From Macrocystis pyrifera (taxonomy: Eukaryota > Sar > Phaeophyceae > Laminariales > Laminariaceae), in NCBI GenBank assembly GCA_031763025.1, contig JASSKH010000019.1, positions 9,464,250 through 9,528,249 of the forward strand: 64,000 nucleotides of DNA, in the 5' to 3' direction. How positions within the stretch are numbered: the stretch's first letter is position 1; every line of letters starts with the position of its first letter. The position numbers were made by a program, and so were the translations under genes. Below are positions 1 through 64,000 of the stretch, piece by piece. The notes under the pieces were generated by a model that was not told where the DNA came from, made no database searches, and worked only from the letters and a program-made list of their open reading frames with translations.

Positions 1-189
1 CAACTCCCACACCACCTTCGCAAAACATCCCTCTCCCGTCGAACGCTTGCCCCCACGCTTTCTCCATCTCCCGTGTGAGCCGATCGCGCTCTTGCGCCTA
101 GCCCCCTGTTTTCCTTGAACGCGCTATCGCCCCTTTTTACTGTCGTCTCTATCCCCATTCTGCTGCCCTCGCCTTCACTCCTCCTTGTA

Positions 190-1600
190 CACCATTCGGC
201 TGCCGCCTACCTTCCCGCTTCGTTCTGTGCACGGACCTGTCGTGCACTTCATTCTTTGTTACGTGCGTGGCCTCGCCGTGACCTTACTCTCTCGTCCGGT
301 GCTCGGTCCTCTCGTGCACCTCTCCTTTCCTTTGTCTCTGCATCCGCGCACCAACCCCACTATTTGTACTCAGCCTCGCCGCGCGCCTCCCCCTTGTTTC
401 GTGCGCGGCTCCGCCGTGACCGTTCGCTCCCGTTCCATTCGCCGCCCCGTCGCGCACTTCCCCCCCCCCTTCCACCCCCCACGCCCGTTCTACCTATTCC
501 CCGTGCATGCCACGCCCGTGATCTTGCCTTCCCGATCTGTGCACGCCCCCCCCTCACGCTCTTCTTGGCCTGTTGTGTGCTCGGCCGCGGCGCGCTAACG
601 CCCTCTCGTTTGATTCGCGGCCTCGCCAACCACCTCCCCTCTCATCTCGTATCCGCCTTCGTTGTGAGCTATCTCCCCGGTTCCTCGCTCGGCACCCCTG
701 AACCCCCCCCTTCTCACCTTGCACGCGGCCCCGCAATGGTGCTGCCTTCCAGTTCCGAGCACACCCAACGCACCACTCTCGTTATGTTCCGTTTTGGGTC
801 TCCGCCGTGAGCCTCCGCATCCGACCTGTACACGGACCCGCCTCGAGCTCCTCCTCTCGTTCTTTGTGCGCCCTCTCCGCGCCGCGTCTCCCCTCTTGTT
901 GCATGCACGGCCTCGCCGAGCTTCTCGCCCCTCGTTCCATGAACGCCCCTGCCGCACACCGTCCCTCTTGTCCTTTATGCGGCTCCACCGCGCATCTCTC
1001 ATCTCGTCCCGTGCACGATTTCCCGCGTGCCCCCCCCCTTGTGTTGTGCGCGGCCCCGCTGCGCACGTCCCGTTCCGTTTATTTTGCAGCCTCAAAGCGT
1101 AACCCTCTCCTAGTTTCGTTCGTAGCGCCACCCCGAACCTGTCTGCCCGTTCCGTTCGTGACCCTGTCGCTCACTGAGTTGCTCCATGATGGGGGTTCAA
1201 CTGAAAAGTTTTGGGACTCCACAGTTCAGGAGTTCCGTGCATTACCCGAACACCGACTTCAATAATATCAACTTGCATCCCGATGAATACCCTCATGGCC
1301 CAAGAATACGAAAACATCAATTTTTCAACAATAGTAGCATTACGACGTGTTCGGCTACGGATCACTGTTATTCTGAAAATCGTTTGTACCGGAAATTTGC
1401 TACCTCTCTCGTAGAACGCGCCCACTTCTCGTCTCGTTCCATGTACAAGCTCGTCGCCACTCACATTCTCATCACTCTCGAGCGCCCTTTCCTCTACATC
1501 ACGAGTACCCTCCCACTCTCCCTGCGCGAGCCCGTTACGGCACGCTACCCCCACACCTACTCTTGCACTACCCCTTTGCTACGCGCCGCCTCTCCCCCCC
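190..1600. repeat. Degenerate ~36-bp C/T-rich minisatellite
   Basis: Read by eye, the tract breaks into units of about 34-38 bp. Each starts with a GTGC(A/G)CGGCC-like motif, continues with TCGCCGYGC and ends in a pyrimidine run such as CTCTCGTTCC. Examples begin near 241, 406, 548, 822, 900, 938, 976 and 1045. The array pauses at about 1165 and resumes near 1408-1600. All six frames are largely open here because units are near multiples of three and stop-poor, so the long overlapping ORFs on both strands are a composition effect, not genes. Unit boundaries are approximate. Confidence 0.6.
1165..1405. other. Non-repetitive insert splitting the minisatellite
   Basis: About 240 bp of AT-richer, non-repetitive DNA interrupts the 36-bp array, which resumes afterwards with the same motif. 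The minus strand is open across it and gives a protein-like stretch (residues ELWSPKTFQLNPHH near its 3' end), but no family is recognised. It could be an old insertion or the junction of two arrays. No target duplication or terminal repeat was seen. Confidence 0.4.
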
Positions 1601-4018
1601 CTCGTCCCCACCCCCCCCCTTTTTCGGCTCTACGTGACGGCACTTGAGTTGACGAATCTGATGTACCTGGGCGCCGGCCACTCCGCGACGATCGTCTCGC
1701 AACTGCGCTGGTCTGAACGATGACATCCGACCTGCGCCTGCGCCTTCGTACGTGCTCGTGTGTGTCCCGCCGGCTCCACACATCTGCTGAGGTCGTGTCC
1801 TCATTCACGCCTCCTTGTTAACCACCCCCCCCCCCCATATTCCCCGCCCCAGTCAATCGCTTCTCGTTCGGTTCACCCCCCCTCTTTTCGTCGCGTCGCC
1901 TCTTCTCCTCCCCAAGCTCGATTGAGCGCCCCTCCCTTGCTCCATTATACGGAAAATGCTCTTCATTCTTGAGTAGAAACACCCCCTGCTGAAGATTGTC
2001 GCCCCCCTTCCGCCCCGTTCTCCTGCAGTCTTCCTTTCCCGACGAATGTTTCTCTTCGGTGGTTGCTCTTCGTATATCCTCGCCCTTCGTCTCCTCGGCA
2101 GTTGCTTTCGGTGAACCCCCCCCCCCCCCCCCCTACGCCCCCCCCCCCCCGCCTTACACTCGGACTCGGCCCTGATGTGTAGCGGCGCCAACTGCAATCA
2201 CGTCGCTGTCTCCTTGAAGGTCGGGTCCGGCAACGGCTCTGCCTCCCTGGCTGTCGGCAACGTAGATTCCCTCCGTTCGAGCTTCATGGCAGTCATCCGT
2301 ACTATCACGAGCAATCAACTCCGCATTGAAACGCCTCGTGAACTCCTTTTCGAAGTCTCTGTCTCGTTCTTTCTCTTGCTGGTCACGTAGAAGTGATATA
2401 TTCCCGCCTCCACTGGTTGGAACTGTCCCCCCCACTGCATGCCCACCCGTCAAACGCCTCCTTTCCTATCCGCGTGATCTTGTCCGTTGCAATCGTTGCC
2501 ATGGACACGTTCGCACCCATCAATACCTTTATCGTTTCCAGCATCGATGTGCCGGCGTTCTATCTGCGCTCACCCGACACTCTGTCCTCTCGTACGATGC
2601 CAGCTCGAGGTTGGCGAATGCTCATCAGACAACTCTAGCCGTTTTGGACATGAACAATAGTTCAGGGCACTGGAATAAAAACGCCCGTTCCTTCACGGAT
2701 CTTCACGGCGGTAAGGTGCTATCCGCTCGAATCTCCCCCCGACATGAGCATCCCCGTGTCTGTCAAAAGGGTCCACGATGCTGGTTCAGGGTCCTTGAAA
2801 ATTCTGCAATGTTCCGTGTCGCCATCTACCCCCCCGTATCTACCCCACTGCATAAATCGCTCCCCCCTGCCCCCAAATCTCACCCTGAATGTCTTTTTCC
2901 AGTCATCGCTTCATCGACCTGTCTCTCTTTTCTCCTCCAACTCCCCGCCCTTGTCTGCTCACCGCGCTGTCGATAGTCGACCCCTCATGTCCAGCTTGCA
3001 CTTTTTTCCCACCCAACTTGACTCCCCGTGATCTCCACCTCTCGTCTTATTCGAGTAGCCGTGTTCCTCTGTTGGTTCTGTTTGAAAGCCTCTACCACCT
3101 GCATTCGGTTATCCAGCCGCCCTCTCTGATCCATTCGTGTTCTTTGGTCGAATGTTTCCCGATATCCCTAGGCGTCCGTCTCATACAAACTCCTCGTTGC
3201 TTAGAGGGTCTTCCCAAGTTGCTCGGGGGCTCCCGCTGGTTGTGCTTGTCTTTGTCCCTGTGCCCCGTGCGCTCTGTAGGTGCTCCGGCGAGTTCACTGT
3301 ATGTATCGTGGCCTTGTCCTCCTATATCTAGAGCATGTTATATACTATCTACGTCTCTTTCCACCTCCGGTTCAACCAATCGTTTCTTTTCCACCGCCTT
3401 GCTTCCACCCCTGGTGCTTAGTCCATCGCTCTCACCCGTATTTTTTTTTCGCGCTCTCCTCATCTCGATGGCCTCCAGTGCTGTCCTCCGCCCAATTGCT
3501 TCGATGGCCACTCTCCTCGTCGGGACCGCCGGCCGCTTCACTACCTCCTCTTCCCTTCGTCACCATGACTTTGGTCTCCTTTGCCAACTATTATACCCTC
3601 GCTAGCCACCGCTTCCTCCACCTCCGCTCTCAACCTTCGCATCTTCCATTTCCCTCTCCTGTTTACGTAGCGCGTCTTCGTTCTGGTTGGACGTGCATTT
3701 GGCGAAGATTACGATCAATGACAACAATTGCCGTATAGCTGCTCCCCTATCTACCGGCCCGTCGATGCTCTACTCTACTGCTGTTGATGCTGATGCCGTC
3801 GCTGCTGCTGGCGCCACTGCTGTACCGATGCCTCTGGGCACGTCTGCCCTGATTGTACGTGAAGCTGTGATCTTCCTATGAGATCCCAGTATTAAGAATT
3901 TCCCCACTGCAACCACACCCCCCGCTGCCCAGGATGTTTCTTCATTTTCTTTCCGATTCGCTAAACCCCAGACTTCTTTAAGAGATTGTAGTACGTTTGG
4001 ATCATATCCAGCACCCAT
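1557..4018 (-). pseudogene. Decayed low-complexity coding region, family unknown
   Basis: Several minus-strand stretches read like protein but are split by stops and frame changes. At 4018-3770 an 82-residue ORF opens with MGAGYDPNVLQSLKEVWG. After one stop it continues in the same frame to about 3605, ending in a Lys/Glu-rich segment (NEDALRKQEREMEDAK) and a Gly-rich tail. A second readable piece lies at about 2566-2395 (MLETIKVLMGANVSMATIAT...) and passes by frame change into the charged ORF at 2453-2154 (RDQQEKERDRDFEKEF). A basic, Arg-rich piece sits at 3541-3338. The pattern of charged helices with Gly/Pro-rich spacers recalls Gag-like proteins, but no zinc knuckle or protease motif was found, so the assignment is open. 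Poly-C runs at about 2117-2155 and 1821-1836 add to the decay. Confidence 0.25.
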
Positions 4019-4779
4019 GGCCGCCTATGTCTCCATCCTGGCCCTGGGCTTGCTCAGCACCACTCACGCGCAACATTGACGCAGGCCAAGGAGAGGAGAT
4101 CGACGGTATTTGGACAGGAACGCCATAATTCACAGGTGGACGCACGCGTTCGAATCATGGCGCCATGGTGACCATCGCGCTCAAGAAACCAAACTTAGAG
4201 TCCATAACGAAGAGCACAAAGCTTCTACATGTAGTAGTTACCGAGCTTCTGCCCCAACGCCATCGTCGCCGTCTTCCTCGTCACGCGCTGCGCCTACACT
4301 GCTACGGCAGCATGTGGACGCCCAGCGCCAGCAACTTATCGGTGGGTACGCAAAAAGGGAGCTGTCGCATCAGAGTAAGCCATTGATATGCCGGGGTTGG
4401 GCAGAGCTTACTAAAGTATGTATGTCGCTATCTTGTCTGGCTTCGGACTGATATTCGTCCCTTGCACTGTGTCTGAGCTCACACAAATTATTTGCTAATA
4501 TGTTGTCGAAGCCCAGCAAAAGTGGCCATTGCGCAGGCTGAGTGCGAGATGTGCCTTGTTGTCTGGTGTATGCATGCGCCCAACGTCGATATCATTTTTG
4601 ATCACCTTCTTGTACTATGGTATTGTTTACTGGATTCTATGATTAGTATATATACTATGAATAGTAGCAGTTCCCAATATCCATGGACTTCAAATATGTC
4701 GAGGACGCCACTTCAATGTCACCAAAGTATGCCTCACGGGGCTGAACAATGTAGCAATTTGGTGAGTGGTTTACTATCA

Positions 4780-5385
4780 GATCCCCACCGGGTCCCGTGG
4801 ATAACAGCGGGATCCCACGAGCATTTTTTTTCAACCGCGAAACCGTGGGTCACGGTGGGTTCCAGTGGGAATCAACCTCGGTGCCCGGATCGTAATTCCC
4901 GCGGGTACCTGTTCAATACTACAGACGACCCGTGGGGATTGCCGTCAGAATCGATATTGCCCGTTCCCGTGGGAATCACAGCGGGTGCTCCTGGGATACA
5001 ACAGAAGACCATCTGTTTCCAAGAGGTGTTTCGACGTATCCGTGGTTACCCGTGGGAATTCTCGTGGGTGGTCGTCGCATACAGCGCATGTCCGTGGGCG
5101 CCCGTGGGTGTTCCTGCGAAAACAAGGACCTTGGGGATTGTACAGGATTGCCGTGGGTTCGCATTGGTACAAGTTTGTCTCGTGGGCCCCCATGGAAAGT
5201 CTTGCCGGACAGCATCGGAATTGAAGATTGTTCCCGTGGGCTCGTTTGGGCTCCCACTTTCTTGGGCGGACGGTATACGCTGAATGAGCCCGCTATGGTC
5301 TCCGGTGATGCGCAAATGTGTTGGATACGTACAACGTTGGACGCCCACAGGACCTCCCGAAAGAAATTTCGTGGGAACTCGCTTC
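4780..5385. repeat. Cluster of TTCCCGTGGGAA-like palindromes
   Basis: At least ten variants of one short near-palindrome, (TT)CCCGTGGG(AA), occur every 20-60 bp. They sit near 4793, 4849, 4889, 4926, 4962, 5047, 5100, 5150, 5183, 5231 and 5368, and some are doubled. The motif is almost absent from flanking DNA. The overlapping long ORFs in this tract are open because the motif lacks stops and are not supported as genes. The architecture resembles the CCATGGCA tract at 16.2 kb and the TTCCATTTGGAAGT tract at 38.4 kb. Confidence 0.55.
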
Positions 5386-5399
5386 ATCTGTCGCTCTAT

Positions 5400-7370
5400 C
5401 ATACCCTCAGCACCATACGTCTGGTGCACCCGCGCACTACGTGTTTGGTGAGGGATCGTGCACCAATCAGGACACCAGATAAGTTCTCCATTTATCCTCG
5501 GCCGTTGTGGTATACCTCACTTTCTAACGGCGCCCTTCTCGCGAGAGTGTCAGCCTTCGAACGGACGTAATCTAGCGCCATATGTACAAAGCTTATATTC
5601 GTCTCTACCCTTAGAATTTACTTTCTATTTGATAACCACCTTAATACCGCGTTCCGCCAAAAGGCCACACTTCTTCATCTCTGCCAACGATGACTAGTGT
5701 TGATTGAGTTTCATGTGGTGTGGCCTACAGTTCCCTTCGTCTCTCCTCTGTCGGTACGATTGACACCGCCCTTGAAATACCTTCATCGTGAACGATACTA
5801 GGTATGCGCCACCTACGTCCTTTATACTAGACTCCAAAGAACTAAAAACATTTGAAACCCCCGGACAACTCTGCAAGGCGTCTTCGTTGTGGCCTACCTG
5901 GGAAAGTCTCTCTTTATCCTAACGCGAGTGTGCCTATATTTGTACGTGCCCACGACGACTGTTCCAACTTGAGACCTCGCCCTCATGCGTGAATATCCCG
6001 TATAGTATGTTCTCCTTGTGTTGGCATGAAACAGGATTGAAGGCGACGTCTCACTGAAGGACATAATGTTGAAGTACCCACTGATAGTTTCCCGGTGGTT
6101 CGTTGAGCCCGAATCGACATGGAACTCGCCCAGCAATGTCTCCGGATTGCGGCATTTATCACGTTTCCTGTTCGGGGAAATCGGGATGCTGCTACAACCT
6201 TCTTCACTCACTACCTTCCGCCTACTACAATGCATTGCGTGAAAACGTCGGATGAGATAAACCCTCCATGGTCTCACGGTCCACCAAGGTCAACACGATG
6301 GTCCTATCGTTCGGACCTACATCCGTGTTCAGCTCTCTACATATCGCGCTGCCCGCTCAGGTGTTGGCTTGTCGTTGGAGTTTTCATCGGCAGGGCTACT
6401 ACTGTAAACTCTGGCGTGCCAACGACAGTAGTTTAGACACACCTCAACCTCGGCAACATGCTCACCTAAAAATTCCAGTCGTTATACGAGTATGAACAGC
6501 TTCTCGTACCACGCACCTGCTAAATACATTTTTCCGAGGCTCAACGTTCCATAGCGATTGCACGATATGACAAGCTACTCGCAGGCCTTGCAACCGCGGT
6601 GAATCACAAGTAACTCAAGTTCCGTAGTATTCATCCACTATCCCAATCCGCCGACATGCGCGAACCCCGAGACGCCTCGTTCTTCGAGCTCTGCCTGGGA
6701 GTAAAGGAGTCAGGAGCTTGTCCGTAACCAGAGTGCATTTGAGACAGGACGTGCAGATAGCTGAACGCACCTGCAAGTCGGATCAAAAGGATCATGACAT
6801 TGGTGCTAGTAGATCATGAGCCCGACACTCCCACGCAAGGCATTGAGGTAGTCGGGAGGGGGGAAGGAAGGTTGTAGCAAAAGCATTATTCCCAAAACAG
6901 CAGCAACAAATGCTGCAATTGGGTATTCAAGTGTTTGTCAATTTCTGTCACGTTGTATGCAGGACCACTCACTTAAACAACAACATCGAATACGTCAGGA
7001 TGACATGCTTCCGTGAGTGGGTATCCAAACCCATATTCCACGTGACCGGCACTTGTAGACTAGGAGCTGTTGCGGCCGATGCTGGCACCATGAATACCAC
7101 GCCGACTGGTATATAGTCGCCGAGTCGTTTACCAAACGAGATGTTTTATCGGGGGCGTTTGCGGTTCACAATATCAGTGCAAATGGTATATTGCAACATA
7201 AGCAGGATGAACCGACAACAACGGGAGATGAAACACCGTTTTTGGTCCTGTATGTTTTTCAGCCACGGGCTTCTTGCAGTATGTCACCTTAAATCATCTC
7301 GCCGTCCTACCCAGTTTGCCTCATGCTCGGAGAATTTGCCGTATGTTCATTCTTATGTTTCTGTAGAAAT
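5400..7370. other. No gene recognised
   Basis: Mixed-composition DNA with only short ORFs in all frames. No transposon termini, tandem repeat or RNA gene was recognised. The 154-codon plus-strand ORF at 7141-7605 has an unremarkable composition and is antisense to a slightly more protein-like minus ORF. Confidence 0.4.
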
Positions 7371-7373
7371 CGT

Positions 7374-7757
7374 TTATTCTTCATTCTTACCACCTGCGAG
7401 ATTTCTGGTTAGATGGCATACGTATGATCTGTTCATTATGTCCAGTACGTTTGGCAAGGCATTGTACTGTCTCGATTCCATACTGATCTCGCAACGAATT
7501 TCATTGAGGAGCGTTGCGTTCGCCCAGGCGTCATCTCGATTTTCAGCGCTCTTGTTGTCGACAGCGGTAATAAGGGTGTTGAAGCCGAACATTGTATTTT
7601 TGTGAAGTTCTCGGCCAAAACGTTCCCTGAAACACCGAGTTCGGCGTTGGAAACCTTCCGAAAAATCTAGAGCTGACAAATCATCGTGTGGGAATGAAAC
7701 GTTAGTTGCGGTACATCCGTTCTGTAGTTCGTGACCGCAGAGCCTTGATTTCCACAA
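7374..7757 (-). CDS. Hypothetical ORF, 127 aa, doubtful
   Basis: A minus-strand ORF of 127 residues contains four N-glycosylation-type sequons (NVS, NKS, NAT, NRS) and three cysteines, as an ectodomain fragment might. No signal peptide, membrane segment or known family is visible. Its first residues overlap what looks like an old LINE 3' end on the plus strand (7718-7805), so the start is unlikely to be original. It may be a decayed exon or chance. Confidence 0.2.
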   Translation of the reverse strand: MWKSRLCGHELQNGCTATNVSFPHDDLSALDFSEGFQRRTRCFRERFGRELHKNTMFGFNTLITAVDNKSAENRDDAWANATLLNEIRCEISMESRQYNALPNVLDIMNRSYVCHLTRNLAGGKNEE

Positions 7758-7805
7758 GGATCAAGAGTCAGCACGGACACTGGATAACACATGCATGGAC
7801 GTCGA
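7718..7805 (+). mobile_element. Old LINE 3'-end fragment
   Basis: The stretch aligns by eye with the 3' terminus of the LINE family seen at 30070-30170. It keeps the order GTAG-TTCGTGACC-GCAGAGC, then GAGTCAGCACGGACACTGG, then TGGACGTCGAT; the young copies read GTAGCTTTGTGACCACAGAAC, GAATCGGCACGGACACTGG, TGGATGTCGAC. It is the most diverged copy in the window. Confidence 0.5.
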
Positions 7806-8707
7806 TTGGGCGTGTTGAAGTTGACGAACTGGTGGTGTCGTCGCGAGGGTTATCTGAAACAATTTGTACGTACGCATGAGAAACAAACAGTTCATTGCCA
7901 AGTTTTGAAAGTGCAACATCCGGACAGTCTCCATAGCCGTAATTAGTAAAACGTTCGGGTCGGTGCTAGTCGCGCTTAGGTCCCTGTTGCGTTCAGCCGT
8001 TCAGGTTCACTCGGCCTATTGAACACTCTGTTTCGTTATAGTCTTGGAGCTTTTGTACCGTTTTTCTGATACACACCGCCAAGAGCTTATATGTTTCACT
8101 GTGCCAAAGCAGGCACTTTTTCCATGTTTGGTTTGGAATGAAGTTCAGAGCCAATTGCCCAAGCGGCCTGAATGCAGTAGTGAAAACAATGGCAGCATAC
8201 CCCCCCCCCCTACCGTAGTCCGCTGTCTGTAAGCAACCGAACTGTTCTGTTCTCCAAGCCGGGATTGAGCGACAACGATGAAGCAGGGAGATGTGGGCTA
8301 CAAAGCTTTAACTAGTAACCGAGGAAACAGTCTGGTACCACGTTCTAGTCCTAGTACGCAAACCCATAGCCAAACTGAATCGACAACCGAAAGTTCTAAG
8401 GGCGATCAACGATGTGCATGCTGCACACTGTCCACCTAAGCCCGCCGATTTAGTACACGATATGTCCACAAACGCCTCAAATCACATCTTAAGACCTTGC
8501 AGTTGTACAAGTGTTCAACTCCACGTTCTGTAGTACATATTTGCGGCGTGCACCACCTCCTCCAACCGCAATTTCGCTTTGTGCATATAAAACCATATAT
8601 GGGGTCCACCCCTACCAGCAACTTGGTTGTCGACGGCGCGAACCGGAACATAGTAAATAGCATATGGCTAGGAACTAGAAAGCGGTGTTCCCTTCTCTAT
8701 TCGGGTT
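7806..8707. other. No gene recognised
   Basis: Unique-looking DNA with a short C-homopolymer near 8201-8210. Only short ORFs, none with recognisable features. Confidence 0.4.
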
Positions 8708-8818
8708 CTATTACGGGGGCCTATAGTTAACAGGACCTATGGCATACATAAAAACCTATATATTTAGGTATTTTTGCTAACAATATTTGGTCCTGTTAAC
8801 TATGGACCCCCGTAATAG
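8708..8818. mobile_element. TA-flanked miniature inverted-repeat element, copy 1
   Basis: A 111-bp unit with near-perfect terminal inverted repeats of about 30 bp. The left end CTATTACGGGGG, followed by ATAGTTAACAGGACC, mirrors the right end GGTCCTGTTAACTATGG then CCCCCGTAATAG. The core is AT-rich. The termini begin and end with TA, consistent with a TA target as used by Tc1/mariner-type transposases, which is an inference. Two further copies lie at 15920 and 17491. No transposase is encoded. Confidence 0.8.
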
Positions 8819-9903
8819 TACAAGTTCTCGCCTAGAGTAACGAAAAACTAACTGACTGACTTTATGGCGAACAATTGAACCCAACTCCAATTGCGTGCGA
8901 AGAGCCTTTTCACAAGACGACGAATGCTGCTGCATTCACTGGCTACGTCACACTACAAGAAACGCATTGAGTGTTTGGCTCCGCATTTACCTGACAGTCT
9001 ACGCTTCTTCGTTTATGTGGTGTTCATGCAAAATGAACAGCACTTTGAACGCGGCACAGATGGCAGCCCCCCCCCCCCCCGCCCTTCTTACGTTGATCGG
9101 TTCTGTCTCGGCCCTTTCAGTGTGAAATTGCGTATAGTCTCCTTCAAGGTCACGCCCTGCCCCTATGCACCTAACCGACGCAATAAAGAAGACGGCCCCT
9201 GCTCTTTCCTGTACCGGCATGGCGAATACGTGGACCGTGAATACACAAAATTTGGAACTATCCCGAAACCGTCCCCAAACGTGAAATTTGGCACCTGAAG
9301 CACACAAAGCCTGTGTGCTTTCACGGCACAGCCACTGGTGGCACCACAGCACGCAAACCATCTGTGCTTTCAAGTCGGATTCACGTGTGGGCTCTGCTAG
9401 TGACATGCCTTGAGTTTGTCCGGGCGCAACATATATCTCATATGCCCCCGCAAAATTAAAATTGGTACCGCACCCGATCGACTCCCACTAGTTGGCGATA
9501 TGTGTCAACACGCAAAGCTTCTGACACCCTTGAAATACGACGATTCATGTCCGCCTCAACACGGCTACATCGGAGGGTTACCGTATGACGCATGCCAACT
9601 CCTGGTGGTACTCCCGAACAAGCGCGTTTGCACCGCACTGATATGTGAACCCTTCGTGTCCCACGCGAATACCAACACCACGAGAAGCAACAAGCTATCC
9701 GAATCTCGCGTAGAATTACAACAACCGGGTGCAATATTTGGTACACCGCGTTGGTTTTGAACCAGTATCCGGCAAAGGAACAACCGCCTGTGCATGTCAG
9801 GCATTGATATACCACCTTCTAAGCAAGGCATACTAGTTACGCGGCTGGAAGGTGTTCGACCTGGTACGCGTAAGGACTGGGGTCAATTCGTTTGGAGCAG
9901 TTG
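8819..9903. other. No gene recognised
   Basis: Non-repetitive DNA with a C-run near 9067-9079. The overlapping ORFs on both strands (for example 8891-9298 plus and 8999-9406 minus) have no recognisable features. The 3' part may include the downstream flank of the membrane-protein pseudogene. Confidence 0.35.
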
Positions 9904-12200
9904 CTATGTCAAACGCCAAGAACCTTCGTTGTTGGCCCCACTCACGTCCCGAAACGAAGATGTAATTACTAATCCCCGCGGATCCTGGGAAAGAGACTCC
10001 AGTTGCGGAGGACCAAATGTGTGTTCATGCCATTGCATCAACAGGGGAACCGGCGACGACTCCTGCCCGGTTTCGGGCGTCGTACTGCAGGACGAAAATA
10101 TCAAGAGGCCGTGCCCAGTATTTCGTTCCACCAATCCCCGCCCTGTTACTTCGGGATGATTCACATCTTGAGGCATGGCAGATGCACTACCCCGACTGCC
10201 AGGTGCCAGGATGAGTGATCTTGGTGTACCGTCACCTTCAACGTCGTCACTACTACCCGCGTAAATACCGTTGCGTTCGTTTTGTCCACTATCGCTTGAG
10301 GAAAACTCACTATCCAATAAATTGGATGCATTTCCTCGTCCCGCACGTGCTAGGCCCTCCCGAGGTACTTACAGCAGTGGAGAGGGATTACGCGCCGGAG
10401 TTGAGACCAAAGAACAGGCGTTTGAAGGGACGGGGGACGCGATCAGATCCGCGCTTGTCGGGTAGCAGTATTCACCTCTCCGGCCCAGATAGGCTCTGCC
10501 CATGCCGATTCGCACCCCCTATAACCACACAGTCCGCGGCTCCACCGGAACTGCAGCGCCACCGTAACCTTGGTGATATTGGTTTACGATGTGTGCCGCG
10601 GCTACAGGAGAGGGATTGTTGTCTTCAACCACGTTACCCCCCAATCTAAGCACCCGTGCGCACCCACGCTCCGCATCGCCTGTTTCGGTAATGGCCACGC
10701 TCATGGACCCTGTATCTTCCTTGCGGACAAATATACGTATTGCGGGGGGTGCTGTGGTACTGGTTGCCGCCGTCGCAGACATGGAAACCGCGCGGATTAT
10801 CTCGTCTCGGTTGTAGACGTCCATGCCAATGCTTGATCGCAAGCAGAGCCACCACGCAACACCGATGGATATCAACACAACGAGAAAGGCCAACAACACC
10901 AACGCTTTCCCGTCGACCTTCACGTTGTCGTTAGTGGGGTGCTCCCCGAATGGCTCCGCTCGCATGACCTCGCCGTCATTATAGGTTCCATTTTCACTGT
11001 ACATGCGGACCAACTCGAAGCTGTATTCGCCAGACGGCTTGCCATGCACGCTTCCGGTGGCCTTTGCCCCCGAAAGACACACGGTAGTCGCTATGTGAAA
11101 CTCGTGTCTTAGGTAAATGAGATCGTCGTCTTGAGGAATGGGGTCCGAACAGAGTGCAGAAAGCTGGGGCAAGTGCTGCTCTCCTCCGCGAAGAGGTAGA
11201 CCTCTCCGTCGGTTTCGTTGGGAATAAGCGTGGGCGGGGTTGTTGTTCTGTTGTACGTTCCCAGCGCAGGCCCGTTATCGCACTCGACGCCACCACCCCA
11301 GTGAACGCCCCCTTTCGTGATGCTCACATGTTCAGGCTGTGTTTCGGCCCTGCAATGAAATCCTCTTTAGCGTGATCGCGCTGTCCTCACCGCGGCGATA
11401 GTGCAACTCGGTTTACGCGCCGTTCGTGCATTTGGACCAGAGTGCGACTTTGATGCTACCCTCCACGTAGCCCGGGCGACATATTTCCTTGTCAATGATA
11501 GTGTACGTAGACGACGCGGAATTCTCGTAGACTTTCGTCAAACTTTCCCAACGCCGTTCGAAGTGAAAGACCTCCTCCGACTCCACCTGCCAACACGCAT
11601 GTAGAGCATCGCGAGGAAAAATCGTTGACGGAAACGAACGGAGTTAAGGTGGTGTTGAGTCCACTCATCTTATCCGGCGCCATGTTCAAAGCCTGCATGT
11701 GGTTCGTCGTCTGTATGCCCTGGTCTCGTGAGCAAAGATAAACAGCTGCATATTCGTCGAGACATGGAGGTATGTGTGGTTCCATGAGCGCGAAGGACCG
11801 ACCCACGTTCCAAGTGATGGTGCTGTCGTTCTCTGTTTTGCTTGATATCGAGAGTGATCGATGGAGAATGTCCGCATCACCCTTGAGGTAGACCAGGTCC
11901 ATTGACTGTTCCAGACGTCAGGAAACCAGTGAAAACACCGCCAGGAGCACGGTTATGATTCGGGCCGTATACCACTTTCCGCGCACTCCGAAAAACTGGA
12001 CCAGCATGGGGTAATTGGTCAGCTCCACTGATTGGCGCGTCTCGATAGCCCGCCACGCGCGGTAGGCTCTCACCTTCTTATACGCGGACTACAGCTGGGT
12101 GCAAGAAATAGGCGATGAAGATGAATGACACACCTGTGGCTGAAGTACCGTCTACACGATGGGTATCGATATAAACTTCATCGGTAAAAACATTGACCAT
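9904..12200 (-). pseudogene. Pseudogene of three-pass membrane glycoprotein (paralogue of 54895-56962)
   Basis: Reading the minus strand from the ATG at 12200, the same protein order is recovered as in the intact gene at 54.9 kb. It has an N-terminal segment with GVSFIFIAYFLHP, then ELTNYPML, GKW-TARIITVLLAVFSL and SMDLVY. Past an intron (11587-11806) come ICRPGYVEGSIKVALWSK, EESSTCPSFLHS, EFHIATTV, a membrane span and CLRSSIGMDVYNRDEIIRAVSMSA. The tail ends near 9904. It is broken by a frameshift after FLHP, a TGA replacing the Trp after SLVS in membrane span 2, in-frame stops in the ectodomain near 11408 and downstream, a 1-nt shift at about 11150, and stops after TVWL and after SPLL in the tail. 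Because the intron is kept at the equivalent position, the copy arose by DNA duplication rather than by retroposition. The function of the family is not recognised. Confidence 0.85.
11587..11806 (-). other. Retained intron in the membrane-protein pseudogene
   Basis: On the minus strand the donor GTGGGT follows the codons TITWN, and the acceptor TGTTGGCAG precedes GTGGAGTCGG. This is the same position and phase 0 as the intron of the intact paralogue, whose donor follows EIWQ and whose acceptor precedes GTGAAACC. Length 220 bp, against 187 bp in the intact gene. Confidence 0.7.
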
Positions 12201-14910
12201 GGTGATGCCGCGGAACTGTGTGCGCTACAATTTCCCTTGCCGTCTAAAGTTCCGTCGGTTCTGTTCATCGCGCTGTTTCTACGTGCATTAGTAGTGTCGG
12301 TGCAGATGGTGTGGTTCCGGCAGAGGGAACGATGAAAAGTTGTAAACCTAGTTTAGTTTTCGTAGACTTCACCGGCGCGGGGTGGCGCCTCCCGTCCGCC
12401 CTTGTGTCTCGCTCTGAACGGTGGGCTTGAAAAACTCGATATTTCGGCCCGTTCGAGGGATCTGCAACGAATCATTTTGAGGGGCAGCAATATTTCGAGC
12501 AAGTACGCGGGAGGGATTCAAGTCCAGAATTGTATTAATCATGATACCCTGTTCGGCTGTCTGTGCTAAAGGCGGTGCCAAATGTTCAGTGTTGGAATCT
12601 GTCGGAACGGAGATATATTTAAGTCACTTACGACTCGCTGTGAGGACTTCATCACAGGCGAATGCAAGTTTCTAAGTCAATCACGCTGACTACAATGCGT
12701 CAACAGCTCGTCATCTGCGCGGAACCCGCTTGCGCTGAAATGTGGCCTTCAAGAGCCGCGCGCTGTGAGTCACAAGCGAAAAACAAAGCGAAAGACCTGA
12801 TAACCCGAGGCTTGCGAGCGTGCCGCGTTTATTCCGGTACGCATCTCTGGGTCGAGCGCTTCACCCGGACGGACGGGAGGAGAGGCTCCTCTAACACACT
12901 GAATGAAGTGTGATATGTCATGTTGGAAACGGTTGATTGTCTCTTGATTACTGGAGCTATTTTTGACAAGAAACAAACGCTTCTGGCATTCGTAACCGCA
13001 AGGCCAAAAACGAAATAGACAAGCCGCGTGAATGAATAAACCGCAGGGCAACCATAATAACAGGAACCGGACCCAGGCAAAGAATTAGAGTAAGGTTACA
13101 TCGTCTGCACGGGTCAAACACGACCAAAACCAAGGTAACTACGGCGTCCGTTGAATAATTCTAGTTTACTGAATTGATACGTTGCGTCTACTGTATTTGA
13201 ATTAGTACAACGAGCGATCGAGAACTCGATGCGGGACGCTTATTACTCCAAGCGCATGGCGCTCAATCTCCAATGGTGTCTCTTCAGGGCGAACATGTGC
13301 ACGCGTCGCCTGATGCAACTAAACGATTGTGTTTTCCAGGATATGATAAGGGGCGCGGGTTAGGAAGGGGTTCAACCGCTTAGAACTTGAGAGAAATACA
13401 AACGCGATGTGACGGTTGCATCACAGTATCGACCACATGAGGAAATCCGTGTTGGAAGGGTAGTGTATGAGTCCACAATCGCTGTACGTATACGGCACGT
13501 GCGCATCATGGCGGTACACAATCGTGTACCACCGCACGCTTTTCCCAGACGGCTTGACCAGACCACACTCACTCGCCGTCTGGTTGACCGCTGGATTACT
13601 TATTGATCCTAACCCGAACACGGTTGCTACGCTAACAAGCCCTAACTACTCGTAGCTGTCGTGCCGCCTGTCTCTGCGTCGATTGGATCATCCATATCCG
13701 CCTGTACATACACGCGTGCTTGGTATGTTATCGAGCCAATTGTTTGTTCAAGTTGTGAGTCTTCTCCTGCCAGCGCCGGATGTCCCAGTAATCTCTATGC
13801 ACTACAGTAAGACAGAGGCATGGGTCCGCTAACAAGAGACGTATCCTCGGTGATAAGGCGCATCACACCTCATTGCAGCAGAACGGAGGGAGCCCGCTCT
13901 TAGGAAATGCGGTCGTGGACAAGAAATTCTCCTGTGTTCTCACTATAAAACACGAAAATTCTGAAACTGCGCTCAGGGTCGTGTGTCACATAGCCGATAC
14001 CATGCTGACGTAGAAATACCCGAGAACGTCACGTGCTCAACGGTGGCATCAAAACACGATATTGGGCTTCGACAGCAAATCGGCGTTTTTGTTGCTGTTG
14101 GTTTACGAACGCCAGGCGCAATATTTGGTATCGCTAACCTTGATCATGGGGTATTATCTAGGATTGGATGTAATACTCGCCGCAGGGCTTGTTTTTCGAT
14201 TTTTTCTCTACTTTCCCCAAAGAAGGGGCCCTGTGTAGACATTTTCCCCTCGTAATCGTTTTCATTTCAAATATACCGGATACGAGAGTTCTTCTATGCC
14301 TTATGTAGTATAGGTGTCCAGACATTCAAATAATCGGTGATGCTTCTATCTATTGGAGAGACCGTTCCCGCGTTGTAAAGATATGTATATGTCAACATTC
14401 CAATCGATTCCAAACCTTCTAACTGCTGTCAAAAGCAATGGTTAGAGTTCTGTAGCGTTAGGGTCAGACGGACAAACTGTACGTGTCATAAAGATTGTGG
14501 ATATCCTGGAGACAGAAGCTCTTACGAACGCAGCCGGAGTGTGTAGCCGTCCCCTGAGGGTAACTTCCACCAGATCACTGTGATACTACACAGACTGCAG
14601 TGCACTAAATATGTATATATTTTTTCAGTCAGGTCGGAACGTTCGCTCCGAGCGGCGAAATCAAATATTGACCACATTCCTCGGCACATTGGCAATGTAT
14701 ACTAGTATTTTGTCCTTTATTCCAGTAGAAGAGTTCGTTGTCCATTTCTTCGACACTATGTTTACAGCAGACTGCAGTCCCGTGTACGATATGAAGGGGC
14801 TCTCAACCCTAACCGTCATGTTAAACAATCACAGTTGGTTCATATGGTCTGATTGGACCAAGGTTACACCTACAGCAGTCGCTCTGCATGCTGGTACATT
14901 AATCAATGAG
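12201..14910. other. No gene recognised
   Basis: Includes the 5' flank of the minus-strand pseudogene. ORFs are short and overlap on both strands. The 106-codon plus ORF at 14611-14931 runs into the LINE fragment that follows and has no recognised domain. No repeat structure was found by eye. Confidence 0.35.
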
Positions 14911-15918
14911 CGATTTTACCCAGTCGAGTAATGTTCTGGACGATGGATGGTGGGGAGAACCCGAGACCTGGCGGATAGTTTGAAGATTGGCATAGTTGGC
15001 AAGTCCAAGACCTTAGTTGTGAGTTCCGAGCCGCCGACGGGTCAACGCAACTTGCCCCCTGAGTGTTTGGAGTTGAGACCGGGGTGAGGCCCACTGCAAC
15101 AGAAAAGGCGGGGATGTGGTACCGGGGGTCGTCAGAGCACACGAACGGTTCATGGTGAGGAGGCACGAGAATGAGGCAGAGCTGAGTAGGCAACGCCGCG
15201 GATCCGCCGTTAGTGGTGTCCATGGGAGTGAGGGAAGAGGGATAACAAGATCAGGAGTGGAAGAAAACCGAAGCAAGGGAACGCGGGGAGGGGAGGGAAC
15301 ACGAAAAGCAGTTGAAGGGAAACCGTGATGGACGAAAGTACGAAGGAGACGGCAGGCAGGGTAGCAAGGCACCAGGCCGACTAGCAAGTAGAACATGCCT
15401 AACAGTATGCTGCTCGTGACACCAACTAACTGGCGCAACTGGCACGAACGTGGTGTTCTGTTTTTTCTTTTTTCTTTTTTGCGCTTGATACTCTGTGATT
15501 TTCATTTTGTTTCAGTGCTTTTTCCTTTGTTCTATTGAATAGGGGTCGTGTGGTGTGGGTGGATGACGAGCCGTCTTTACTTGTTTTATATCGTCTGAGG
15601 CCGAGAGGCGGGGCACAGTTTATGAACACAGGACGGAGACGGCAGACATGATGGCAAGGTCCCAGGTGGGATAGAAGGGAGAACCTGGTTACCTATGCCA
15701 CTCATACCATATACTGCTGTCGCTACCTGGAGGGTGCTTTGTGCTTCGGTTTGCGTGTTGCTTTCCCTTGACTCTTTGTCTTACTCTCTATATAAGTATA
15801 GTGGTATTTTTGATCTCTTCCGTAGTTTTGTTCACGTGCGACACTTTGTTTTTCTTACTCTGTCCTTGCTCTTTTTGGATTTGTTTACTGAACGAAATAT
15901 TCCCGTTCAATATCGAAT
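14911..15918 (+). mobile_element. LINE 3' fragment (copy A), 5'-truncated
   Basis: From TTACCCAG near 14917 the sequence follows the 3' half of the LINE at 28.9-29.9 kb: the ORF2 C-terminal part (GTGGGGAGAACCCGAGACC, GAACGGTTCATGGTGAGG), the GTGGCGTGGGTGGATGACGA block near 15550 and the CTACCTGGAG block near 15728. The reading frame is broken by many indels. The copy ends abruptly at a TA-flanked miniature element. 5' truncation is typical of target-primed reverse transcription. Confidence 0.8.
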
Positions 15919-15919
15919 A

Positions 15920-16031
15920 CTATTTACGGGGGACCATAGTAAATAGAACCTAATATTGTGACTCAGAAGAAGCAAATATGTAGTATTTTGTGTATACCCT
16001 AGGTCCTGTATAATATGGCCCCCCGTAATAG
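15920..16031. mobile_element. TA-flanked miniature inverted-repeat element, copy 2
   Basis: 112 bp. The left end CTATTTACGGGGG with CCATAGTAAATAGAACC pairs with the right end AGGTCCTGTATAATATGG and CCCCCCGTAATAG. It belongs to the same family as 8708-8818, with more mismatches between its arms, and sits at the end of LINE copy A. Confidence 0.75.
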
Positions 16032-16184
16032 TGCACAGTTTCGTATCGTACACGAAGAACCTCAACCATTGAGGCGACAAAAATACTCGCTACACCTCCA
16101 TTCACAGATGAGCAGACAGCGCCGCGCATCCGCCGTGGGTAGTGTCCAAGGGAACGGAACAGGGTTCTACACTATTTGACCTTG

Positions 16185-16400
16185 TCGTGGGCATGCCGTG
16201 GCATTGCCATGGTACCGCCCATGGCATACCATGGCATCACCACGGCATACCATGGTGTGGCAATAGATTCCATGGCACGCCGTGGGGGTTGCCATGACAT
16301 GCCATGGGTAGTACCATGGCAACCCCCGCAGCTACCGCCACGGCGCTCCATGGCAACCCCACGGAATGTCATGGCAACCCCAACGGTACCCCAATGTCCT
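16185..16400. repeat. CCATGGCA palindrome tract
   Basis: Dense variants of TGCCATGGCA, ACCATGGCAT and CCACGGCAT recur every 10-25 bp across about 215 bp, forming the left arm of the hAT-like element. The other copy (22.9 kb) has shorter, simpler arms, so this arm has probably grown by local duplication. Confidence 0.65.
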
Positions 16401-16408
16401 CGGCACCT

Positions 16409-16480
16409 AGGTTAGGGTTAGGGGTTTGGGGTTAGGGTTAGGGTTAGGGTTAGGGTGAGGGTTAGGGTTAGGGTTAAGGT
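16409..16480 (+). repeat. Interstitial TTAGGG array
   Basis: About eleven hexamers of TTAGGG on the plus strand, with a few variants (TTAGGGG, TTTGGGG, GTGAGGG, TTAAGG). The repeat lies inside a transposon-like element rather than at a chromosome end. Confidence 0.85.
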
Positions 16481-17354
16481 CCCATGGTATACCGTGGAGG
16501 TCCGTGGAGAGTTCCGTGGTATGCCGTGGAAAATTTTGCCGCAGGTGGTGCCACGGCATGCCACGGCATTATTGCGAAAAAAGACAATAATGTACATACC
16601 TCGAACGGAAGGAGGGGGGGCAACAGGAGGTGTGGTACAAAACCCGACCAAGGGAATGCGGAGAGGGGGGGGGGGCAGGAGTAAAAGGCAAACTGCAGTG
16701 GACGAAAGTAGGAAGGAGATGGCAGACAGGGTAGCCAGGTACCGGGCAGACTAGGAAGTAGAACATGTCTATACTACTCGTACCACCAACTGGTGCAGCT
16801 GGTGTGACCGTGGTCTTCCTTTGTCTTCTTTTTTCAATTATGTTTTGCGCTGATCTTCTGTGATTTTCCTTGTATTTCTTTCTCTTCCTTCCCTAAATTG
16901 ATAAGCCTTATTGAATGAGTCGTGTGGCGTGGGTGGATAACGAGCCTGCTTTGCTTGTTTCGTATTGTCTGACGCCGAGAGGCCGGACATAGTAGACGAT
17001 TGCTGGACGGAGGCGGCAGACAGGGTAGCAAAGAACCAGGCGGACCAGCAGGGAGAACCTGGCTGTGCTACTCGTACCACAAACTGCTGCCGCTACCTGG
17101 AGTATGCTTTGTGCTATAGTTAGCCTGTCATTTTTCCCTTGGTTCTTCGTCTAATCTGTTTACAAAAAGTGGTGTTTTTTTTTCCTTTTCCTTTATGTTT
17201 GCAGCACGTTCTGTTCAAGTGTCTGCCACATCCCCCGCGGGGGGGGCACCACAGTTTGTTTCCGATGTACATATTTTTCTTCTATCTTTTTCTCTTTCTA
17301 CTTGTCTTTTTTGTTTTTGATTTCTTTGTTTGTTTCGTTTCGTTTCTCTATTTC

Positions 17355-17495
17355 ATGGAATGTGTATGTTGTGCCTGTCATATCCAGTACGATGGCATGT
17401 CTTTGCATTGCCCACTGTGCTTATACTGCATACGTGGCAACGTAGTATCTCTGTGGCGTAGCTTTGTGACCACAGAACTTGGATACCTTCTATAA
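17355..17495 (+). CDS. LINE 3' mini-ORF, Cys-rich (copy B)
   Basis: Starts with ATG at 17355 and encodes 46 residues beginning MECVCCACHIQYDGMSLHC. Further cysteines (CPLC, then C) could form a small zinc-binding knuckle, but no family is recognised. The equivalent ORF is open in LINE copies C (29993-30112) and D (35636-35755, where ATG has become ACG) and, for the part present, in inverted copy E. In this copy the last codons and the stop lie at the edge of the inserted miniature element at 17491. Whether it is translated is unknown. Confidence 0.4.
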   Translation: MECVCCACHIQYDGMSLHCPLCLYCIRGNVVSLWRSFVTTELGYLL

Positions 17496-17599
17496 GGGGG
17501 GTCCATTGTTAACGGGACCAAATTTTGTTAGTAAAAAAAGGTAAATATAAAGTTTTTTATGTATACCATAAGTCTTATTAACTATGCACCCCCGTAATA
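17491..17599. mobile_element. TA-flanked miniature inverted-repeat element, copy 3
   Basis: 109 bp inserted in the 3' end of LINE copy B, between the CACAGAACTT block and the GAAGAATCGGCACGG block that are contiguous in copy C. Left end TATAAGGGGGG, then CCATTGTTAACGGGACC. Right end ATTAACTATGCACCCCCGTAATA. The termini carry TA, as in the other copies. Confidence 0.75.
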
Positions 17600-18004
17600 G
17601 GATTGAAGAATCGGCACGGACACTGGTTGTGCTGGATGTCGACGGCTACGCGTAGAAAGAACGGTTTAATGTGAAAACACACACACATTGAGATCGACCA
17701 GAATATCACGGACATTCTGATACAAATTGGCGAAGTGGGAGAACTTCGTTTGATAATCCGCTCAGCCGGGAACACACGCACGCGAGAAAGCCCACACGCA
17801 CTTGAGCAAATGTGTAATTTTCTGTTTTTTTTTTTCCGCTTATCCCATGTATATTGTCACATTCAAGCTTCTTCTCATTCATTATCACTCCCTATTATTA
17901 ATAATGTCAGTAGTCGACACTAAAATCGCGGGTCAAAAAGCAGGCCCTTCTCTCCCTTGCTCAGTGTGTGGGTGTGTTCTTTGCAATAGAGCGTTCTTAT
18001 TATC

Positions 18005-18290
18005 AATACCCGAGGAAGAATACGCACGGACACTGGTTGTGCTGAGTGTCGACGAGTGTAGAATGAACGGTTTAATGATTTTTAAGAACACAAACACAAC
18101 ATCCAGCACAACCACTGTCAGTGCTGATTCTTCAATCCCAGAGAGATACAAAACTATTACTTGTAGACATCTGCAGGTAATACTGCTTGAATTTCGTTGC
18201 TCATTTTGATATACGTATTAATAGTATTAGTAGGGAATGCATCACGAAGTTCATCGTACTGGATATGACAGGCAGGACAAATAATAGATT
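18005..18290. mobile_element. Two LINE 3' ends in tail-to-tail orientation
   Basis: On the plus strand, 18005-18085 carries GCACGGACACTGGTTGTGCT through GGTTTAATG. After an ACAAACACAAC spacer the reverse complement of the same end begins: CCAGCACAACC, TGATTCTTCAATCCC and AGAGATACAAA run from about 18100 to 18150. Further left on the minus strand is the CCTGTCATATCCAGTACGATG block near 18265-18288. The inverted piece lacks the very last bases. The AC-rich spacer equals the tail of other copies. Confidence 0.65.
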
Positions 18291-18342
18291 GTATCAAAGG
18301 AGATAAGGGCTCATCTTTTCGAGGACCTTCGGTGCTTTCCAT
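18157..18342 (-). CDS. 61-aa ORF with CPAC motif, related to the LINE mini-ORF
   Basis: The minus-strand ORF starts at ATG 18342 and has 61 codons before TAA. It contains IICPACHIQYDELRDAF, matching CACHIQYDGM of the LINE copy B mini-ORF in protein and in about 20 contiguous bases. Its N-terminal 26 residues and C-terminal part do not match the LINE. It ends just before the inverted LINE 3' block. It may be an alternative version of the mini-ORF or a captured exon; neither can be proved here. Confidence 0.35.
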   Translation of the reverse strand: MESTEGPRKDEPLSPLIQSIICPACHIQYDELRDAFPTNTINTYIKMSNEIQAVLPADVYK

Positions 18343-18349
18343 TTGATTT

Positions 18350-19988
18350 GATTTTCTTCTAATTTATTTTCCACGTGATTGGCCGAAGAGTGAATCGCCA
18401 GGCAGAATTCGAAGGGGTAATTTAGAAAAATTCAATTTGAGTGAAAAGTCTTTCGGGACTTTTTTCGTGTGATTTTTTAGATTTCAATTTCGAATGTACA
18501 AGTTGATCAGCCTTCATGTATCAATTCCATGGTGCGTCAACACCCCCGCTATACTCGTAGTCTGCGGTGATTCATGGGCGCTTCGGTGACCACGGTCGAG
18601 GCGATAAAACCCGAACATCAACAACAGGCGACCGGAGCAATACCCGCGCCCACGGCCACAGACTATAGCACATCGTACACCGGCGGTGGCGCCTCAAAAT
18701 AAATCATGGCGGCCGCAAGCCTATTTTTTCGGCCTGCTCAGTCGGCCAACCATCATGAACACGGAGCAAACGTGGTAAACCACAGAGGATACGCTCGAGA
18801 CCTCGATAGCTGCATCACCGTAGCTGTTCCGCGCGTGGCGATTGAGGGCTCCCTCCGCCCACCCAACACACCTTGAGAGTGAATACTTCCTATCCTGAGC
18901 CAATAAAAAAATAATAATGCTGGAGGCGGCGCGCACGCGACAACTTCGCTCTCGTCTACGTCCGTCGCTGTTTGTCGGCTGGGCGTTGTGTGACGCGGTG
19001 CGTTATTCCAGGTTGTTTCGAATTCCTTTTTGTTTGACAACGAATGCACCGTTTCCCGATACAAACACGTTTTTTTTCGATATCTAATTAAAATTAGTTG
19101 AAATTGAAATTTTATTTCTAAATGACGAAATTTAGCGTTCCCCGTTTATATGGTCCCTGATCATATCGTAAATAACAAAACGAAACAGAACAAAAAATAA
19201 GAAAAAAGGGTCGTGGCCCCAGAATGAGATGTAGCAGGCAGCAGCAAAAGGAAATTAGACAATACCACTACTCAGAAACAGGGCAAGACTGAAAACCTAA
19301 GGAAATAACACGCAAACCAATGCACGACGAAACACAAGTTTGTCGTGCTATTTTATATGAAGATAAAAAACGTCACTATTAATAGTCTTACTTTCTTTCT
19401 TCGTCGACTGGCGTCGAATTTGGCATCGAACACGCCAGTCGCTTTCTATAGAGTCGAATAGGTTCAAAGATCAGAACCCCTTTGTAGGGCTCGAAACGAT
19501 CAAGGTGATACTTGGTGGAGATAGTCCTGATGTCTGGAGCAGAAAGATCAACGTTGTAGGTATCGTTGCCCAATACGCCACCCATCAAGTCATAGCATCA
19601 TGAACAACATTCGATTCGATTCGCACTTGTTTTTCACGTACCAGAAAATAAAGTGTGTCAACATTGTTTTTCTGAATCTGGGGGGAGACGAAAAGCAGTG
19701 GCGTTCGACCTTCGAAGTTTCGAGGCCAACCTCTAGACCATCGGGGCGACTGTCAACTTATTATATCAATATCCACAAGCAATTACTATCATCTGTAGTC
19801 TCGTTGTTATTGAAGTGACCTCAGAGTTTCTGCTGCGTTTTTTTAAAGTCTCCAACTCGCGTCATTGATTACGATAGCTGTACTGTTTGTTGGTGTACAC
19901 TACGTTTGGTCCACATCTTGCAGCAAACAAAGTGTGACAAGCTGTAATAGGTATAACGAACAGCGGGAACGGAGCAGCCGTGTACTGC
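18350..19988. other. No gene recognised; AT-rich stretch
   Basis: 18370-18520 and 19070-19400 are AT-rich. One hairpin, AAAAGTC-TTTCGG-GACTTTT, lies at about 18441-18460. ORFs are short. The 72-codon plus ORF at 19600-19818 has no recognised features. Confidence 0.4.
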
Positions 19989-19989
19989 T

Positions 19990-19999
19990 AGTCGTCGTC

Positions 20000-20036
<37 letters not shown>

Positions 20037-20055
20037 CAGTAGTAGTAGTAGTAGT

Positions 20056-20090
<35 letters not shown>

Positions 20091-20147
20091 TAGCAGTAGT
20101 AGCAGTATTAGCAGTAGTAGTAGTAGTAGTAGCAGTAGTAGTAATAA

Positions 20148-20180
<33 letters not shown>

Positions 20181-20205
20181 CAGTAGTAGCAATGGTAGTG
20201 GTGGT

Positions 20206-20299
<94 letters not shown>
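19990..20299 (+). repeat. (TAG)n microsatellite with CAG variants
   Basis: About 310 bp of trinucleotide repeat, mostly TAG with TCG at the start and CAG, TAA and TGG variants in the middle; the last 90 bp are pure TAG. It produces spurious poly-Val, poly-Leu and poly-Thr ORFs on both strands, which are ignored. Confidence 0.95.
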
Positions 20300-20884
20300 A
20301 TGAGGCCCTCGCCACGATGATAGTGGCTGCGAATAGATTGCTTCAGCTGCAGTAAGGCCAGACTCATCTTTTTTCGGAGCCGCCCACATGACGGTGATCA
20401 CGTCCGCAGCACTGGACCCTTCTCCCCCAACTTGATATTCAAGATTTTCACACATACATGTCTCTCGCCCTCGAGTGTCGTACATTAGGCTATCATTAGG
20501 AGGCATTATATTCTAGACACGAGGCGGCTGTCGTTCGCGCCCTCAACCAAGCCGCACGAGTATCGTCGCCTATAGCCAGTCGCGGTCGGTTCTTGGTTGC
20601 CCTTTTTGATGTTGAATTACCTTTAACCACGTTACTGCTTGCGGCAGCGGAAGCAGTGCGCCGACGGCCCCAGAAGTGTGGAGTGCTACTGCAGTACAGA
20701 CAGCTAGTAGCTGCCGGTGGCTGCCTGGCATAGAATAACAGCTTGAAAAAGGGCAAATCAAAGCGTTCCTGACTTTTGCCCTTATTTTCGTCCATAATAT
20801 GAATCAATAGTTAGTTGTTGTTTTTAGCAAGCATCACGTGTTTTCTCCGGCTCAACTGGTAGGAATCTTTCTGTCAGCGACCTT
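20300..20884. other. No gene recognised
   Basis: Flank of the TAG microsatellite. Overlapping short ORFs on the minus strand (20496-20807) show no domain. Confidence 0.35.
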
Positions 20885-21005
20885 CTGTACAACAAGTGTG
20901 GGGACAGGCGTCGTCCCTGCCCCCCCCGCACGCGGTACGCGCTGTCGATTTTATCGCGAATAGGGCCTGGCATTCCCACCACTGCTCGTTGACGATGTGC
21001 GTAAT
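20885..21005. repeat. Dispersed ~110-bp repeat, copy 1
   Basis: TGTACAACAAG, GGGGACAGGCGTCGTCCC, a C-run, TCGCGAATAGGGC and GGCATTCCCACCACTGCTC recur in the same order at about 51938-52045, with similar spacing and a matching poly-C. Read on the minus strand, both copies give similar peptide (VGM-x-x-P-x-RDK then a Gly-rich run), so it may be a shared exon or a transposon piece. Confidence 0.5.
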
Positions 21006-21078
21006 GTTTTGGCCACTCTCCTCGTTCTTGCACATTCGGCGACGGAAGCCGCCTCAGAAACAAACTCTTGTGCATACC

Positions 21079-21133
21079 TACTACTACTACCTACTACTAT
21101 TACTACCACCTACTGCTACTACTAATACTGCTG
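21079..21133. repeat. (CTA)n-type trinucleotide run
   Basis: About 55 bp of CTA/CTG/CCA triplets, including TACTACTACTACC. Short and imperfect. Confidence 0.6.
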
Positions 21134-22123
21134 CTGCGACAGTTGTAAGGGTACACCCTAATCTGAATGCCAGCGCAACCACTAACGAGGATGAAGCCCC
21201 GAGCATAAGGTTTACGTATGGCTGGATTTTTGTCGAACTCGCTACATACAGCAGTAGCAATGTAGTAATGGTAGTTATAGCCTACCAATTGAGCTACATG
21301 GTACCATGAGCCAGTTTTGCTCTGTGCATCCCTTAGTTGTGTTCGGCGGCATCATCAGGCGCTGTCAACCCACTCACTCAGCCCTACACACACTACGATA
21401 GTAATTCTTGATTTTTTTTCAGGTGCTGCCGATTGGCCAAGACAATTCGCGCGCAGTTTGTTCCGAACGATGCCCACAGATAAAAATTTACTTCGCATTC
21501 TCGCCTTTTTTTTCCCCCTGTCTGTGTGGTATCCGTGACCGTGAAACAACGTATGTTCAGAAAAGAAGAAAAAAACAAATCAGTATGAAAAGATGCCATA
21601 CACTCAGAAATCTACATTGCAAGTTCGATATTGGCAAAAGTGTGCCGACTGACTGTAATAGCGAAAGGCTACTGCTGTACGAGTGTACATTCATTATCAT
21701 CCAAGTATTGTTGGTCCGATTTCCCTTTCGGATGGCGCTGAAGCTTCCCCCTCTTTTTTTCGCTTTTTCTCGCCCAGCAGTTAGAAAAGCAAACAAAAAC
21801 TTGGATGATCATCATATAGCTCAACCCTATGTACAATAGTCCGGGATATAAATAGAATATCGTGCATAGCATGTAACTGTCCGAGTGTATTTTTTTTGTT
21901 TGTCTTGAAAATCAATAATTTTAAGATTTGCCGAAAAAAACTCATTCAAATGCCAACAAAATTAGAAACAAAACGTGGAGCACGCGAAAAATTAAGTTTT
22001 CGATGTTTTACTCGGGGCATCGTTGTAAACAAACGGCGGGCGGGTTTTTGGTCGTGGTTTTTACACTGACAATCGGTAGCACTCCTCGTCGTCCAGGTTC
22101 TTTCAGAAAAGAGGACCCCTAAA
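21134..22123. other. No gene recognised
   Basis: Mostly AT-rich DNA with homopolymer A/T runs. A loose inverted repeat (CATTATCATCCAAGTATT near 21691 against ACTTGGATGATCATCAT near 21801) is present. The short ORFs show no domains. Confidence 0.35.
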
Positions 22124-22204
22124 GTAAGTTATGACGTGAGCATACTATTTATTTATTAACTCCAACCAACTCTTCTTTGTAGCATATCATTCAAAATCCC
22201 CGCC

Positions 22205-22726
22205 GTGTCCGCGAAACGCAAAAAAAAAAAACAAACTGTTATCCGGGGATTTTCGTTGAAATGCAAAAAAAAGGGTCCGGTCAATCACGACCCTAAACCG
22301 TACAAAACATACCTTTCGACAGACGGACCTGTATTTCGATGTGTCCACGTACACAAGATTCAACACTCAGCCCGGCATCATTTTGAGCGAAGGGAGACGA
22401 TACAAGTACCCTCCGTGACACTTCAGGTACCGACGCCCCCAGAGGCACAGTGCTACGGTGTCAACAAAAATATATTGATCTCTGATTATGAAACAAGCAT
22501 TGCAACGGCCGTCGAAATAAATCACAACTCACTGAGGGTTTGTTCCCGGATCGCAAATCCTAGCATAGTAACCAACTCTCCGGGATGTATTCTCTTGTCA
22601 ACAACGAAAAGCAGGAAAACACCTAGGATCCACTGTCTGTCATCGACTGTGTCAGACGCGAGATCCATCAAACCCGAGAGGCAGGGCCATCGGAGCAGTC
22701 GCAGTGCGAGGTCCTACGCCCCCTAG
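22205..22726 (+). CDS. Hypothetical basic ORF, 173 codons
   Basis: Open frame of 173 codons, Lys/Arg- and Ser-rich, beginning with the run AKRKKKK and ending RSSRSARSYAP. It has no ATG at its 5' end; the first in-frame codon used is GTG. A plausible 59-bp intron lies just upstream (donor GTAAGT at 22124, acceptor TTCTTTGTAG ending 22182), which would join it to an upstream exon with the frame kept, but that exon reaches a stop without an ATG. No domain is recognised. It may be a gene fragment or chance. Confidence 0.3.
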   Translation: MSAKRKKKKQTVIRGFSLKCKKKGPVNHDPKPYKTYLSTDGPVFRCVHVHKIQHSARHHFERRETIQVPSVTLQVPTPPEAQCYGVNKNILISDYETSIATAVEINHNSLRVCSRIANPSIVTNSPGCILLSTTKSRKTPRIHCLSSTVSDARSIKPERQGHRSSRSARSYAP

Positions 22727-22941
22727 CACAGAGTAGACCCCCCGCTTCGCGTCAGAAACTTACCTAGCGGGCGCAAGCCCAATTATTCATCAATAATAGC
22801 CTCTTAATTAAACCCGACGAGCACCGACAAGGATACGGCTTCGCTGAGAAGGTTGACTACCGCATCCCCGTCGCTGCTGCCTGCGTCGCAGGGATGTACA
22901 TTATTGTCATTTTTTGCCGTGGCACGACCTGCGGCAAAACA

Positions 22942-22987
22942 TTAGGGTTGGGGTTAGGGTTAGGGTTAGGGTTAGGGTTAGGGTTAG
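22942..22987 (+). repeat. Interstitial TTAGGG array
   Basis: About seven TTAGGG hexamers (one TTGGGG variant) between two copies of the left arm of the hAT-like element. Confidence 0.85.
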
Positions 22988-23071
22988 GCAGGGATGTACA
23001 TTATTGTCTTTTTTCGGTGGCACCACCTGCGGCAAAACCTTCCACGGCATACCACCGAACCTTCCACGGAC

Positions 23072-23112
23072 TAGGTTAGGGTTAAGGTTAGGGTTAGGGT
23101 TAGGGTTAGGGT
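23072..23112 (+). repeat. Interstitial TTAGGG array
   Basis: About six TTAGGG hexamers with one TTAAGG variant, forming the loop between the paired arms of the hAT-like element. Confidence 0.85.
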
Positions 23113-23220
23113 CCCATGGTATGCTGTGGAAGTCCGTGGAAGGTTCCGTGGTATGCCGTGGAAGGTTTTGCCGCAGGTGGTGCCACGGCATGTCGCGAAA
23201 AATGACAATAAACTGCGTCG

Positions 23221-24396
23221 GACTTCGGAGCTGCGGCGGCGACCCAAGACATTCCAAGAGCGATGTAGTCGGTTGGGTGGTTCCAGCAGAATTAATCAGC
23301 CGCTTGCTGCGGCGCCCTGGGAAGGACGCCGGCTGTCGCTTGCCTCCTTAGTTGCCCTCGAGTGTTCGTAGATCCTTGTGCGTTCTTCGTGGTTTTCAAC
23401 GAAATACATGGTTCGTCACAGGATCCAAAGTCATTTTCAAAATGGAATTGGGTTTGTTTAATTTCATTACAACAGGTGTACATATTGCCGTCATGTACGT
23501 GCCTGGCACCAGGAATTCTATACCGTAGTAGGTAAGAGGTATGTCACGGGTATATAGCCCACCGACTGACATGGTGCGTATTGGAATTTGTCAGTTGTTC
23601 GGCCGAGCAGTGGCATTGTACGTTCTTGGTAGGAGACACTAACTAAATCACCTGCACACCAGGGCATTAACTACCTGTGGCGGTGTTGCCCTGGCGCAAC
23701 ATTTTTGTTAGGTTGAAATGGTTGTTTCCCTCAACACTTGCCAAAGGAAGTGTGCGGCTTGCCCGCTTGCCACAACACAGCATTCTGCCGTCGCAACTTT
23801 CCGCCCGCCGCGGGTCATTGTTGCGGCGTCTTGTTTGCCTATGACGAAGACAAACATTGGCTCCCGCAGCCTAGAAAACTGTTTTGGGCCCGGTTTTCCG
23901 TTTTCCGACGGCGAAGTTTGGTTTGGGGGCATATGTTTAGTCATGTTTGACACTGTGTGAACATAATTACTGTAGCTACAACAGGTGCTTTGTTGTTTTC
24001 CTTTTCATTATGGCAAGTGTAAACCAAGACAGGACAGTTGACGCGAGCTCTCTTCCGATCAAATTGCTGAAATAACGCGAACAACGGGACCCATTTTCCA
24101 ATCCAATCGCGGAACCACGGGGACCACGCCAAATCACGCCGTACACTAACTAGAAGAGGAAATACACAGATCGCACCTGGCACACCCGCAATCACGCGAC
24201 CTTTGATCTTCGATCTCGACAAATATCCCACCCATGGTCAACGAGGTAACAAGCAAGGCCAATCAGTGCAAATATTGGCCACGGAATTGCAATTGGAATC
24301 CGTGGTCAAGGGCGCGAGAGGTTGGCCGCGGGGTCCTATTCTTTTCGTCAAGACTTTCAAAGAGTTCTGGTTTGTGCCAACGAAGAGGAATCGAGA
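23221..24396. other. No gene recognised
   Basis: Unique-looking DNA. Overlapping ORFs of 60-96 codons occur on both strands without recognisable domains. A plus ORF (24203-24490) leads into the tandem duplication below. Confidence 0.35.
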
Positions 24397-24810
24397 GTTT
24401 TTTTGGTCTGTCTTCTCCACACCAGCTGCCGAATATGTTCTTAGTAGACGCCTGGCCCACCCACGTCACATATCACCGACCGAAGTGTGAGAACTGTGAT
24501 TCTAGCGTGAGTCGGGGCCTCTACCCAGCGCGCTTCATTCAGAGTTCGTGACGCAATCGTTAGGTTTGTCGATCGATGTCAAACATGACAAATTGTATTT
24601 TCTCCCATCGGAGACTGGTCGAGATTTATTGTCTTCTGTCTTCTACGGACCAGCGCCGAAATGTTTGTTTGTTAGATACCTGGTCCGCCCACGCCACAAA
24701 TCACCGACCGAGGTGCGAGCACTGTGACACTAGGCTGGGTCGGGGACCTTAACCAGCGCATTCCGTTCAGATTTCATGACGGTGTCGTTCGTTCGGTCGA
24801 TCGATGTCTG
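24397..24810 (+). repeat. Diverged tandem duplication, period 228 bp
   Basis: Two ~186-bp units (24397-24582 and 24625-24810) share CACCGACCGA, TCGGGG and GTCGATCGATGT blocks at a constant 228-bp offset. In one plus-strand frame both encode related peptide: HRPKCENCDSSVSRGLYPARF in the first and HRPRCEHCDTRLGRGP, then a stop, in the second. The conserved CxxC suggests a duplicated zinc-binding exon, now broken in the second unit. No known domain was identified. Confidence 0.6.
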
Positions 24811-25606
24811 CCGAGGATTGTCATAAACGTTGGCTCTAGTCAATGGGAATTGCTATACATTGCTCCAGTACCTGCCAGAACAGGGGTTTTGTACACCTTG
24901 CTTGGCGTGCAGTGAAGGTCCGCGAAAGCTGTCCCGTGACGTTAAAATTTCCCCTGTTCTATCGCTTCGTATCGTTTACATCCTGTTTGTACATAGTTAT
25001 GATGTACGTACTACCTCTTCGTAGATTTCGATAAAGTCGTTTGCAATAAACCCTCTGGAAAGCAAAACGTAACATGCATCCTCACAGTGTTTTGAGGCTC
25101 CAGAATTCGCTTTAGAAACGCGTAACATATGCATATTGCTAAGTCATTCTCGGGCGTATATTCACGTACATATATGACGAACCGCAACAAGGCGTGGAGT
25201 GTGTGGCGCTGTGCGCAACATACGCTCAAGCCCTAATTATTGCTTTACTGCACGGCTCAGTTGACGCTGAACCAGTCAGTAATACCGTAGGTAGACACTG
25301 AGAACAGCCGTGTAGAGCTTCGAGCGGCAACGAGCTCTACTGTCGTCAAGGCACTTCATCACCAAACATAAACCTAAAAATAGTTTGGTCACAAATTGCG
25401 ATCGACACATTAGTTTACCTGGTTTACGATGCAAACGTTGCCGATACCTGTTAGACGGCATATCGTAGTATAATCAAGTGCAACCACTAATTGTGAACTT
25501 CATGCCCCTCTGCCCCATCCCTTCTTCTCAAACATGAAACGATTCGGTACCTCTTCACAAGCCCCAGATTCCTTCGTTCCATATTCCATGTTTGTTATTT
25601 TGTCAG
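24811..25606. other. No gene recognised
   Basis: Mixed DNA with short ORFs only and no repeat or RNA gene seen. Confidence 0.4.
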
Positions 25607-26276
25607 GCAGACTCTTATGGGACCAGAAACCAGAAAACCAAACAGGATTTTCCGTTCATCGAGTAGAAACCCCAGGGCGGTGCCGTCGGTACACATGAGC
25701 CATTTCCGATCACTGCCCACACATGACAACCTGTGCCTTCAACACTCAGCACCCGCCGCCACCGTCGATTTCTCGCTTCACAGGGCACGAGAGGACGTCA
25801 CACCTTCGAGGCCGTATGACCCACTGCTCTCGGAGTGCTCGCCATCACGTTTGAGGGTCGTCAAATCTGTGTGGTAAGAGTTCTCTCTCGAGACGTAACA
25901 TCCTGACACATTTCTGGCCGTTTTTTTTTCCAAACGGAAATGGGACCCTGTTTCGTCGAAATAAACGAGCCAGAAATGGGCCAGGCTCCCACGTCTCGAG
26001 CGAGGGACTCCGGCCAAACAGCATCAACGACCCTCACAATTAGTAGCGAGCACTCTAAGAGCTCTGGAGCATATAGCCTCGAAGGTTTGGCGTCATCTCG
26101 GGCCCTGGGAGGCAAGAGATCATCGGCTGTGTGTGGCAGGTGTTGTGGATTGAGAGCACAGCTTTTCACCTTCTTCGGCATACCATATAGTATCTCCCAA
26201 TCGGCTGTGTGGGCTTCAACACTATAAAGCGGACATGCTGTGCTGGTTTTTGGTTTTTGGTCCCATAAGAGTCGGC
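25607..26276. mobile_element. Foldback element, two ~330-bp inverted arms
   Basis: The left arm starts GACTCTTATGGGACCA at 25609. Its reverse complement TGGTCCCATAAGAGTC ends the right arm at about 26274. Matching blocks follow in order on both arms: CACGAGA/GATGACG with ACACCTTCGAGGC, GAGTGCTCGC, TTGAGGGTCGT, CTCGAGACGT and CATTTCTGGC, meeting near 25932 at an A/T homopolymer. The arms are clearly diverged, so it is old or was built from diverged copies. The long minus ORF at 25861-26352 and plus ORFs here read through the arms and are not supported as genes. Confidence 0.7.
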
Positions 26277-26640
26277 CCCAATGTAGGTAAATATACAATG
26301 TGACAGCATACGTCATGATACGGCAGTATATACGGTCTCCAATAGTTCGCAAATTGTGTCATACGTGTTGGAGAAAACCAACTCAACCACACGTTGCAAA
26401 ACCATCCTTAAACCTAATGGCAACATCACAGGTTATCTGCAAAATTTCACGGCAGTACGTCTCACAATCTAGGTGCACTTGGTAGGGTTGCGACAATCGT
26501 TTTTCCCGTCGTTGCAACGTGCTACAGGTTGTGATCTCGCTATATGCAACGTCCCGCAATGTACCCAAGTGACCACCTGTGTAATTGCGCCATTTTTCTA
26601 CTCGCACTGCTGCTGCGAGCTAACACTCCTCGACGATAGC

Positions 26641-27204
26641 TCATGAGACCCAACTCGTCGCTGCAGTTTGGTCGGTATTTTGTCTGGGCCCCATACCCGC
26701 TAAACCGTTTGGGACTGCACTCCCTCCTTGTTTTTTGGAAAAAACGGTTATTGGATTCAAGTCATAATGTTTTGCCGCACGCAAGTAGTAGTGCGATAAT
26801 TTAAAGGTGCAGTTTGTATGTACAGAAAAAGAGTAGTCGCTGCACGTCACAGCAGTTTTGGAGCCTCGAGACCCACAGACAATAAAATAGTCCGAAAACA
26901 TCCATCCCGGCATATAGCTGTTGGGTGCAGATGAGCAGATAGATGCTTCGGGATTGATGAAAAGCGCAAGCTCCACATAGGGGTGAAGGCCACAGAGCGA
27001 TGGCGCTGATGTACTAGAACCCTCGAGCGATGAATCGGGCGTGGAAGGTCCGTTGCAGATCATGCGACATTGACTACTAACTGATGATGATGCTATGATA
27101 TTAGACGCTCTAAGAAACATTTTGCCTTTTATCCGGTCATTTGGTCGGTGTGTCTGTGCTCCTGCATACCTGATAAATGGCATCGCAATGCATCTCATTG
27201 CCAT
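26641..27204 (-). CDS. Hypothetical protein, 187 aa
   Basis: The longest uninterrupted minus-strand ORF in this section, from ATG 27204 to the stop at 26641. The product has about eight cysteines in residues 45-135, Ser/Thr-rich segments and an Asn-Cys-Thr sequon, but no clear signal peptide or membrane span. The start codon choice (MAMRCIAMPFIRYAG) is uncertain. No family is recognised and no neighbouring gene supports it. The nearest mobile-element features are the foldback (26276) and the miniature element (27590). Confidence 0.3.
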   Translation of the reverse strand: MAMRCIAMPFIRYAGAQTHRPNDRIKGKMFLRASNIIASSSVSSQCRMICNGPSTPDSSLEGSSTSAPSLCGLHPYVELALFINPEASICSSAPNSYMPGWMFSDYFIVCGSRGSKTAVTCSDYSFSVHTNCTFKLSHYYLRAAKHYDLNPITVFSKKQGGSAVPNGLAGMGPRQNTDQTAATSWVS

Positions 27205-27589
27205 AACCGCATCACGCCGTACAACCGTGCGGTGCTAGGACTATTGCGATTATATGTGTTTGTGATCACCTTAATGCGCTATGACTAAGTTCTCGGCATG
27301 ACTGGGGTACTGGATGGTATACTCCGTGTGCTTGGTTGTATATCGCGACTACCGACTGCTGTCGTATATGGCCGACGTAGCTGGAGTGATCATTGCCATC
27401 GCGCGCATGAAGGAACGCGACAAATTTCAGGTTGAAGTAGTCGAATATAGCTTTCCCTGTAGCAGTTAATTATATGCATACATACCTGTTATCATGAGAT
27501 AAGATGTCACGTGGTTGTGTAATCGAGTGGATGCACCCGCACATCTGCATCCAGCGAAGTTTCTCAGAAATTGTTTTCTAGGGCTTAAG
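27205..27589. other. No gene recognised
   Basis: Unique-looking DNA between the hypothetical ORF and a miniature element. Confidence 0.4.
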
Positions 27590-27660
27590 TACCGCAGTCC
27601 CGATTTGGGGACAAACTAGTCTAATTCCAAGTGATTTATCCCCAAAACGGGACTGCGGTA
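27590..27660. mobile_element. 71-bp GCAGTCCCG miniature inverted-repeat element, copy 1
   Basis: Left end TACCGCAGTCCCGATTTGGG and right end CCCAAAACGGGACTGCGGTA are inverted over about 26 bp around a short AT core. TA at both ends fits a Tc1/mariner- or pogo-like target (inference). A related 71-bp copy lies at 43492-43562 and a weaker one at 40406-40469. It abuts the 5' edge of LINE copy C. Confidence 0.75.
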
Positions 27661-27682
27661 CTAAAAGGGTTAACGGTGTTAG

Positions 27683-29343
27683 GTGTGTGAGCGACCATCG
27701 GGGTGTAAGAAATTGAAATTGGTGTTTGTATGCAGCAACCGGGGCATCCGACAAGACTTCTGCGAGACCAAGGAATTACTCCCGGAGGAACAGTGTGGCT
27801 TCCGCCCCGCACAATCAACGATTGATATGATGTTCGTCGTGCGCCGGTTGCAAGAGCTTGGAAGACAGAGGAAAATCCCCCTGTACTTGTGCTTCATCGA
27901 TCTGCAGAAAGCGTACGACTCTGTCGACCGAGAGCTGTTATGGGAAGTACTCACACGTTTTGGCGTACCAACCAAGATGCTCAGAATTATCCGTAATTTC
28001 CACGATGGCATGCGGGCTCGCGTGCGTACGGATTACGGCGAGCACTCGGAGTGGTTTGATGTCACGCAGGGGCTGCGGCAAGGCTGTGTGCTGTCACCGT
28101 TACTGTTCAACGTATTTTTCGCTGCTGCGTTGCACGTCGTGCTAGTACGCTTTAGCCATGACGAAGCCATCGTAAGGGATTTGGTCCAACTCAGTGATGC
28201 TGGAGTAGTCGGAACGAAGGAGCAGGAGCCGATAGCGTGCGTGCGAAGGGCTGTGTGGGGCAGGTTGTACGCCGATGACCCAGGGATTGTCTGGAAGTCG
28301 GCTGAAGGGCTCGCGAAAATGATGACAGTCATCGTGACTGTCTTCGAAGCAGCAGGCCTTACGGTGTCGGAAAAGAAGACAGAGACTATGCTTCTACAAA
28401 CGCCAGACCAGAAAACCCTCGCACCACCGCTCGTTATCGAAGCAGCAGGCCAGAGGTATAAGCAGACGGCCCAGTTCTTGTACCTTGGCGGCGTTATCCA
28501 CGAAAATGCTTACCTCTCGCTCGAAATCGACCGACGGATCCGTCTCATGCGAGCATGCCTCAAACGGTTCGGCCCGGAGCTCTATGATAGGACGACCGCC
28601 CCCCGTAGCCTGAAAGTCCGAATGCTGAAGGCCGAGGTGATTGAGACCCTGCTCTACGTGTGTGTGACGTGGACCCTCAGAGCGGAACACTTTGCCAAGC
28701 TTCGAACGGCTCACCACCAAGTTCTGTTGCGAGTCATTGGCTTCCAGCGCCGACTTCGTACTGACCATGCCACCCTCTCGTACGCGAAGGCCCTAAAGAT
28801 GACACGTTGCGAGAGCATCGAAACGACCATCCGCAAACGGCGTCTCTTCTTCGCGGGGGGGTGGCACGGCAAAGCAACGATCGATTACCCAGCCGGGTGA
28901 TGTTCAGGACGATTGCTGGTGGGGAGAACCCGAGACCTGGCGGACAGGTTAAGACTTGGCATGGATGCGTAGTCGAAGACCTTAGGGAGTTCCGCGCCAC
29001 CGAAGGGTCAACGGAACTTGCTCCCTTGGTGTTTGGAGTTGAGACCGCACTGTGGCCCACTGCTGTAAAAAAGGCGGGAAAGTGGTACCGGGGGATCCTC
29101 GAATCAGCCGAACGGTTCATGGTGAGGTGGTACGAGGCTGAGGCTGAGCTGAGCAGGAATCGCCGCGCATCCGCCGTGGGTGGTGTCCAAGGGAATGGGG
29201 GGAGGAGGGGCAACAAGAGGAGTAGCAGAAAACCCGACCAAGGGAATGCGGAGAGGGGGGGGAAGAGGAGTCGAAGGGAAACTGCAGTGAACGAAAGTAG
29301 GAAGGAGATGGCAGATAGGGTAGCCAGGTACCGGGCAGACTAA
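27683..29343 (+). pseudogene. Non-LTR reverse transcriptase (ORF2), truncated and frameshifted
   Basis: The ORF 27683-28900 shows [10 protein letters not shown] (about residue 37), motif [13 protein letters not shown] (about residue 71), motif [15 protein letters not shown] (about residue 129) and the catalytic YADD at residue 196, so the active-site residues are intact. The ORF stops at 28900 because of a run of seven G at 28855-28861. The next frame resumes at once and runs to 29343, giving the C-terminal region whose end, SRKEMADRVARYRAD, is also seen in copy B. One G too many or too few explains the break. RNA-directed DNA synthesis at the target site is the family role. The 5' end is truncated and no endonuclease is present. 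The clade was not assigned. Confidence 0.85.
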
Positions 29344-30195
29344 GACGTAGAACATGCCTATACTACTCGTACCACCAACTGGTGCAGCTGGTTCGAACGT
29401 GGTCTTCCTTTGTCTTCCTGTTGTTTTTGTTTATTTTTATTTCATTTTATGTCCTTCTTTACGGTGACCCTATGTGTTTTTCATTTCTCTTCCTTTCTCC
29501 GATTGATAAGCCTTATTGAAGGAGTCCTGTGGCGTGGGTGGATGACGAGCCAGCTTTGCTTGTTTCGTACTGTCTGACGCAGAGGGGCCGGGCATAGTTG
29601 ACGAACGCTGGGCGATGGTGGCAGACAGGGTAGCAAGGTACCAGGCGGGCCAGCAGGGAGATCCTGGCTGTGCTACTCGTACCATAAATTGCTGCCGCTA
29701 CCTGGAGCATGCCGTGTGCTTTGTTTGGTTTGCCTGTTATTTTTCCCTTGGTTCTTGGTCTTACTCTGTTGACGACTAGTGGTGTTTTCTTCTTTTTCTT
29801 TTTTTTCCAGCTCGTTCTGTTCAAGTGTCTGCCACGTCCCCTACAGGGGGGTACGATGGTTTGTTGCTATACTGAAGTATATACATATACAAGGTATATT
29901 TTTGTTTATTTTTTTTGTTTCTTTTCTCTTTCGAATTGTCTTTGTGTTTGTGTTTGTTTTTTCTCTTTGTTTCGTTTTTGTTTCTCTAGGTCATGGAATG
30001 GGTATGTCGTGCCTGTCGTACGCAGTATGATGACACGGCATTGCATTGCATACGTGGCAACGTAGTATCTCTGTGGCGTAGCTTTGTGACCACAGAACTT
30101 GTATCTCTCTAAGTTTGAAGAATCGGCACGGACACTGGTTGTGCTGCATGTCGACGGGCAGAAAGAATGGTTTAATGTGAAGAAAGCAACAACCA
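27700..30195 (+). mobile_element. LINE copy C (longest): RT domain, ORF2 C-terminus and 3' region
   Basis: Non-LTR retrotransposon, 5'-truncated. It contains a reverse transcriptase ORF, the rest of ORF2 to the stop at 29343, and about 850 bp of 3' region. The 3' region has two pyrimidine-tract/AG blocks (TTTTTTTTCCAG at about 29814 and TTTCTCTAG at 29989), a 39-codon mini-ORF, and the terminal block GAAGAATCGGCACGGACACTGG ... GGTTTAATGTG followed by an AAC/AAG-rich tail. Near the 5' edge an NRGI motif is joined directly to DFCE. In related non-LTR elements NYRGI is followed by more residues, so an internal deletion is likely. The endonuclease domain is missing from this copy. Confidence 0.9.
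29993..30112 (+). CDS. LINE 3' mini-ORF, Cys-rich (copy C)
   Basis: ATG at 29993 follows a TTTCTCTAG/GT boundary that looks like a splice acceptor. The 39-residue product begins MEWVCRACRTQYDDTALHC and ends LWRSFVTTELVSL before TAA. The same frame is open in copies B and D. The CxxC-x-x-x-YD-x(4)-HC arrangement could bind a metal. It may be an exon of a second LINE protein or a conserved RNA structure that happens to be open. Confidence 0.4.
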   Translation: MEWVCRACRTQYDDTALHCIRGNVVSLWRSFVTTELVSL

Positions 30196-30804
30196 ACAAC
30201 ACAAGACCATTTCGTTCCCGAATATACACCGTAGAATTTTCGGCATGCTCCATACCCACCCCCGGAATATACTCGATTTCTCTCCGTATACGCGTGGTGT
30301 GAACTGAACACAGTACGATACCTGTTCGGTTATCATTCTGTTTTCGTCAACCTTACAAGCTCCAAACTGTTGAATTCGCATGAGCGCAGTCAGCGCCGGC
30401 CAGGGCTGTCGCGTCTGTGAGTCCGTCCTAAGACACCCATGAGTTTACTGCTTACTGATGATGTGATGGCATGCGGTTTCCTACCCAAGCCGAAACTTTT
30501 AACAAACACATGGAAAGCTGAGAACATTGCCGACCGCCGGCTGCTACTGCTGTGTGACGCCTGTGTTATATACAATACTAGGTTTCATATGTTCAGTTCA
30601 GCGTGGACACGCCGTGATATATATATACCCTGGTATATATTATATACGAGCTGGTTCCAGCGACAGCCGAGACTTGACTTCGCACTTTTGCACTTACTTT
30701 TGGTTTTTGAGGGTTGGAAAATGAGATTTGGCTTCTTTTTTTTTCCGTTTTTTTTTTTTTTGCGGTAGGACTCAACCTCCTGGTGTTCACGAAAAACGAA
30801 AGTC
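30196..30804. other. No gene recognised
   Basis: Unique DNA ending in long T runs (about 30738-30765). Short ORFs only. A local TATATA-rich stretch lies near 30618-30655. Confidence 0.4.
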
Positions 30805-30866
30805 TGTTCGTTTTATTACATTTTTTTTTTTTCGTTTTTGTTTGCCCCCGTTAGGACCGGCCCTGA
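30805..30866 (+). repeat. Direct repeat with GTTAGGACCGGCCCT, copy 1
   Basis: TTTTATTACATTTTTT...TCGTTTTTG...CGTTAGGACCGGCCCT recurs at 31530-31577. The shared unit is about 50-60 bp and includes an exact GTTAGGACCGGCCCT. The copies are 717 bp apart in direct orientation and could be termini of a small element or a segmental duplication. Confidence 0.55.
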
Positions 30867-31529
30867 CGAGATGAAAAGAAAAATAGAAAAGAACGAAAGA
30901 GAAAAGAAGCCGAGTCGAACGTTTCCGCGGTGCAATTTTTCAGAATAACTCAACTGCCACAGAACGTGATTCCCGGCGATCGCGCTCGACAGCGACGGTG
31001 GATAGACACAACTCGCACGCGTGAGGTACTCTCCACAGCAGACGGTTCTCGTGGTCCAACCCGCTCCATTTGGAGGGCTCTAGAACTTGTGTATCGGTCA
31101 TCGCTTTTCGATGGCAGGCGTTTGAATGTTGTGTGGGGCAAAGCTAAATAATAATGTTGTCGAGGGGGACTCAGGTCTAAAAATATACCGCCACAGCCAC
31201 TTGCGAGGGCACCCCACACCTATGATGATTCCCGGCCCATATATGCTCGCGCCGTTGGCAGATAAGCCGCATGGCAGCCACATGCACTACCATCGAGCGC
31301 TTGCCAACCTGTCGTAGAAACTTTATTGGAACTTCATCCCAACGTCTCAGCTCCTCCTGCGTTCCGCTTAGACCCTGGGTATCCCATATTTCGTTTATTT
31401 GGCACCCATTTCGTCTTTTTGTAAGTCTGCTTGAAAAAAAAAAATGTGAAAACCGATCTATCGGGATCTCTACTTCTAATTTGTTGAATTTGACCAATAA
31501 AACTCACGTGCTCTTTAGTTCTGCTGTTA
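30867..31529. other. Segment between two GTTAGGACCGGCCCT repeats
   Basis: About 660 bp with no recognised gene. The minus strand is open at 31497-31177 (106 codons), without a domain. If the flanking direct repeats are terminal repeats, this would be the element's interior. Confidence 0.3.
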
Positions 31530-31577
31530 GTTTTTTTATTACTTTTTTCGTTTCTTCGCTAGCGTTAGGACCGGCCC
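31530..31577 (+). repeat. Direct repeat with GTTAGGACCGGCCCT, copy 2
   Basis: Second copy of the repeat at 30805-30866, reading TTTTATTACTTTTTTCG...GCGTTAGGACCGGCCCT. Confidence 0.55.
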
Positions 31578-34500
31578 TAAAAAAATTTATTCGCTCATTT
31601 TCTCGAACCTAAAAGATGTGAACACGGAAGCACATCTGGGCCAGGGACCAATCAGCGCCAAGTGTATTCTCACCATTTCGATTTTCGATTTCGAGTTTCG
31701 ATTCTGTTTGGACACGCCATCACAGCCCAAACGTCACAAATACATACGACCGAGTATGTCCGTAGATGTTCGTTCGTGTTCGTTCAGCACAAAACAGAAT
31801 AACCCTATTAATAGCATGATGCATCGCAGATATATTACAAATGCAGGTGTTATTGAGGTCGCGCCTCACTACCACAAAATTATGAGTAAATTTCGAAGGA
31901 GAGTTGATTTCGGATTTCGGATTCCCACGGCAGCGAGGAACTCTTCATTTTCAAACATACAAAGGGAATCAAACCAGGAACTTTCTCACTTGCCAAAGTT
32001 GCGGACGACGATTCCAAAGTGCAGACCGCGCTACGCAAGCTTCAAGTCGACCCCCTCCCTATAGATCCTACCTCCCGGATTGCATAATATACTCGATCAA
32101 CTGGAGAGCACGTACGTACCGTGTGAGTAGGCGCAATTCTGGGGGAGTCAACGAGGGGAACTATTCTATCAGATAAACGTGAAGGAACGAGCCGTGGTGC
32201 CGAGGGGGAAAGAGAGCTCACCATGTCACACCCCAGGCAGGAGTTACAGCCAAGAGGGAGAGAGAATAAAAGGGCGAAGATGATAAATGATAAAAACAAA
32301 AAAGAAAAAGCAAATATATTAATAGTTGGTACGTACGGTTGCACTCTTGTATTGATAGTTATATTGAACAAAAAAAAACTCCCTTGCATCGTGAGTTGAA
32401 TGTTGTCGGCGAGAAAATCCACTGGGTTAAGAAGCATTCTTGCGAAGAAACGTCGGGCAGGCTGGCCAGTTACTTTCATGTCTAATTGCTTTTCTCGCTA
32501 GAGGTAGGTACCTAATATAGATGTATAGCTGTTGCAGCTGCAACTGCGAGGGAGCTCGTGCCGCTTCCCTATCCCCTCGCTTCCCTATCCCCTGCTCGTG
32601 CTGCTGCTGCTGCTGCTTGGTGCTGCCTGCGGCGGCTCTAGTGTAATACCTTGCGTGCGAGAGTAAATTTTTGCACAATAAACGACCACGGTGTAATAGC
32701 TCTATTATTATAGCACCAGCCGCACCCGCCGTAGAGCCGTCCTCTCAGGCCGCCCGCTTTAGTGCTGAGCTAAAAAATGCGTGTGTGTTCGTTCGCTGCG
32801 CGATGTGTGCACTTCGTAGCGATTTTCAAATATTGGTGCTGGTTTGCACTGCAAATTACGTGCCTTTTTCTGCTGGCAGGTTCTGAAACTTCGCCTGCGC
32901 AGGCGGTTCTACGCCGGCTGGCCGGGACAGCAAACTTCAACCCAAACTTATATCCATAACACCGTGTACACATTATATTATCTAGAATACCTGGTATTGT
33001 TTTAGGCAGCGAGCCACGAACCAGGCCAGAAATACTCTGTTCTCGCTCTCATGCGATTACTACGTTTCTGGGGTTAAAGAAAAACTCTGTCAGATTCTGA
33101 TATCGAGGAAAAAATATTTCGGCTCGAAGAGTGCAAACAAACGCCTTTTTGAGGCGCCAACAGTCGTACGGAACCTGGATATTATCGGTTGCATATTCGG
33201 GTTAGAAGCGAAGTGAATTCCAGGCCCTACCGCGGCATACACGGCTCGCATAGGCCACGATTGATTGTATTACGTCGAACTAATGCTAGCTAGATATCGG
33301 GGTCAGCGATACTATAAATATTGAAAACCTTTGCGTGCGCTCACACGTCAGCAAAACATCCAGACTCCTTGACGATTCTAAACGATTTTACTTCCTCCGA
33401 GGTATCACAGGCTCCCCTCAGTAGCACGTTGGTATTATTGCCACCAGAATAATCTGACATAGAGACAAACCGAACTAACTGCGGAACTCGTCCATGCTGC
33501 TACGCTTGGCAGCGCCTGCGTCTGTCTGTGCATGGCATACAAAGACGAAGGTTGGAGGTCCTGCAAAATGTTGTGTCTGGGCTCGCATCGTTCATCCACT
33601 GCGCAGGGCGTGTTGAAGACCGTTGTGAGAGAACGATTGCCGCGCCGTTGGTTAAATATCAGGGTATCCTCACCGTCGCGCGTTACCTACAAATAGACGA
33701 GAACACGCAAAATCGCTCTTCTTATATTATCTCCGATCTGTACAATTTCCGTGACGAGCCATAAAGAACGCCTCCAACTCCTTAAGAAGCTCCTAAGTCG
33801 GGTACCCCACTTATAATATTTGTATGTCCACGTATTCGCAATCGTGTACCGGGCACGTACTCACGAAAGAAGACCACGAGTACCAGACATACCTGCGCGC
33901 CGAGTACACTAAGGACTGCGCAACCTGTAACGTGAGACCATTGGCTAGAAAACGACACCGGCGACGATGAAGCGATATGCAAGGCAACGTGAACTTCAGT
34001 CGTGTCGCTAGAACGATGTCGTTGCCACTTGCTATGTGTTTGCGTCCCAGAGACTGATGCCGCTCCAAAATGCATATGTCCACACAACAAATAGTATGAA
34101 ATATATCGTATGGATGGAGGTACGGGCGTAATACTCGGTTTTGCGCAGAACAACTTATTCCTGGAACCCGCTCCGCTATTCATCCGCAATGAACGCTCAC
34201 CCTGTCCACTGCTTTAAGAGCTGCCAGATCGATGTTGTTGCCACGTCCTTTGTTGCCAGGGTCCTCGAGCGTGATGCCGATGCAACATGCATCTGCCTAC
34301 ACAACGGTATAAATATTCGAGAGATAAATGTTCGGTGTTCCGCGCAACGAGAATGGATCCGGTAATCAGTAACAAACTTATCATCGTGTGCACTCCTCGA
34401 ATCGTCGAACCGGTGGATTTAACGCGAGAAATCTCGAACGGCAGCAGTAAAGCAGCGTCGCCCGTGATGGCACGTCCAGCGCTCTCTACAGGATGCCTCG

Positions 34501-35190
34501 TAGTCATAAAGCCGTGTTATCACAGCACCGGTACTAATAGCTCCGTCGCACCAGCGGTGGCGCACTTGCTCCGCATCCGAGGCCACACGGCCAAAGGGAA
34601 AGCGACACCACACTAACTACCCCCCTCCATCGTGTCACAGTTGAATGTATACAAACCATTGATGGTTTGTCGCGCATGGTTCTTTCTTTCATTTCCTTGC
34701 ATTCTTCATAAACGCTCTTTTTTCACTTCGTCGGTTTTTATTGTTGTGTACAGCAAGCAGTCGTATTTATCTGTACAGGGATTGTACCTGCATCATGGGC
34801 ATCGCAATCGTGGTCCTTAACTCACTGTCAACCGGTCGGTGATCTCCTCACGAACGAGTGTGCATTGCGATGTAATATTATACTGCTGTACCAGGTATAT
34901 CCGTTTCTTACTTTATGGCCCCACGCACGGAACTCCATCTCCTGAAGATGAATAACATTAAAGACGGGCCCCGGGTGTGCGGCACGTTGACGGGTAGAAG
35001 AACTAGTTTGTTTTCCTTGTGAAAAACACGCACAACCTTCTTCAGACGGATGTAGAAAAGCGCTTGCTTTACAACAGCAGCAGCACTCTTTATGTAGCAG
35101 GTACCCTACGTACTTAACGCGACATCAGTCATGATTCTCCAATTTCGGCTCAGACGGGCGGCTAATTGCGACGTCAACGTTGAGCATTGA
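31578..35190. other. No gene recognised
   Basis: 3.6 kb of mostly unique DNA. Minor items are a CTG/CAG-rich run at about 32597-32620 and a GTTGCAGCTGCAAC palindrome near 32533. ORFs reach at most about 148 codons (31618-32064 plus), without recognisable domains, and antisense ORFs overlap them. Confidence 0.4.
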
Positions 35191-35194
35191 CAAG

Positions 35195-35830
35195 CCATAT
35201 TGAAGGAGTCGTGTGGCGTGGGTGGATGACGAACCTGCTTGCTTGTTTCGTATTGTCTGACGCCGAGGGGCCGGGCATAGTTGACAAACGCTGGACGGGG
35301 GCGTAGCTAGGTACCAGGCGGACTGGCAGGGAGACTCTGACTGCTACTCATACCATAAACTGCTGCCGCTACCTGGACGATGCTTTGTGCTTTGGTTTGC
35401 CTGTTATTTTCCCTTGGCTCTTAGGCTTACTCTGTTGACGTCGACTAGTGTTGTTTTTCTTATTTTTCTTTTTTGTTCCAGCTCGTTCTTTTCAAGTGTC
35501 TGACCGATGCCCTGCGGGGGGGACACGATGGTTGGTTGCTTTTATTGTTTCTTGTTTATGTTCTTCTTGCTTTCGAATTGTCTTCATTGTTTTTGTTTTC
35601 ATTTTTTTCTGTGTTTCGTGTCGTCTCTCTAGGTCACGGAATGTGTATGTCGTGCCTGTCGTATGAAGTATGATGACATGGCACTGCATTGCATACGTGG
35701 CAAAGTAGTATCTCTGTGGCGTAGCTTTGTGACCACAGAACTTGTATCTCTCTAGGATTTAAGAATCGGCACGGACGCTGGTTGTGCTGGATGTCAACAG
35801 CGTTTAATGTGGAGAAAACAACAACAACAA
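35195..35830 (+). mobile_element. LINE 3' end (copy D)
   Basis: Starts in the 3' region (GTCGTGTGGCGTGGGTGGAT near 35212). It continues through the CTACCTGGA block, the pyrimidine-tract/CCAG block near 35480, the mini-ORF and the terminal GAATCGGCACGGACGCTGG ... CGTTTAATGTG, with an (AAC)n-like tail to about 35838. No RT sequence is present. Confidence 0.85.
35636..35755 (+). pseudogene. LINE 3' mini-ORF (copy D), start codon lost
   Basis: Same 40-codon frame as in copies B and C. It encodes ECVCRACRMKYDDMALHC and ends LWRSFVTTELVSL, but the initiating ATG is ACG here. Confidence 0.4.
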
Positions 35831-35837
35831 TAACAAC

Positions 35838-36095
35838 ATACGACAGGCACGACATACACACTTCATGAAATATAGAAACGAAACGACACAAAGAAAAAAA
35901 CAAAGAAGACAAATTGAAAGATAAAACAAACGAAAAATACATAAGAAACAATCTGCGGTGCCCCCCGCCGCAGGTGATGCGGCAGGCACTTGAAACGAAT
36001 GAGCTGGAAAAAAAAAAAAGAAAAAGAAGAAAAACACCAATACTCGTCGTAAACAGAGTAAGGCTAACTACCAAGGTGAAATAACACACTACCCC
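35838..36095 (-). mobile_element. LINE 3' end (copy E), inverted, tail-to-tail with copy D
   Basis: Read on the minus strand from about 36095, it gives TTACTCTGTTTACGACGAGT, a long pyrimidine tract ending CCAG, TTTCAAGTGCCTGCCGC, and then the start of the mini-ORF (ATGAAGTGTGTATGTCGTGC). It breaks off at the AAC-rich tail of copy D, so the last ~150 bp of the LINE are missing. Confidence 0.8.
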
Positions 36096-36394
36096 CCTTA
36101 TTCAGCACAAATGCTTTAGCTGAAAAATATCCAGCTGCAGGAAAGCTCAGCCAAAAGTTATTCAATAATACCTCCAGTAAGTAGTAGTATTATTAGTATT
36201 AATAGTAGTGGTGACCAAAACCCATGTACAGGTAGAAGATAAGGAGGAAATCTGGGGTTGATGGAGAGGTATTGAATCGTTGGCATTATTTGACAGAGGG
36301 GATGGGCGAGAGGTGTATAGAGTTGATGACTAGCGGGCGCAATTGGTTGAACTAGGGAGACAGGCTGGGTTGATACTGTAAGGAAGAAGAACAT
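36096..36394. other. No gene recognised
   Basis: Spacer between LINE pieces, with a short (TAG/TAT)n-like run near 36178-36210. Confidence 0.4.
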
Positions 36395-36605
36395 CTACCT
36401 TATTACTCTACGGAGAGCCACTTTCGCCATAGAGAAGAAAAAGAAACAAAAGAAGAAAAAACGGAGGCGGGGACGAGCCTCACGTCGGCTGGCAAAGAAT
36501 GCAGCAGGCGAGGCTCGTAGGAGACAGAAGGAGGCGCTGATGGCGGTAGCGACCTACAATGTGCGCACCCTGGCTGTAATGGGAAAGAACGGGTGCGGAG
36601 GTTTT
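36395..36605 (+). mobile_element. LINE ORF2 N-terminus / endonuclease start (fragment)
   Basis: The plus strand encodes a very basic stretch (KKKKQKKKKRRRGRASRRLA) followed by MAVATYNVRTLAVMGKNG, the characteristic first strand of an AP-type endonuclease in non-LTR elements, where TYNVRTL carries the conserved Asn. The similarity stops at about 36605, where the TTCCA/TGGAA tract begins. It probably belongs to the same LINE family, but this cannot be shown because copy C lacks this region. Confidence 0.6.
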
Positions 36606-37304
36606 GCAAGTTGAATGTAGAATGGAATTCGCGTCGTAGGCTCATACTCGACTTCCAATACTTCCATTTTGACATCCAAACTTCCATTTTCACTTCCAAA
36701 AGCAAGTAATTAGGCCAAAGTCCCACGTTCATATGGGCCCCGGAGAGTGGATAGAAGCGTCTTCAGATGTAGATGTGAGTTTTGCATGGTAATACAAGGC
36801 AAACATATTTCTTGGGAGTTTAGTAGAAGTGGATGAAAGCACGTGGATGTACGTGAAAGTATGCTGCATTTATGCTTGCATATGAGAGTGTATGGAAGAT
36901 TCGGCAAACGCTGATATGAATTTCCGTGTAAGTAGGGGTTACATCTTACTTTGGAAGTTGGATACTTGGTAGCGGATGGAAGTAAGTGGGATTAGGAGGG
37001 AGGGAAGCTTGAATATAGAAATGGATGGAAGCGTCGGCGGGCGTGCGTAGAAGATTCCATTGAAATGGAAGTTACATGGAAGATAAATATGTACGTAAGC
37101 TGTAGCCATTGGAAGTTTAATGGAAGTGCGTGGAAGGTAGGTACAAATAGGTGGAAGTCGCGCTTGAATATGGGGGGAGTGGTCAGAAGATTCTGCGTAC
37201 TCAGATGCGAGTTTTGTTGAGATTAAATGTAAACTGGAAGTTTTGAAAGCCAAACAAAAATTTGTGGAAGTTGAATGGAAGCGGATGCGAGTAGGTGTGT
37301 GTGT
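36606..37304. repeat. GGAAG/TTCCA-rich degenerate repeat tract, left part
   Basis: Starts with ACTTCCAATACTTCCATTTT-type units (36650-36705). It continues with TGGAAG, GTGGATG and GGAAGT motifs every 15-40 bp, mostly in one orientation. The same composition resumes at 38051 beyond LINE copy F, which splits the tract. Confidence 0.6.
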
Positions 37305-38050
37305 GTTCTTCACATTAAACCGTTCTTCTACTCGTCGACATCCAGCAAGCCCAGTGTCCGTGCTGATTCTTCAACCTAGAAAGATACGAGCTCTGTGGTC
37401 ACAGACTACGACACAGAGATAACACACCGTAATGCATTAATATCCTACGCAATACCATGTCTTCGCACTTACATACATACGCCAGCGACCAAAATAACCA
37501 TAAAGAAAGAGAAGCAACGAAAAAGCCAAACCGAAAAAGAAAACGAAAACGAGAAGAATCCCAAATAAATAAAAAAATGGGAAGCCAAAGCTCAGACACA
37601 TGCTTACCCCGAGCATGAGCCGAAAGGGACGTGCAAGGGGGAAGAAACGGGAAGGCAAAAGGGAACTATGCATCCCGGGGAACACTTAACTAAGTATACA
37701 TAGAAATAATGAGTGGGTCAAAATACGCTCGTCACCCACCCACTATGTAGTACTTCTTTCATAAGGATAAGAAGGGGAGAATATAGCAACAAGTTAAGTC
37801 ATGGAAAAAAATCAAAGCACCAAGCCAATACATACCGAACGGCCGCAGCAGTTGGGGGTACGAGCAGCAAAGAAAAGTCCAACCTATTAGTCGGCCTGGT
37901 ACCTTGCTACCCTATCTGCGGTCTCTCTGCTACCCTCTTCTACCGCGGTTTCCCTTCTACTCCTCCTGTTCCCCCCCCTGCCCCCATACACTTGTACGGT
38001 GTTCCTTCTACCCCTCCTGCTGTTAACCCTACCCCCATTCCCTATGACAC
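37305..38050 (-). mobile_element. LINE 3' fragment (copy F), nested in the TTCCA/TGGAA tract
   Basis: On the minus strand from 38050 it carries the end of ORF2 (GTAGGGTTAACAGCAGGAGG ... AGATAGGGTAGCAAGGTACC). It ends with GAAGAATCAGCACGGACACT, then GATGTCGACGAGTAG and CGGTTTAATGTG at about 37310, with an AC-rich tail. The middle (37430-37880) is poorly conserved. Confidence 0.7.
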
Positions 38051-38620
38051 TAGGTGGAGTTAAGTGGAAGTTACGGTTGAAGATGTATGTGGAAAGAAGA
38101 TTCTACGGACGCCGATAGAAGTTTCCTTGAAGGTAGAAGTCAAATGGAACTTCTAGACGTGAACTGCAAGTGGGTGACAGTAGGTGAAAGTATATCAAGG
38201 TGTATGGAAGCGTAGTGGAAGCTGGACGACGGTTCTACCGGGCATGGCAATGGAAGCTTCCACTATACTTCCACTGGCTTCCACTTTGGAAACTTACACT
38301 GGCTTGCACTAGCTTCCAAAATGGAAAATTCCATGGATTAAATTAACGTTTCCACTCGACTTCCAAAACTTCCATTTGGAAGTAAACACTTCCACAACTT
38401 CCATTTGGAAGTACACAACTTCCACAACTTCCGTTTGGAAGTAAACAACATCCATTTTGACTTTCACAACTTCCTTTGGAAGTAAAAAACTTCCATTTTG
38501 ACTTTCATAACTTCCATTTGGAAGTGAAAAACTTCCATCTGGGAGTCAAAATGGAAGCTTTGGAAGTTTTTTTTCTCCAAATGGAAGTTGCGAAAGCTTC
38601 CACTCATGTACCAGATAATG
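38051..38620. repeat. ACTTCCATTTGGAAGT palindrome tract, right part
   Basis: 38051-38260 carries GGAAG motifs. From about 38255 the motif alternates strand, and 38370-38620 is a dense series of ACTTCCATTTGGAAGT palindromes spaced by AAACA/AAAC and TTTGACTTTCA segments. Each unit can form a hairpin. Confidence 0.75.
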
Positions 38621-39539
38621 AGAACCACTCGTGCGAGCGCTGCTCGTGGCCGATTGGGTTCATTTCTGGGCCAATACCTCGGGGTGGGTCCACACTACAC
38701 TTTGGAAATGCATAGGGCGCCGTCAAACGCTGTCCAGGGCGCGCTGGCAGGTGCTGAGTGGGCGGCAGTTCTTTGCAAACTTGGTTTTCGAGACAATTCG
38801 GAACTTATTCGGATTCATTCCGAAATATGCTTCCGAAAATGGCGGCACCGCAGATGGCAAATAGACCAGAGGAACCTTAAGAAGGTCGGCGAGGTTAAAG
38901 AAGAAAATTGTTGGTGTTCTCACATTAACCCATTGCCACAATACAATGCATTTTGTGGTTGCAAGACAGGCTCCATTAACCACTAACTCTGGGGTCGAAG
39001 AATACATCGGTAGCAACGAAAAACAATCGAAGAATAATACACATGATTATACTTTTTTTTGTTTTTTTTTTATATCCTCTGGCGGATTGGAAAAAATAAA
39101 GCCTAAGCTCACCACACTTCCACACTCCAATTTCGTGTCGTGTGTCAACATAGCCCATAGCGTAGATCCCGTTGCAACATCAGAACAAGTTGCTGTTACC
39201 ACTGGAGTTTGGGCACGTTGACCCGACCTGACCCCCGAGAGCAGCAGGTGCGGTGCAGATAGTCACCAGGGAGAGTGATGTCTTCCGGGTGGAGTGCGAC
39301 TTACGGGAGCTCACCCACTAACAAATACCGAGGATATAGGGCCTTCCCGCCGGACTTGGTCCAGTTACGGTCCACTATCCCCATTGGGGCGTTGTTCCTG
39401 AAACTATTAATAGAGAGTTTAGGGAAAAAAAATAAAATAAAACTTTGCTCGGGGTGGGTGCTCATGGTGGGTGCTTTCAGGTTTAGAAAAATTAAATAAA
39501 AAATAATAGTATTTTATCAATAGCTCGCTTTCCCCTGTG
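38621..39539. other. No gene recognised
   Basis: The plus ORF at 38588-38986 and the antisense ORF at 38723-39016 overlap; neither has a domain. A T-run near 39051-39071 and an A/T stretch near 39420-39510 flank the LINE endonuclease fragment. Confidence 0.35.
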
Positions 39540-39800
39540 CCTTCTTTTACCGTACGATTCGGGGCGAACCGGCCAAAGAGGCGAATGTTGCAGACCACGT
39601 GGTTGTGGTCAGATTCATGCCGGTCCCTTGGTGGTGGCCGTACTGTCATGTTGCGGACCAGGGGTCGATCAACTTGTCGAGTAAGCATGTAGTCTAGCCT
39701 ACACTGATTGTTCCCAGAGTTTGGAGATTGGAAAGTATACGACACCCCGCGAGTAGGTGCGGCAAAGAATCGGTATCAGGTGGAAAGCACTACAGCCAGC
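39540..39800 (-). mobile_element. LINE endonuclease C-terminal fragment
   Basis: Minus-strand translation gives FFAAPTRGVSYTFQSPNSG, then RLDYMLTRQVDRPLVRN and ESDHNHVVCNIRLFG. This is the C-terminal half of an AP-like endonuclease, with the diagnostic LDY(I/M)L and catalytic SDH motifs. Upstream (39800-39900 on the minus strand) the frame is broken. The fragment ends at about 39540 without reverse transcriptase. It probably comes from the same or a related LINE. Confidence 0.7.
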
Positions 39801-40405
39801 AGCACAAGAAACAGCAGTTGATTGTTTCCTGGCTCCCATTCCTTGCAAAGATGTTGGGAGACAGCACTTTGGCCCCTTGACAGACATCGTCGTGGTAAAC
39901 GTCTTGACAGTCAGCCTTGATGGCCAAACCTGGGGATGCCAAGTAAAATCCCCGTTATTACAGAAACACCTGAACATATTGACGAAAGTAGTGTGGTTTC
40001 CTGTATTCTTGTCGTTTTCGGCATTTTGATATACATACATTTCCGACTCTGCAGAAAAATACAATGGAATTACAAAATGTCGACATTTTTACTTAGGGTT
40101 AGCGCGAATAAAACGAGCAAAACAGCTGCAAGTAGAAAAAAACGGGATTTCCACAAATGTAATGAGACTTTTTCTTCCAAGGGGTAGGCGACATATGTCA
40201 GACAGCCTTGACTTGACAGACAGTTTGACACTCACACGATACCTTTCATCCCCTGCGGCATCTCCTTTCTGTTATTTCCGTAATTTCCGTATGCGGAGAA
40301 CATTCAAATTGAAATACATACCTGTTACGTAAAAAGTACATCCGTAAAATAGTTGGTGGAATGAGGAGCGTGGCAGGCGCCTATATGAGGCCAAGCGTTT
40401 GGAAG
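39801..40405. other. No gene recognised
   Basis: May hold a decayed upstream part of the endonuclease fragment on the minus strand to about 39900. Nothing else was recognised. Confidence 0.35.
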
Positions 40406-40469
40406 TGCAGTCCCGTTTAACGACGAAACACTCAAGTTACAAGCAATGTGTCGCCCTAACGGGACAGCC
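40406..40469. mobile_element. GCAGTCCCG miniature element, diverged copy
   Basis: TGCAGTCCCGTTTAACGACGAAAC at the left mirrors TGTGTCGCCCTAACGGGACAGC at the right. Terminal bases match the family at 27590 and 43492, with several mismatches. Confidence 0.45.
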
Positions 40470-41974
40470 TTATGTCCTAGGAGCATTAGACTTTTACTGT
40501 CTCAAGATCGTATTCACCATTTTAGGGCAATGCGCGTCATGAAAGAACTTTGTGTGGTGGCTGGGTGGGTATGGTTATGGGTGGGTGGGTAGGGGTTGGT
40601 GGTTAAGTACGTGGGTACCTGGGTGCGCTCGCTAGTGCGTGGGCTTGTTGGTCCCATGATCACATACATTTTCCACGCCCAACACTTCGATGTTAGGCGA
40701 TGCGCGTCGGCGCCAAATCCTTGCATGATGGGTGGAATGGCGCAGAACGGGGTGGCGACGTGTACCGGCAGTATCAAATAGTAATGTCATATTATCCACA
40801 TCACACATCACAGGTATTAATAGTCTTGGGAGAGAGATACCTGGTACCAGGTATACGCTATTACACGATGGACGTCAGCAAAAGAAAAGTCTATGGTGGC
40901 GGGGTAGATATGGGCTTAAAGACGGGTCGGCGAAGAACAATGTATGTAGTTATGTATGGTGACTGAGCGGGTATGGGGTATGCGGGGTCACAGCAGTCGT
41001 TTCTGGTTGCCTAAAAGTGTTGTCTGGCCATCCGACAACCTCCCACACCCCATAAATAAGAAGTATGCTTCCATTTCGCGGGCTGTGGTTGCTTCTTGCA
41101 GCTGTCGGTAAGTAAGTGAAATGCAAGCTTTCAGTTCGGGGCTGTTGCTTTTTCATTTTTGGGTACAGTAGGATACCTCAAATCCCGACCAAAATTCGAC
41201 CATTCACTGCATACCGCACTTCAAAGTCGAGGTGTAGGCCTCTGGTGATAAAACGCGGATGGCCGATTGGAAATCAATCGCATGCTAGCTGCTTCGGATG
41301 AAACAGTAAGTAAGCTACTGTTGCTTTATACCCGCTCTCTGCTAAGACACGAACCGGCCGTAGGTCCGAACGCACTGTGTTAAAATAACTACGGCATTAG
41401 CAAGCGCGAAACAACATCTGCTGTAGAGACGACTCGTATTACTGTAGACTCGTCCGGAATGCGGGGATCATAGACTTTCTTCGCTGCAACTAACGGACTC
41501 GCTGCTGGATCGGGAATGTGTTCGAGCTAAAACGCGTAAGCCGATGTGGAGGGAATGAATAAACACAGTGAGTCACAGGCAGTAACAGAAGTCTACAACA
41601 GCGTTTTTTCGTCAATACAGTATTAACGACGCGAGATCTCTGGCATCGAACCGTAGATGGGTTCGTAGTGCTCTCCTTTTCTCGTTTTAGTACGCACCGT
41701 TGAATGTTTTAATATCGTAGTTCCAGATTTGAGCAAACCAACACTCTAACATACACGACGCGAAGTATATACATCCACTGCTGTGGTGTCTATAAGTGGA
41801 AACATGGTCATAGTCAACAGCACGTATCTGATGTAACAATAATCATCGGCAGCGAAAGGGTTTATGACATTGGAAGTTGTAGCAGGGGCGGCTGGAGCAG
41901 TTTTATTTGACACCTCACGTCAAACTACAGGAGGTCAGACTGAAAACAAACCGGGCTGTAAAGGTGTCACCTGC
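40470..41974. other. No gene recognised
   Basis: Contains GTGGGTGGGTGG-type runs near 40560-40600 and a perfect 18-bp palindrome ATACCTGGTACCAGGTAT at 40837-40854. ORFs are short. Confidence 0.4.
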
Positions 41975-42545
41975 TGAGCTGTGGGCGGGTAAACGATCGA
42001 TTCATTACCCAGCCCAGGGTAATCGCTATATCAGTCTCCCCCCCTCTGAACGGCGGGGTGATTGGGGCGTCGGTACCGTAAATGGCCCTACGCTGATCCA
42101 CTCGCTTCGTTTCAATACCTGGGGAACCAGCGAGACGTATGTGTAGGGACACGCGCCTAAACGTTTCCGAAACAGAAACGTTCGAAGTGAGATTCGAGCC
42201 CATGTTCTCGACGACGTCAAATGTGAAGGTGATGCGTACTGATCTATAGGAGTAAACAATTGATCGATTACCCAGCCCAGGGCAATCCATAAAACGTTTT
42301 CCCCCCTATGAACGGCTGGGTCATTGGGACGTCGGCACGGTATAAGGCTGTACGCTGCCCTACCCGCTTTGTTTCAATACCTGGGGAACCACGGAAAAAT
42401 ACATTTAGGGAGGCACGCGCAAGCGCTTCTAAAAACGAAACATTTGAAGTGAGATTCGAACCTGTGTCCTCGACGACGTCAAATGTGAAGGTAATGCCGA
42501 CTGAGCTACAGGGGTAAACGATCGACCGATTACCCGGAACCGGGT
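41975..42545 (-). repeat. Tandem tRNA-derived SINE-like repeat, ~265-bp units
   Basis: Two full units and the end of a third lie head to tail on the minus strand. The upstream unit starts near 42515 with CCCCTGTAGCTCAGTCGGCA, which carries an intact A box (TAGCTCAGTCGG), and has a B box AGGTTCGAATCTC about 40 bp later. The second unit starts near 42255 with a weaker A box (TAGATCAGTACG) and GGCTCGAATCTC. Both share CTTCACATTTGACGTCGTCGAG, a TGGTTCCCCAGGTATTGAAAC block and a TTACCC(A/G)GCC-type 3' end. The D- and T-arm motifs resemble tRNA but no complete acceptor stem forms, so these are tRNA-derived repeats rather than tRNA genes. Confidence 0.7.
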
Positions 42546-43491
42546 ATTCCGTAGAACTGAGCGCTATCATCACAACCCTATTAGCGACAAAAACGCTTTT
42601 TTTCCTTTTTTTCGTACTAAATGTAGATGACACGGTTTCAGCGACCCGCGCCAAAGCCCGGCTAGAGGTCTCCATGATTGAAGCATTTTGAAACCAGCTC
42701 CTCTCCGCCGCAGCCAGCTACCGTCGCCCCCCAGCGACTACCGCACCCCCCCGCCCCCCCTGTCGAGAGGGACGGGGAGCCATTATAACCAAGTAATCCT
42801 ACATTAGAAGAAACAATAAAAATGTCGTTAATCGTCTGTCATGACAACGCTCCGTTTTTTTTTCATTCTGACCTTGTGTATATGAGGTGTCGGAAAAGGA
42901 CTGTCCCTGGCTCCACTGGCGGTAGACCTCCGTAGACAAGCACAATGTGCTGGTGTATCGCTTTACTACTGGAAGCACAGCATGGTGGAGTACGATTCTC
43001 GTAGAGCTCTATCGCAAAGAGAGTATACGCAGCTGGTTGGGGTCAGGGTTACAGGGTTATGCGTTCGGTGGGGTTGGGTCCACATCCGTACCTTGATCCT
43101 ACCATGCGAAGTGAAGGCTTCCTACAGTAGCCCGCAAAACAATTCAATATATACGTTAACGGCATCCCTACCTAGATGTCCGTCCTATCAGATTGTTATA
43201 GGAGCTCAGCGGCAATGACCACGTGCTATTCCAGGATGTTCGTGCTGATTTACCACGATTCCACTCGTTCAACGGCGACCGAGCGGTCTAGTAGCGGTCG
43301 GGGTGAAGTCTCTACCACCATGAAGCTCCCGCCGTGGTGAGCCGTCAACGTACAACAGGTCCCGGTGTGATGTGAGGTCAATGCCCGGGCGAACGTTGGC
43401 TGAACAAAACGATACGGTATCGGTCTAAGTTTTACTCGTCAAAGATTAAGTTGGCGTTATTCTGCCGCTTTAATAACTTCAAACCTTTCGG
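42546..43491. other. No gene recognised
   Basis: Includes a C-rich patch at 42728-42762. Short ORFs only. Confidence 0.4.
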
Positions 43492-43562
43492 GACTGCAGT
43501 CCCGTTTCGGGGACAAATTACTTTGAATTTGAATGGTTTGTGCCCAAAACGGGACTGCAGTC
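43492..43562. mobile_element. GCAGTCCCG miniature inverted-repeat element, copy 2
   Basis: 71 bp. GACTGCAGTCCCGTTTCGGG at the left is mirrored by TGCCCAAAACGGGACTGCAG at the right. Same length and termini as 27590-27660. Confidence 0.75.
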
Positions 43563-44088
43563 TCAAAAGAAAGACAACCGTGTTGGCTGTGGCCGATGCT
43601 GCAACACAGAAAAGTAGCTAACATGTCAGGAGACGGGTAACCATAAAGCCGACATGCAAGGACGTCCGTCAAGGTATTCCCGTCCGTCTAGACGAATTGT
43701 TCCCTATCCCCGCTAGGAGAACGCCTCATGACTTGTGTGGATACTCGTTTGGTAGTACATGGTATGTGTGATTTCGACTAAGTACGAGATAGTAGTTGTT
43801 TCGATGCGTGCGTACATAATTCCGGTGTTGGTCATAATAAGCTCTTACATATTGCATGCGTCCGCGCGGCATGTTCAACGAAGCGTATCTTTTATTCAAA
43901 CAGTATAGGAAACAAAACGAAGAGATTGCAATTTTACAATATTTCGGCAGGCGTTTTCCAAGAAACGGGGATTTTGACTTTCCCCCAATTTTGCTGTCGA
44001 GACACATCTGTCAAGGAATGTATCTTGACCCCGTCCATCACGGGACCCTTTCAGTCAACACCGCAAAAGAGTGCTTGAGTGGTTTGCC
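43563..44088. other. No gene recognised
   Basis: Short ORFs on both strands (43856-44173 plus) run into the tandem repeat below. No domain is seen. Confidence 0.35.
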
Positions 44089-44191
44089 CTTGACTCCCTA
44101 CCGCACACAGCATAGCTCCAGTTCCCATGCTCCGTTTGCGCTATATCTTGACTCCCTACCGAACACGGCATAGCTCCAGTTCTCATGCTCA
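44089..44191 (+). repeat. Tandem duplication, 58-bp period
   Basis: CTTGACTCCCTACCGCACAC...CATAGCTCCAGTTCCCATGC is repeated once with three or four mismatches (44089 and 44147). Confidence 0.8.
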
Positions 44192-44377
44192 GACCACCTC
44201 TCGAACAACGCATACCTTCTTCGTTAGGATCTCTAGGAGGAGGTGTTGGAGCCCGTGGATCTTCATGGCAAGGCAGGCGTTGATGTGTCAGCATCCCAAA
44301 ATATAAAAAAATCGGCAACAAGAATATTAGTAATTCCGGGGCTCCTGTAGTGTAATTTTCACTCTGCTGTGGCCCCG

Positions 44378-44460
44378 TAAGACGCTACGGACAGTCATGA
44401 TTGAGACCCACGTGTAAGACGCTACGGACAGTCAAGATAGACAAGATAGAGACGCACGCA
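44378..44460 (+). repeat. Short tandem duplication, ~40-bp period
   Basis: GTAAGACGCTACGGACAGTC occurs twice, followed each time by a GAGACSCACG-type motif. Confidence 0.7.
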
Positions 44461-44899
44461 GGTTTGCCTACTGATGTAGTTCTCGGCGTTGTCGTCGAAA
44501 TGTTGAGCAAAACCGGTATCAGCAGCCTGAGAACTTCCAATCCTCAAATTCGTCTTTGTGGGTAGCAGAGGTACGAGGAGATGATTTTCAGTATGAGGCA
44601 CGTTTCGTTATGGTAAGGCGTTGAATGGATCCGTTGCGTGACACCAAACGATTGTCTATGACCTGCGGTCTATAAAATTGCTCACAGGTAGGTGGCATTC
44701 TCAGTTTGTAAGACTGAGTCTCTTTTTTGAAAATTGCCGATCTGTGTATATGCCTGTCTGTCCGCATCACATATATTTTTGAATTATATATGAATTCGTT
44801 ACAGCAATCGATATATAAGGTCGTTAAAGATGATATTCATGCGACGTATCCGATTACAGACCTTACATACTGAAACTTACCGCACCAACCGGCAATGTT

Positions 44900-45113
44900 T
44901 AGCCATAGAAAATATCCACCACACCGCACCATCATACCATACCACCAACATGCCATATCACGTATCGTGATTTTGCCTTATCGAATATCTTCTAAATCGT
45001 ACCATTATGCCATACCAACGTACGATATCACGCATACCGTTCCACACCACACCCTATGCCATACCGTACTGTACCATGTTGTACCACACAATACCAATAC
45101 ATATACCAACACC
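44900..45113 (+). repeat. CATACCA/ACCACACC-rich degenerate repeat
   Basis: Variants of (C)ATACCAYACC recur about every 10-20 bp, including CATACCATACCACC, GCCATACC and CACAATACCAATAC. No protein is supported. Confidence 0.55.
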
Positions 45114-45119
45114 ACCCGA

Positions 45120-45520
45120 GGGGCTGCGGTAAGCAAGCATTCGTTGCTGCAAACTAGCAATGCTGCAAGCAAGCGCAAGCACTGCTGCTGCTTGCGGCTG
45201 TCCCTACTGCTGCTGCAAGCGGTTGTAGTCTTACTCCTTCACTATTGATCTTCGCCACCACGAATCCTTCTCGAAAACAGGGGACAACGAAAAAGGAAGG
45301 CGATTTTCTGGTTGTGGCGGCGTTGATGCGTATCGAGTGTCGAGGAACATAGGGTGGATCGCACTTCTGCCTGTTGATGATTGCCGCTGCTTACTGCTTG
45401 TTCTGCTTGCTGCTTCTGCTGTAGCTGCTCGCTACTGCAGGTATGTAAGTACTGCTGCTTGCACGACTACTGCTCGAACTTCTCGGATTTCAAGTGAAGT
45501 GCTGCCGCTGCTGCAAGTGT
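45120..45520 (+). repeat. GCAAGC / CTGCTG-rich segment
   Basis: Two patches (45120-45240 and 45385-45515) of CTGCTGCTT, GCAAGCAAGC and TGCTGCAAG repeats, similar in unit to the CTG-rich parts of the 50.6-52.3 kb satellite. Confidence 0.5.
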
Positions 45521-45888
45521 TTTTTTTTTCAACAAAATAATCAAATATAATATCGTTTTTTCGTGTCCGATTATGAGCATGCCGGAGGATTATTAATTAT
45601 GACCATATTTCCGACGGAAATCCTTGATACACAAAATGCAAATGCGCAGACACCATGTTACTACTTCTGTCAATTAGTCTGCCGTTTGCTTTGTATACGA
45701 TGATAACGGACGAGCAATCGGGATTGCTGAACCCTCTGCGCGAAAACAAAGGCACGTACCCGGGTGGGAGAATGGATTACACTTGACTTGTGACCAAGGC
45801 TTGTCTAGATTCTAGAAGCTAGACAGTTATAAGTGAGATAAAGACATCCGATGGTATAGTGGCGCAGTCGAAGTTTCTAGCTCCTTAC

Positions 45889-46083
45889 TGTTGATAAGTC
45901 CCAGGCGAAGAAAGATGATGTTTCAGGTTTTAGTATTATTCTCCCGGCAGAGTAGATACAGATGGAAGTGGCCCTGGTGGGGATCACGTACACCCACAGA
46001 AGTAACCACCAAATAATCTCATAATAAGCCAATATACCGAATAGTCACGAAACCGTCAAATACTGAACAAGCACATTCGAACA
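45889..46083 (-). repeat. LTR (3' LTR of the minus-strand element)
   Basis: 195 bp, plus-strand reading TGTTGATAAGTCCC ... CATTCGAACA. It differs from the partner only by ATAGTCACG against ATAGTCATG. Confidence 0.92.
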
Positions 46084-46108
46084 CACTCCCTGCTTTTTCA
46101 GCCGAACA
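46084..46108 (-). promoter_or_regulatory. Polypurine tract of the LTR element
   Basis: On the minus strand GCTGAAAAAGCAGGGAGTG abuts the 3' LTR, the position of the second-strand primer in LTR retrotransposons. Confidence 0.6.
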
Positions 46109-46514
46109 GCAATGACAATTCAAGATAACAGAACAAAACTCATCTCCATGATCAAAAACCAACCAAAATATTTCAAGAGGAAACCTGTACCTTACAAGCA
46201 AAAACCTCTTCCTCCTGTATTAAACTATTGTAGATCTCCTTTGCAACAGCTCAATGCCGTAAAAACAAAACAATCATAGAGATAGCTAAATGATAGAACT
46301 CGCGAGGAACCGCATTCCCCGAGACACACGTCTCCCTGTGCCCCCTACTTCCGCCACAAATTATCAGATCGTAGCTAACGCGAGATACCAAATATCTTTC
46401 CCTATAGAGTTTGCCCGGCGCTTACTATTCCCGAAACAATATCCGTTTTGTGTCAGAACCAAAAGAAAAACACTCCCTGTTTCTGGTTCAGTTCACTAGC
46501 TATCCTTGTTCCCT

Positions 46515-46660
46515 GAAATACTTCACCTTCCCACTCGTGAACCGAGATTTTCATCACCCTTAATCATGAATAATCATATCCACAATTTTTCATCTTCCAA
46601 CTCGCGAACAAGATTTCAATCACCCATCAAGTTCGGAAATACAATATTGGTGGTAGAACA
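46515..46660. repeat. Weak ~70-bp tandem repeat inside the LTR element
   Basis: CTTCCCACTCGTGAACCGAG followed by TTTCATCACCC recurs as CTTCCAACTCGCGAACAAG followed by TTTCAATCACCC about 70 bp later. Confidence 0.45.
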
Positions 46661-46951
46661 ACCCATCAAGAATAAGCATACCCTCCCTTGTTCTGCAACC
46701 AATAGACCGCAGTACAAAGACAAATCCCTGCCAAACTCAATGAAATCAGTATCCACCAATACCCCTGCATCTGCAATACACCTCTCAAGGTGCACCACGT
46801 ACTCTTAATTCGCCAATCCGTCAACTAATAAATATCCGTCCCACCAGTCACCTTCTGGTCCTGTCTATACCACAAAGACTGTTTGATTTGAACATGAAAA
46901 TTTATTTATTTCAAAACTCCAGGCAAAACAAAAGGCTACGTATACCGTCGA

Positions 46952-47470
46952 GTAGACGATAGTATACCTCCGTACCATTTGCGACTTTCCCGGGATAAAA
47001 AATATGTTCCGTATAACATTCAGAGATCCCTCATCAGTGGTAAACAATACATATCCCACATATCACCTACCACGTACCCGACGGGAAGAACGGTGACTAC
47101 CACATAATTTTTATCTCGAACACGTCGCCAATGGTTTTTATCATATACGACTTAATAACCGGAACGAATCCACACCCAGTCGAAAATGACACATCTCCAT
47201 TTGACGAACCTACAGTAGACGATACTGTACCTTCTTCGTACAATTCACGACTTTCCCGGGACACAAAATATAACGCACACCATTCAGATCTCCGTAACCA
47301 GTAATAAACGATACATACCCTATATATCATCCAGCACTTACCCGGAAAGAACGATAACTACCATATAATTTAGTATTCCCTAACACGGCGTAAACGGTAT
47401 GTATCGACTTTCCTTTATCCGGAACGAATCCAAATCCGGTCGAAAAAGACATATCTCCATTTGTACGATC
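46952..47470. repeat. Two diverged 262-bp tandem units inside the LTR element
   Basis: Unit 1 (46952-47213) and unit 2 (47214-47470) share AGACGATA(G/C)TGTAC, CGACTTTCCCGGGA, AACAATACATA/AACGATACATA, GAACG(G/A)T(G/A)ACTACCA and ACATCTCCATTTG blocks at a 262-bp offset. They are far more diverged than the LTRs, so the duplication predates this insertion. Confidence 0.7.
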
Positions 47471-48117
47471 AAAAACGCATTTCGACCGACAGGTGTATCC
47501 AATCGCAAGAGAAAACTACTCCTCCGAATACCCACCAGAAGTACTAGACATAACCTCCCGCCCGCTAAGTAGCCGAATTACTAAAAAGCTCCAGCTGGCG
47601 AGATACCTGTCTGTCCACTTCACGACCTTCCCGCAACATAAATACACACTTGCCCACAGACCCCCTCCAAACCTTTGAAATACGCGATATTAATGTATTG
47701 GTATTTGTCCAGTTGCTCTTCTGGGCCTGCCGACATCGAACACGGAGCGCATCTAAGCGCAGTGGACGTCGTATTCGGCAGTAACATTTCTAACCAAAAC
47801 ACGAAAATACGACTTTTCAACTACCAGGTGGGGGACGGGGGGGTACTCATCACGTATATCTTCCAGAAAAAGAAGTCCAAACAATACTTCCGTACGTATC
47901 ATCTAGTATTATCGCACATTTCATACGTACTCGTACGTACTACGAATCAATTCACGAAATTTCTACCCTCGTCGTGAAAAGAAACAAACTTCACAAGGTA
48001 ATAGTGGATCGAAGACCTACCATGACGAGTGCAGACGCTATCCCCTCGCCCCGCGTGTTGCTGGACCCATAAAAGGATCCAGCGGACGATCCAACCACGC
48101 CTGCCCCATCCACGACC

Positions 48118-48215
48118 TCCCGCTGCTGCTGCTGCTGCTGCTGACCTTCCGCGGCTGCTGCTGCTGCTGTTCCTGACCTCCCGCTGCTGCTGCTCCTGCT
48201 GCTGCTGCTGTCGTC
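48118..48215. repeat. CTG microsatellite inside the LTR element
   Basis: Two runs of (CTG)n interrupted by ACCTTCCGCGG and ACCTCC. On the minus strand they give Gln-, Ser- or Ala-rich peptide within the gag-like region. Confidence 0.8.
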
Positions 48216-48499
48216 GTGTGCACGCGACTGCTGTGTCACGCGACTTGTTGCCGATGCAGACGTGCCCTCCTTCGTTACTAGTACTGCTGCAGCAGCACCC
48301 GATTCCCCCCACGTCCGCTCCCTCGACTACTACCACACCGTAGTCCAGTGCGCGTATCACGTACCCGGCTTTCCCGACCATGCCACATGGGTGGCCGGGT
48401 GCACACGGCCTGGCTCACCGTGCGACTTCACGCGAAAATGTGCAGATATGTCTCCCATCCCCACAGCTCCCAGCCCCACCACAATCTCCCTGGGTGAGG

Positions 48500-48942
48500 T
48501 GCGCACGTAAAGTTTCGCACGACTTGTTATCCCCCGTGCCACTCCCCACGGAGGCGCCTACGGTTTTGTTGCTCCCACCGCAGGGCTTTTTCGTCTCCAT
48601 TTAGCACGCCGTCGTATCTCCGGCATACCCCAAGAGCACCAACACAGCTTCCGCCCCCTTTTCCACCGAGGTGGCCATCTTCCGCGGAAACGCGTTTACC
48701 CTCCCGGCTCCCGTTGCCAACATCGGAGTGTTCCGACCCTGGCGTTGAAGCATCTCTCCCTGCTCCAACTGCAGTAGATAGCTGTTGCTGTCTACCGGAC
48801 CCCATTTGTGCCATCATCTCGAGGATCTCGGCGTGATTCGCCTTTCGACGTTCCTCTGCGTCGGCGGCCCCCGCTGCAGCCCCTCGAGGGCGAGGCCCTG
48901 TTCTAATACCATACCCCGAAGATCTTCTACTTCGTCACCCAT
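48500..48942 (-). pseudogene. Gag-like N-terminal remnant of the LTR element
   Basis: From ATG 48942 the minus strand reads MGDEVEDLRGMVLEQGLALEG. A one-base frame change near 48875 leads into AADAEERRKANHAEILEMMA, then a Gln/Ser/Gly-rich segment to about 48527. The charged, coiled-coil-like start right after the 5' LTR is where Gag begins in LTR elements. No zinc knuckle is visible. Given the near-identical LTRs, the frameshift was probably present in the source element, which fits trans-mobilisation. Confidence 0.5.
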
Positions 48943-48976
48943 GAGCCTAGGTTGCCAACGTTGAAAAATTCTAGAG

Positions 48977-49171
48977 TGTTGATAAGTCCCAGGCGAAGAA
49001 AGATGATGTTTCAGGTTTTAGTATTATTCTCCCGGCAGAGTAGATACAGATGGAAGTGGCCCTGGTGGGGATCACGTACACCCACAGAAGTAACCACCAA
49101 ATAATCTCATAATAAGCCAATATACCGAATAGTCATGAAACCGTCAAATACTGAACAAGCACATTCGAACA
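48977..49171 (-). repeat. LTR (5' LTR of the minus-strand element)
   Basis: 195 bp, partner of 45889-46083, followed by CTTAC at 49172-49176. Confidence 0.92.
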
Positions 49172-49239
49172 CTTACATGATGCCCCGGGAACAACACTTC
49201 GAAAAAATACGTTCACGCAACCCGAAGGGACCTAACATG

Positions 49240-49610
49240 CTCTCTTGTTTATATCCCGCAACCTGAAGAATTTTTTACCTGGTATCCTGTCTTTCCGGAT
49301 ATGATGGCCAACAATGTTCCCTCCGTCATGACACGTGGCCCGACGTCACAGGCCGTAATTCCGACGTTCAATCCCACGAAAGATCAACTGGCGAGTAGCG
49401 AGCGCTCGCACGATGGCGATCTGACCAGTGAATTCTCCAGTCCAAGAGACCTGACAGGCTTGTCGCGTGACTGCACTCTTGTTTAGTCGGCAGCCCGATA
49501 TGCGATTGCGTGCCTGGTATCATTTTTTCCCCGGCATGACTATTATTGTGGCTTCCTCCGTCATGGCACATGGGCCGAACTACGTCCTGCGGTGCCTAAC
49601 TTCATAATGC
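49240..49610 (+). repeat. Diverged direct repeat, ~135-bp units 238 bp apart
   Basis: CTCTTGTTTA, ACCTGGTATC, TTTCC-GG, CTCCGTCATG(A/G)CAC and TGGCCCGAC occur in the same order near 49240-49380 and again near 49475-49610 (CTCTTGTTTAG, GCCTGGTATC, CTCCGTCATGGCAC, TGGGCCGAAC). Confidence 0.6.
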
Positions 49611-49710
49611 CTGCCCCACGAGCGCCTACACACACATATATATAAATACAACTATATTTACGATTTTTGAGGTCGTTGTCACTTGCTAGCTCTTGGCAGA
49701 CAGACCGACT

Positions 49711-49900
49711 GATAGACAGCTCTTCGCAAACAGCCCTTCTTCTTTGAAACAGCCGAACAGCCAAACAACCTTTCTTCCTTCTTTGAAACAGCCGAAATGC
49801 CACAAACAACCTTTCTTCTTTCTTCTTCGCCAAACAGCCAAACAGCCTTTTCTTCTTTCTTCTTCCGCAAACTGCCAACCAATAGACAGCTCTTCGCACG
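49711..49900. repeat. ~40-bp minisatellite bounded by ATAGACAGCTCTTCGCA
   Basis: AAACAGCCGAACAGCCAAAC followed by AACCTTTCTTC-type units repeat about four times between two copies of ATAGACAGCTCTTCGCA (49712 and 49884). The minus-strand KKEER-rich reading is a repeat effect. Confidence 0.7.
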
Positions 49901-49947
49901 GCGCCTAAAAGAGCTGTCTCGCCTTCGACGAACGGCATAGATAGTAG

Positions 49948-50317
49948 GTGCAGCTGTCGGCGGCCAAGCTGCTGCTGTCGGTGGCGAACCTGCTGGTGCT
50001 GCAACCCCCGCCTCTCCCTTCTCCACGCCCCCTAAGCTCACCTCCCCCTCGTCGAGAGGCGCGTGGTCCTCGCCCTCGGGCAAGAGAGCGGCAACGACAA
50101 AGACCGACCTGGTGCCGGCTGTTGTTTGCGACCAGTGCACGGATTAGCACTTGGTCAAGAACTCCGCGCCTGGTGGCAAAAACGTGGCCTTCGCCACCTG
50201 CAAGGATCTCACGTGCGTGGTGGCGGGATCATCCTGACAGGGCAACCGACTGCGAGTTCTGTGCTCGCCCGATCAAGGAAGGGACTGTCTCGTACTCCCT
50301 CGAGACTGCTGGCAGTG
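49948..50317 (+). CDS. Candidate exon with CxxC motifs (zinc-binding-like), partial
   Basis: One frame encodes a Pro/Arg-rich region followed by TDCEFCARPIKEGTVSYSLE, and ends at a good donor (GGCAGTG|GTGAGT, 50318). Another frame of the same stretch reads VVCDQCTD, a stop, then KNVAFATCKDLTC. This suggests a cysteine-rich coding region with a frame break or an unrecognised intron. CEFC-x-x-PI-x-x-G is reminiscent of the first metal-binding pair in PARP-type fingers, but the second pair is not present here. The partner exon may be at 52415. Confidence 0.3.
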
Positions 50318-50579
50318 GTGAGTGCCTTACGTCTATTGTGCATGCTGTATGTTGCCAGTACGTTTTTTGGGGGTTTTCAATTGCCTTTTTGCATACAGTC
50401 CCACGTCAAAGCGTTTTTTTTTTTTTGACTCATCCATGCTCGTTCTTTCCCCTTCGTGCGTTGCGTCGGCTCCTCTTACACACAGTGCACGCGAACGCGC
50501 ACATGCACAACTGTTTGCGGGACGTGAACGAAGGAACGGAGGATTCAGCTGTCGCCGTCACCGCTGCACCGAACGACGT

Positions 50580-51593
50580 GAGTGCTGCTGCTACTGTGGT
50601 GCATTTTCGGTGCATGCACACGATTTCTGTGTGTACATGTTTTGGTGACCCCACGTACTCATTTTTTGCTCGTTTTCGGCTGCCGCTGCTGCTGCTGCTG
50701 CTGCTGCTGTCAGCGCCACGCCATGAGTGCTGCTGCTGCTGTGCACCTGCTTCTCCTGTGCACTCGCTGCTGCTGTAGTGCTGCTGCGTTGTTGCCGTGC
50801 TGTGCACCTGCTGCTCCTGTGCAATTGCTGCTGCTGCTGTATGTAGTGCTGCTGCGTTGTTGCCGTGCATCATGCTGGAAGCGTACATATTTTCGGATAG
50901 TCAAATCCGTAGGTTTTGCGATGGCGGCATACCAGGGTACATGCTTTTTTTCTTCCTTATTTTCATATCGTTGCTATGCTGCTGCTGCTGCTGCTGCCAA
51001 CGCTTTTGTACTCAAATGGTTCCTTTTGATACGTGAAAAAATATTTTTGTCGTTTTGCTCCTGCTTTTTGCGTACGTACTGCAATTTCTCGTTTTTTTGG
51101 CTTGGTTATTTTCATATATATCGTTGCTATGCTGCTGCTGTGGTGCTGCTGCGTTGTTGCCGTACATCATGCTGCACTTTTGTGTGTACATATTTCGGTA
51201 TCGTCAATGAAATTCCGTAGGTTTTGCGATTGCGGCATACCAAGGTACATACTTTTTTTCTTCCTGTTTTTCATATCGTTGCTACGTATGCGGTTGCTGC
51301 CAACGCGGATTATTGTTTTTATTGGCCATTTTTGTACCCAAATGGTTTTTTTTGATACGTAAAAAAAATATTTTGGTCGTTTTGCTCCTGCATTTTGCGT
51401 ACGTACTACTTTTTCTCGTATTTCGTGTTGTTGCTATGCTACTGCTGCGTTGTTGACGTACAGCATGCGGAGGTGGGTCAATAGTGAGGTACCAAAAATA
51501 CTTTTCGGACGGCCTCGGGGTACATACTTTTTTTCTCCCTTCTTTTCATATCGTTGCTATGCTGCTGCTGCCAACGCTGTGGCGATCCGTTGC

Positions 51594-51624
<31 letters not shown>

Positions 51625-51934
51625 CTGCTTTTAGTGTTGCCGCAATATTCACTGAATGTTTGTATGTACTCGGATAATTGTGTTTCCTGGTCGTTTTGTG
51701 GCGCTGCTGAGTTGTTGCCGTACATCATGCTGGACATGATTTGTGTGGACATTACACTTAAACTTGTGCGTGTGTATATATTTCTGTATCGTCAATGATT
51801 TTTTTTTGTGGTGCTGCTGCGTTGTTGCCGTACATCATGCTGGACGTGATTTGTGTGTGTACTGTACTTTTTTTTTTTTTTTTTTTTCATCATCACTTTT
51901 ACTTTCCAGCCCACTCGTAGGAGGTTTTACCCTC
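50580..51934 (+). repeat. Satellite with ~296-bp units and CTG runs
   Basis: GTTGTTGCCGT(A/G)CATCATGCTG marks unit starts at 50856, 51153, 51449 (variant), 51711 and 51821; the first two intervals are 297 and 296 bp. Each long unit then has TATTTCGGTATCGTCAATGA (or variant), CCGTAGGTTTTGCGAT, GGTACATACTTTTTTTCTTC, CATATCGTTGCTA, (CTG)n, CCAACGC and TTGATACGT blocks. Upstream, 50700-50856 holds a 68-bp sub-repeat (GTGCACCTGCT(G/T)CTCCTGTGCA). Later units are shortened. The long ORFs here arise from CTG triplets. Confidence 0.8.
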
Positions 51935-52050
51935 GACGATCTTCTGGACAAGCCGTGGTCACAGGTGTCGTCCCTTTTCCCCCCCCCGGTACTTGCCTTT
52001 ATTTTTTGTCGCGCATAGGGTTCAGCATTCCCACTGCTCATCGATTTTCA
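51935..52050. repeat. Dispersed ~110-bp repeat, copy 2
   Basis: CTTCTGGACAAGC, GTCACAGGTGTCGTCCC, a C-run, GTCGCGCATAGGG and CAGCATTCCCACTGCTC match the copy at 20885-21005. Confidence 0.5.
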
Positions 52051-52131
52051 TCGAATGTAGCTAACTCACGCTCTCGCGCTTTCCGCTTATCATTTTTTTA
52101 TGCAAGAAAAAGTCCCTACGAGCATGCACTC

Positions 52132-52200
52132 GGTGAGATTTGAACCCACGAAATTGATCTTGATAGGCACGCGGACCACCTACCAAGCCACCGGGACGCC
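52132..52200 (-). other. tRNA-like sequence (tRNA-derived repeat or pseudogene)
   Basis: The minus strand starts GGCGTCC with an A-box-like TGGCTTGGTAGG and, about 38 bp later, a B-box-like GGGTTCAAATCTC. A T-arm pairs imperfectly (GTGGG/CTCAC). No 3' acceptor strand complementary to GGCGTCC follows and the anticodon arm is poor, so it is not a functional tRNA gene. It may contain a usable polymerase III internal promoter. Confidence 0.5.
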
Positions 52201-52204
52201 GGCA

Positions 52205-52330
52205 CACTTGTGTGTCTACATATTTCTGTATCGTCAATGAAATTACGTACTTGCTGCTTCTGCTGCTGCTGCTGCCGTCGTATAGAAAGCGATTACGTGC
52301 TGCTGTTGTGCCGCTGTAGAGTAGTACATT
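52205..52330 (+). repeat. Isolated piece of the 296-bp satellite
   Basis: CATATTTCTGTATCGTCAATGAAATTACGTAC and the following CTG run match the satellite unit, beyond the dispersed repeat and tRNA-like sequence that separate it from the main array. Confidence 0.55.
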
Positions 52331-52414
52331 TAATGAACTCTGCCCCCCCCCCTCCCCCGCCATTCCCTGCACGCCACTCCCGCCCCGCGCACCCTATATG
52401 TTTACTTCGACCAG

Positions 52415-53005
52415 GTCCGTGGCAAGTGCTACAACTGCCGCCTGACGGACTCCACCACCAAAGACGGAGACATCGTCATCAAGCGCAAAAAGACTCCCTT
52501 CCATTTCGCCTGCTCCAGGGCTTCGCGGAATTCCGAAGCAGTACGCCAAGCAGATTGTTGCCATCCAGGACGAACGAAAGGAAACAAATTGTTTCCCACA
52601 TTTCCCAAAATCACGATTATTTCTTCCTACACATATCCAACGGGTTCAACAGCGAACAGATCCACATTCTGGGCCTCCCGCCTCGTTACTACAGCGTCCT
52701 GGAAGACTATTTACATATATATCATGTCTCATCCAAACTCCTATGCTGGCTACATCGAAATCGCGGCCGCCCAGCAACTATACAACATTTCCATAACCGT
52801 TGTCGTTGCCGGCACTGCTGCTTTCTCTCCTGTCCCAAACCTTCCTGCTTCCTTTAAACAACAGCCTGTATGTTGTATATCATCCACATGCCAAGCACTA
52901 CTCCACTCTCTCCCCACACTGATGAAATATGTTATTCTTATTATTAGACGAATGTCATTCTTACTCTTGCGTCACCCGATCTTACGTTTCACATTACATT
53001 CATAA
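52415..53005 (+). CDS. Candidate exon with CX2CX21HX2C motif
   Basis: Following an acceptor-like TTTACTTCGACCAG (AG at 52413-52414), the frame is open to the stop at 53005. It begins VRGKCYNCRLTDSTTKDGD and continues to TPFHFACSRASRN. The spacing C-x2-C-x21-H-x2-C would suit a single zinc-binding finger. The rest is Ser/Thr-rich, with NRS and NIS sequons and a hydrophobic patch, and may be non-coding read-through. If joined to the exon ending at 50317, the phase does not match as read, so the gene model is unresolved or broken. Confidence 0.35.
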   Translation, partial: VRGKCYNCRLTDSTTKDGDIVIKRKKTPFHFACSRASRNSEAVRQADCCHPGRTKGNKLFPTFPKITIISSYTYPTGSTANRSTFWASRLVTTASWKTIYIYIMSHPNSYAGYIEIAAAQQLYNISITVVVAGTAAFSPVPNLPASFKQQPVCCISSTCQALLHSLPTLMKYVILIIRRMSFLLLRHPILRFTLHS

Positions 53006-53141
53006 ATAAACGCGATTGTTACATCCTTCACCGTTTCTCTCACAAATACATTTAGTTTGGTTGGCTTTGGGCTATGTCGCTAATTAATTGCAGTTATATG
53101 TACACGAAACGACGGAATACCCACTCCGAAGGAAAGCCTTG

Positions 53142-53146
<5 letters not shown>

Positions 53147-53175
<29 letters not shown>
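53147..53175. repeat. (TA)n microsatellite
   Basis: About 14 TA dinucleotides. Confidence 0.9.
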
Positions 53176-53178
<3 letters not shown>

Positions 53179-53182
53179 AGCG

Positions 53183-53654
53183 TTGAGTAATAGCCTGGCT
53201 GGAGAGCAAGCCTTTCTGTGCTGCTGTTCAGGTTTTTTACGTACTCCAAGCGCTGGGGCAAACACTACCGAAGACGCGCTCGAGGAAGTCGTGCTTGCAG
53301 CCGTTGGAAACCCGCATCTCCTTCGAGTTTATGGGGTTATTTTGTGCCCCCTGTGGCAAATTACTCGCGTGTTTCACATACTGTTCATTGCACGACCGAC
53401 GTCGCAGCCGGAGTACAAAAAAACAAAAAGTACGACCACGAGTAGTACAGATACCCAGCACGCAGACGCTCAGTCTGAGCCAAGCCCCGCCTGCTGGGAT
53501 GCCGGCTGTGCCGACCGGTCTCTCTCGTCACTCTTATCAGCTCCAACTGCGACTTCACAAACCAAAGACAAGCATACTGACAACAGTTCTCGAATGCATT
53601 TCACCGAGGGCACTCACATGGTCAGTTGAACTGGAAAACTGTCTATTTCAGTAG
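53183..53654 (+). CDS. Doubtful hypothetical ORFs
   Basis: Two overlapping plus-strand frames (53183-53629 and 53295-53654) are open for 119-148 codons. The second contains GLFCAPCGKLLACFTYC, a CxxC pair such as occurs in zinc ribbons, but the remainder is low complexity and the frames compete. There is no ATG-supported start for the first. No confident assignment. Confidence 0.2.
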
Positions 53655-53659
53655 GGAGT

Positions 53660-54894
53660 CGTGAAAGGTCAATATAATATCAGATATTGTTTCGCAACCG
53701 AAAAAAAAAAAAAACGGATTGGATTTGTCAAAAGACCACAGTGCTCTTGTATTTGTTGCCAAAATATACCCCTTGAGCGGTACAGGTGCTGTCTCCTCTA
53801 TTTTGAATCGTAGTGTTTCCTGTGAAGGGTCGGTTTGAGTAGCGCCGGGTTACCGCGATAGGGTCTGCTTAATCGCACAGGGTTGTATGTAGGTGGTGAA
53901 ATATTACGCTGGAGCACATATATTACCTGAATTGCGCGTAGCGCATCATCCGCCGGCAGATATGTGCAGCTTGTCACACGTCCGTTTGTGAGCTCCGTAC
54001 TAGATTTCGTCGCGAACGAAAAACACGCGCATGAACTATGCCCATTTCGCCGCAGAAGTTCTCTTTTGCAGCTGTCGCTTTCGCCGCTCGAGGCATATTT
54101 TGCCATGCTGCTGCACACTTTCATGCCGAACTGCTTTGAAGCACGAACACTTCGTCTTTTACCGCGGTTTAGGTTCAAACATATGTCGGTAAAGATGCGC
54201 ATTTCGAGTATATTTTAGCGTGCATGCCCAAATTGAGGCAGCCCCCAGCCGGCCCTCCGGGAGGACACCGCGATCTGGCTGTCTAATAATAACTCTGGTC
54301 CCGACGACCGACCACCGCACCAAAGTCTTCTCGCTTGTAACGTCTTGTAACGTCCACGTATCGGGCAATTAACAGCAATAACTGATCTGTCGACGTGAAT
54401 CGAAATCGATGCTGCTTATCGTTGTGCACCACGTTTTTTCCTGTGCTCGTAGGCCGGGCATCGATTTACTGGCGTAAATACATATCCAAGCCAAGACGTG
54501 CATAGCTATAAACTTAGGCTCCCAAGACAATCCAGAGCATTGACAACCCCGTTATTTAAGCGGAGTTAACTACCCAACTACCCCCGATGCACCAACCGCC
54601 GATACCTTGATCCCCTGTTTGCGCTCTCCCGGCAGATCACTTCACCTCTGACGTTGTTCGTGCGGATATCGGAGGAGGTACTCACTCGGCAACGTTTTAG
54701 CTATCACCTTCAGATTAAGACGGAAGACACCGCAGCGTATCGTCCAGAGCTAAAGCAAGAGATACAGCTCATGTCAGGAGCTGGCCTTCCGTGGAAACAC
54801 TCTCATTGATGCCGACGACTCTATTTCGTGGATTTCAAATAGCACACGAATCTCCCGCAGCTCAAGGGAACGCGAACTATCACGCGACGCCATT
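53660..54894. other. No gene recognised; 5' flank of the membrane glycoprotein gene
   Basis: Contains short ORFs on both strands (53798-54202 minus, 53964-54218 plus) without domains. Bases just upstream of 54895 (CAAGGGAACGCGA) resemble those upstream of the pseudogene start (CAAGGGAAATTG), suggesting shared 5' untranslated sequence. No TATA-like element could be assigned. Confidence 0.4.
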
Positions 54895-56962
54895 ATGTTG
54901 GGCATTTTTGACAAGCCAATGCACAGCGTGGACACCAGAGGTGTCAACGGTACCTTCACCATCGGTGTATCCTTCATCTTCATCGCCTATTTCTTGCACC
55001 CGCTTGTCGAATCTGCGTACTATAGGGTGCGGGCTTATCGTGCGTGGCTTGCGCTTGAGAATCGCGAGGCCGTGGAGGTTACCAACTACCCCATGCTGGC
55101 AGAAACTCTGGGAGGCCGAGGGAAGTGGGATACGGCGCGGATCGTAACCGTCCTTCTGGCGGTGTTTTCGCTGTTTTCCTGGGGCCTGGAATTATCGATG
55201 GACCTGGCCTTTCGTGAGGGTAAGGCGGACCTTCTCAATCGATCTCCCCCGGTAATCGTCACAACCAGTGGTGACACGGAAATTTGGCAGGTGAGAAAGC
55301 TCTCGTCATTGATTCGCGGTTCTCTGGTGGCCGTCAGTTTTCTTGTGGGCGTCATGCTCGGGTGTTTGATTGGTTGTTTGGGTGTGTGTCCAGACTATTT
55401 ACCTTGACCGGAGTACGATATTACGCCGTTCATCTGTCTGAAATGCTTGCTCGCCTATCACGGTCATATTTCCGCAGGTGAAACCAAAAGATGACTTCGA
55501 CTACGAAGGGAACTGGAGAAGAGAATTCAATATGGATGACGACCAGGCCTTGTCGATTTACGACATAAAAGAAGCCAAGACGTGTCGCACCGGTCGTACT
55601 AAGGGAACAATTCGCGTAGCATTCTGGTCGGAAGTCGCGAATGAAGCACCGGCTAGGTTGTACTATAATCAGATGGCCAACCCCACCGTGAAGGGCCTTG
55701 AGTGCGCGGAAACAGAGCCCGAAATAGACGTACACGTTGGCAATGGGACTGACCGCTGGGGCACAGTTCTCACGTGCGACAGCGGACCCAAGCTGTCTGC
55801 CTTGACCGACATGGACAACGATACCAACTCCCCCCCAACACTAATTCTTAACCGTTCCGAAGGTAACACCTACCTCATTGTGGAAGAGAGCAGCAACTGC
55901 CCTAGCTTCCTGTATTCCGTTTGGTCCAATGCAGCCCCGCTAAACGACTCCCTCGAGCTAAATCATGTGTTCCATATAGGATCCACCGTGAGGCTCGCGG
56001 AAGCGCTGGTAACAGCAATCGTTCAGGGAAAAATATCTGGCCGCGAGTGTTTTTTGTTAGTCCGTGTGAATAGCGACAATGACAGCCAGAACTTTAACGG
56101 GGAACAAGGAGATACCGAGTCACAGCGCCGAGCCAAGCCGTTTGGCGAAGACCCCACAAACGAGATGGTAAAAATTCAAGACTTGGAAACATTAGAGTGT
56201 GGACTGGAATTGGACCTGAAAGCATTGATATGCTTAGTTCTTCTCACGTTGCTGACGACAGTCGGTATCGTGTGGTCGCTCTGCCTGCGATCTAGCAAAG
56301 GCATGAACGTCTACGACCGCGACGAGCTGATTCGAGCGGTCTCGATGTCGGCGGCGGCAAAACATACCACCTCGCCCTCCCATATACGCATCTTCGCACG
56401 CAAGGAGGACACAGGCAGTTTGAGCGTCGTCATCAGTGATACCGACGACGCCGCGACTGGTTGCGGGCGAATTCTAGGACGGAGGGGTCCGGTGATCGAG
56501 AACACCGATCCTGCTCCGGACACCGCCCACGTGTCCCAGTTCAACAACGGCTACGGTGGAGCTGCCATCCCTGTAGGGCGGCCGACTATGTGGCTGGAGG
56601 GAGTGCGAACCGGCATGAGCAGACAGTTTCCGGGCCGGAACGGCGACTTCTGCTACCCGACAAGCGTCGCACTGAGTGCTTCCCCCGTTCCTTCGCCCGC
56701 ATGTTCTCTGGTTGGAACGCCGGTACATGACCGCTCTCCACTGGAGTGTGTACCACGGGAGGTCCCGGCGTTTCCGGAAGGAAGGGGTGCGTCAATTTTG
56801 TTCGATCGATCGTCTTCTCCCAGAGACAGTGGGGAAGACAAACTCGATGACATGCAGAGAACACCCCAAGCCCACGAGGGGTCGTCCCCCGTGCCACAGA
56901 CTATTCCCAATTTCACACTTGGCCTCCTTTCACAAGGTTGGGAAGAAGCAGCTACGGAGTAG
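54895..56962 (+). CDS. Three-pass membrane glycoprotein, unrecognised family (two exons)
   Basis: Exon 1 is 54895-55290 (132 codons) and exon 2 is 55478-56962; the phase-0 intron is removed between EIWQ and VKPK, giving 626 aa. Membrane spans are predicted at about residues 21-38 (FTIGVSFIFIAYFLHP), 81-100 (ARIVTVLLAVFSLFSW) and 380-402 (LKALICLVLLTLLTTVGIVW). Between spans 2 and 3 lies a ~280-residue domain with six cysteines (168, 208, 232, 273, 323, 373) and N-glycosylation sequons (NGT 221, NDT 246, NRS 257, NDS 288, NDS 333), so it is probably lumenal or extracellular. The ~224-residue tail is Ser/Pro-rich and starts with the conserved SKGMNVYDRDELIRAVSMSA. No enzyme motif is visible; a surface or vesicle membrane role is inference. 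The reading frame is intact and the pseudogene at 9.9-12.2 kb is a paralogue. The start ATG at 54895 aligns with the pseudogene start. Confidence 0.85.
55291..55477 (+). other. Intron of the membrane glycoprotein gene
   Basis: 187 bp, donor GGCAG|GTGAGA and acceptor TTTCCGCAG|GTGAAA. Position and phase match the 220-bp intron kept in the paralogous pseudogene, which supports it independently. Reading through the intron would stop at 55407. Confidence 0.85.
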
Positions 56963-59034
56963 ACGCTGTTTGTCTGGAAAACGTGGATGGGGTCAAGAAC
57001 GAAGGTCCCCCGCCGCATTTCAAATAATAGGTTCAAAACGACTGAGCGATAGCCCTTGTGCTGCACGGTCGGAGGTTTGGCCCCGTCTGGTAGTGAGCGT
57101 GGCTTGCTGAAAGGCTTTCTCGACAATGAGGTTGTGCTGGTTGTTGTTACATTGACGGATTCCTGGGCGATAATCGGGGTCGACAAACAACACGAACAAT
57201 ATTCTTAGTTATTGGCTAAATGCCAATAGCCAATAGACCGATTTGTATCTTTCGAAGCCAAAACTCATGTTCGCCTTTTTCGTGAGATGCATGCTGCCTC
57301 TATGTACCTGTTGCTTTTCAAACGTGTTGCGGACGTGGTTAGCAGAAGCAGCAGAGTGGAGCACGAGCATATAATGTGAGGTGTCTGCCGTTTCGAGTAC
57401 GTCCGCTCGTAACCACTGATTGTAGTCTACTTGTAAGCGGAGTAAGCTCGACCCATGCTTGAGAGTGTTTGGATGTTGCGTGTTCCACCCGTATCGCCAC
57501 TCAATATGTGTAACGTGTCGTAACGACATGCACTATGCGTAGTGAGATACCCAATATATTCCGCCGGAGAAGCCCCGCTTGACACAGGCACAGAGCTCAC
57601 CAGGGCCCGTAAAGCTGATAATTTGTGTTTTTGCATTTTTACGAATACGCGATTGCGTACATACTCACCGGTCGACTGTATAGAGGTTGCGGAGGGTTTC
57701 TTGTTGTTGAACTCAGGAAAAGCGATTGACACAGGGGGGGGCGGGGGCTACCTGTGTATTCTCCAGAATTTTGTGTGGTAAGTGCATAGCTCGATCGGTA
57801 TTTTCGTAGGGACGATGTAGCCGTTGTAGGCGTGGTCAGTCGGCGCGTTGGTTGATAGCACGCACAGGAACTACTTGTTGTCGGGGGCCCTACCGGGTTA
57901 GAAGAGAGTTCCGGATCTGTTCGCGCCAGGTACGATACGGCTGGGTCGTTCTGCGCGTTCGTTCTTTTACGCTTATTGGCGTGGGGCACAGAGAGCGAAC
58001 GTGGTCAAGACGTATCGAACACAAACATTTATATCTTACAGTGACGTAGTATCCAGTGTAAGCGATACGTTCGCAGTCGATCTTGAGGTATTGGCTGCAC
58101 CCGTAGGAAAGTATTGGTGCTCACCTGTGTGTTTTCACTTTTTTCCCAAACCAGTAAAATATGATACAGCGGGGGGGGGTGACGATACCGGCTGTAGTTT
58201 ACCAACCTTGTTCTAGTTTTACTTCCGTTGCTCTCCGCGTCTTCAGAAAAAAATAAAGGGTAAGAGTGTGGATTTCAGAAACCTGAATTGCAGAGTGGTT
58301 TGATACCCTTTGGAGAGGCGTCACTGTTTTCAACGTCCTGACCGCGTGAAAAAGGTTGAGGGTACTTCGACCTATCCTGCACAAAGTGGTGTAAATTGGA
58401 CGATTAGCGGGGCAAGCATATTGACCGAGCATTAAGGTTATGGGCTTTCAACTACCATTACCGCACCCTTTGCCACGCGATGAAAGCCCAACTGGCTTTT
58501 GTTAAAGAGATACGCATGCTGTCGCCGTTTAGATCAGCCAGAGCGGTCGGGTTGCCAACTCCAAAGATAGAGAGGAAAATATAACATGCCAGGGTTTAGT
58601 TTCTCGCTGGAAACTCCATAGAAGAAGCGATTTTGAGCGTTTCAGCGGCTAGGGGTCTGTTCCGCGGTTGGCACGTTTTACAGCTCAGTGAAACGTTTTG
58701 TCTCCCATACGCTTATCGCTAACGGTCGTCGTCCTGGTGTGTACGACACTACTGCATCCGCCGTACAAGCAAGCACTATTGTTTAGGTTGCGTACGCAGA
58801 GGGTAGAGTGTTGTATCTCTGGGAATAACGCATTTGTATATTACCCCTGTATTAACAAGTAATATTTTCAGCGTAGCATGCAGTCTACAGAATATTGCAG
58901 TTGAGTATGAAGTTATACGATATTGGTATGTGCGCTATGGTGGTCGCGTCAAACCCCCAGTCGCCTCAAAGGTGAGGCGGGCCAACCCACACACAGACTA
59001 CGAAGCACGTGATGAGGCCGGGGTGTCCTCACGT
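56963..59034. other. No gene recognised
   Basis: 3' flank of the glycoprotein gene, then unique-looking DNA. Overlapping minus ORFs at 57209-57529, 57427-57732 and 57639-57989 are in different frames without domains. Small features: TTGGCTAAATGCCAATAGCCAA hairpin-like repeat near 57212 and G/C runs near 57735 and 58171. No poly(A) signal was assigned. Confidence 0.35.
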
Positions 59035-59560
59035 AGACACATACTCCCTGTGTATTCAGTGTCTATACGGCCGCACACACTCCGTACGATGTTTTTTTTT
59101 GGTCCGAAGTGGTCAAGAGATAATAGTTCACAAGAGTCTGCTCAGCTAGGCTGTTTACTCAGTCTAATGGAATGGCTGTCACCATGGCGGTGGTTGCGCT
59201 GGGTTCGGAATGCAATCTAGTGCGAGTATTTGCACAATATACGTTTCTGGACATTACTTACTCCACGGATGGAAGTGTGAACGCCAGTCAGAAGAAAACA
59301 CTTACTCTCCGTGTGTTAAGTGTCCGTATGGCCTCACACACTACGTGCGGCGTTTCTTCATCCGAAATTGTCAAAGAACAATAATTCAGTAGGGGCTGCT
59401 CAGCTAGGCTGTTTACCAAGTCTAATGGATAGGCTGTCATCATGACGGCGGTTGCGCTGGGCTCGGAATCTTGACTGGTGTTAGTGCTTGCACATTATAC
59501 GTTTCTTGGTATTCCTCCACGGCTGGAAGTGCGAGCACGGGTCAGGAGAAAAAAGGGGAA
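59035..59560 (+). repeat. Tandem duplication with 258-bp period
   Basis: GCTCAGCTAGGCTGTTTACTCAGTCTAATGG at 59140 recurs at 59398 (GTTTACCAAGTCTAATGG). It is followed in both by GGCTGTCA(C/T)CATG, GCGGTTGCGCTGGG, TTGCACA and ATACGTTTCTTGG-type blocks. The segment before each copy also matches (ACTCYSYGTGT, TCCGTA, CACACACT, AAGAACAATA/AGAGATAATA), so the unit spans about 258 bp. Confidence 0.75.
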
Positions 59561-60060
59561 AACCATAAACGAACAGAGAAAATGTTGAACACTTTTGTGA
59601 TGAAAGATATTTGGAAGAAGTTGCATATCCTGGAGGGGGAAAGGGCGACGACTGTGACCATACTTGTTCACAAAGCCGCTGAGGGCAATTGTTCCTCGAT
59701 TTGTGATGGGAAGTACATATGAAGGCCTAACCGGTCAACCAAGGTTGATGGTTCCGACAGCTCGAAGTTTGCCAACACCAGAGTTTGCTGTTTCCTACAT
59801 TAAAGCAGGTATAGATCGTCAGTACCCCGCCTCCGACCTCTCTTAACAACGAAAAACCGATGATTCGCGGTGGCCATACCCGGTGGCTAGACAGAGACTG
59901 CTACTGCCAAAGTTGGTTCTTAAGACGTGTACGTTCAAACGGTACGTTCGCTTTCAGTTTTGCACGCAAGGGACTATGCTGAGGGGCGTGAGCCGTCAGA
60001 CCACTCTCTAGGCTTGTCTTTCCTTGCTGTATTGAGTTCGTCGATGGAAAAAGGAGGCTT
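59561..60060. other. No gene recognised
   Basis: Unique DNA with ORFs of at most 83 codons. Confidence 0.4.
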
Positions 60061-60417
60061 TTAACAGGCTAGCTCCTCGTTTAGCACCGGGATGGCCATA
60101 ACCCCTGTCGACCGTATTGTAGTCCAGCTACCGAAACGGGCAACGAGTTTTGTCTTTGATTCAAAAAGCGTGATGGGTGAACTTGTGGCTTGGCAGGTGG
60201 CCAGAGGCTTTGACTTTGGTTTTAGCTCTTTGCTCTTTGAGTGACACCTAAAAGTATAACGCTGGTGCCATGTTTCGATGCTGTAGGGCTGCCCAAGCAC
60301 GAGCGGACATTTGCATCTCGGGAATATATTCAAAATCTTCAGTGCTGAGACAGAGATCTCCCGCAGCTCCATTGCTGCCTCATCAAATAGTCCTACGCGC
60401 AGCATTGGTCCCGACAT
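60061..60417 (-). CDS. Hypothetical ORF, 118 aa, possibly part of a broken Cys-rich coding region
   Basis: The minus-strand ORF from ATG 60417 has no recognised domain. Just upstream on the minus strand, a different frame reads FDTFKCNICRDQCC (about 60437-60396), and further up another ORF (60636-60436) is open. Frame changes between adjacent protein-like stretches suggest a decayed gene with a zinc-binding motif. No start, intron or partner could be confirmed. Confidence 0.2.
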   Translation of the reverse strand: MSGPMLRVGLFDEAAMELREISVSALKILNIFPRCKCPLVLGQPYSIETWHQRYTFRCHSKSKELKPKSKPLATCQATSSPITLFESKTKLVARFGSWTTIRSTGVMAIPVLNEELAC

Positions 60418-60639
60418 ATGTTACACTTGAACGTATCAAACTCTAGCGCCGCCGCGCTGCAAACCCCACATTGCCTGACGCAAAACTATCGTCAGCGTAA
60501 AACGATAATCCCGGTCATAGCCTGCTGATAGGGTGAGCACCTTCTTCTCTTCCATTCCTGACTGTCGGCCAGGCGTTGCAACAATGCCTTTTCCGACGTT
60601 GTCATGGGTGGAACATCCCATATCTAGGGTATTCAAAAC

Positions 60640-62129
60640 TATCTACGTTTTCGGACCTAACACGGCCGTTTTGCTGTGGTTCGATTGATGTTAACGCAGG
60701 AAGAGCGATCGCTGATTCGGCAACAAAGCGTCAAACTAAGATCCCGATTAACATACACACGCGTGTATTCCTGCTCGATCGCGGTCGCTCTGGTACGGTC
60801 GCATTAAGTCACGCCGTGTTTAGTGCGTGTACTTCCACCGTAATGGTAGTTTGGGGTGTCTTCAGGTTCGTACGATATCAGGCTAATCTGCAAAGAGTCA
60901 ACACCAGGTGACTTTCCAACCTGAGAAAACAATTTTACGCCCAAGGTGCGTTAGACATTACTGCGAAACGTTTTGAAGCATTAGGCATAGCTCACATACC
61001 AAAGTAACAGTGACAATGCTGGTATTAGCCTGCACTGGAATTACGGCATGTTGTTCGAAGGCCTGTTTACTACAGTCGCCTTAAGGGCGGAGAGCGTAAC
61101 ACGTGATATACGTTAGAAAGGTTTCAGTCGCACCTGGTTGCGGTGTAACGCTGCGTCAGAACGGCACTATGAATAGGCACGTATCTGACTGGAAATGCCG
61201 ACATTACGACACCACATAGGCCGATCCAGACATGGCGTTATGCGCTTCCTTGACGTCGGAGCTGATACCATTGCCCGAAAACATCTGGCCTACTTATGGT
61301 GTTGGTCTTCTCAGGACCCAACATGCATGAATAACAGGGTTGGTAGGAATATCCAATAGTGATGTGGGTTAATATTATTGGTTAACACCCGCCGAAACGT
61401 AATCACCACCTGCGCGATGGATTGGCAGCCGCATGGCACACCGCGAAAGGCAGCACCAAAGACAGACATAACAAATGTTGTACCCGCTAACACACATAAT
61501 CCCAGCGCACCGATACCCTACAAGCACTACTGTAGGGCTTATATATCACTACGCCATGAAGATGTGCCCGGGGGTGTGTCATATCTCATGGTCCTAGCCA
61601 CCGAAGCCAAGAAAACCACGGGCACTAAACTAACACGCCTGAACACATACCGACACACCAGCATCCCATAAATACTACAGTATGGCTTGCGACGGAAACA
61701 ATATGCCTGAGGATGGCCGACGAGATACGCTGCATCTCAGGACCCCCACAATCCCGCCCTGCCGTATATATCCCACGTAACAGGCATTCCACCAAAGGAA
61801 TCCACCAACGTTTCCTTCAACTCGCGGAAACACACAGTCGTTTCCAAGAGCATGAGGCGGCCGATTGCGCGCAATCACAACCAACCGCAACCCCCCGTGC
61901 ATACTATCTGCAGCTTGGACATGGTACAAATGCATACACCGATCTGCAACAGATGGACACCCTTGCCTCTACTACTGGAGAAACGTCCTGGGGGTCCAAG
62001 ACACAACAAAACGCCTCGCGTTGAGCTCATCCTTTACTCTCACTTGCTATAGACTACAGAGCATGTCCGACCGTACCCGGGCCGTCGACGTGCGACAATA
62101 ACGATCACACGGCACGAGCTCACCCTGAC
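60640..62129. other. No gene recognised
   Basis: Unique DNA. Two similar small hairpins, CCCTACAAGCACTACTGTAGGG (about 61517) and CCCATAAATACTACAGTATGG (about 61666), lie 149 bp apart. The plus ORF 61713-62024 has no domain. Confidence 0.4.
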
Positions 62130-62548
62130 GCATCACCGGTGGATTAGGCCGCTTCCCGACGCGTGAGAAACCCCGCGGGTCGGCCCGTGCCGAGGCCCGA
62201 GTAGCCGGGACAAACGCGACTTCCGGTGAAACCTGCGCGACACGGGAGAAATATACCACGTCTCCTGACTCTTTAAAGAAGGAGCAAAACTTGGTAGATA
62301 TGCGGGACTTCCCGGATCCGGAGCTGGTCGAGGACCGTGTCAAGGGTGGTGCCTTTAACATGATGTTTCTAATTGTCGAGAAAGAGGCGGATCGGTGGAG
62401 AACTCCGGCCCGCATCTTAGTGACCAGTCTGCGTTATTTCGTCTCCATCCCGAGGATGGTTTGTTGTTGCTTCTTCTTCGTTTTTGTGTTGTCGCAGACG
62501 GGCTGGAGAAGAAGGAAGGAGGGAGGGGGGGAAAGGAGGGAAAGGTAA
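62130..62548 (+). CDS. Hypothetical ORF, open without ATG at its start
   Basis: The plus frame is open from about 62130 through the ATGs at 62291-62299 to 62548. It encodes a charged segment (DFPDPELVEDRVKGGAFNMM, then VEKEADRWRTPARILVTSLR and YFVSI), followed by an Arg/Glu/Gly run. It looks protein-like, but the complementary strand is open as well. It may be a fragment of a mobile-element protein; no motif decides this. Confidence 0.3.
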
Positions 62549-62738
62549 AGTGAGAAGGAGGCTCTAGCGGCATTTCCAGCGTGATTCTCCTGACGTCAAC
62601 ATGGTGGTGTACTCGTTTGATCTTTTCAAAGAACATCGTGCCGGGTAGTACGAGGCGATCTCGCCTTAAAGGAGTATTTAGCGCGAGGCGCACAGACACG
62701 AAGTACTTGAGGGATGCCTGAACGATCCGGGGCAGCAC
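62355..62738 (-). CDS. Hypothetical ORF, 127 codons, convergent with the plus ORF
   Basis: The minus frame encodes LPRIVQASLKYFVSVRLAL near its start, then a basic segment and a Pro/Ser-rich run. The SLKYFVSV stretch resembles SLRYFVSI of the plus-strand ORF, hinting that the two ORFs derive from an inverted duplication. There is no ATG at the 5' end, and another minus frame (62415-62047) is open beyond it. Confidence 0.25.
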   Translation of the reverse strand: MLPRIVQASLKYFVSVRLALNTPLRRDRLVLPGTMFFEKIKRVHHHVDVRRITLEMPLEPPSHFTFPSFPPLPPSFFSSPSATTQKRRRSNNKPSSGWRRNNADWSLRCGPEFSTDPPLSRQLETSC

Positions 62739-64000
62739 GGGTTCACCGTAAGAATTCCATTAGGTACATTAATGAAGCACCCCATTCACCACGGAGTTGA
62801 GGGGCTGCCCTACACCGTATAGTAGTACCGTAGTGCATACCAGGTATATTGTACACACCGTCACCAATGGAACCCTATCTACAATACGACCACCGTGTGT
62901 GACCGGGAAACTAAAGGACTGTAACCCCAGTCTCTCCTTCGCTCAAACTACACTCTTCGTAAAAAAAACAGGGCATGCAGACAATGAACAATACGCTCCT
63001 ACCTTATACACGCTGCCCATCCGCGCTGCACTACACCACTTGGCATGCCATGCGAGGGTCTCTCGTAAGTCTGCCTGTATTGCCGGCTTAACTACCAGAC
63101 CTTCGCGCCGCCAGGGAAATCATCGAGAAATCATACACAAGGCGCACAAGGAGTTAAGTGTCGACGATAATGACCACATGTGGATACTCTGTGGCAGGAG
63201 TGTAAAGTTATGACCGAGTTTGGGCAAGCGTAAAAGACGCAGGTGTATCTGGCAGCTGACAAGCAGCGCTTGGCTTCTTCTGATTTAGATCTTCAATATT
63301 GGTTACGAGTGCTGAGGAGGTGCTCTGGTAGAGAAGTGAGAAGTAGGGGGAGGGACTCGATACCCAGATATACCCGTCCCACCCCACGCCACATGCTCTC
63401 CTAAATTCCTCGTATCTGATGTACTCCTAAGTACCTTTCCTATGGCTAACGATCGTTCTTTTTCTAATATAAGAACTTCTCACTCTATGGTCCTATCTCC
63501 GTTAAGGAACCTTGCTCTCGTTTAACGGGCTATCCGCCCTAAGAAACATTCCTAGATGAACGTTACTCTCGGCTCACGGAATATCCGCCGGGTTATTTTT
63601 ATTGTTTGGATTATTCTCGTATTTTTAAGACTACAAAATGCAGACTATATATATACATATATATATCTACAGCCCATGTGTACTTCACTCATATCACAGG
63701 AGCGTTTATCGTTTCAGATGGGAAACATAAAATGGAAATGACGGTGACTGCATCGTCTACTGCTTTGTTTATGGGCGACACGTTCAGTGTATGATACAAT
63801 GATGTAAAGAACGGTATGTACGACACGGACCAAGAACTACCATAGTCTTACTGCCACGCGGTCACACCATTTAGGCGCCTGGTATCGCAAATTCATGTTT
63901 TGGGTCTCATAAGGGTTCAGGAGCACAAGGTACTACCGTCTCTCACGTAAAAGATTCGTTTCGAGAGTGAGCTCTGCCTGGCACACTTGAACGCGCGACA
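62739..64000. other. No gene recognised
   Basis: Unique DNA. Short ORFs only (62797-63213 plus, 138 codons, no domain). A weak ~60-bp repeated phrase (GGGCTATCCGCC / GGAATATCCGCCG) lies at 63525-63595, and a TA-rich run (ATATATACATATATATAT) at about 63647-63666. Confidence 0.4.

Follow-up and report, generated by a model that had tools for sequence, protein, structure and literature searches.

In the 64,000-nucleotide stretch of the genome of the giant kelp Macrocystis pyrifera that was analyzed here (contig JASSKH010000019.1, positions 9,464,250 to 9,528,249 of the forward strand; hereinafter, the window), the 3' part of a LINE is interrupted by a 443-bp insertion, element 1 (16160-16602), that harbors an array of TTAGGG repeats between two arms and is flanked by an exact 8-bp duplication. 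In 10 open frames of the window, a Pfam search detected the LINE reverse transcriptase and nothing else. Element 1 and its site consist of the following features.

16152..16159 (no strand): left copy of the target-site duplication, GAACGGAA
16160..16602 (+): element 1, a gene-less DNA element of 443 bp ("subfamily A", our own label), delineated by comparison with the LINE empty site and by at least 41 main genome matches
16160..16180 (+): left end, CAGGGTTCTACACTATTTGAC, the first 13 bases of which, CAGGGTT[C/T]TACAC, are intact in 40/40 examined copies
16160..16408 (+): left arm, about 249 bp, with CCATGG/CCACGG motifs, internally self-complementary, nearly identical across 40 copies
16409..16480 (+, approximate limits): telomeric core, (TTAGGG)n, with the G-rich strand toward the right end; its length varies between copies, and the host telomere motif is also TTAGGG
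16481..16602 (+): right arm, 122 bp, 84.6% identical to that of element 2 (see below) over 149 bp that take in part of the core
16583..16602 (+): right end, GACAATAATGTACATACCTC (reverse complement, read inward: GAGGTATGTACATTATTGTC), off consensus without a duplication in 16/36 independent insertions
16603..16610 (no strand): right copy of the target-site duplication, GAACGGAA
29150..29260 (+): uninterrupted LINE copy, the empty site of element 1

The flanks of element 1, joined with a single copy of the duplication, can be aligned with the LINE copy at about 29.15-29.26 kb without any gap at the site of insertion. The original prediction of a 443-bp unit that interrupts a LINE and has an exact 8-bp target duplication was thus correct in both coordinates and sequence, and the (TTAGGG)n interior between CCATGG/CCGTGG-rich arms was borne out as well, with the array located at about 16409-16480. 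The accompanying description of the termini requires correction, in that only the left end is of the CAGGG type: the right terminus is GAGGT, the inverted repeat is imperfect, and TGTACATTATTGTC is confined to the right end, the left end being TTCTACACTATTTGAC. In single strand form, element 1 folds better than 100 dinucleotide shuffles, with a z-score of -7.0.

Several other sequences in the window deserve a brief mention. Inspection by eye shows three occurrences of a different family of short inverted repeats, with ends of the ACGGGGG...CCCCCGTAAT type, at about 8700-8815, 15920-16030 and 17495-17600, and the region at about 4790-5240 contains dense CCCGTGGG motifs, with no blastn match to either of the two elements. 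A search with window positions 27683-28897 retrieved a reverse transcriptase fragment (P0012) that is filed under a Luteolibacter MAG and matches the kelp LINE at 96% over 57% of the query; the fragment is probably algal DNA in a bacterial MAG.

Copies of the element in the kelp genome

A DNA search of the kelp's own genome (an assembly of 537,376,219 bp in 223 contigs) with element 1 as the query, in which the best 40 of 1338 candidates were scored, yielded, besides internal inverted matches, at least 41 main matches on 24 contigs. All but one of these 41 span about 430 or more of the 443 query positions, the exception being C207:8378616, which spans positions 1-327. Because only 40 of the 1338 candidates were scored, the sample is skewed toward the copies most similar to element 1, so that it may lack copies that are extensively truncated at one end or the other. 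We examined 40 of the 41 matches (L001-L030, where L001 is element 1, and one copy in each of L039-L048); the match left out, C189:4336699, starts at query position 4 and adjoins another copy, and may represent one left end that is cut. The family displays the features of a MITE, being short, gene-less, capable of folding back (the z-score of -7.0 given above), present in at least 41 main matches and showing 0-1.6% substitutions in the left arms.

The left end, CAGGGTT[C/T]TACAC, is common to all 40 copies, and so is the orientation of the core, with the G-rich strand toward the right end. The substitutions in the left arms relative to the consensus have a median of 0.0% and a maximum of 1.6% (40 copies, indels not counted), and because these arms hardly differ, the sampled copies appear to be young. 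The telomeric core, on the other hand, ranges from 32 to 164 bp among the 39 copies in which it could be measured, and contains 4 to 10 intact TTAGGG units per element (30 copies).

An exact 8-bp duplication flush with both ends is present in 13 of the 38 copies with a readable right end, compared to a total of 3 matches for an 8-bp repeat at 24 other offsets (-12 to +12) in the same 38 copies, so the duplication is beyond chance. Since the duplications, where present, are exactly 8 bp long and flush, retroposition, with a fixed 3' end and a variable 5' end, was rejected. Two groups of copies, L015/L019 and L042/L044/L046/L047, have identical left flanks over 100 bp, and collapsing these groups reduces the 40 copies to 36 independent insertions, which fall into three classes. 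The duplication is present in 12 of them (L001, L003, L005, L006, L010, L015/19, L016, L021, L024, L028, L029 and L030; L006 has one substitution in the right end but a flush duplication and was therefore counted here). In eight others, the right end is whole but the duplication is missing (L002, L004, L013, L017, L022, L025, L041 and L043). The remaining 16 lack the duplication as well, and their right ends cease to match the consensus 1-11 bp short of the terminus (L007, L008, L009, L011, L012, L014, L018, L020, L023, L026, L027, L039, L040, the L042 group, L045 and L048); in this class, the CAG tract around L026 makes it impossible to tell whether a duplication is present, and L039 adjoins a second copy. 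Thus, the expectation that the copies would share both their termini and 8-bp duplications was justified with respect to the left terminus, found in 40/40 copies, but not with respect to the duplication, which is missing in 24/36 independent insertions.

The damage is one-sided: altered right ends number 16 against 0 altered left ends among the 36 insertions (two-sided sign test, about 3e-5; 1.5e-5 with the 17 uncollapsed right-end rows). Decay of the sequence as the source of the missing duplications was rejected for this sample because the examined copies are almost identical (left arms, median 0.0%, maximum 1.6%). Since the junctions without a duplication in such near-identical copies cannot be old decay, they point to a frequent, one-sided failure of the right end.

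A different explanation for the copies without a duplication invokes later, unrelated deletions, insertions and segmental duplications that happened to break at the right end. The L042 group is compatible with this scenario: the four copies L042, L044, L046 and L047 have a common left flank (100 bp, 100%) and differing right junctions, with about 1.4 kb inserted at the right end of the element in L046, and with L047 stopping at the boundary of a 1023-bp duplicate. Because the former carries an independent insertion of 1.4 kb and the latter is an incomplete duplicate, L046 and L047 were rejected as further right-end breaks and collapsed with L042 and L044. In C207:8364800-8368800 (L108) and 8377200-8383300 (L109), a single insertion is present in triplicate within about 15 kb, the duplicates being 100% identical and one copy having about 1.4 kb inserted in the right end of the element. 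This cluster is a reminder that right junctions can also be changed by subsequent insertions and duplications. Nevertheless, later events leave unexplained why 16/36 right ends but 0 left ends are off consensus in near-identical copies, and we consider this account of the copies lacking a duplication unlikely.

In one region (L039, C189:4335766-4337621), two copies abut in head-to-tail orientation, and what seems to be a left-end fragment in inverted orientation adjoins the first of these; this arrangement suggests nested or repeated insertion.

Filled and empty sites

The flanks of 38 copies were compared with paralogous sequences in the window, so that the empty sites discussed here are paralogues and not alleles. 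Three copies with a duplication, L001 (element 1), L016 and L024, have clean empty sites, in which the two flanks overlap by exactly 8 bp; the sites of the latter two are located in the window as follows.

35020..35027 (no strand): paralogous empty site of copy L016, duplication GTTTTTCA
52459..52466 (no strand): paralogous empty site of copy L024, duplication CGTCTTTG

In three copies without a duplication, L004, L018 and L040, both flanks lie in the LINE, at 90-96% identity, and 677, about 166 and 158 bp of the LINE, respectively, are missing between them, although, given that the empty sites are paralogues rather than alleles, the loss could predate the insertion. The apparent loss of 677 bp at L043 is weak evidence in that the right flank matches over 48 bp only and the left flank at 78%. 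Nor is the comparison with the paralogue clear for the L042 group, in which some bases at the junction do not align, or for L026, which is in a repeat tract. For L008, L023 and L027, there is a window paralogue at one junction only, so these copies carry no information on the loss of flanking DNA.

A second element with tandem left ends

Another element of this kind, element 2, is present in the window.

22881..22888 (no strand): 8-bp repeat left of element 2, CTGCGTCG
22889..23212 (+): element 2 ("subfamily B", our own label), with the left end CAGGGATGTACATTATTGTC occurring twice (22889, 22989) and the right terminus stopping at GACAATAAA
23213..23220 (no strand): 8-bp repeat right of element 2, CTGCGTCG

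Element 2 contains two TTAGGG arrays, at about 22942-22988 and 23071-23112, followed by the right arm that extends up to 23212; in other words, the left ends and the arrays are in tandem but there is a single right arm and one outer pair of 8-bp repeats. The inner unit, 22989-23212, folds back strongly on itself, and the telomere array forms the loop (z-score of -18.25 against dinucleotide shuffles). This organization could have originated either by insertion into a core or by template switching. The combination of a shortened right end with an 8-bp repeat is not predicted by a simple deletion model. A further copy of the element 2 type, starting at position 65 of L049, has the same whole left end and a right end cut after GACAATAAT; inspection by eye revealed no flanking duplication.

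Telomeres and chromosome ends

We inspected 28 scaffold ends, 500 or 2500 bp each, from 14 contigs. Seven of the 28 carry three or more TTAGGG/CCCTAA units that reach or start at the contig end, from which we conclude that TTAGGG is the telomere motif of the host; the arms of the element were detected in none of the 28. In the right end of C222 (L038 1455-2500, L055), a subtelomeric 30-bp satellite, TGACCATACTAAAATCAAGTCATTTCAACA, adjoins the terminal TTAGGG repeats, and a TTAGGG array of about 109 bp is located inside the satellite; the right end of C192 shows a satellite sequence resembling this one.

That the TTAGGG repeats are those of the host telomere would also be expected of an ordinary interstitial telomeric sequence, left by break repair or chromosome fusion between chance flanks, and insertion of telomeric repeats during break repair has indeed been described in primates and rodents (PMC7215372). 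For the element described here, this origin appears extremely improbable: the whole unit, including the arms, recurs at 40 sites with a fixed left end, at 13 of these with flush 8-bp duplications, and the arms are absent from the inspected scaffold ends. With at least 41 genome matches in addition, an origin from a chromosome fusion or a telomere end was rejected for the family. The original prediction was that of a cut-and-paste miniature element that brings telomere repeats to interior sites, as opposed to junctions seen only at chromosome ends, and it is supported by the left end (40/40 copies), the duplications (12/36 insertions), the at least 41 matches on 24 contigs and the arms at 0/28 scaffold ends.

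Which transposase?

The assignment of the element to the hAT superfamily is based on the length of the duplication, the form of the left terminus and the large number of hAT genes in the genome. The consensus of hAT termini is YARNG, and the CAGGG left end fits it. A search for the hAT dimerization domain, PF05699, gave at least 150 matches in the kelp genome, all above the cut-off (150 of 317 candidates scored), and matches in 0/14 control genomes. However, the autonomous hAT transposase enclosed by the same ends, which had been sought as the partner, was not found in 38 hAT domain regions with about 0.9-3 kb on each side. In these regions, no sequence came within 4 mismatches of any of the three end sequences (the best had 5); CAGNG end pairs flanked by exact 8-bp duplications were likewise absent, as were matches to the arms. 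The 38 regions comprise 30 from the PF05699 search and 8 more, mostly with long open frames; ends farther out would escape. Because these domain regions lack such ends, the membership of the family in the hAT superfamily is plausible but unproven. Copy L009 has a hAT domain (C189:3149687-3149869, within an open frame of 394 aa) at a distance of about 2.4 kb; since the surrounding stretch, L100 (C189:3146700-3154183), contains no matching ends, this proximity may be due to chance.

The target preference of the hAT transposon Hermes has been reported as nTnnnnAn (PMC10368747). This pattern is absent from the 13 duplications available for comparison (12 and that of element 2), which have T at position 2 in 4/13 cases and A at position 7 in 3/13. 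The pattern is not known to define the hAT superfamily in general. Duplications of 8 bp are also generated by P, Merlin, Novosib or similar superfamilies, and the same telomere-carrying miniature transposon could have been mobilized by one of these. Such an assignment would agree with the departure of the duplications from the Hermes pattern, with a right terminus that is not CAGGG and with the failure to find a hAT gene bounded by these ends in the 38 domain regions; on the opposite side are the fit of the CAGGG left end to YARNG and the abundance of hAT transposase domains in a genome search that covered PF05699. On balance, we regard a superfamily other than hAT as unlikely. As far as the original prediction of a hAT-like element is concerned, the 8-bp duplication, the left terminus and the abundant hAT domains favor it, and the GAGGT right end, the lack of nTnnnnAn and the domain regions without these ends do not.

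A proposed model of the element and its right end

Taken together, these observations are best explained by a young family of gene-less DNA transposons, most likely hAT, that are moved in trans, carry a telomeric core as a passenger and have a right end that is mis-processed, an interpretation to which we assign a probability of roughly 70%. Under this model, an ancestor of the family would have taken up the host telomere repeat between two arms, and the repeat would have remained a passenger whose length changes from copy to copy, whereas a transposase encoded elsewhere, presumably of the hAT type, would act in trans. About one-third of the examined insertions would stem from normal cut-and-paste, with an 8-bp duplication and both ends whole; in the remaining insertions, the left end would be processed precisely and the right end cut or joined abnormally. 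Host end joining could then close the gap, with up to about 11 bp of the end trimmed and, where this can be checked, flanks losing up to hundreds of base pairs. The failure of the right end might occur either during insertion or subsequently, through one-ended cutting. Its cause might be a weak right end (GAGGT, not CAGGG). Unequal transposon ends have a precedent in Hermes, in the octamer of which the left end is reportedly bound through BED domains and the right end without any (PMC10368747).

One may further speculate that the element is a portable telomere seed, with the passenger core kept because it rescues breaks from the faulty right end. The TTAGGG strand points toward the right end in 40/40 copies, the same end at which DNA is lost, and a right-end break would leave a stump with a correctly oriented repeat about 120 bp away, which telomerase or telomere proteins could heal or protect. 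There is no healed chromosome end among the 28 scaffold ends inspected, and we deem this possibility highly improbable.

Relation to known elements and implications

Short elements that contain no gene, have a CAGGG-type left end, generate 8-bp duplications and are moved in trans are known among hAT-type MITEs and Ds-like elements. The kelp element resembles these in its shortness, the absence of a gene, the CAGGG-type left end and the 8-bp duplications, but differs in the core of host telomere repeats, the unequal ends and, in most of the examined insertions, the missing duplication and the damage on the right side. The maize Ds elements themselves are reported to be heterogeneous, with 11-bp terminal repeats (PMC3260210). 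Tandem repeats riding in a miniature element are not unique to the kelp, the reviewed examples (PMC6947457) including a Xenopus MITE with Xstir and insect MITEs with (GTCY)n; in those cases, however, the passenger is a satellite or microsatellite, whereas in the kelp it is the host telomere motif. In another brown alga, Ectocarpus, the telomere motif is likewise embedded in another repeat, a subtelomeric satellite described as an approximately 98-bp tandem repeat found almost only at subtelomeres (PMC11541908); unlike this tandem, subtelomeric array, the kelp element is a dispersed transposon with target duplications. A literature search with most subscription journals outside its coverage turned up no report of a telomere-carrying MITE or hAT element, and the main text of the giant kelp genome paper (PMC10498591) has no word starting with 'telomer' or 'hat'. 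Pattern searches of the viral_contigs and genome_contigs collections and a blastn search against phages produced no match, which says little about relatives elsewhere because these collections are described as viral or prokaryotic.

Interstitial telomeric sequences are commonly interpreted as scars of chromosome fusion or break repair, and a young transposon would be a third, directly testable source of such sequences. A transposon that distributes telomere repeats could mislead the inference of chromosome fusions as well as telomere FISH in kelps. Furthermore, the one-sided, imprecise junctions in near-identical copies amount to a natural experiment on transposon ends that are handled unequally.
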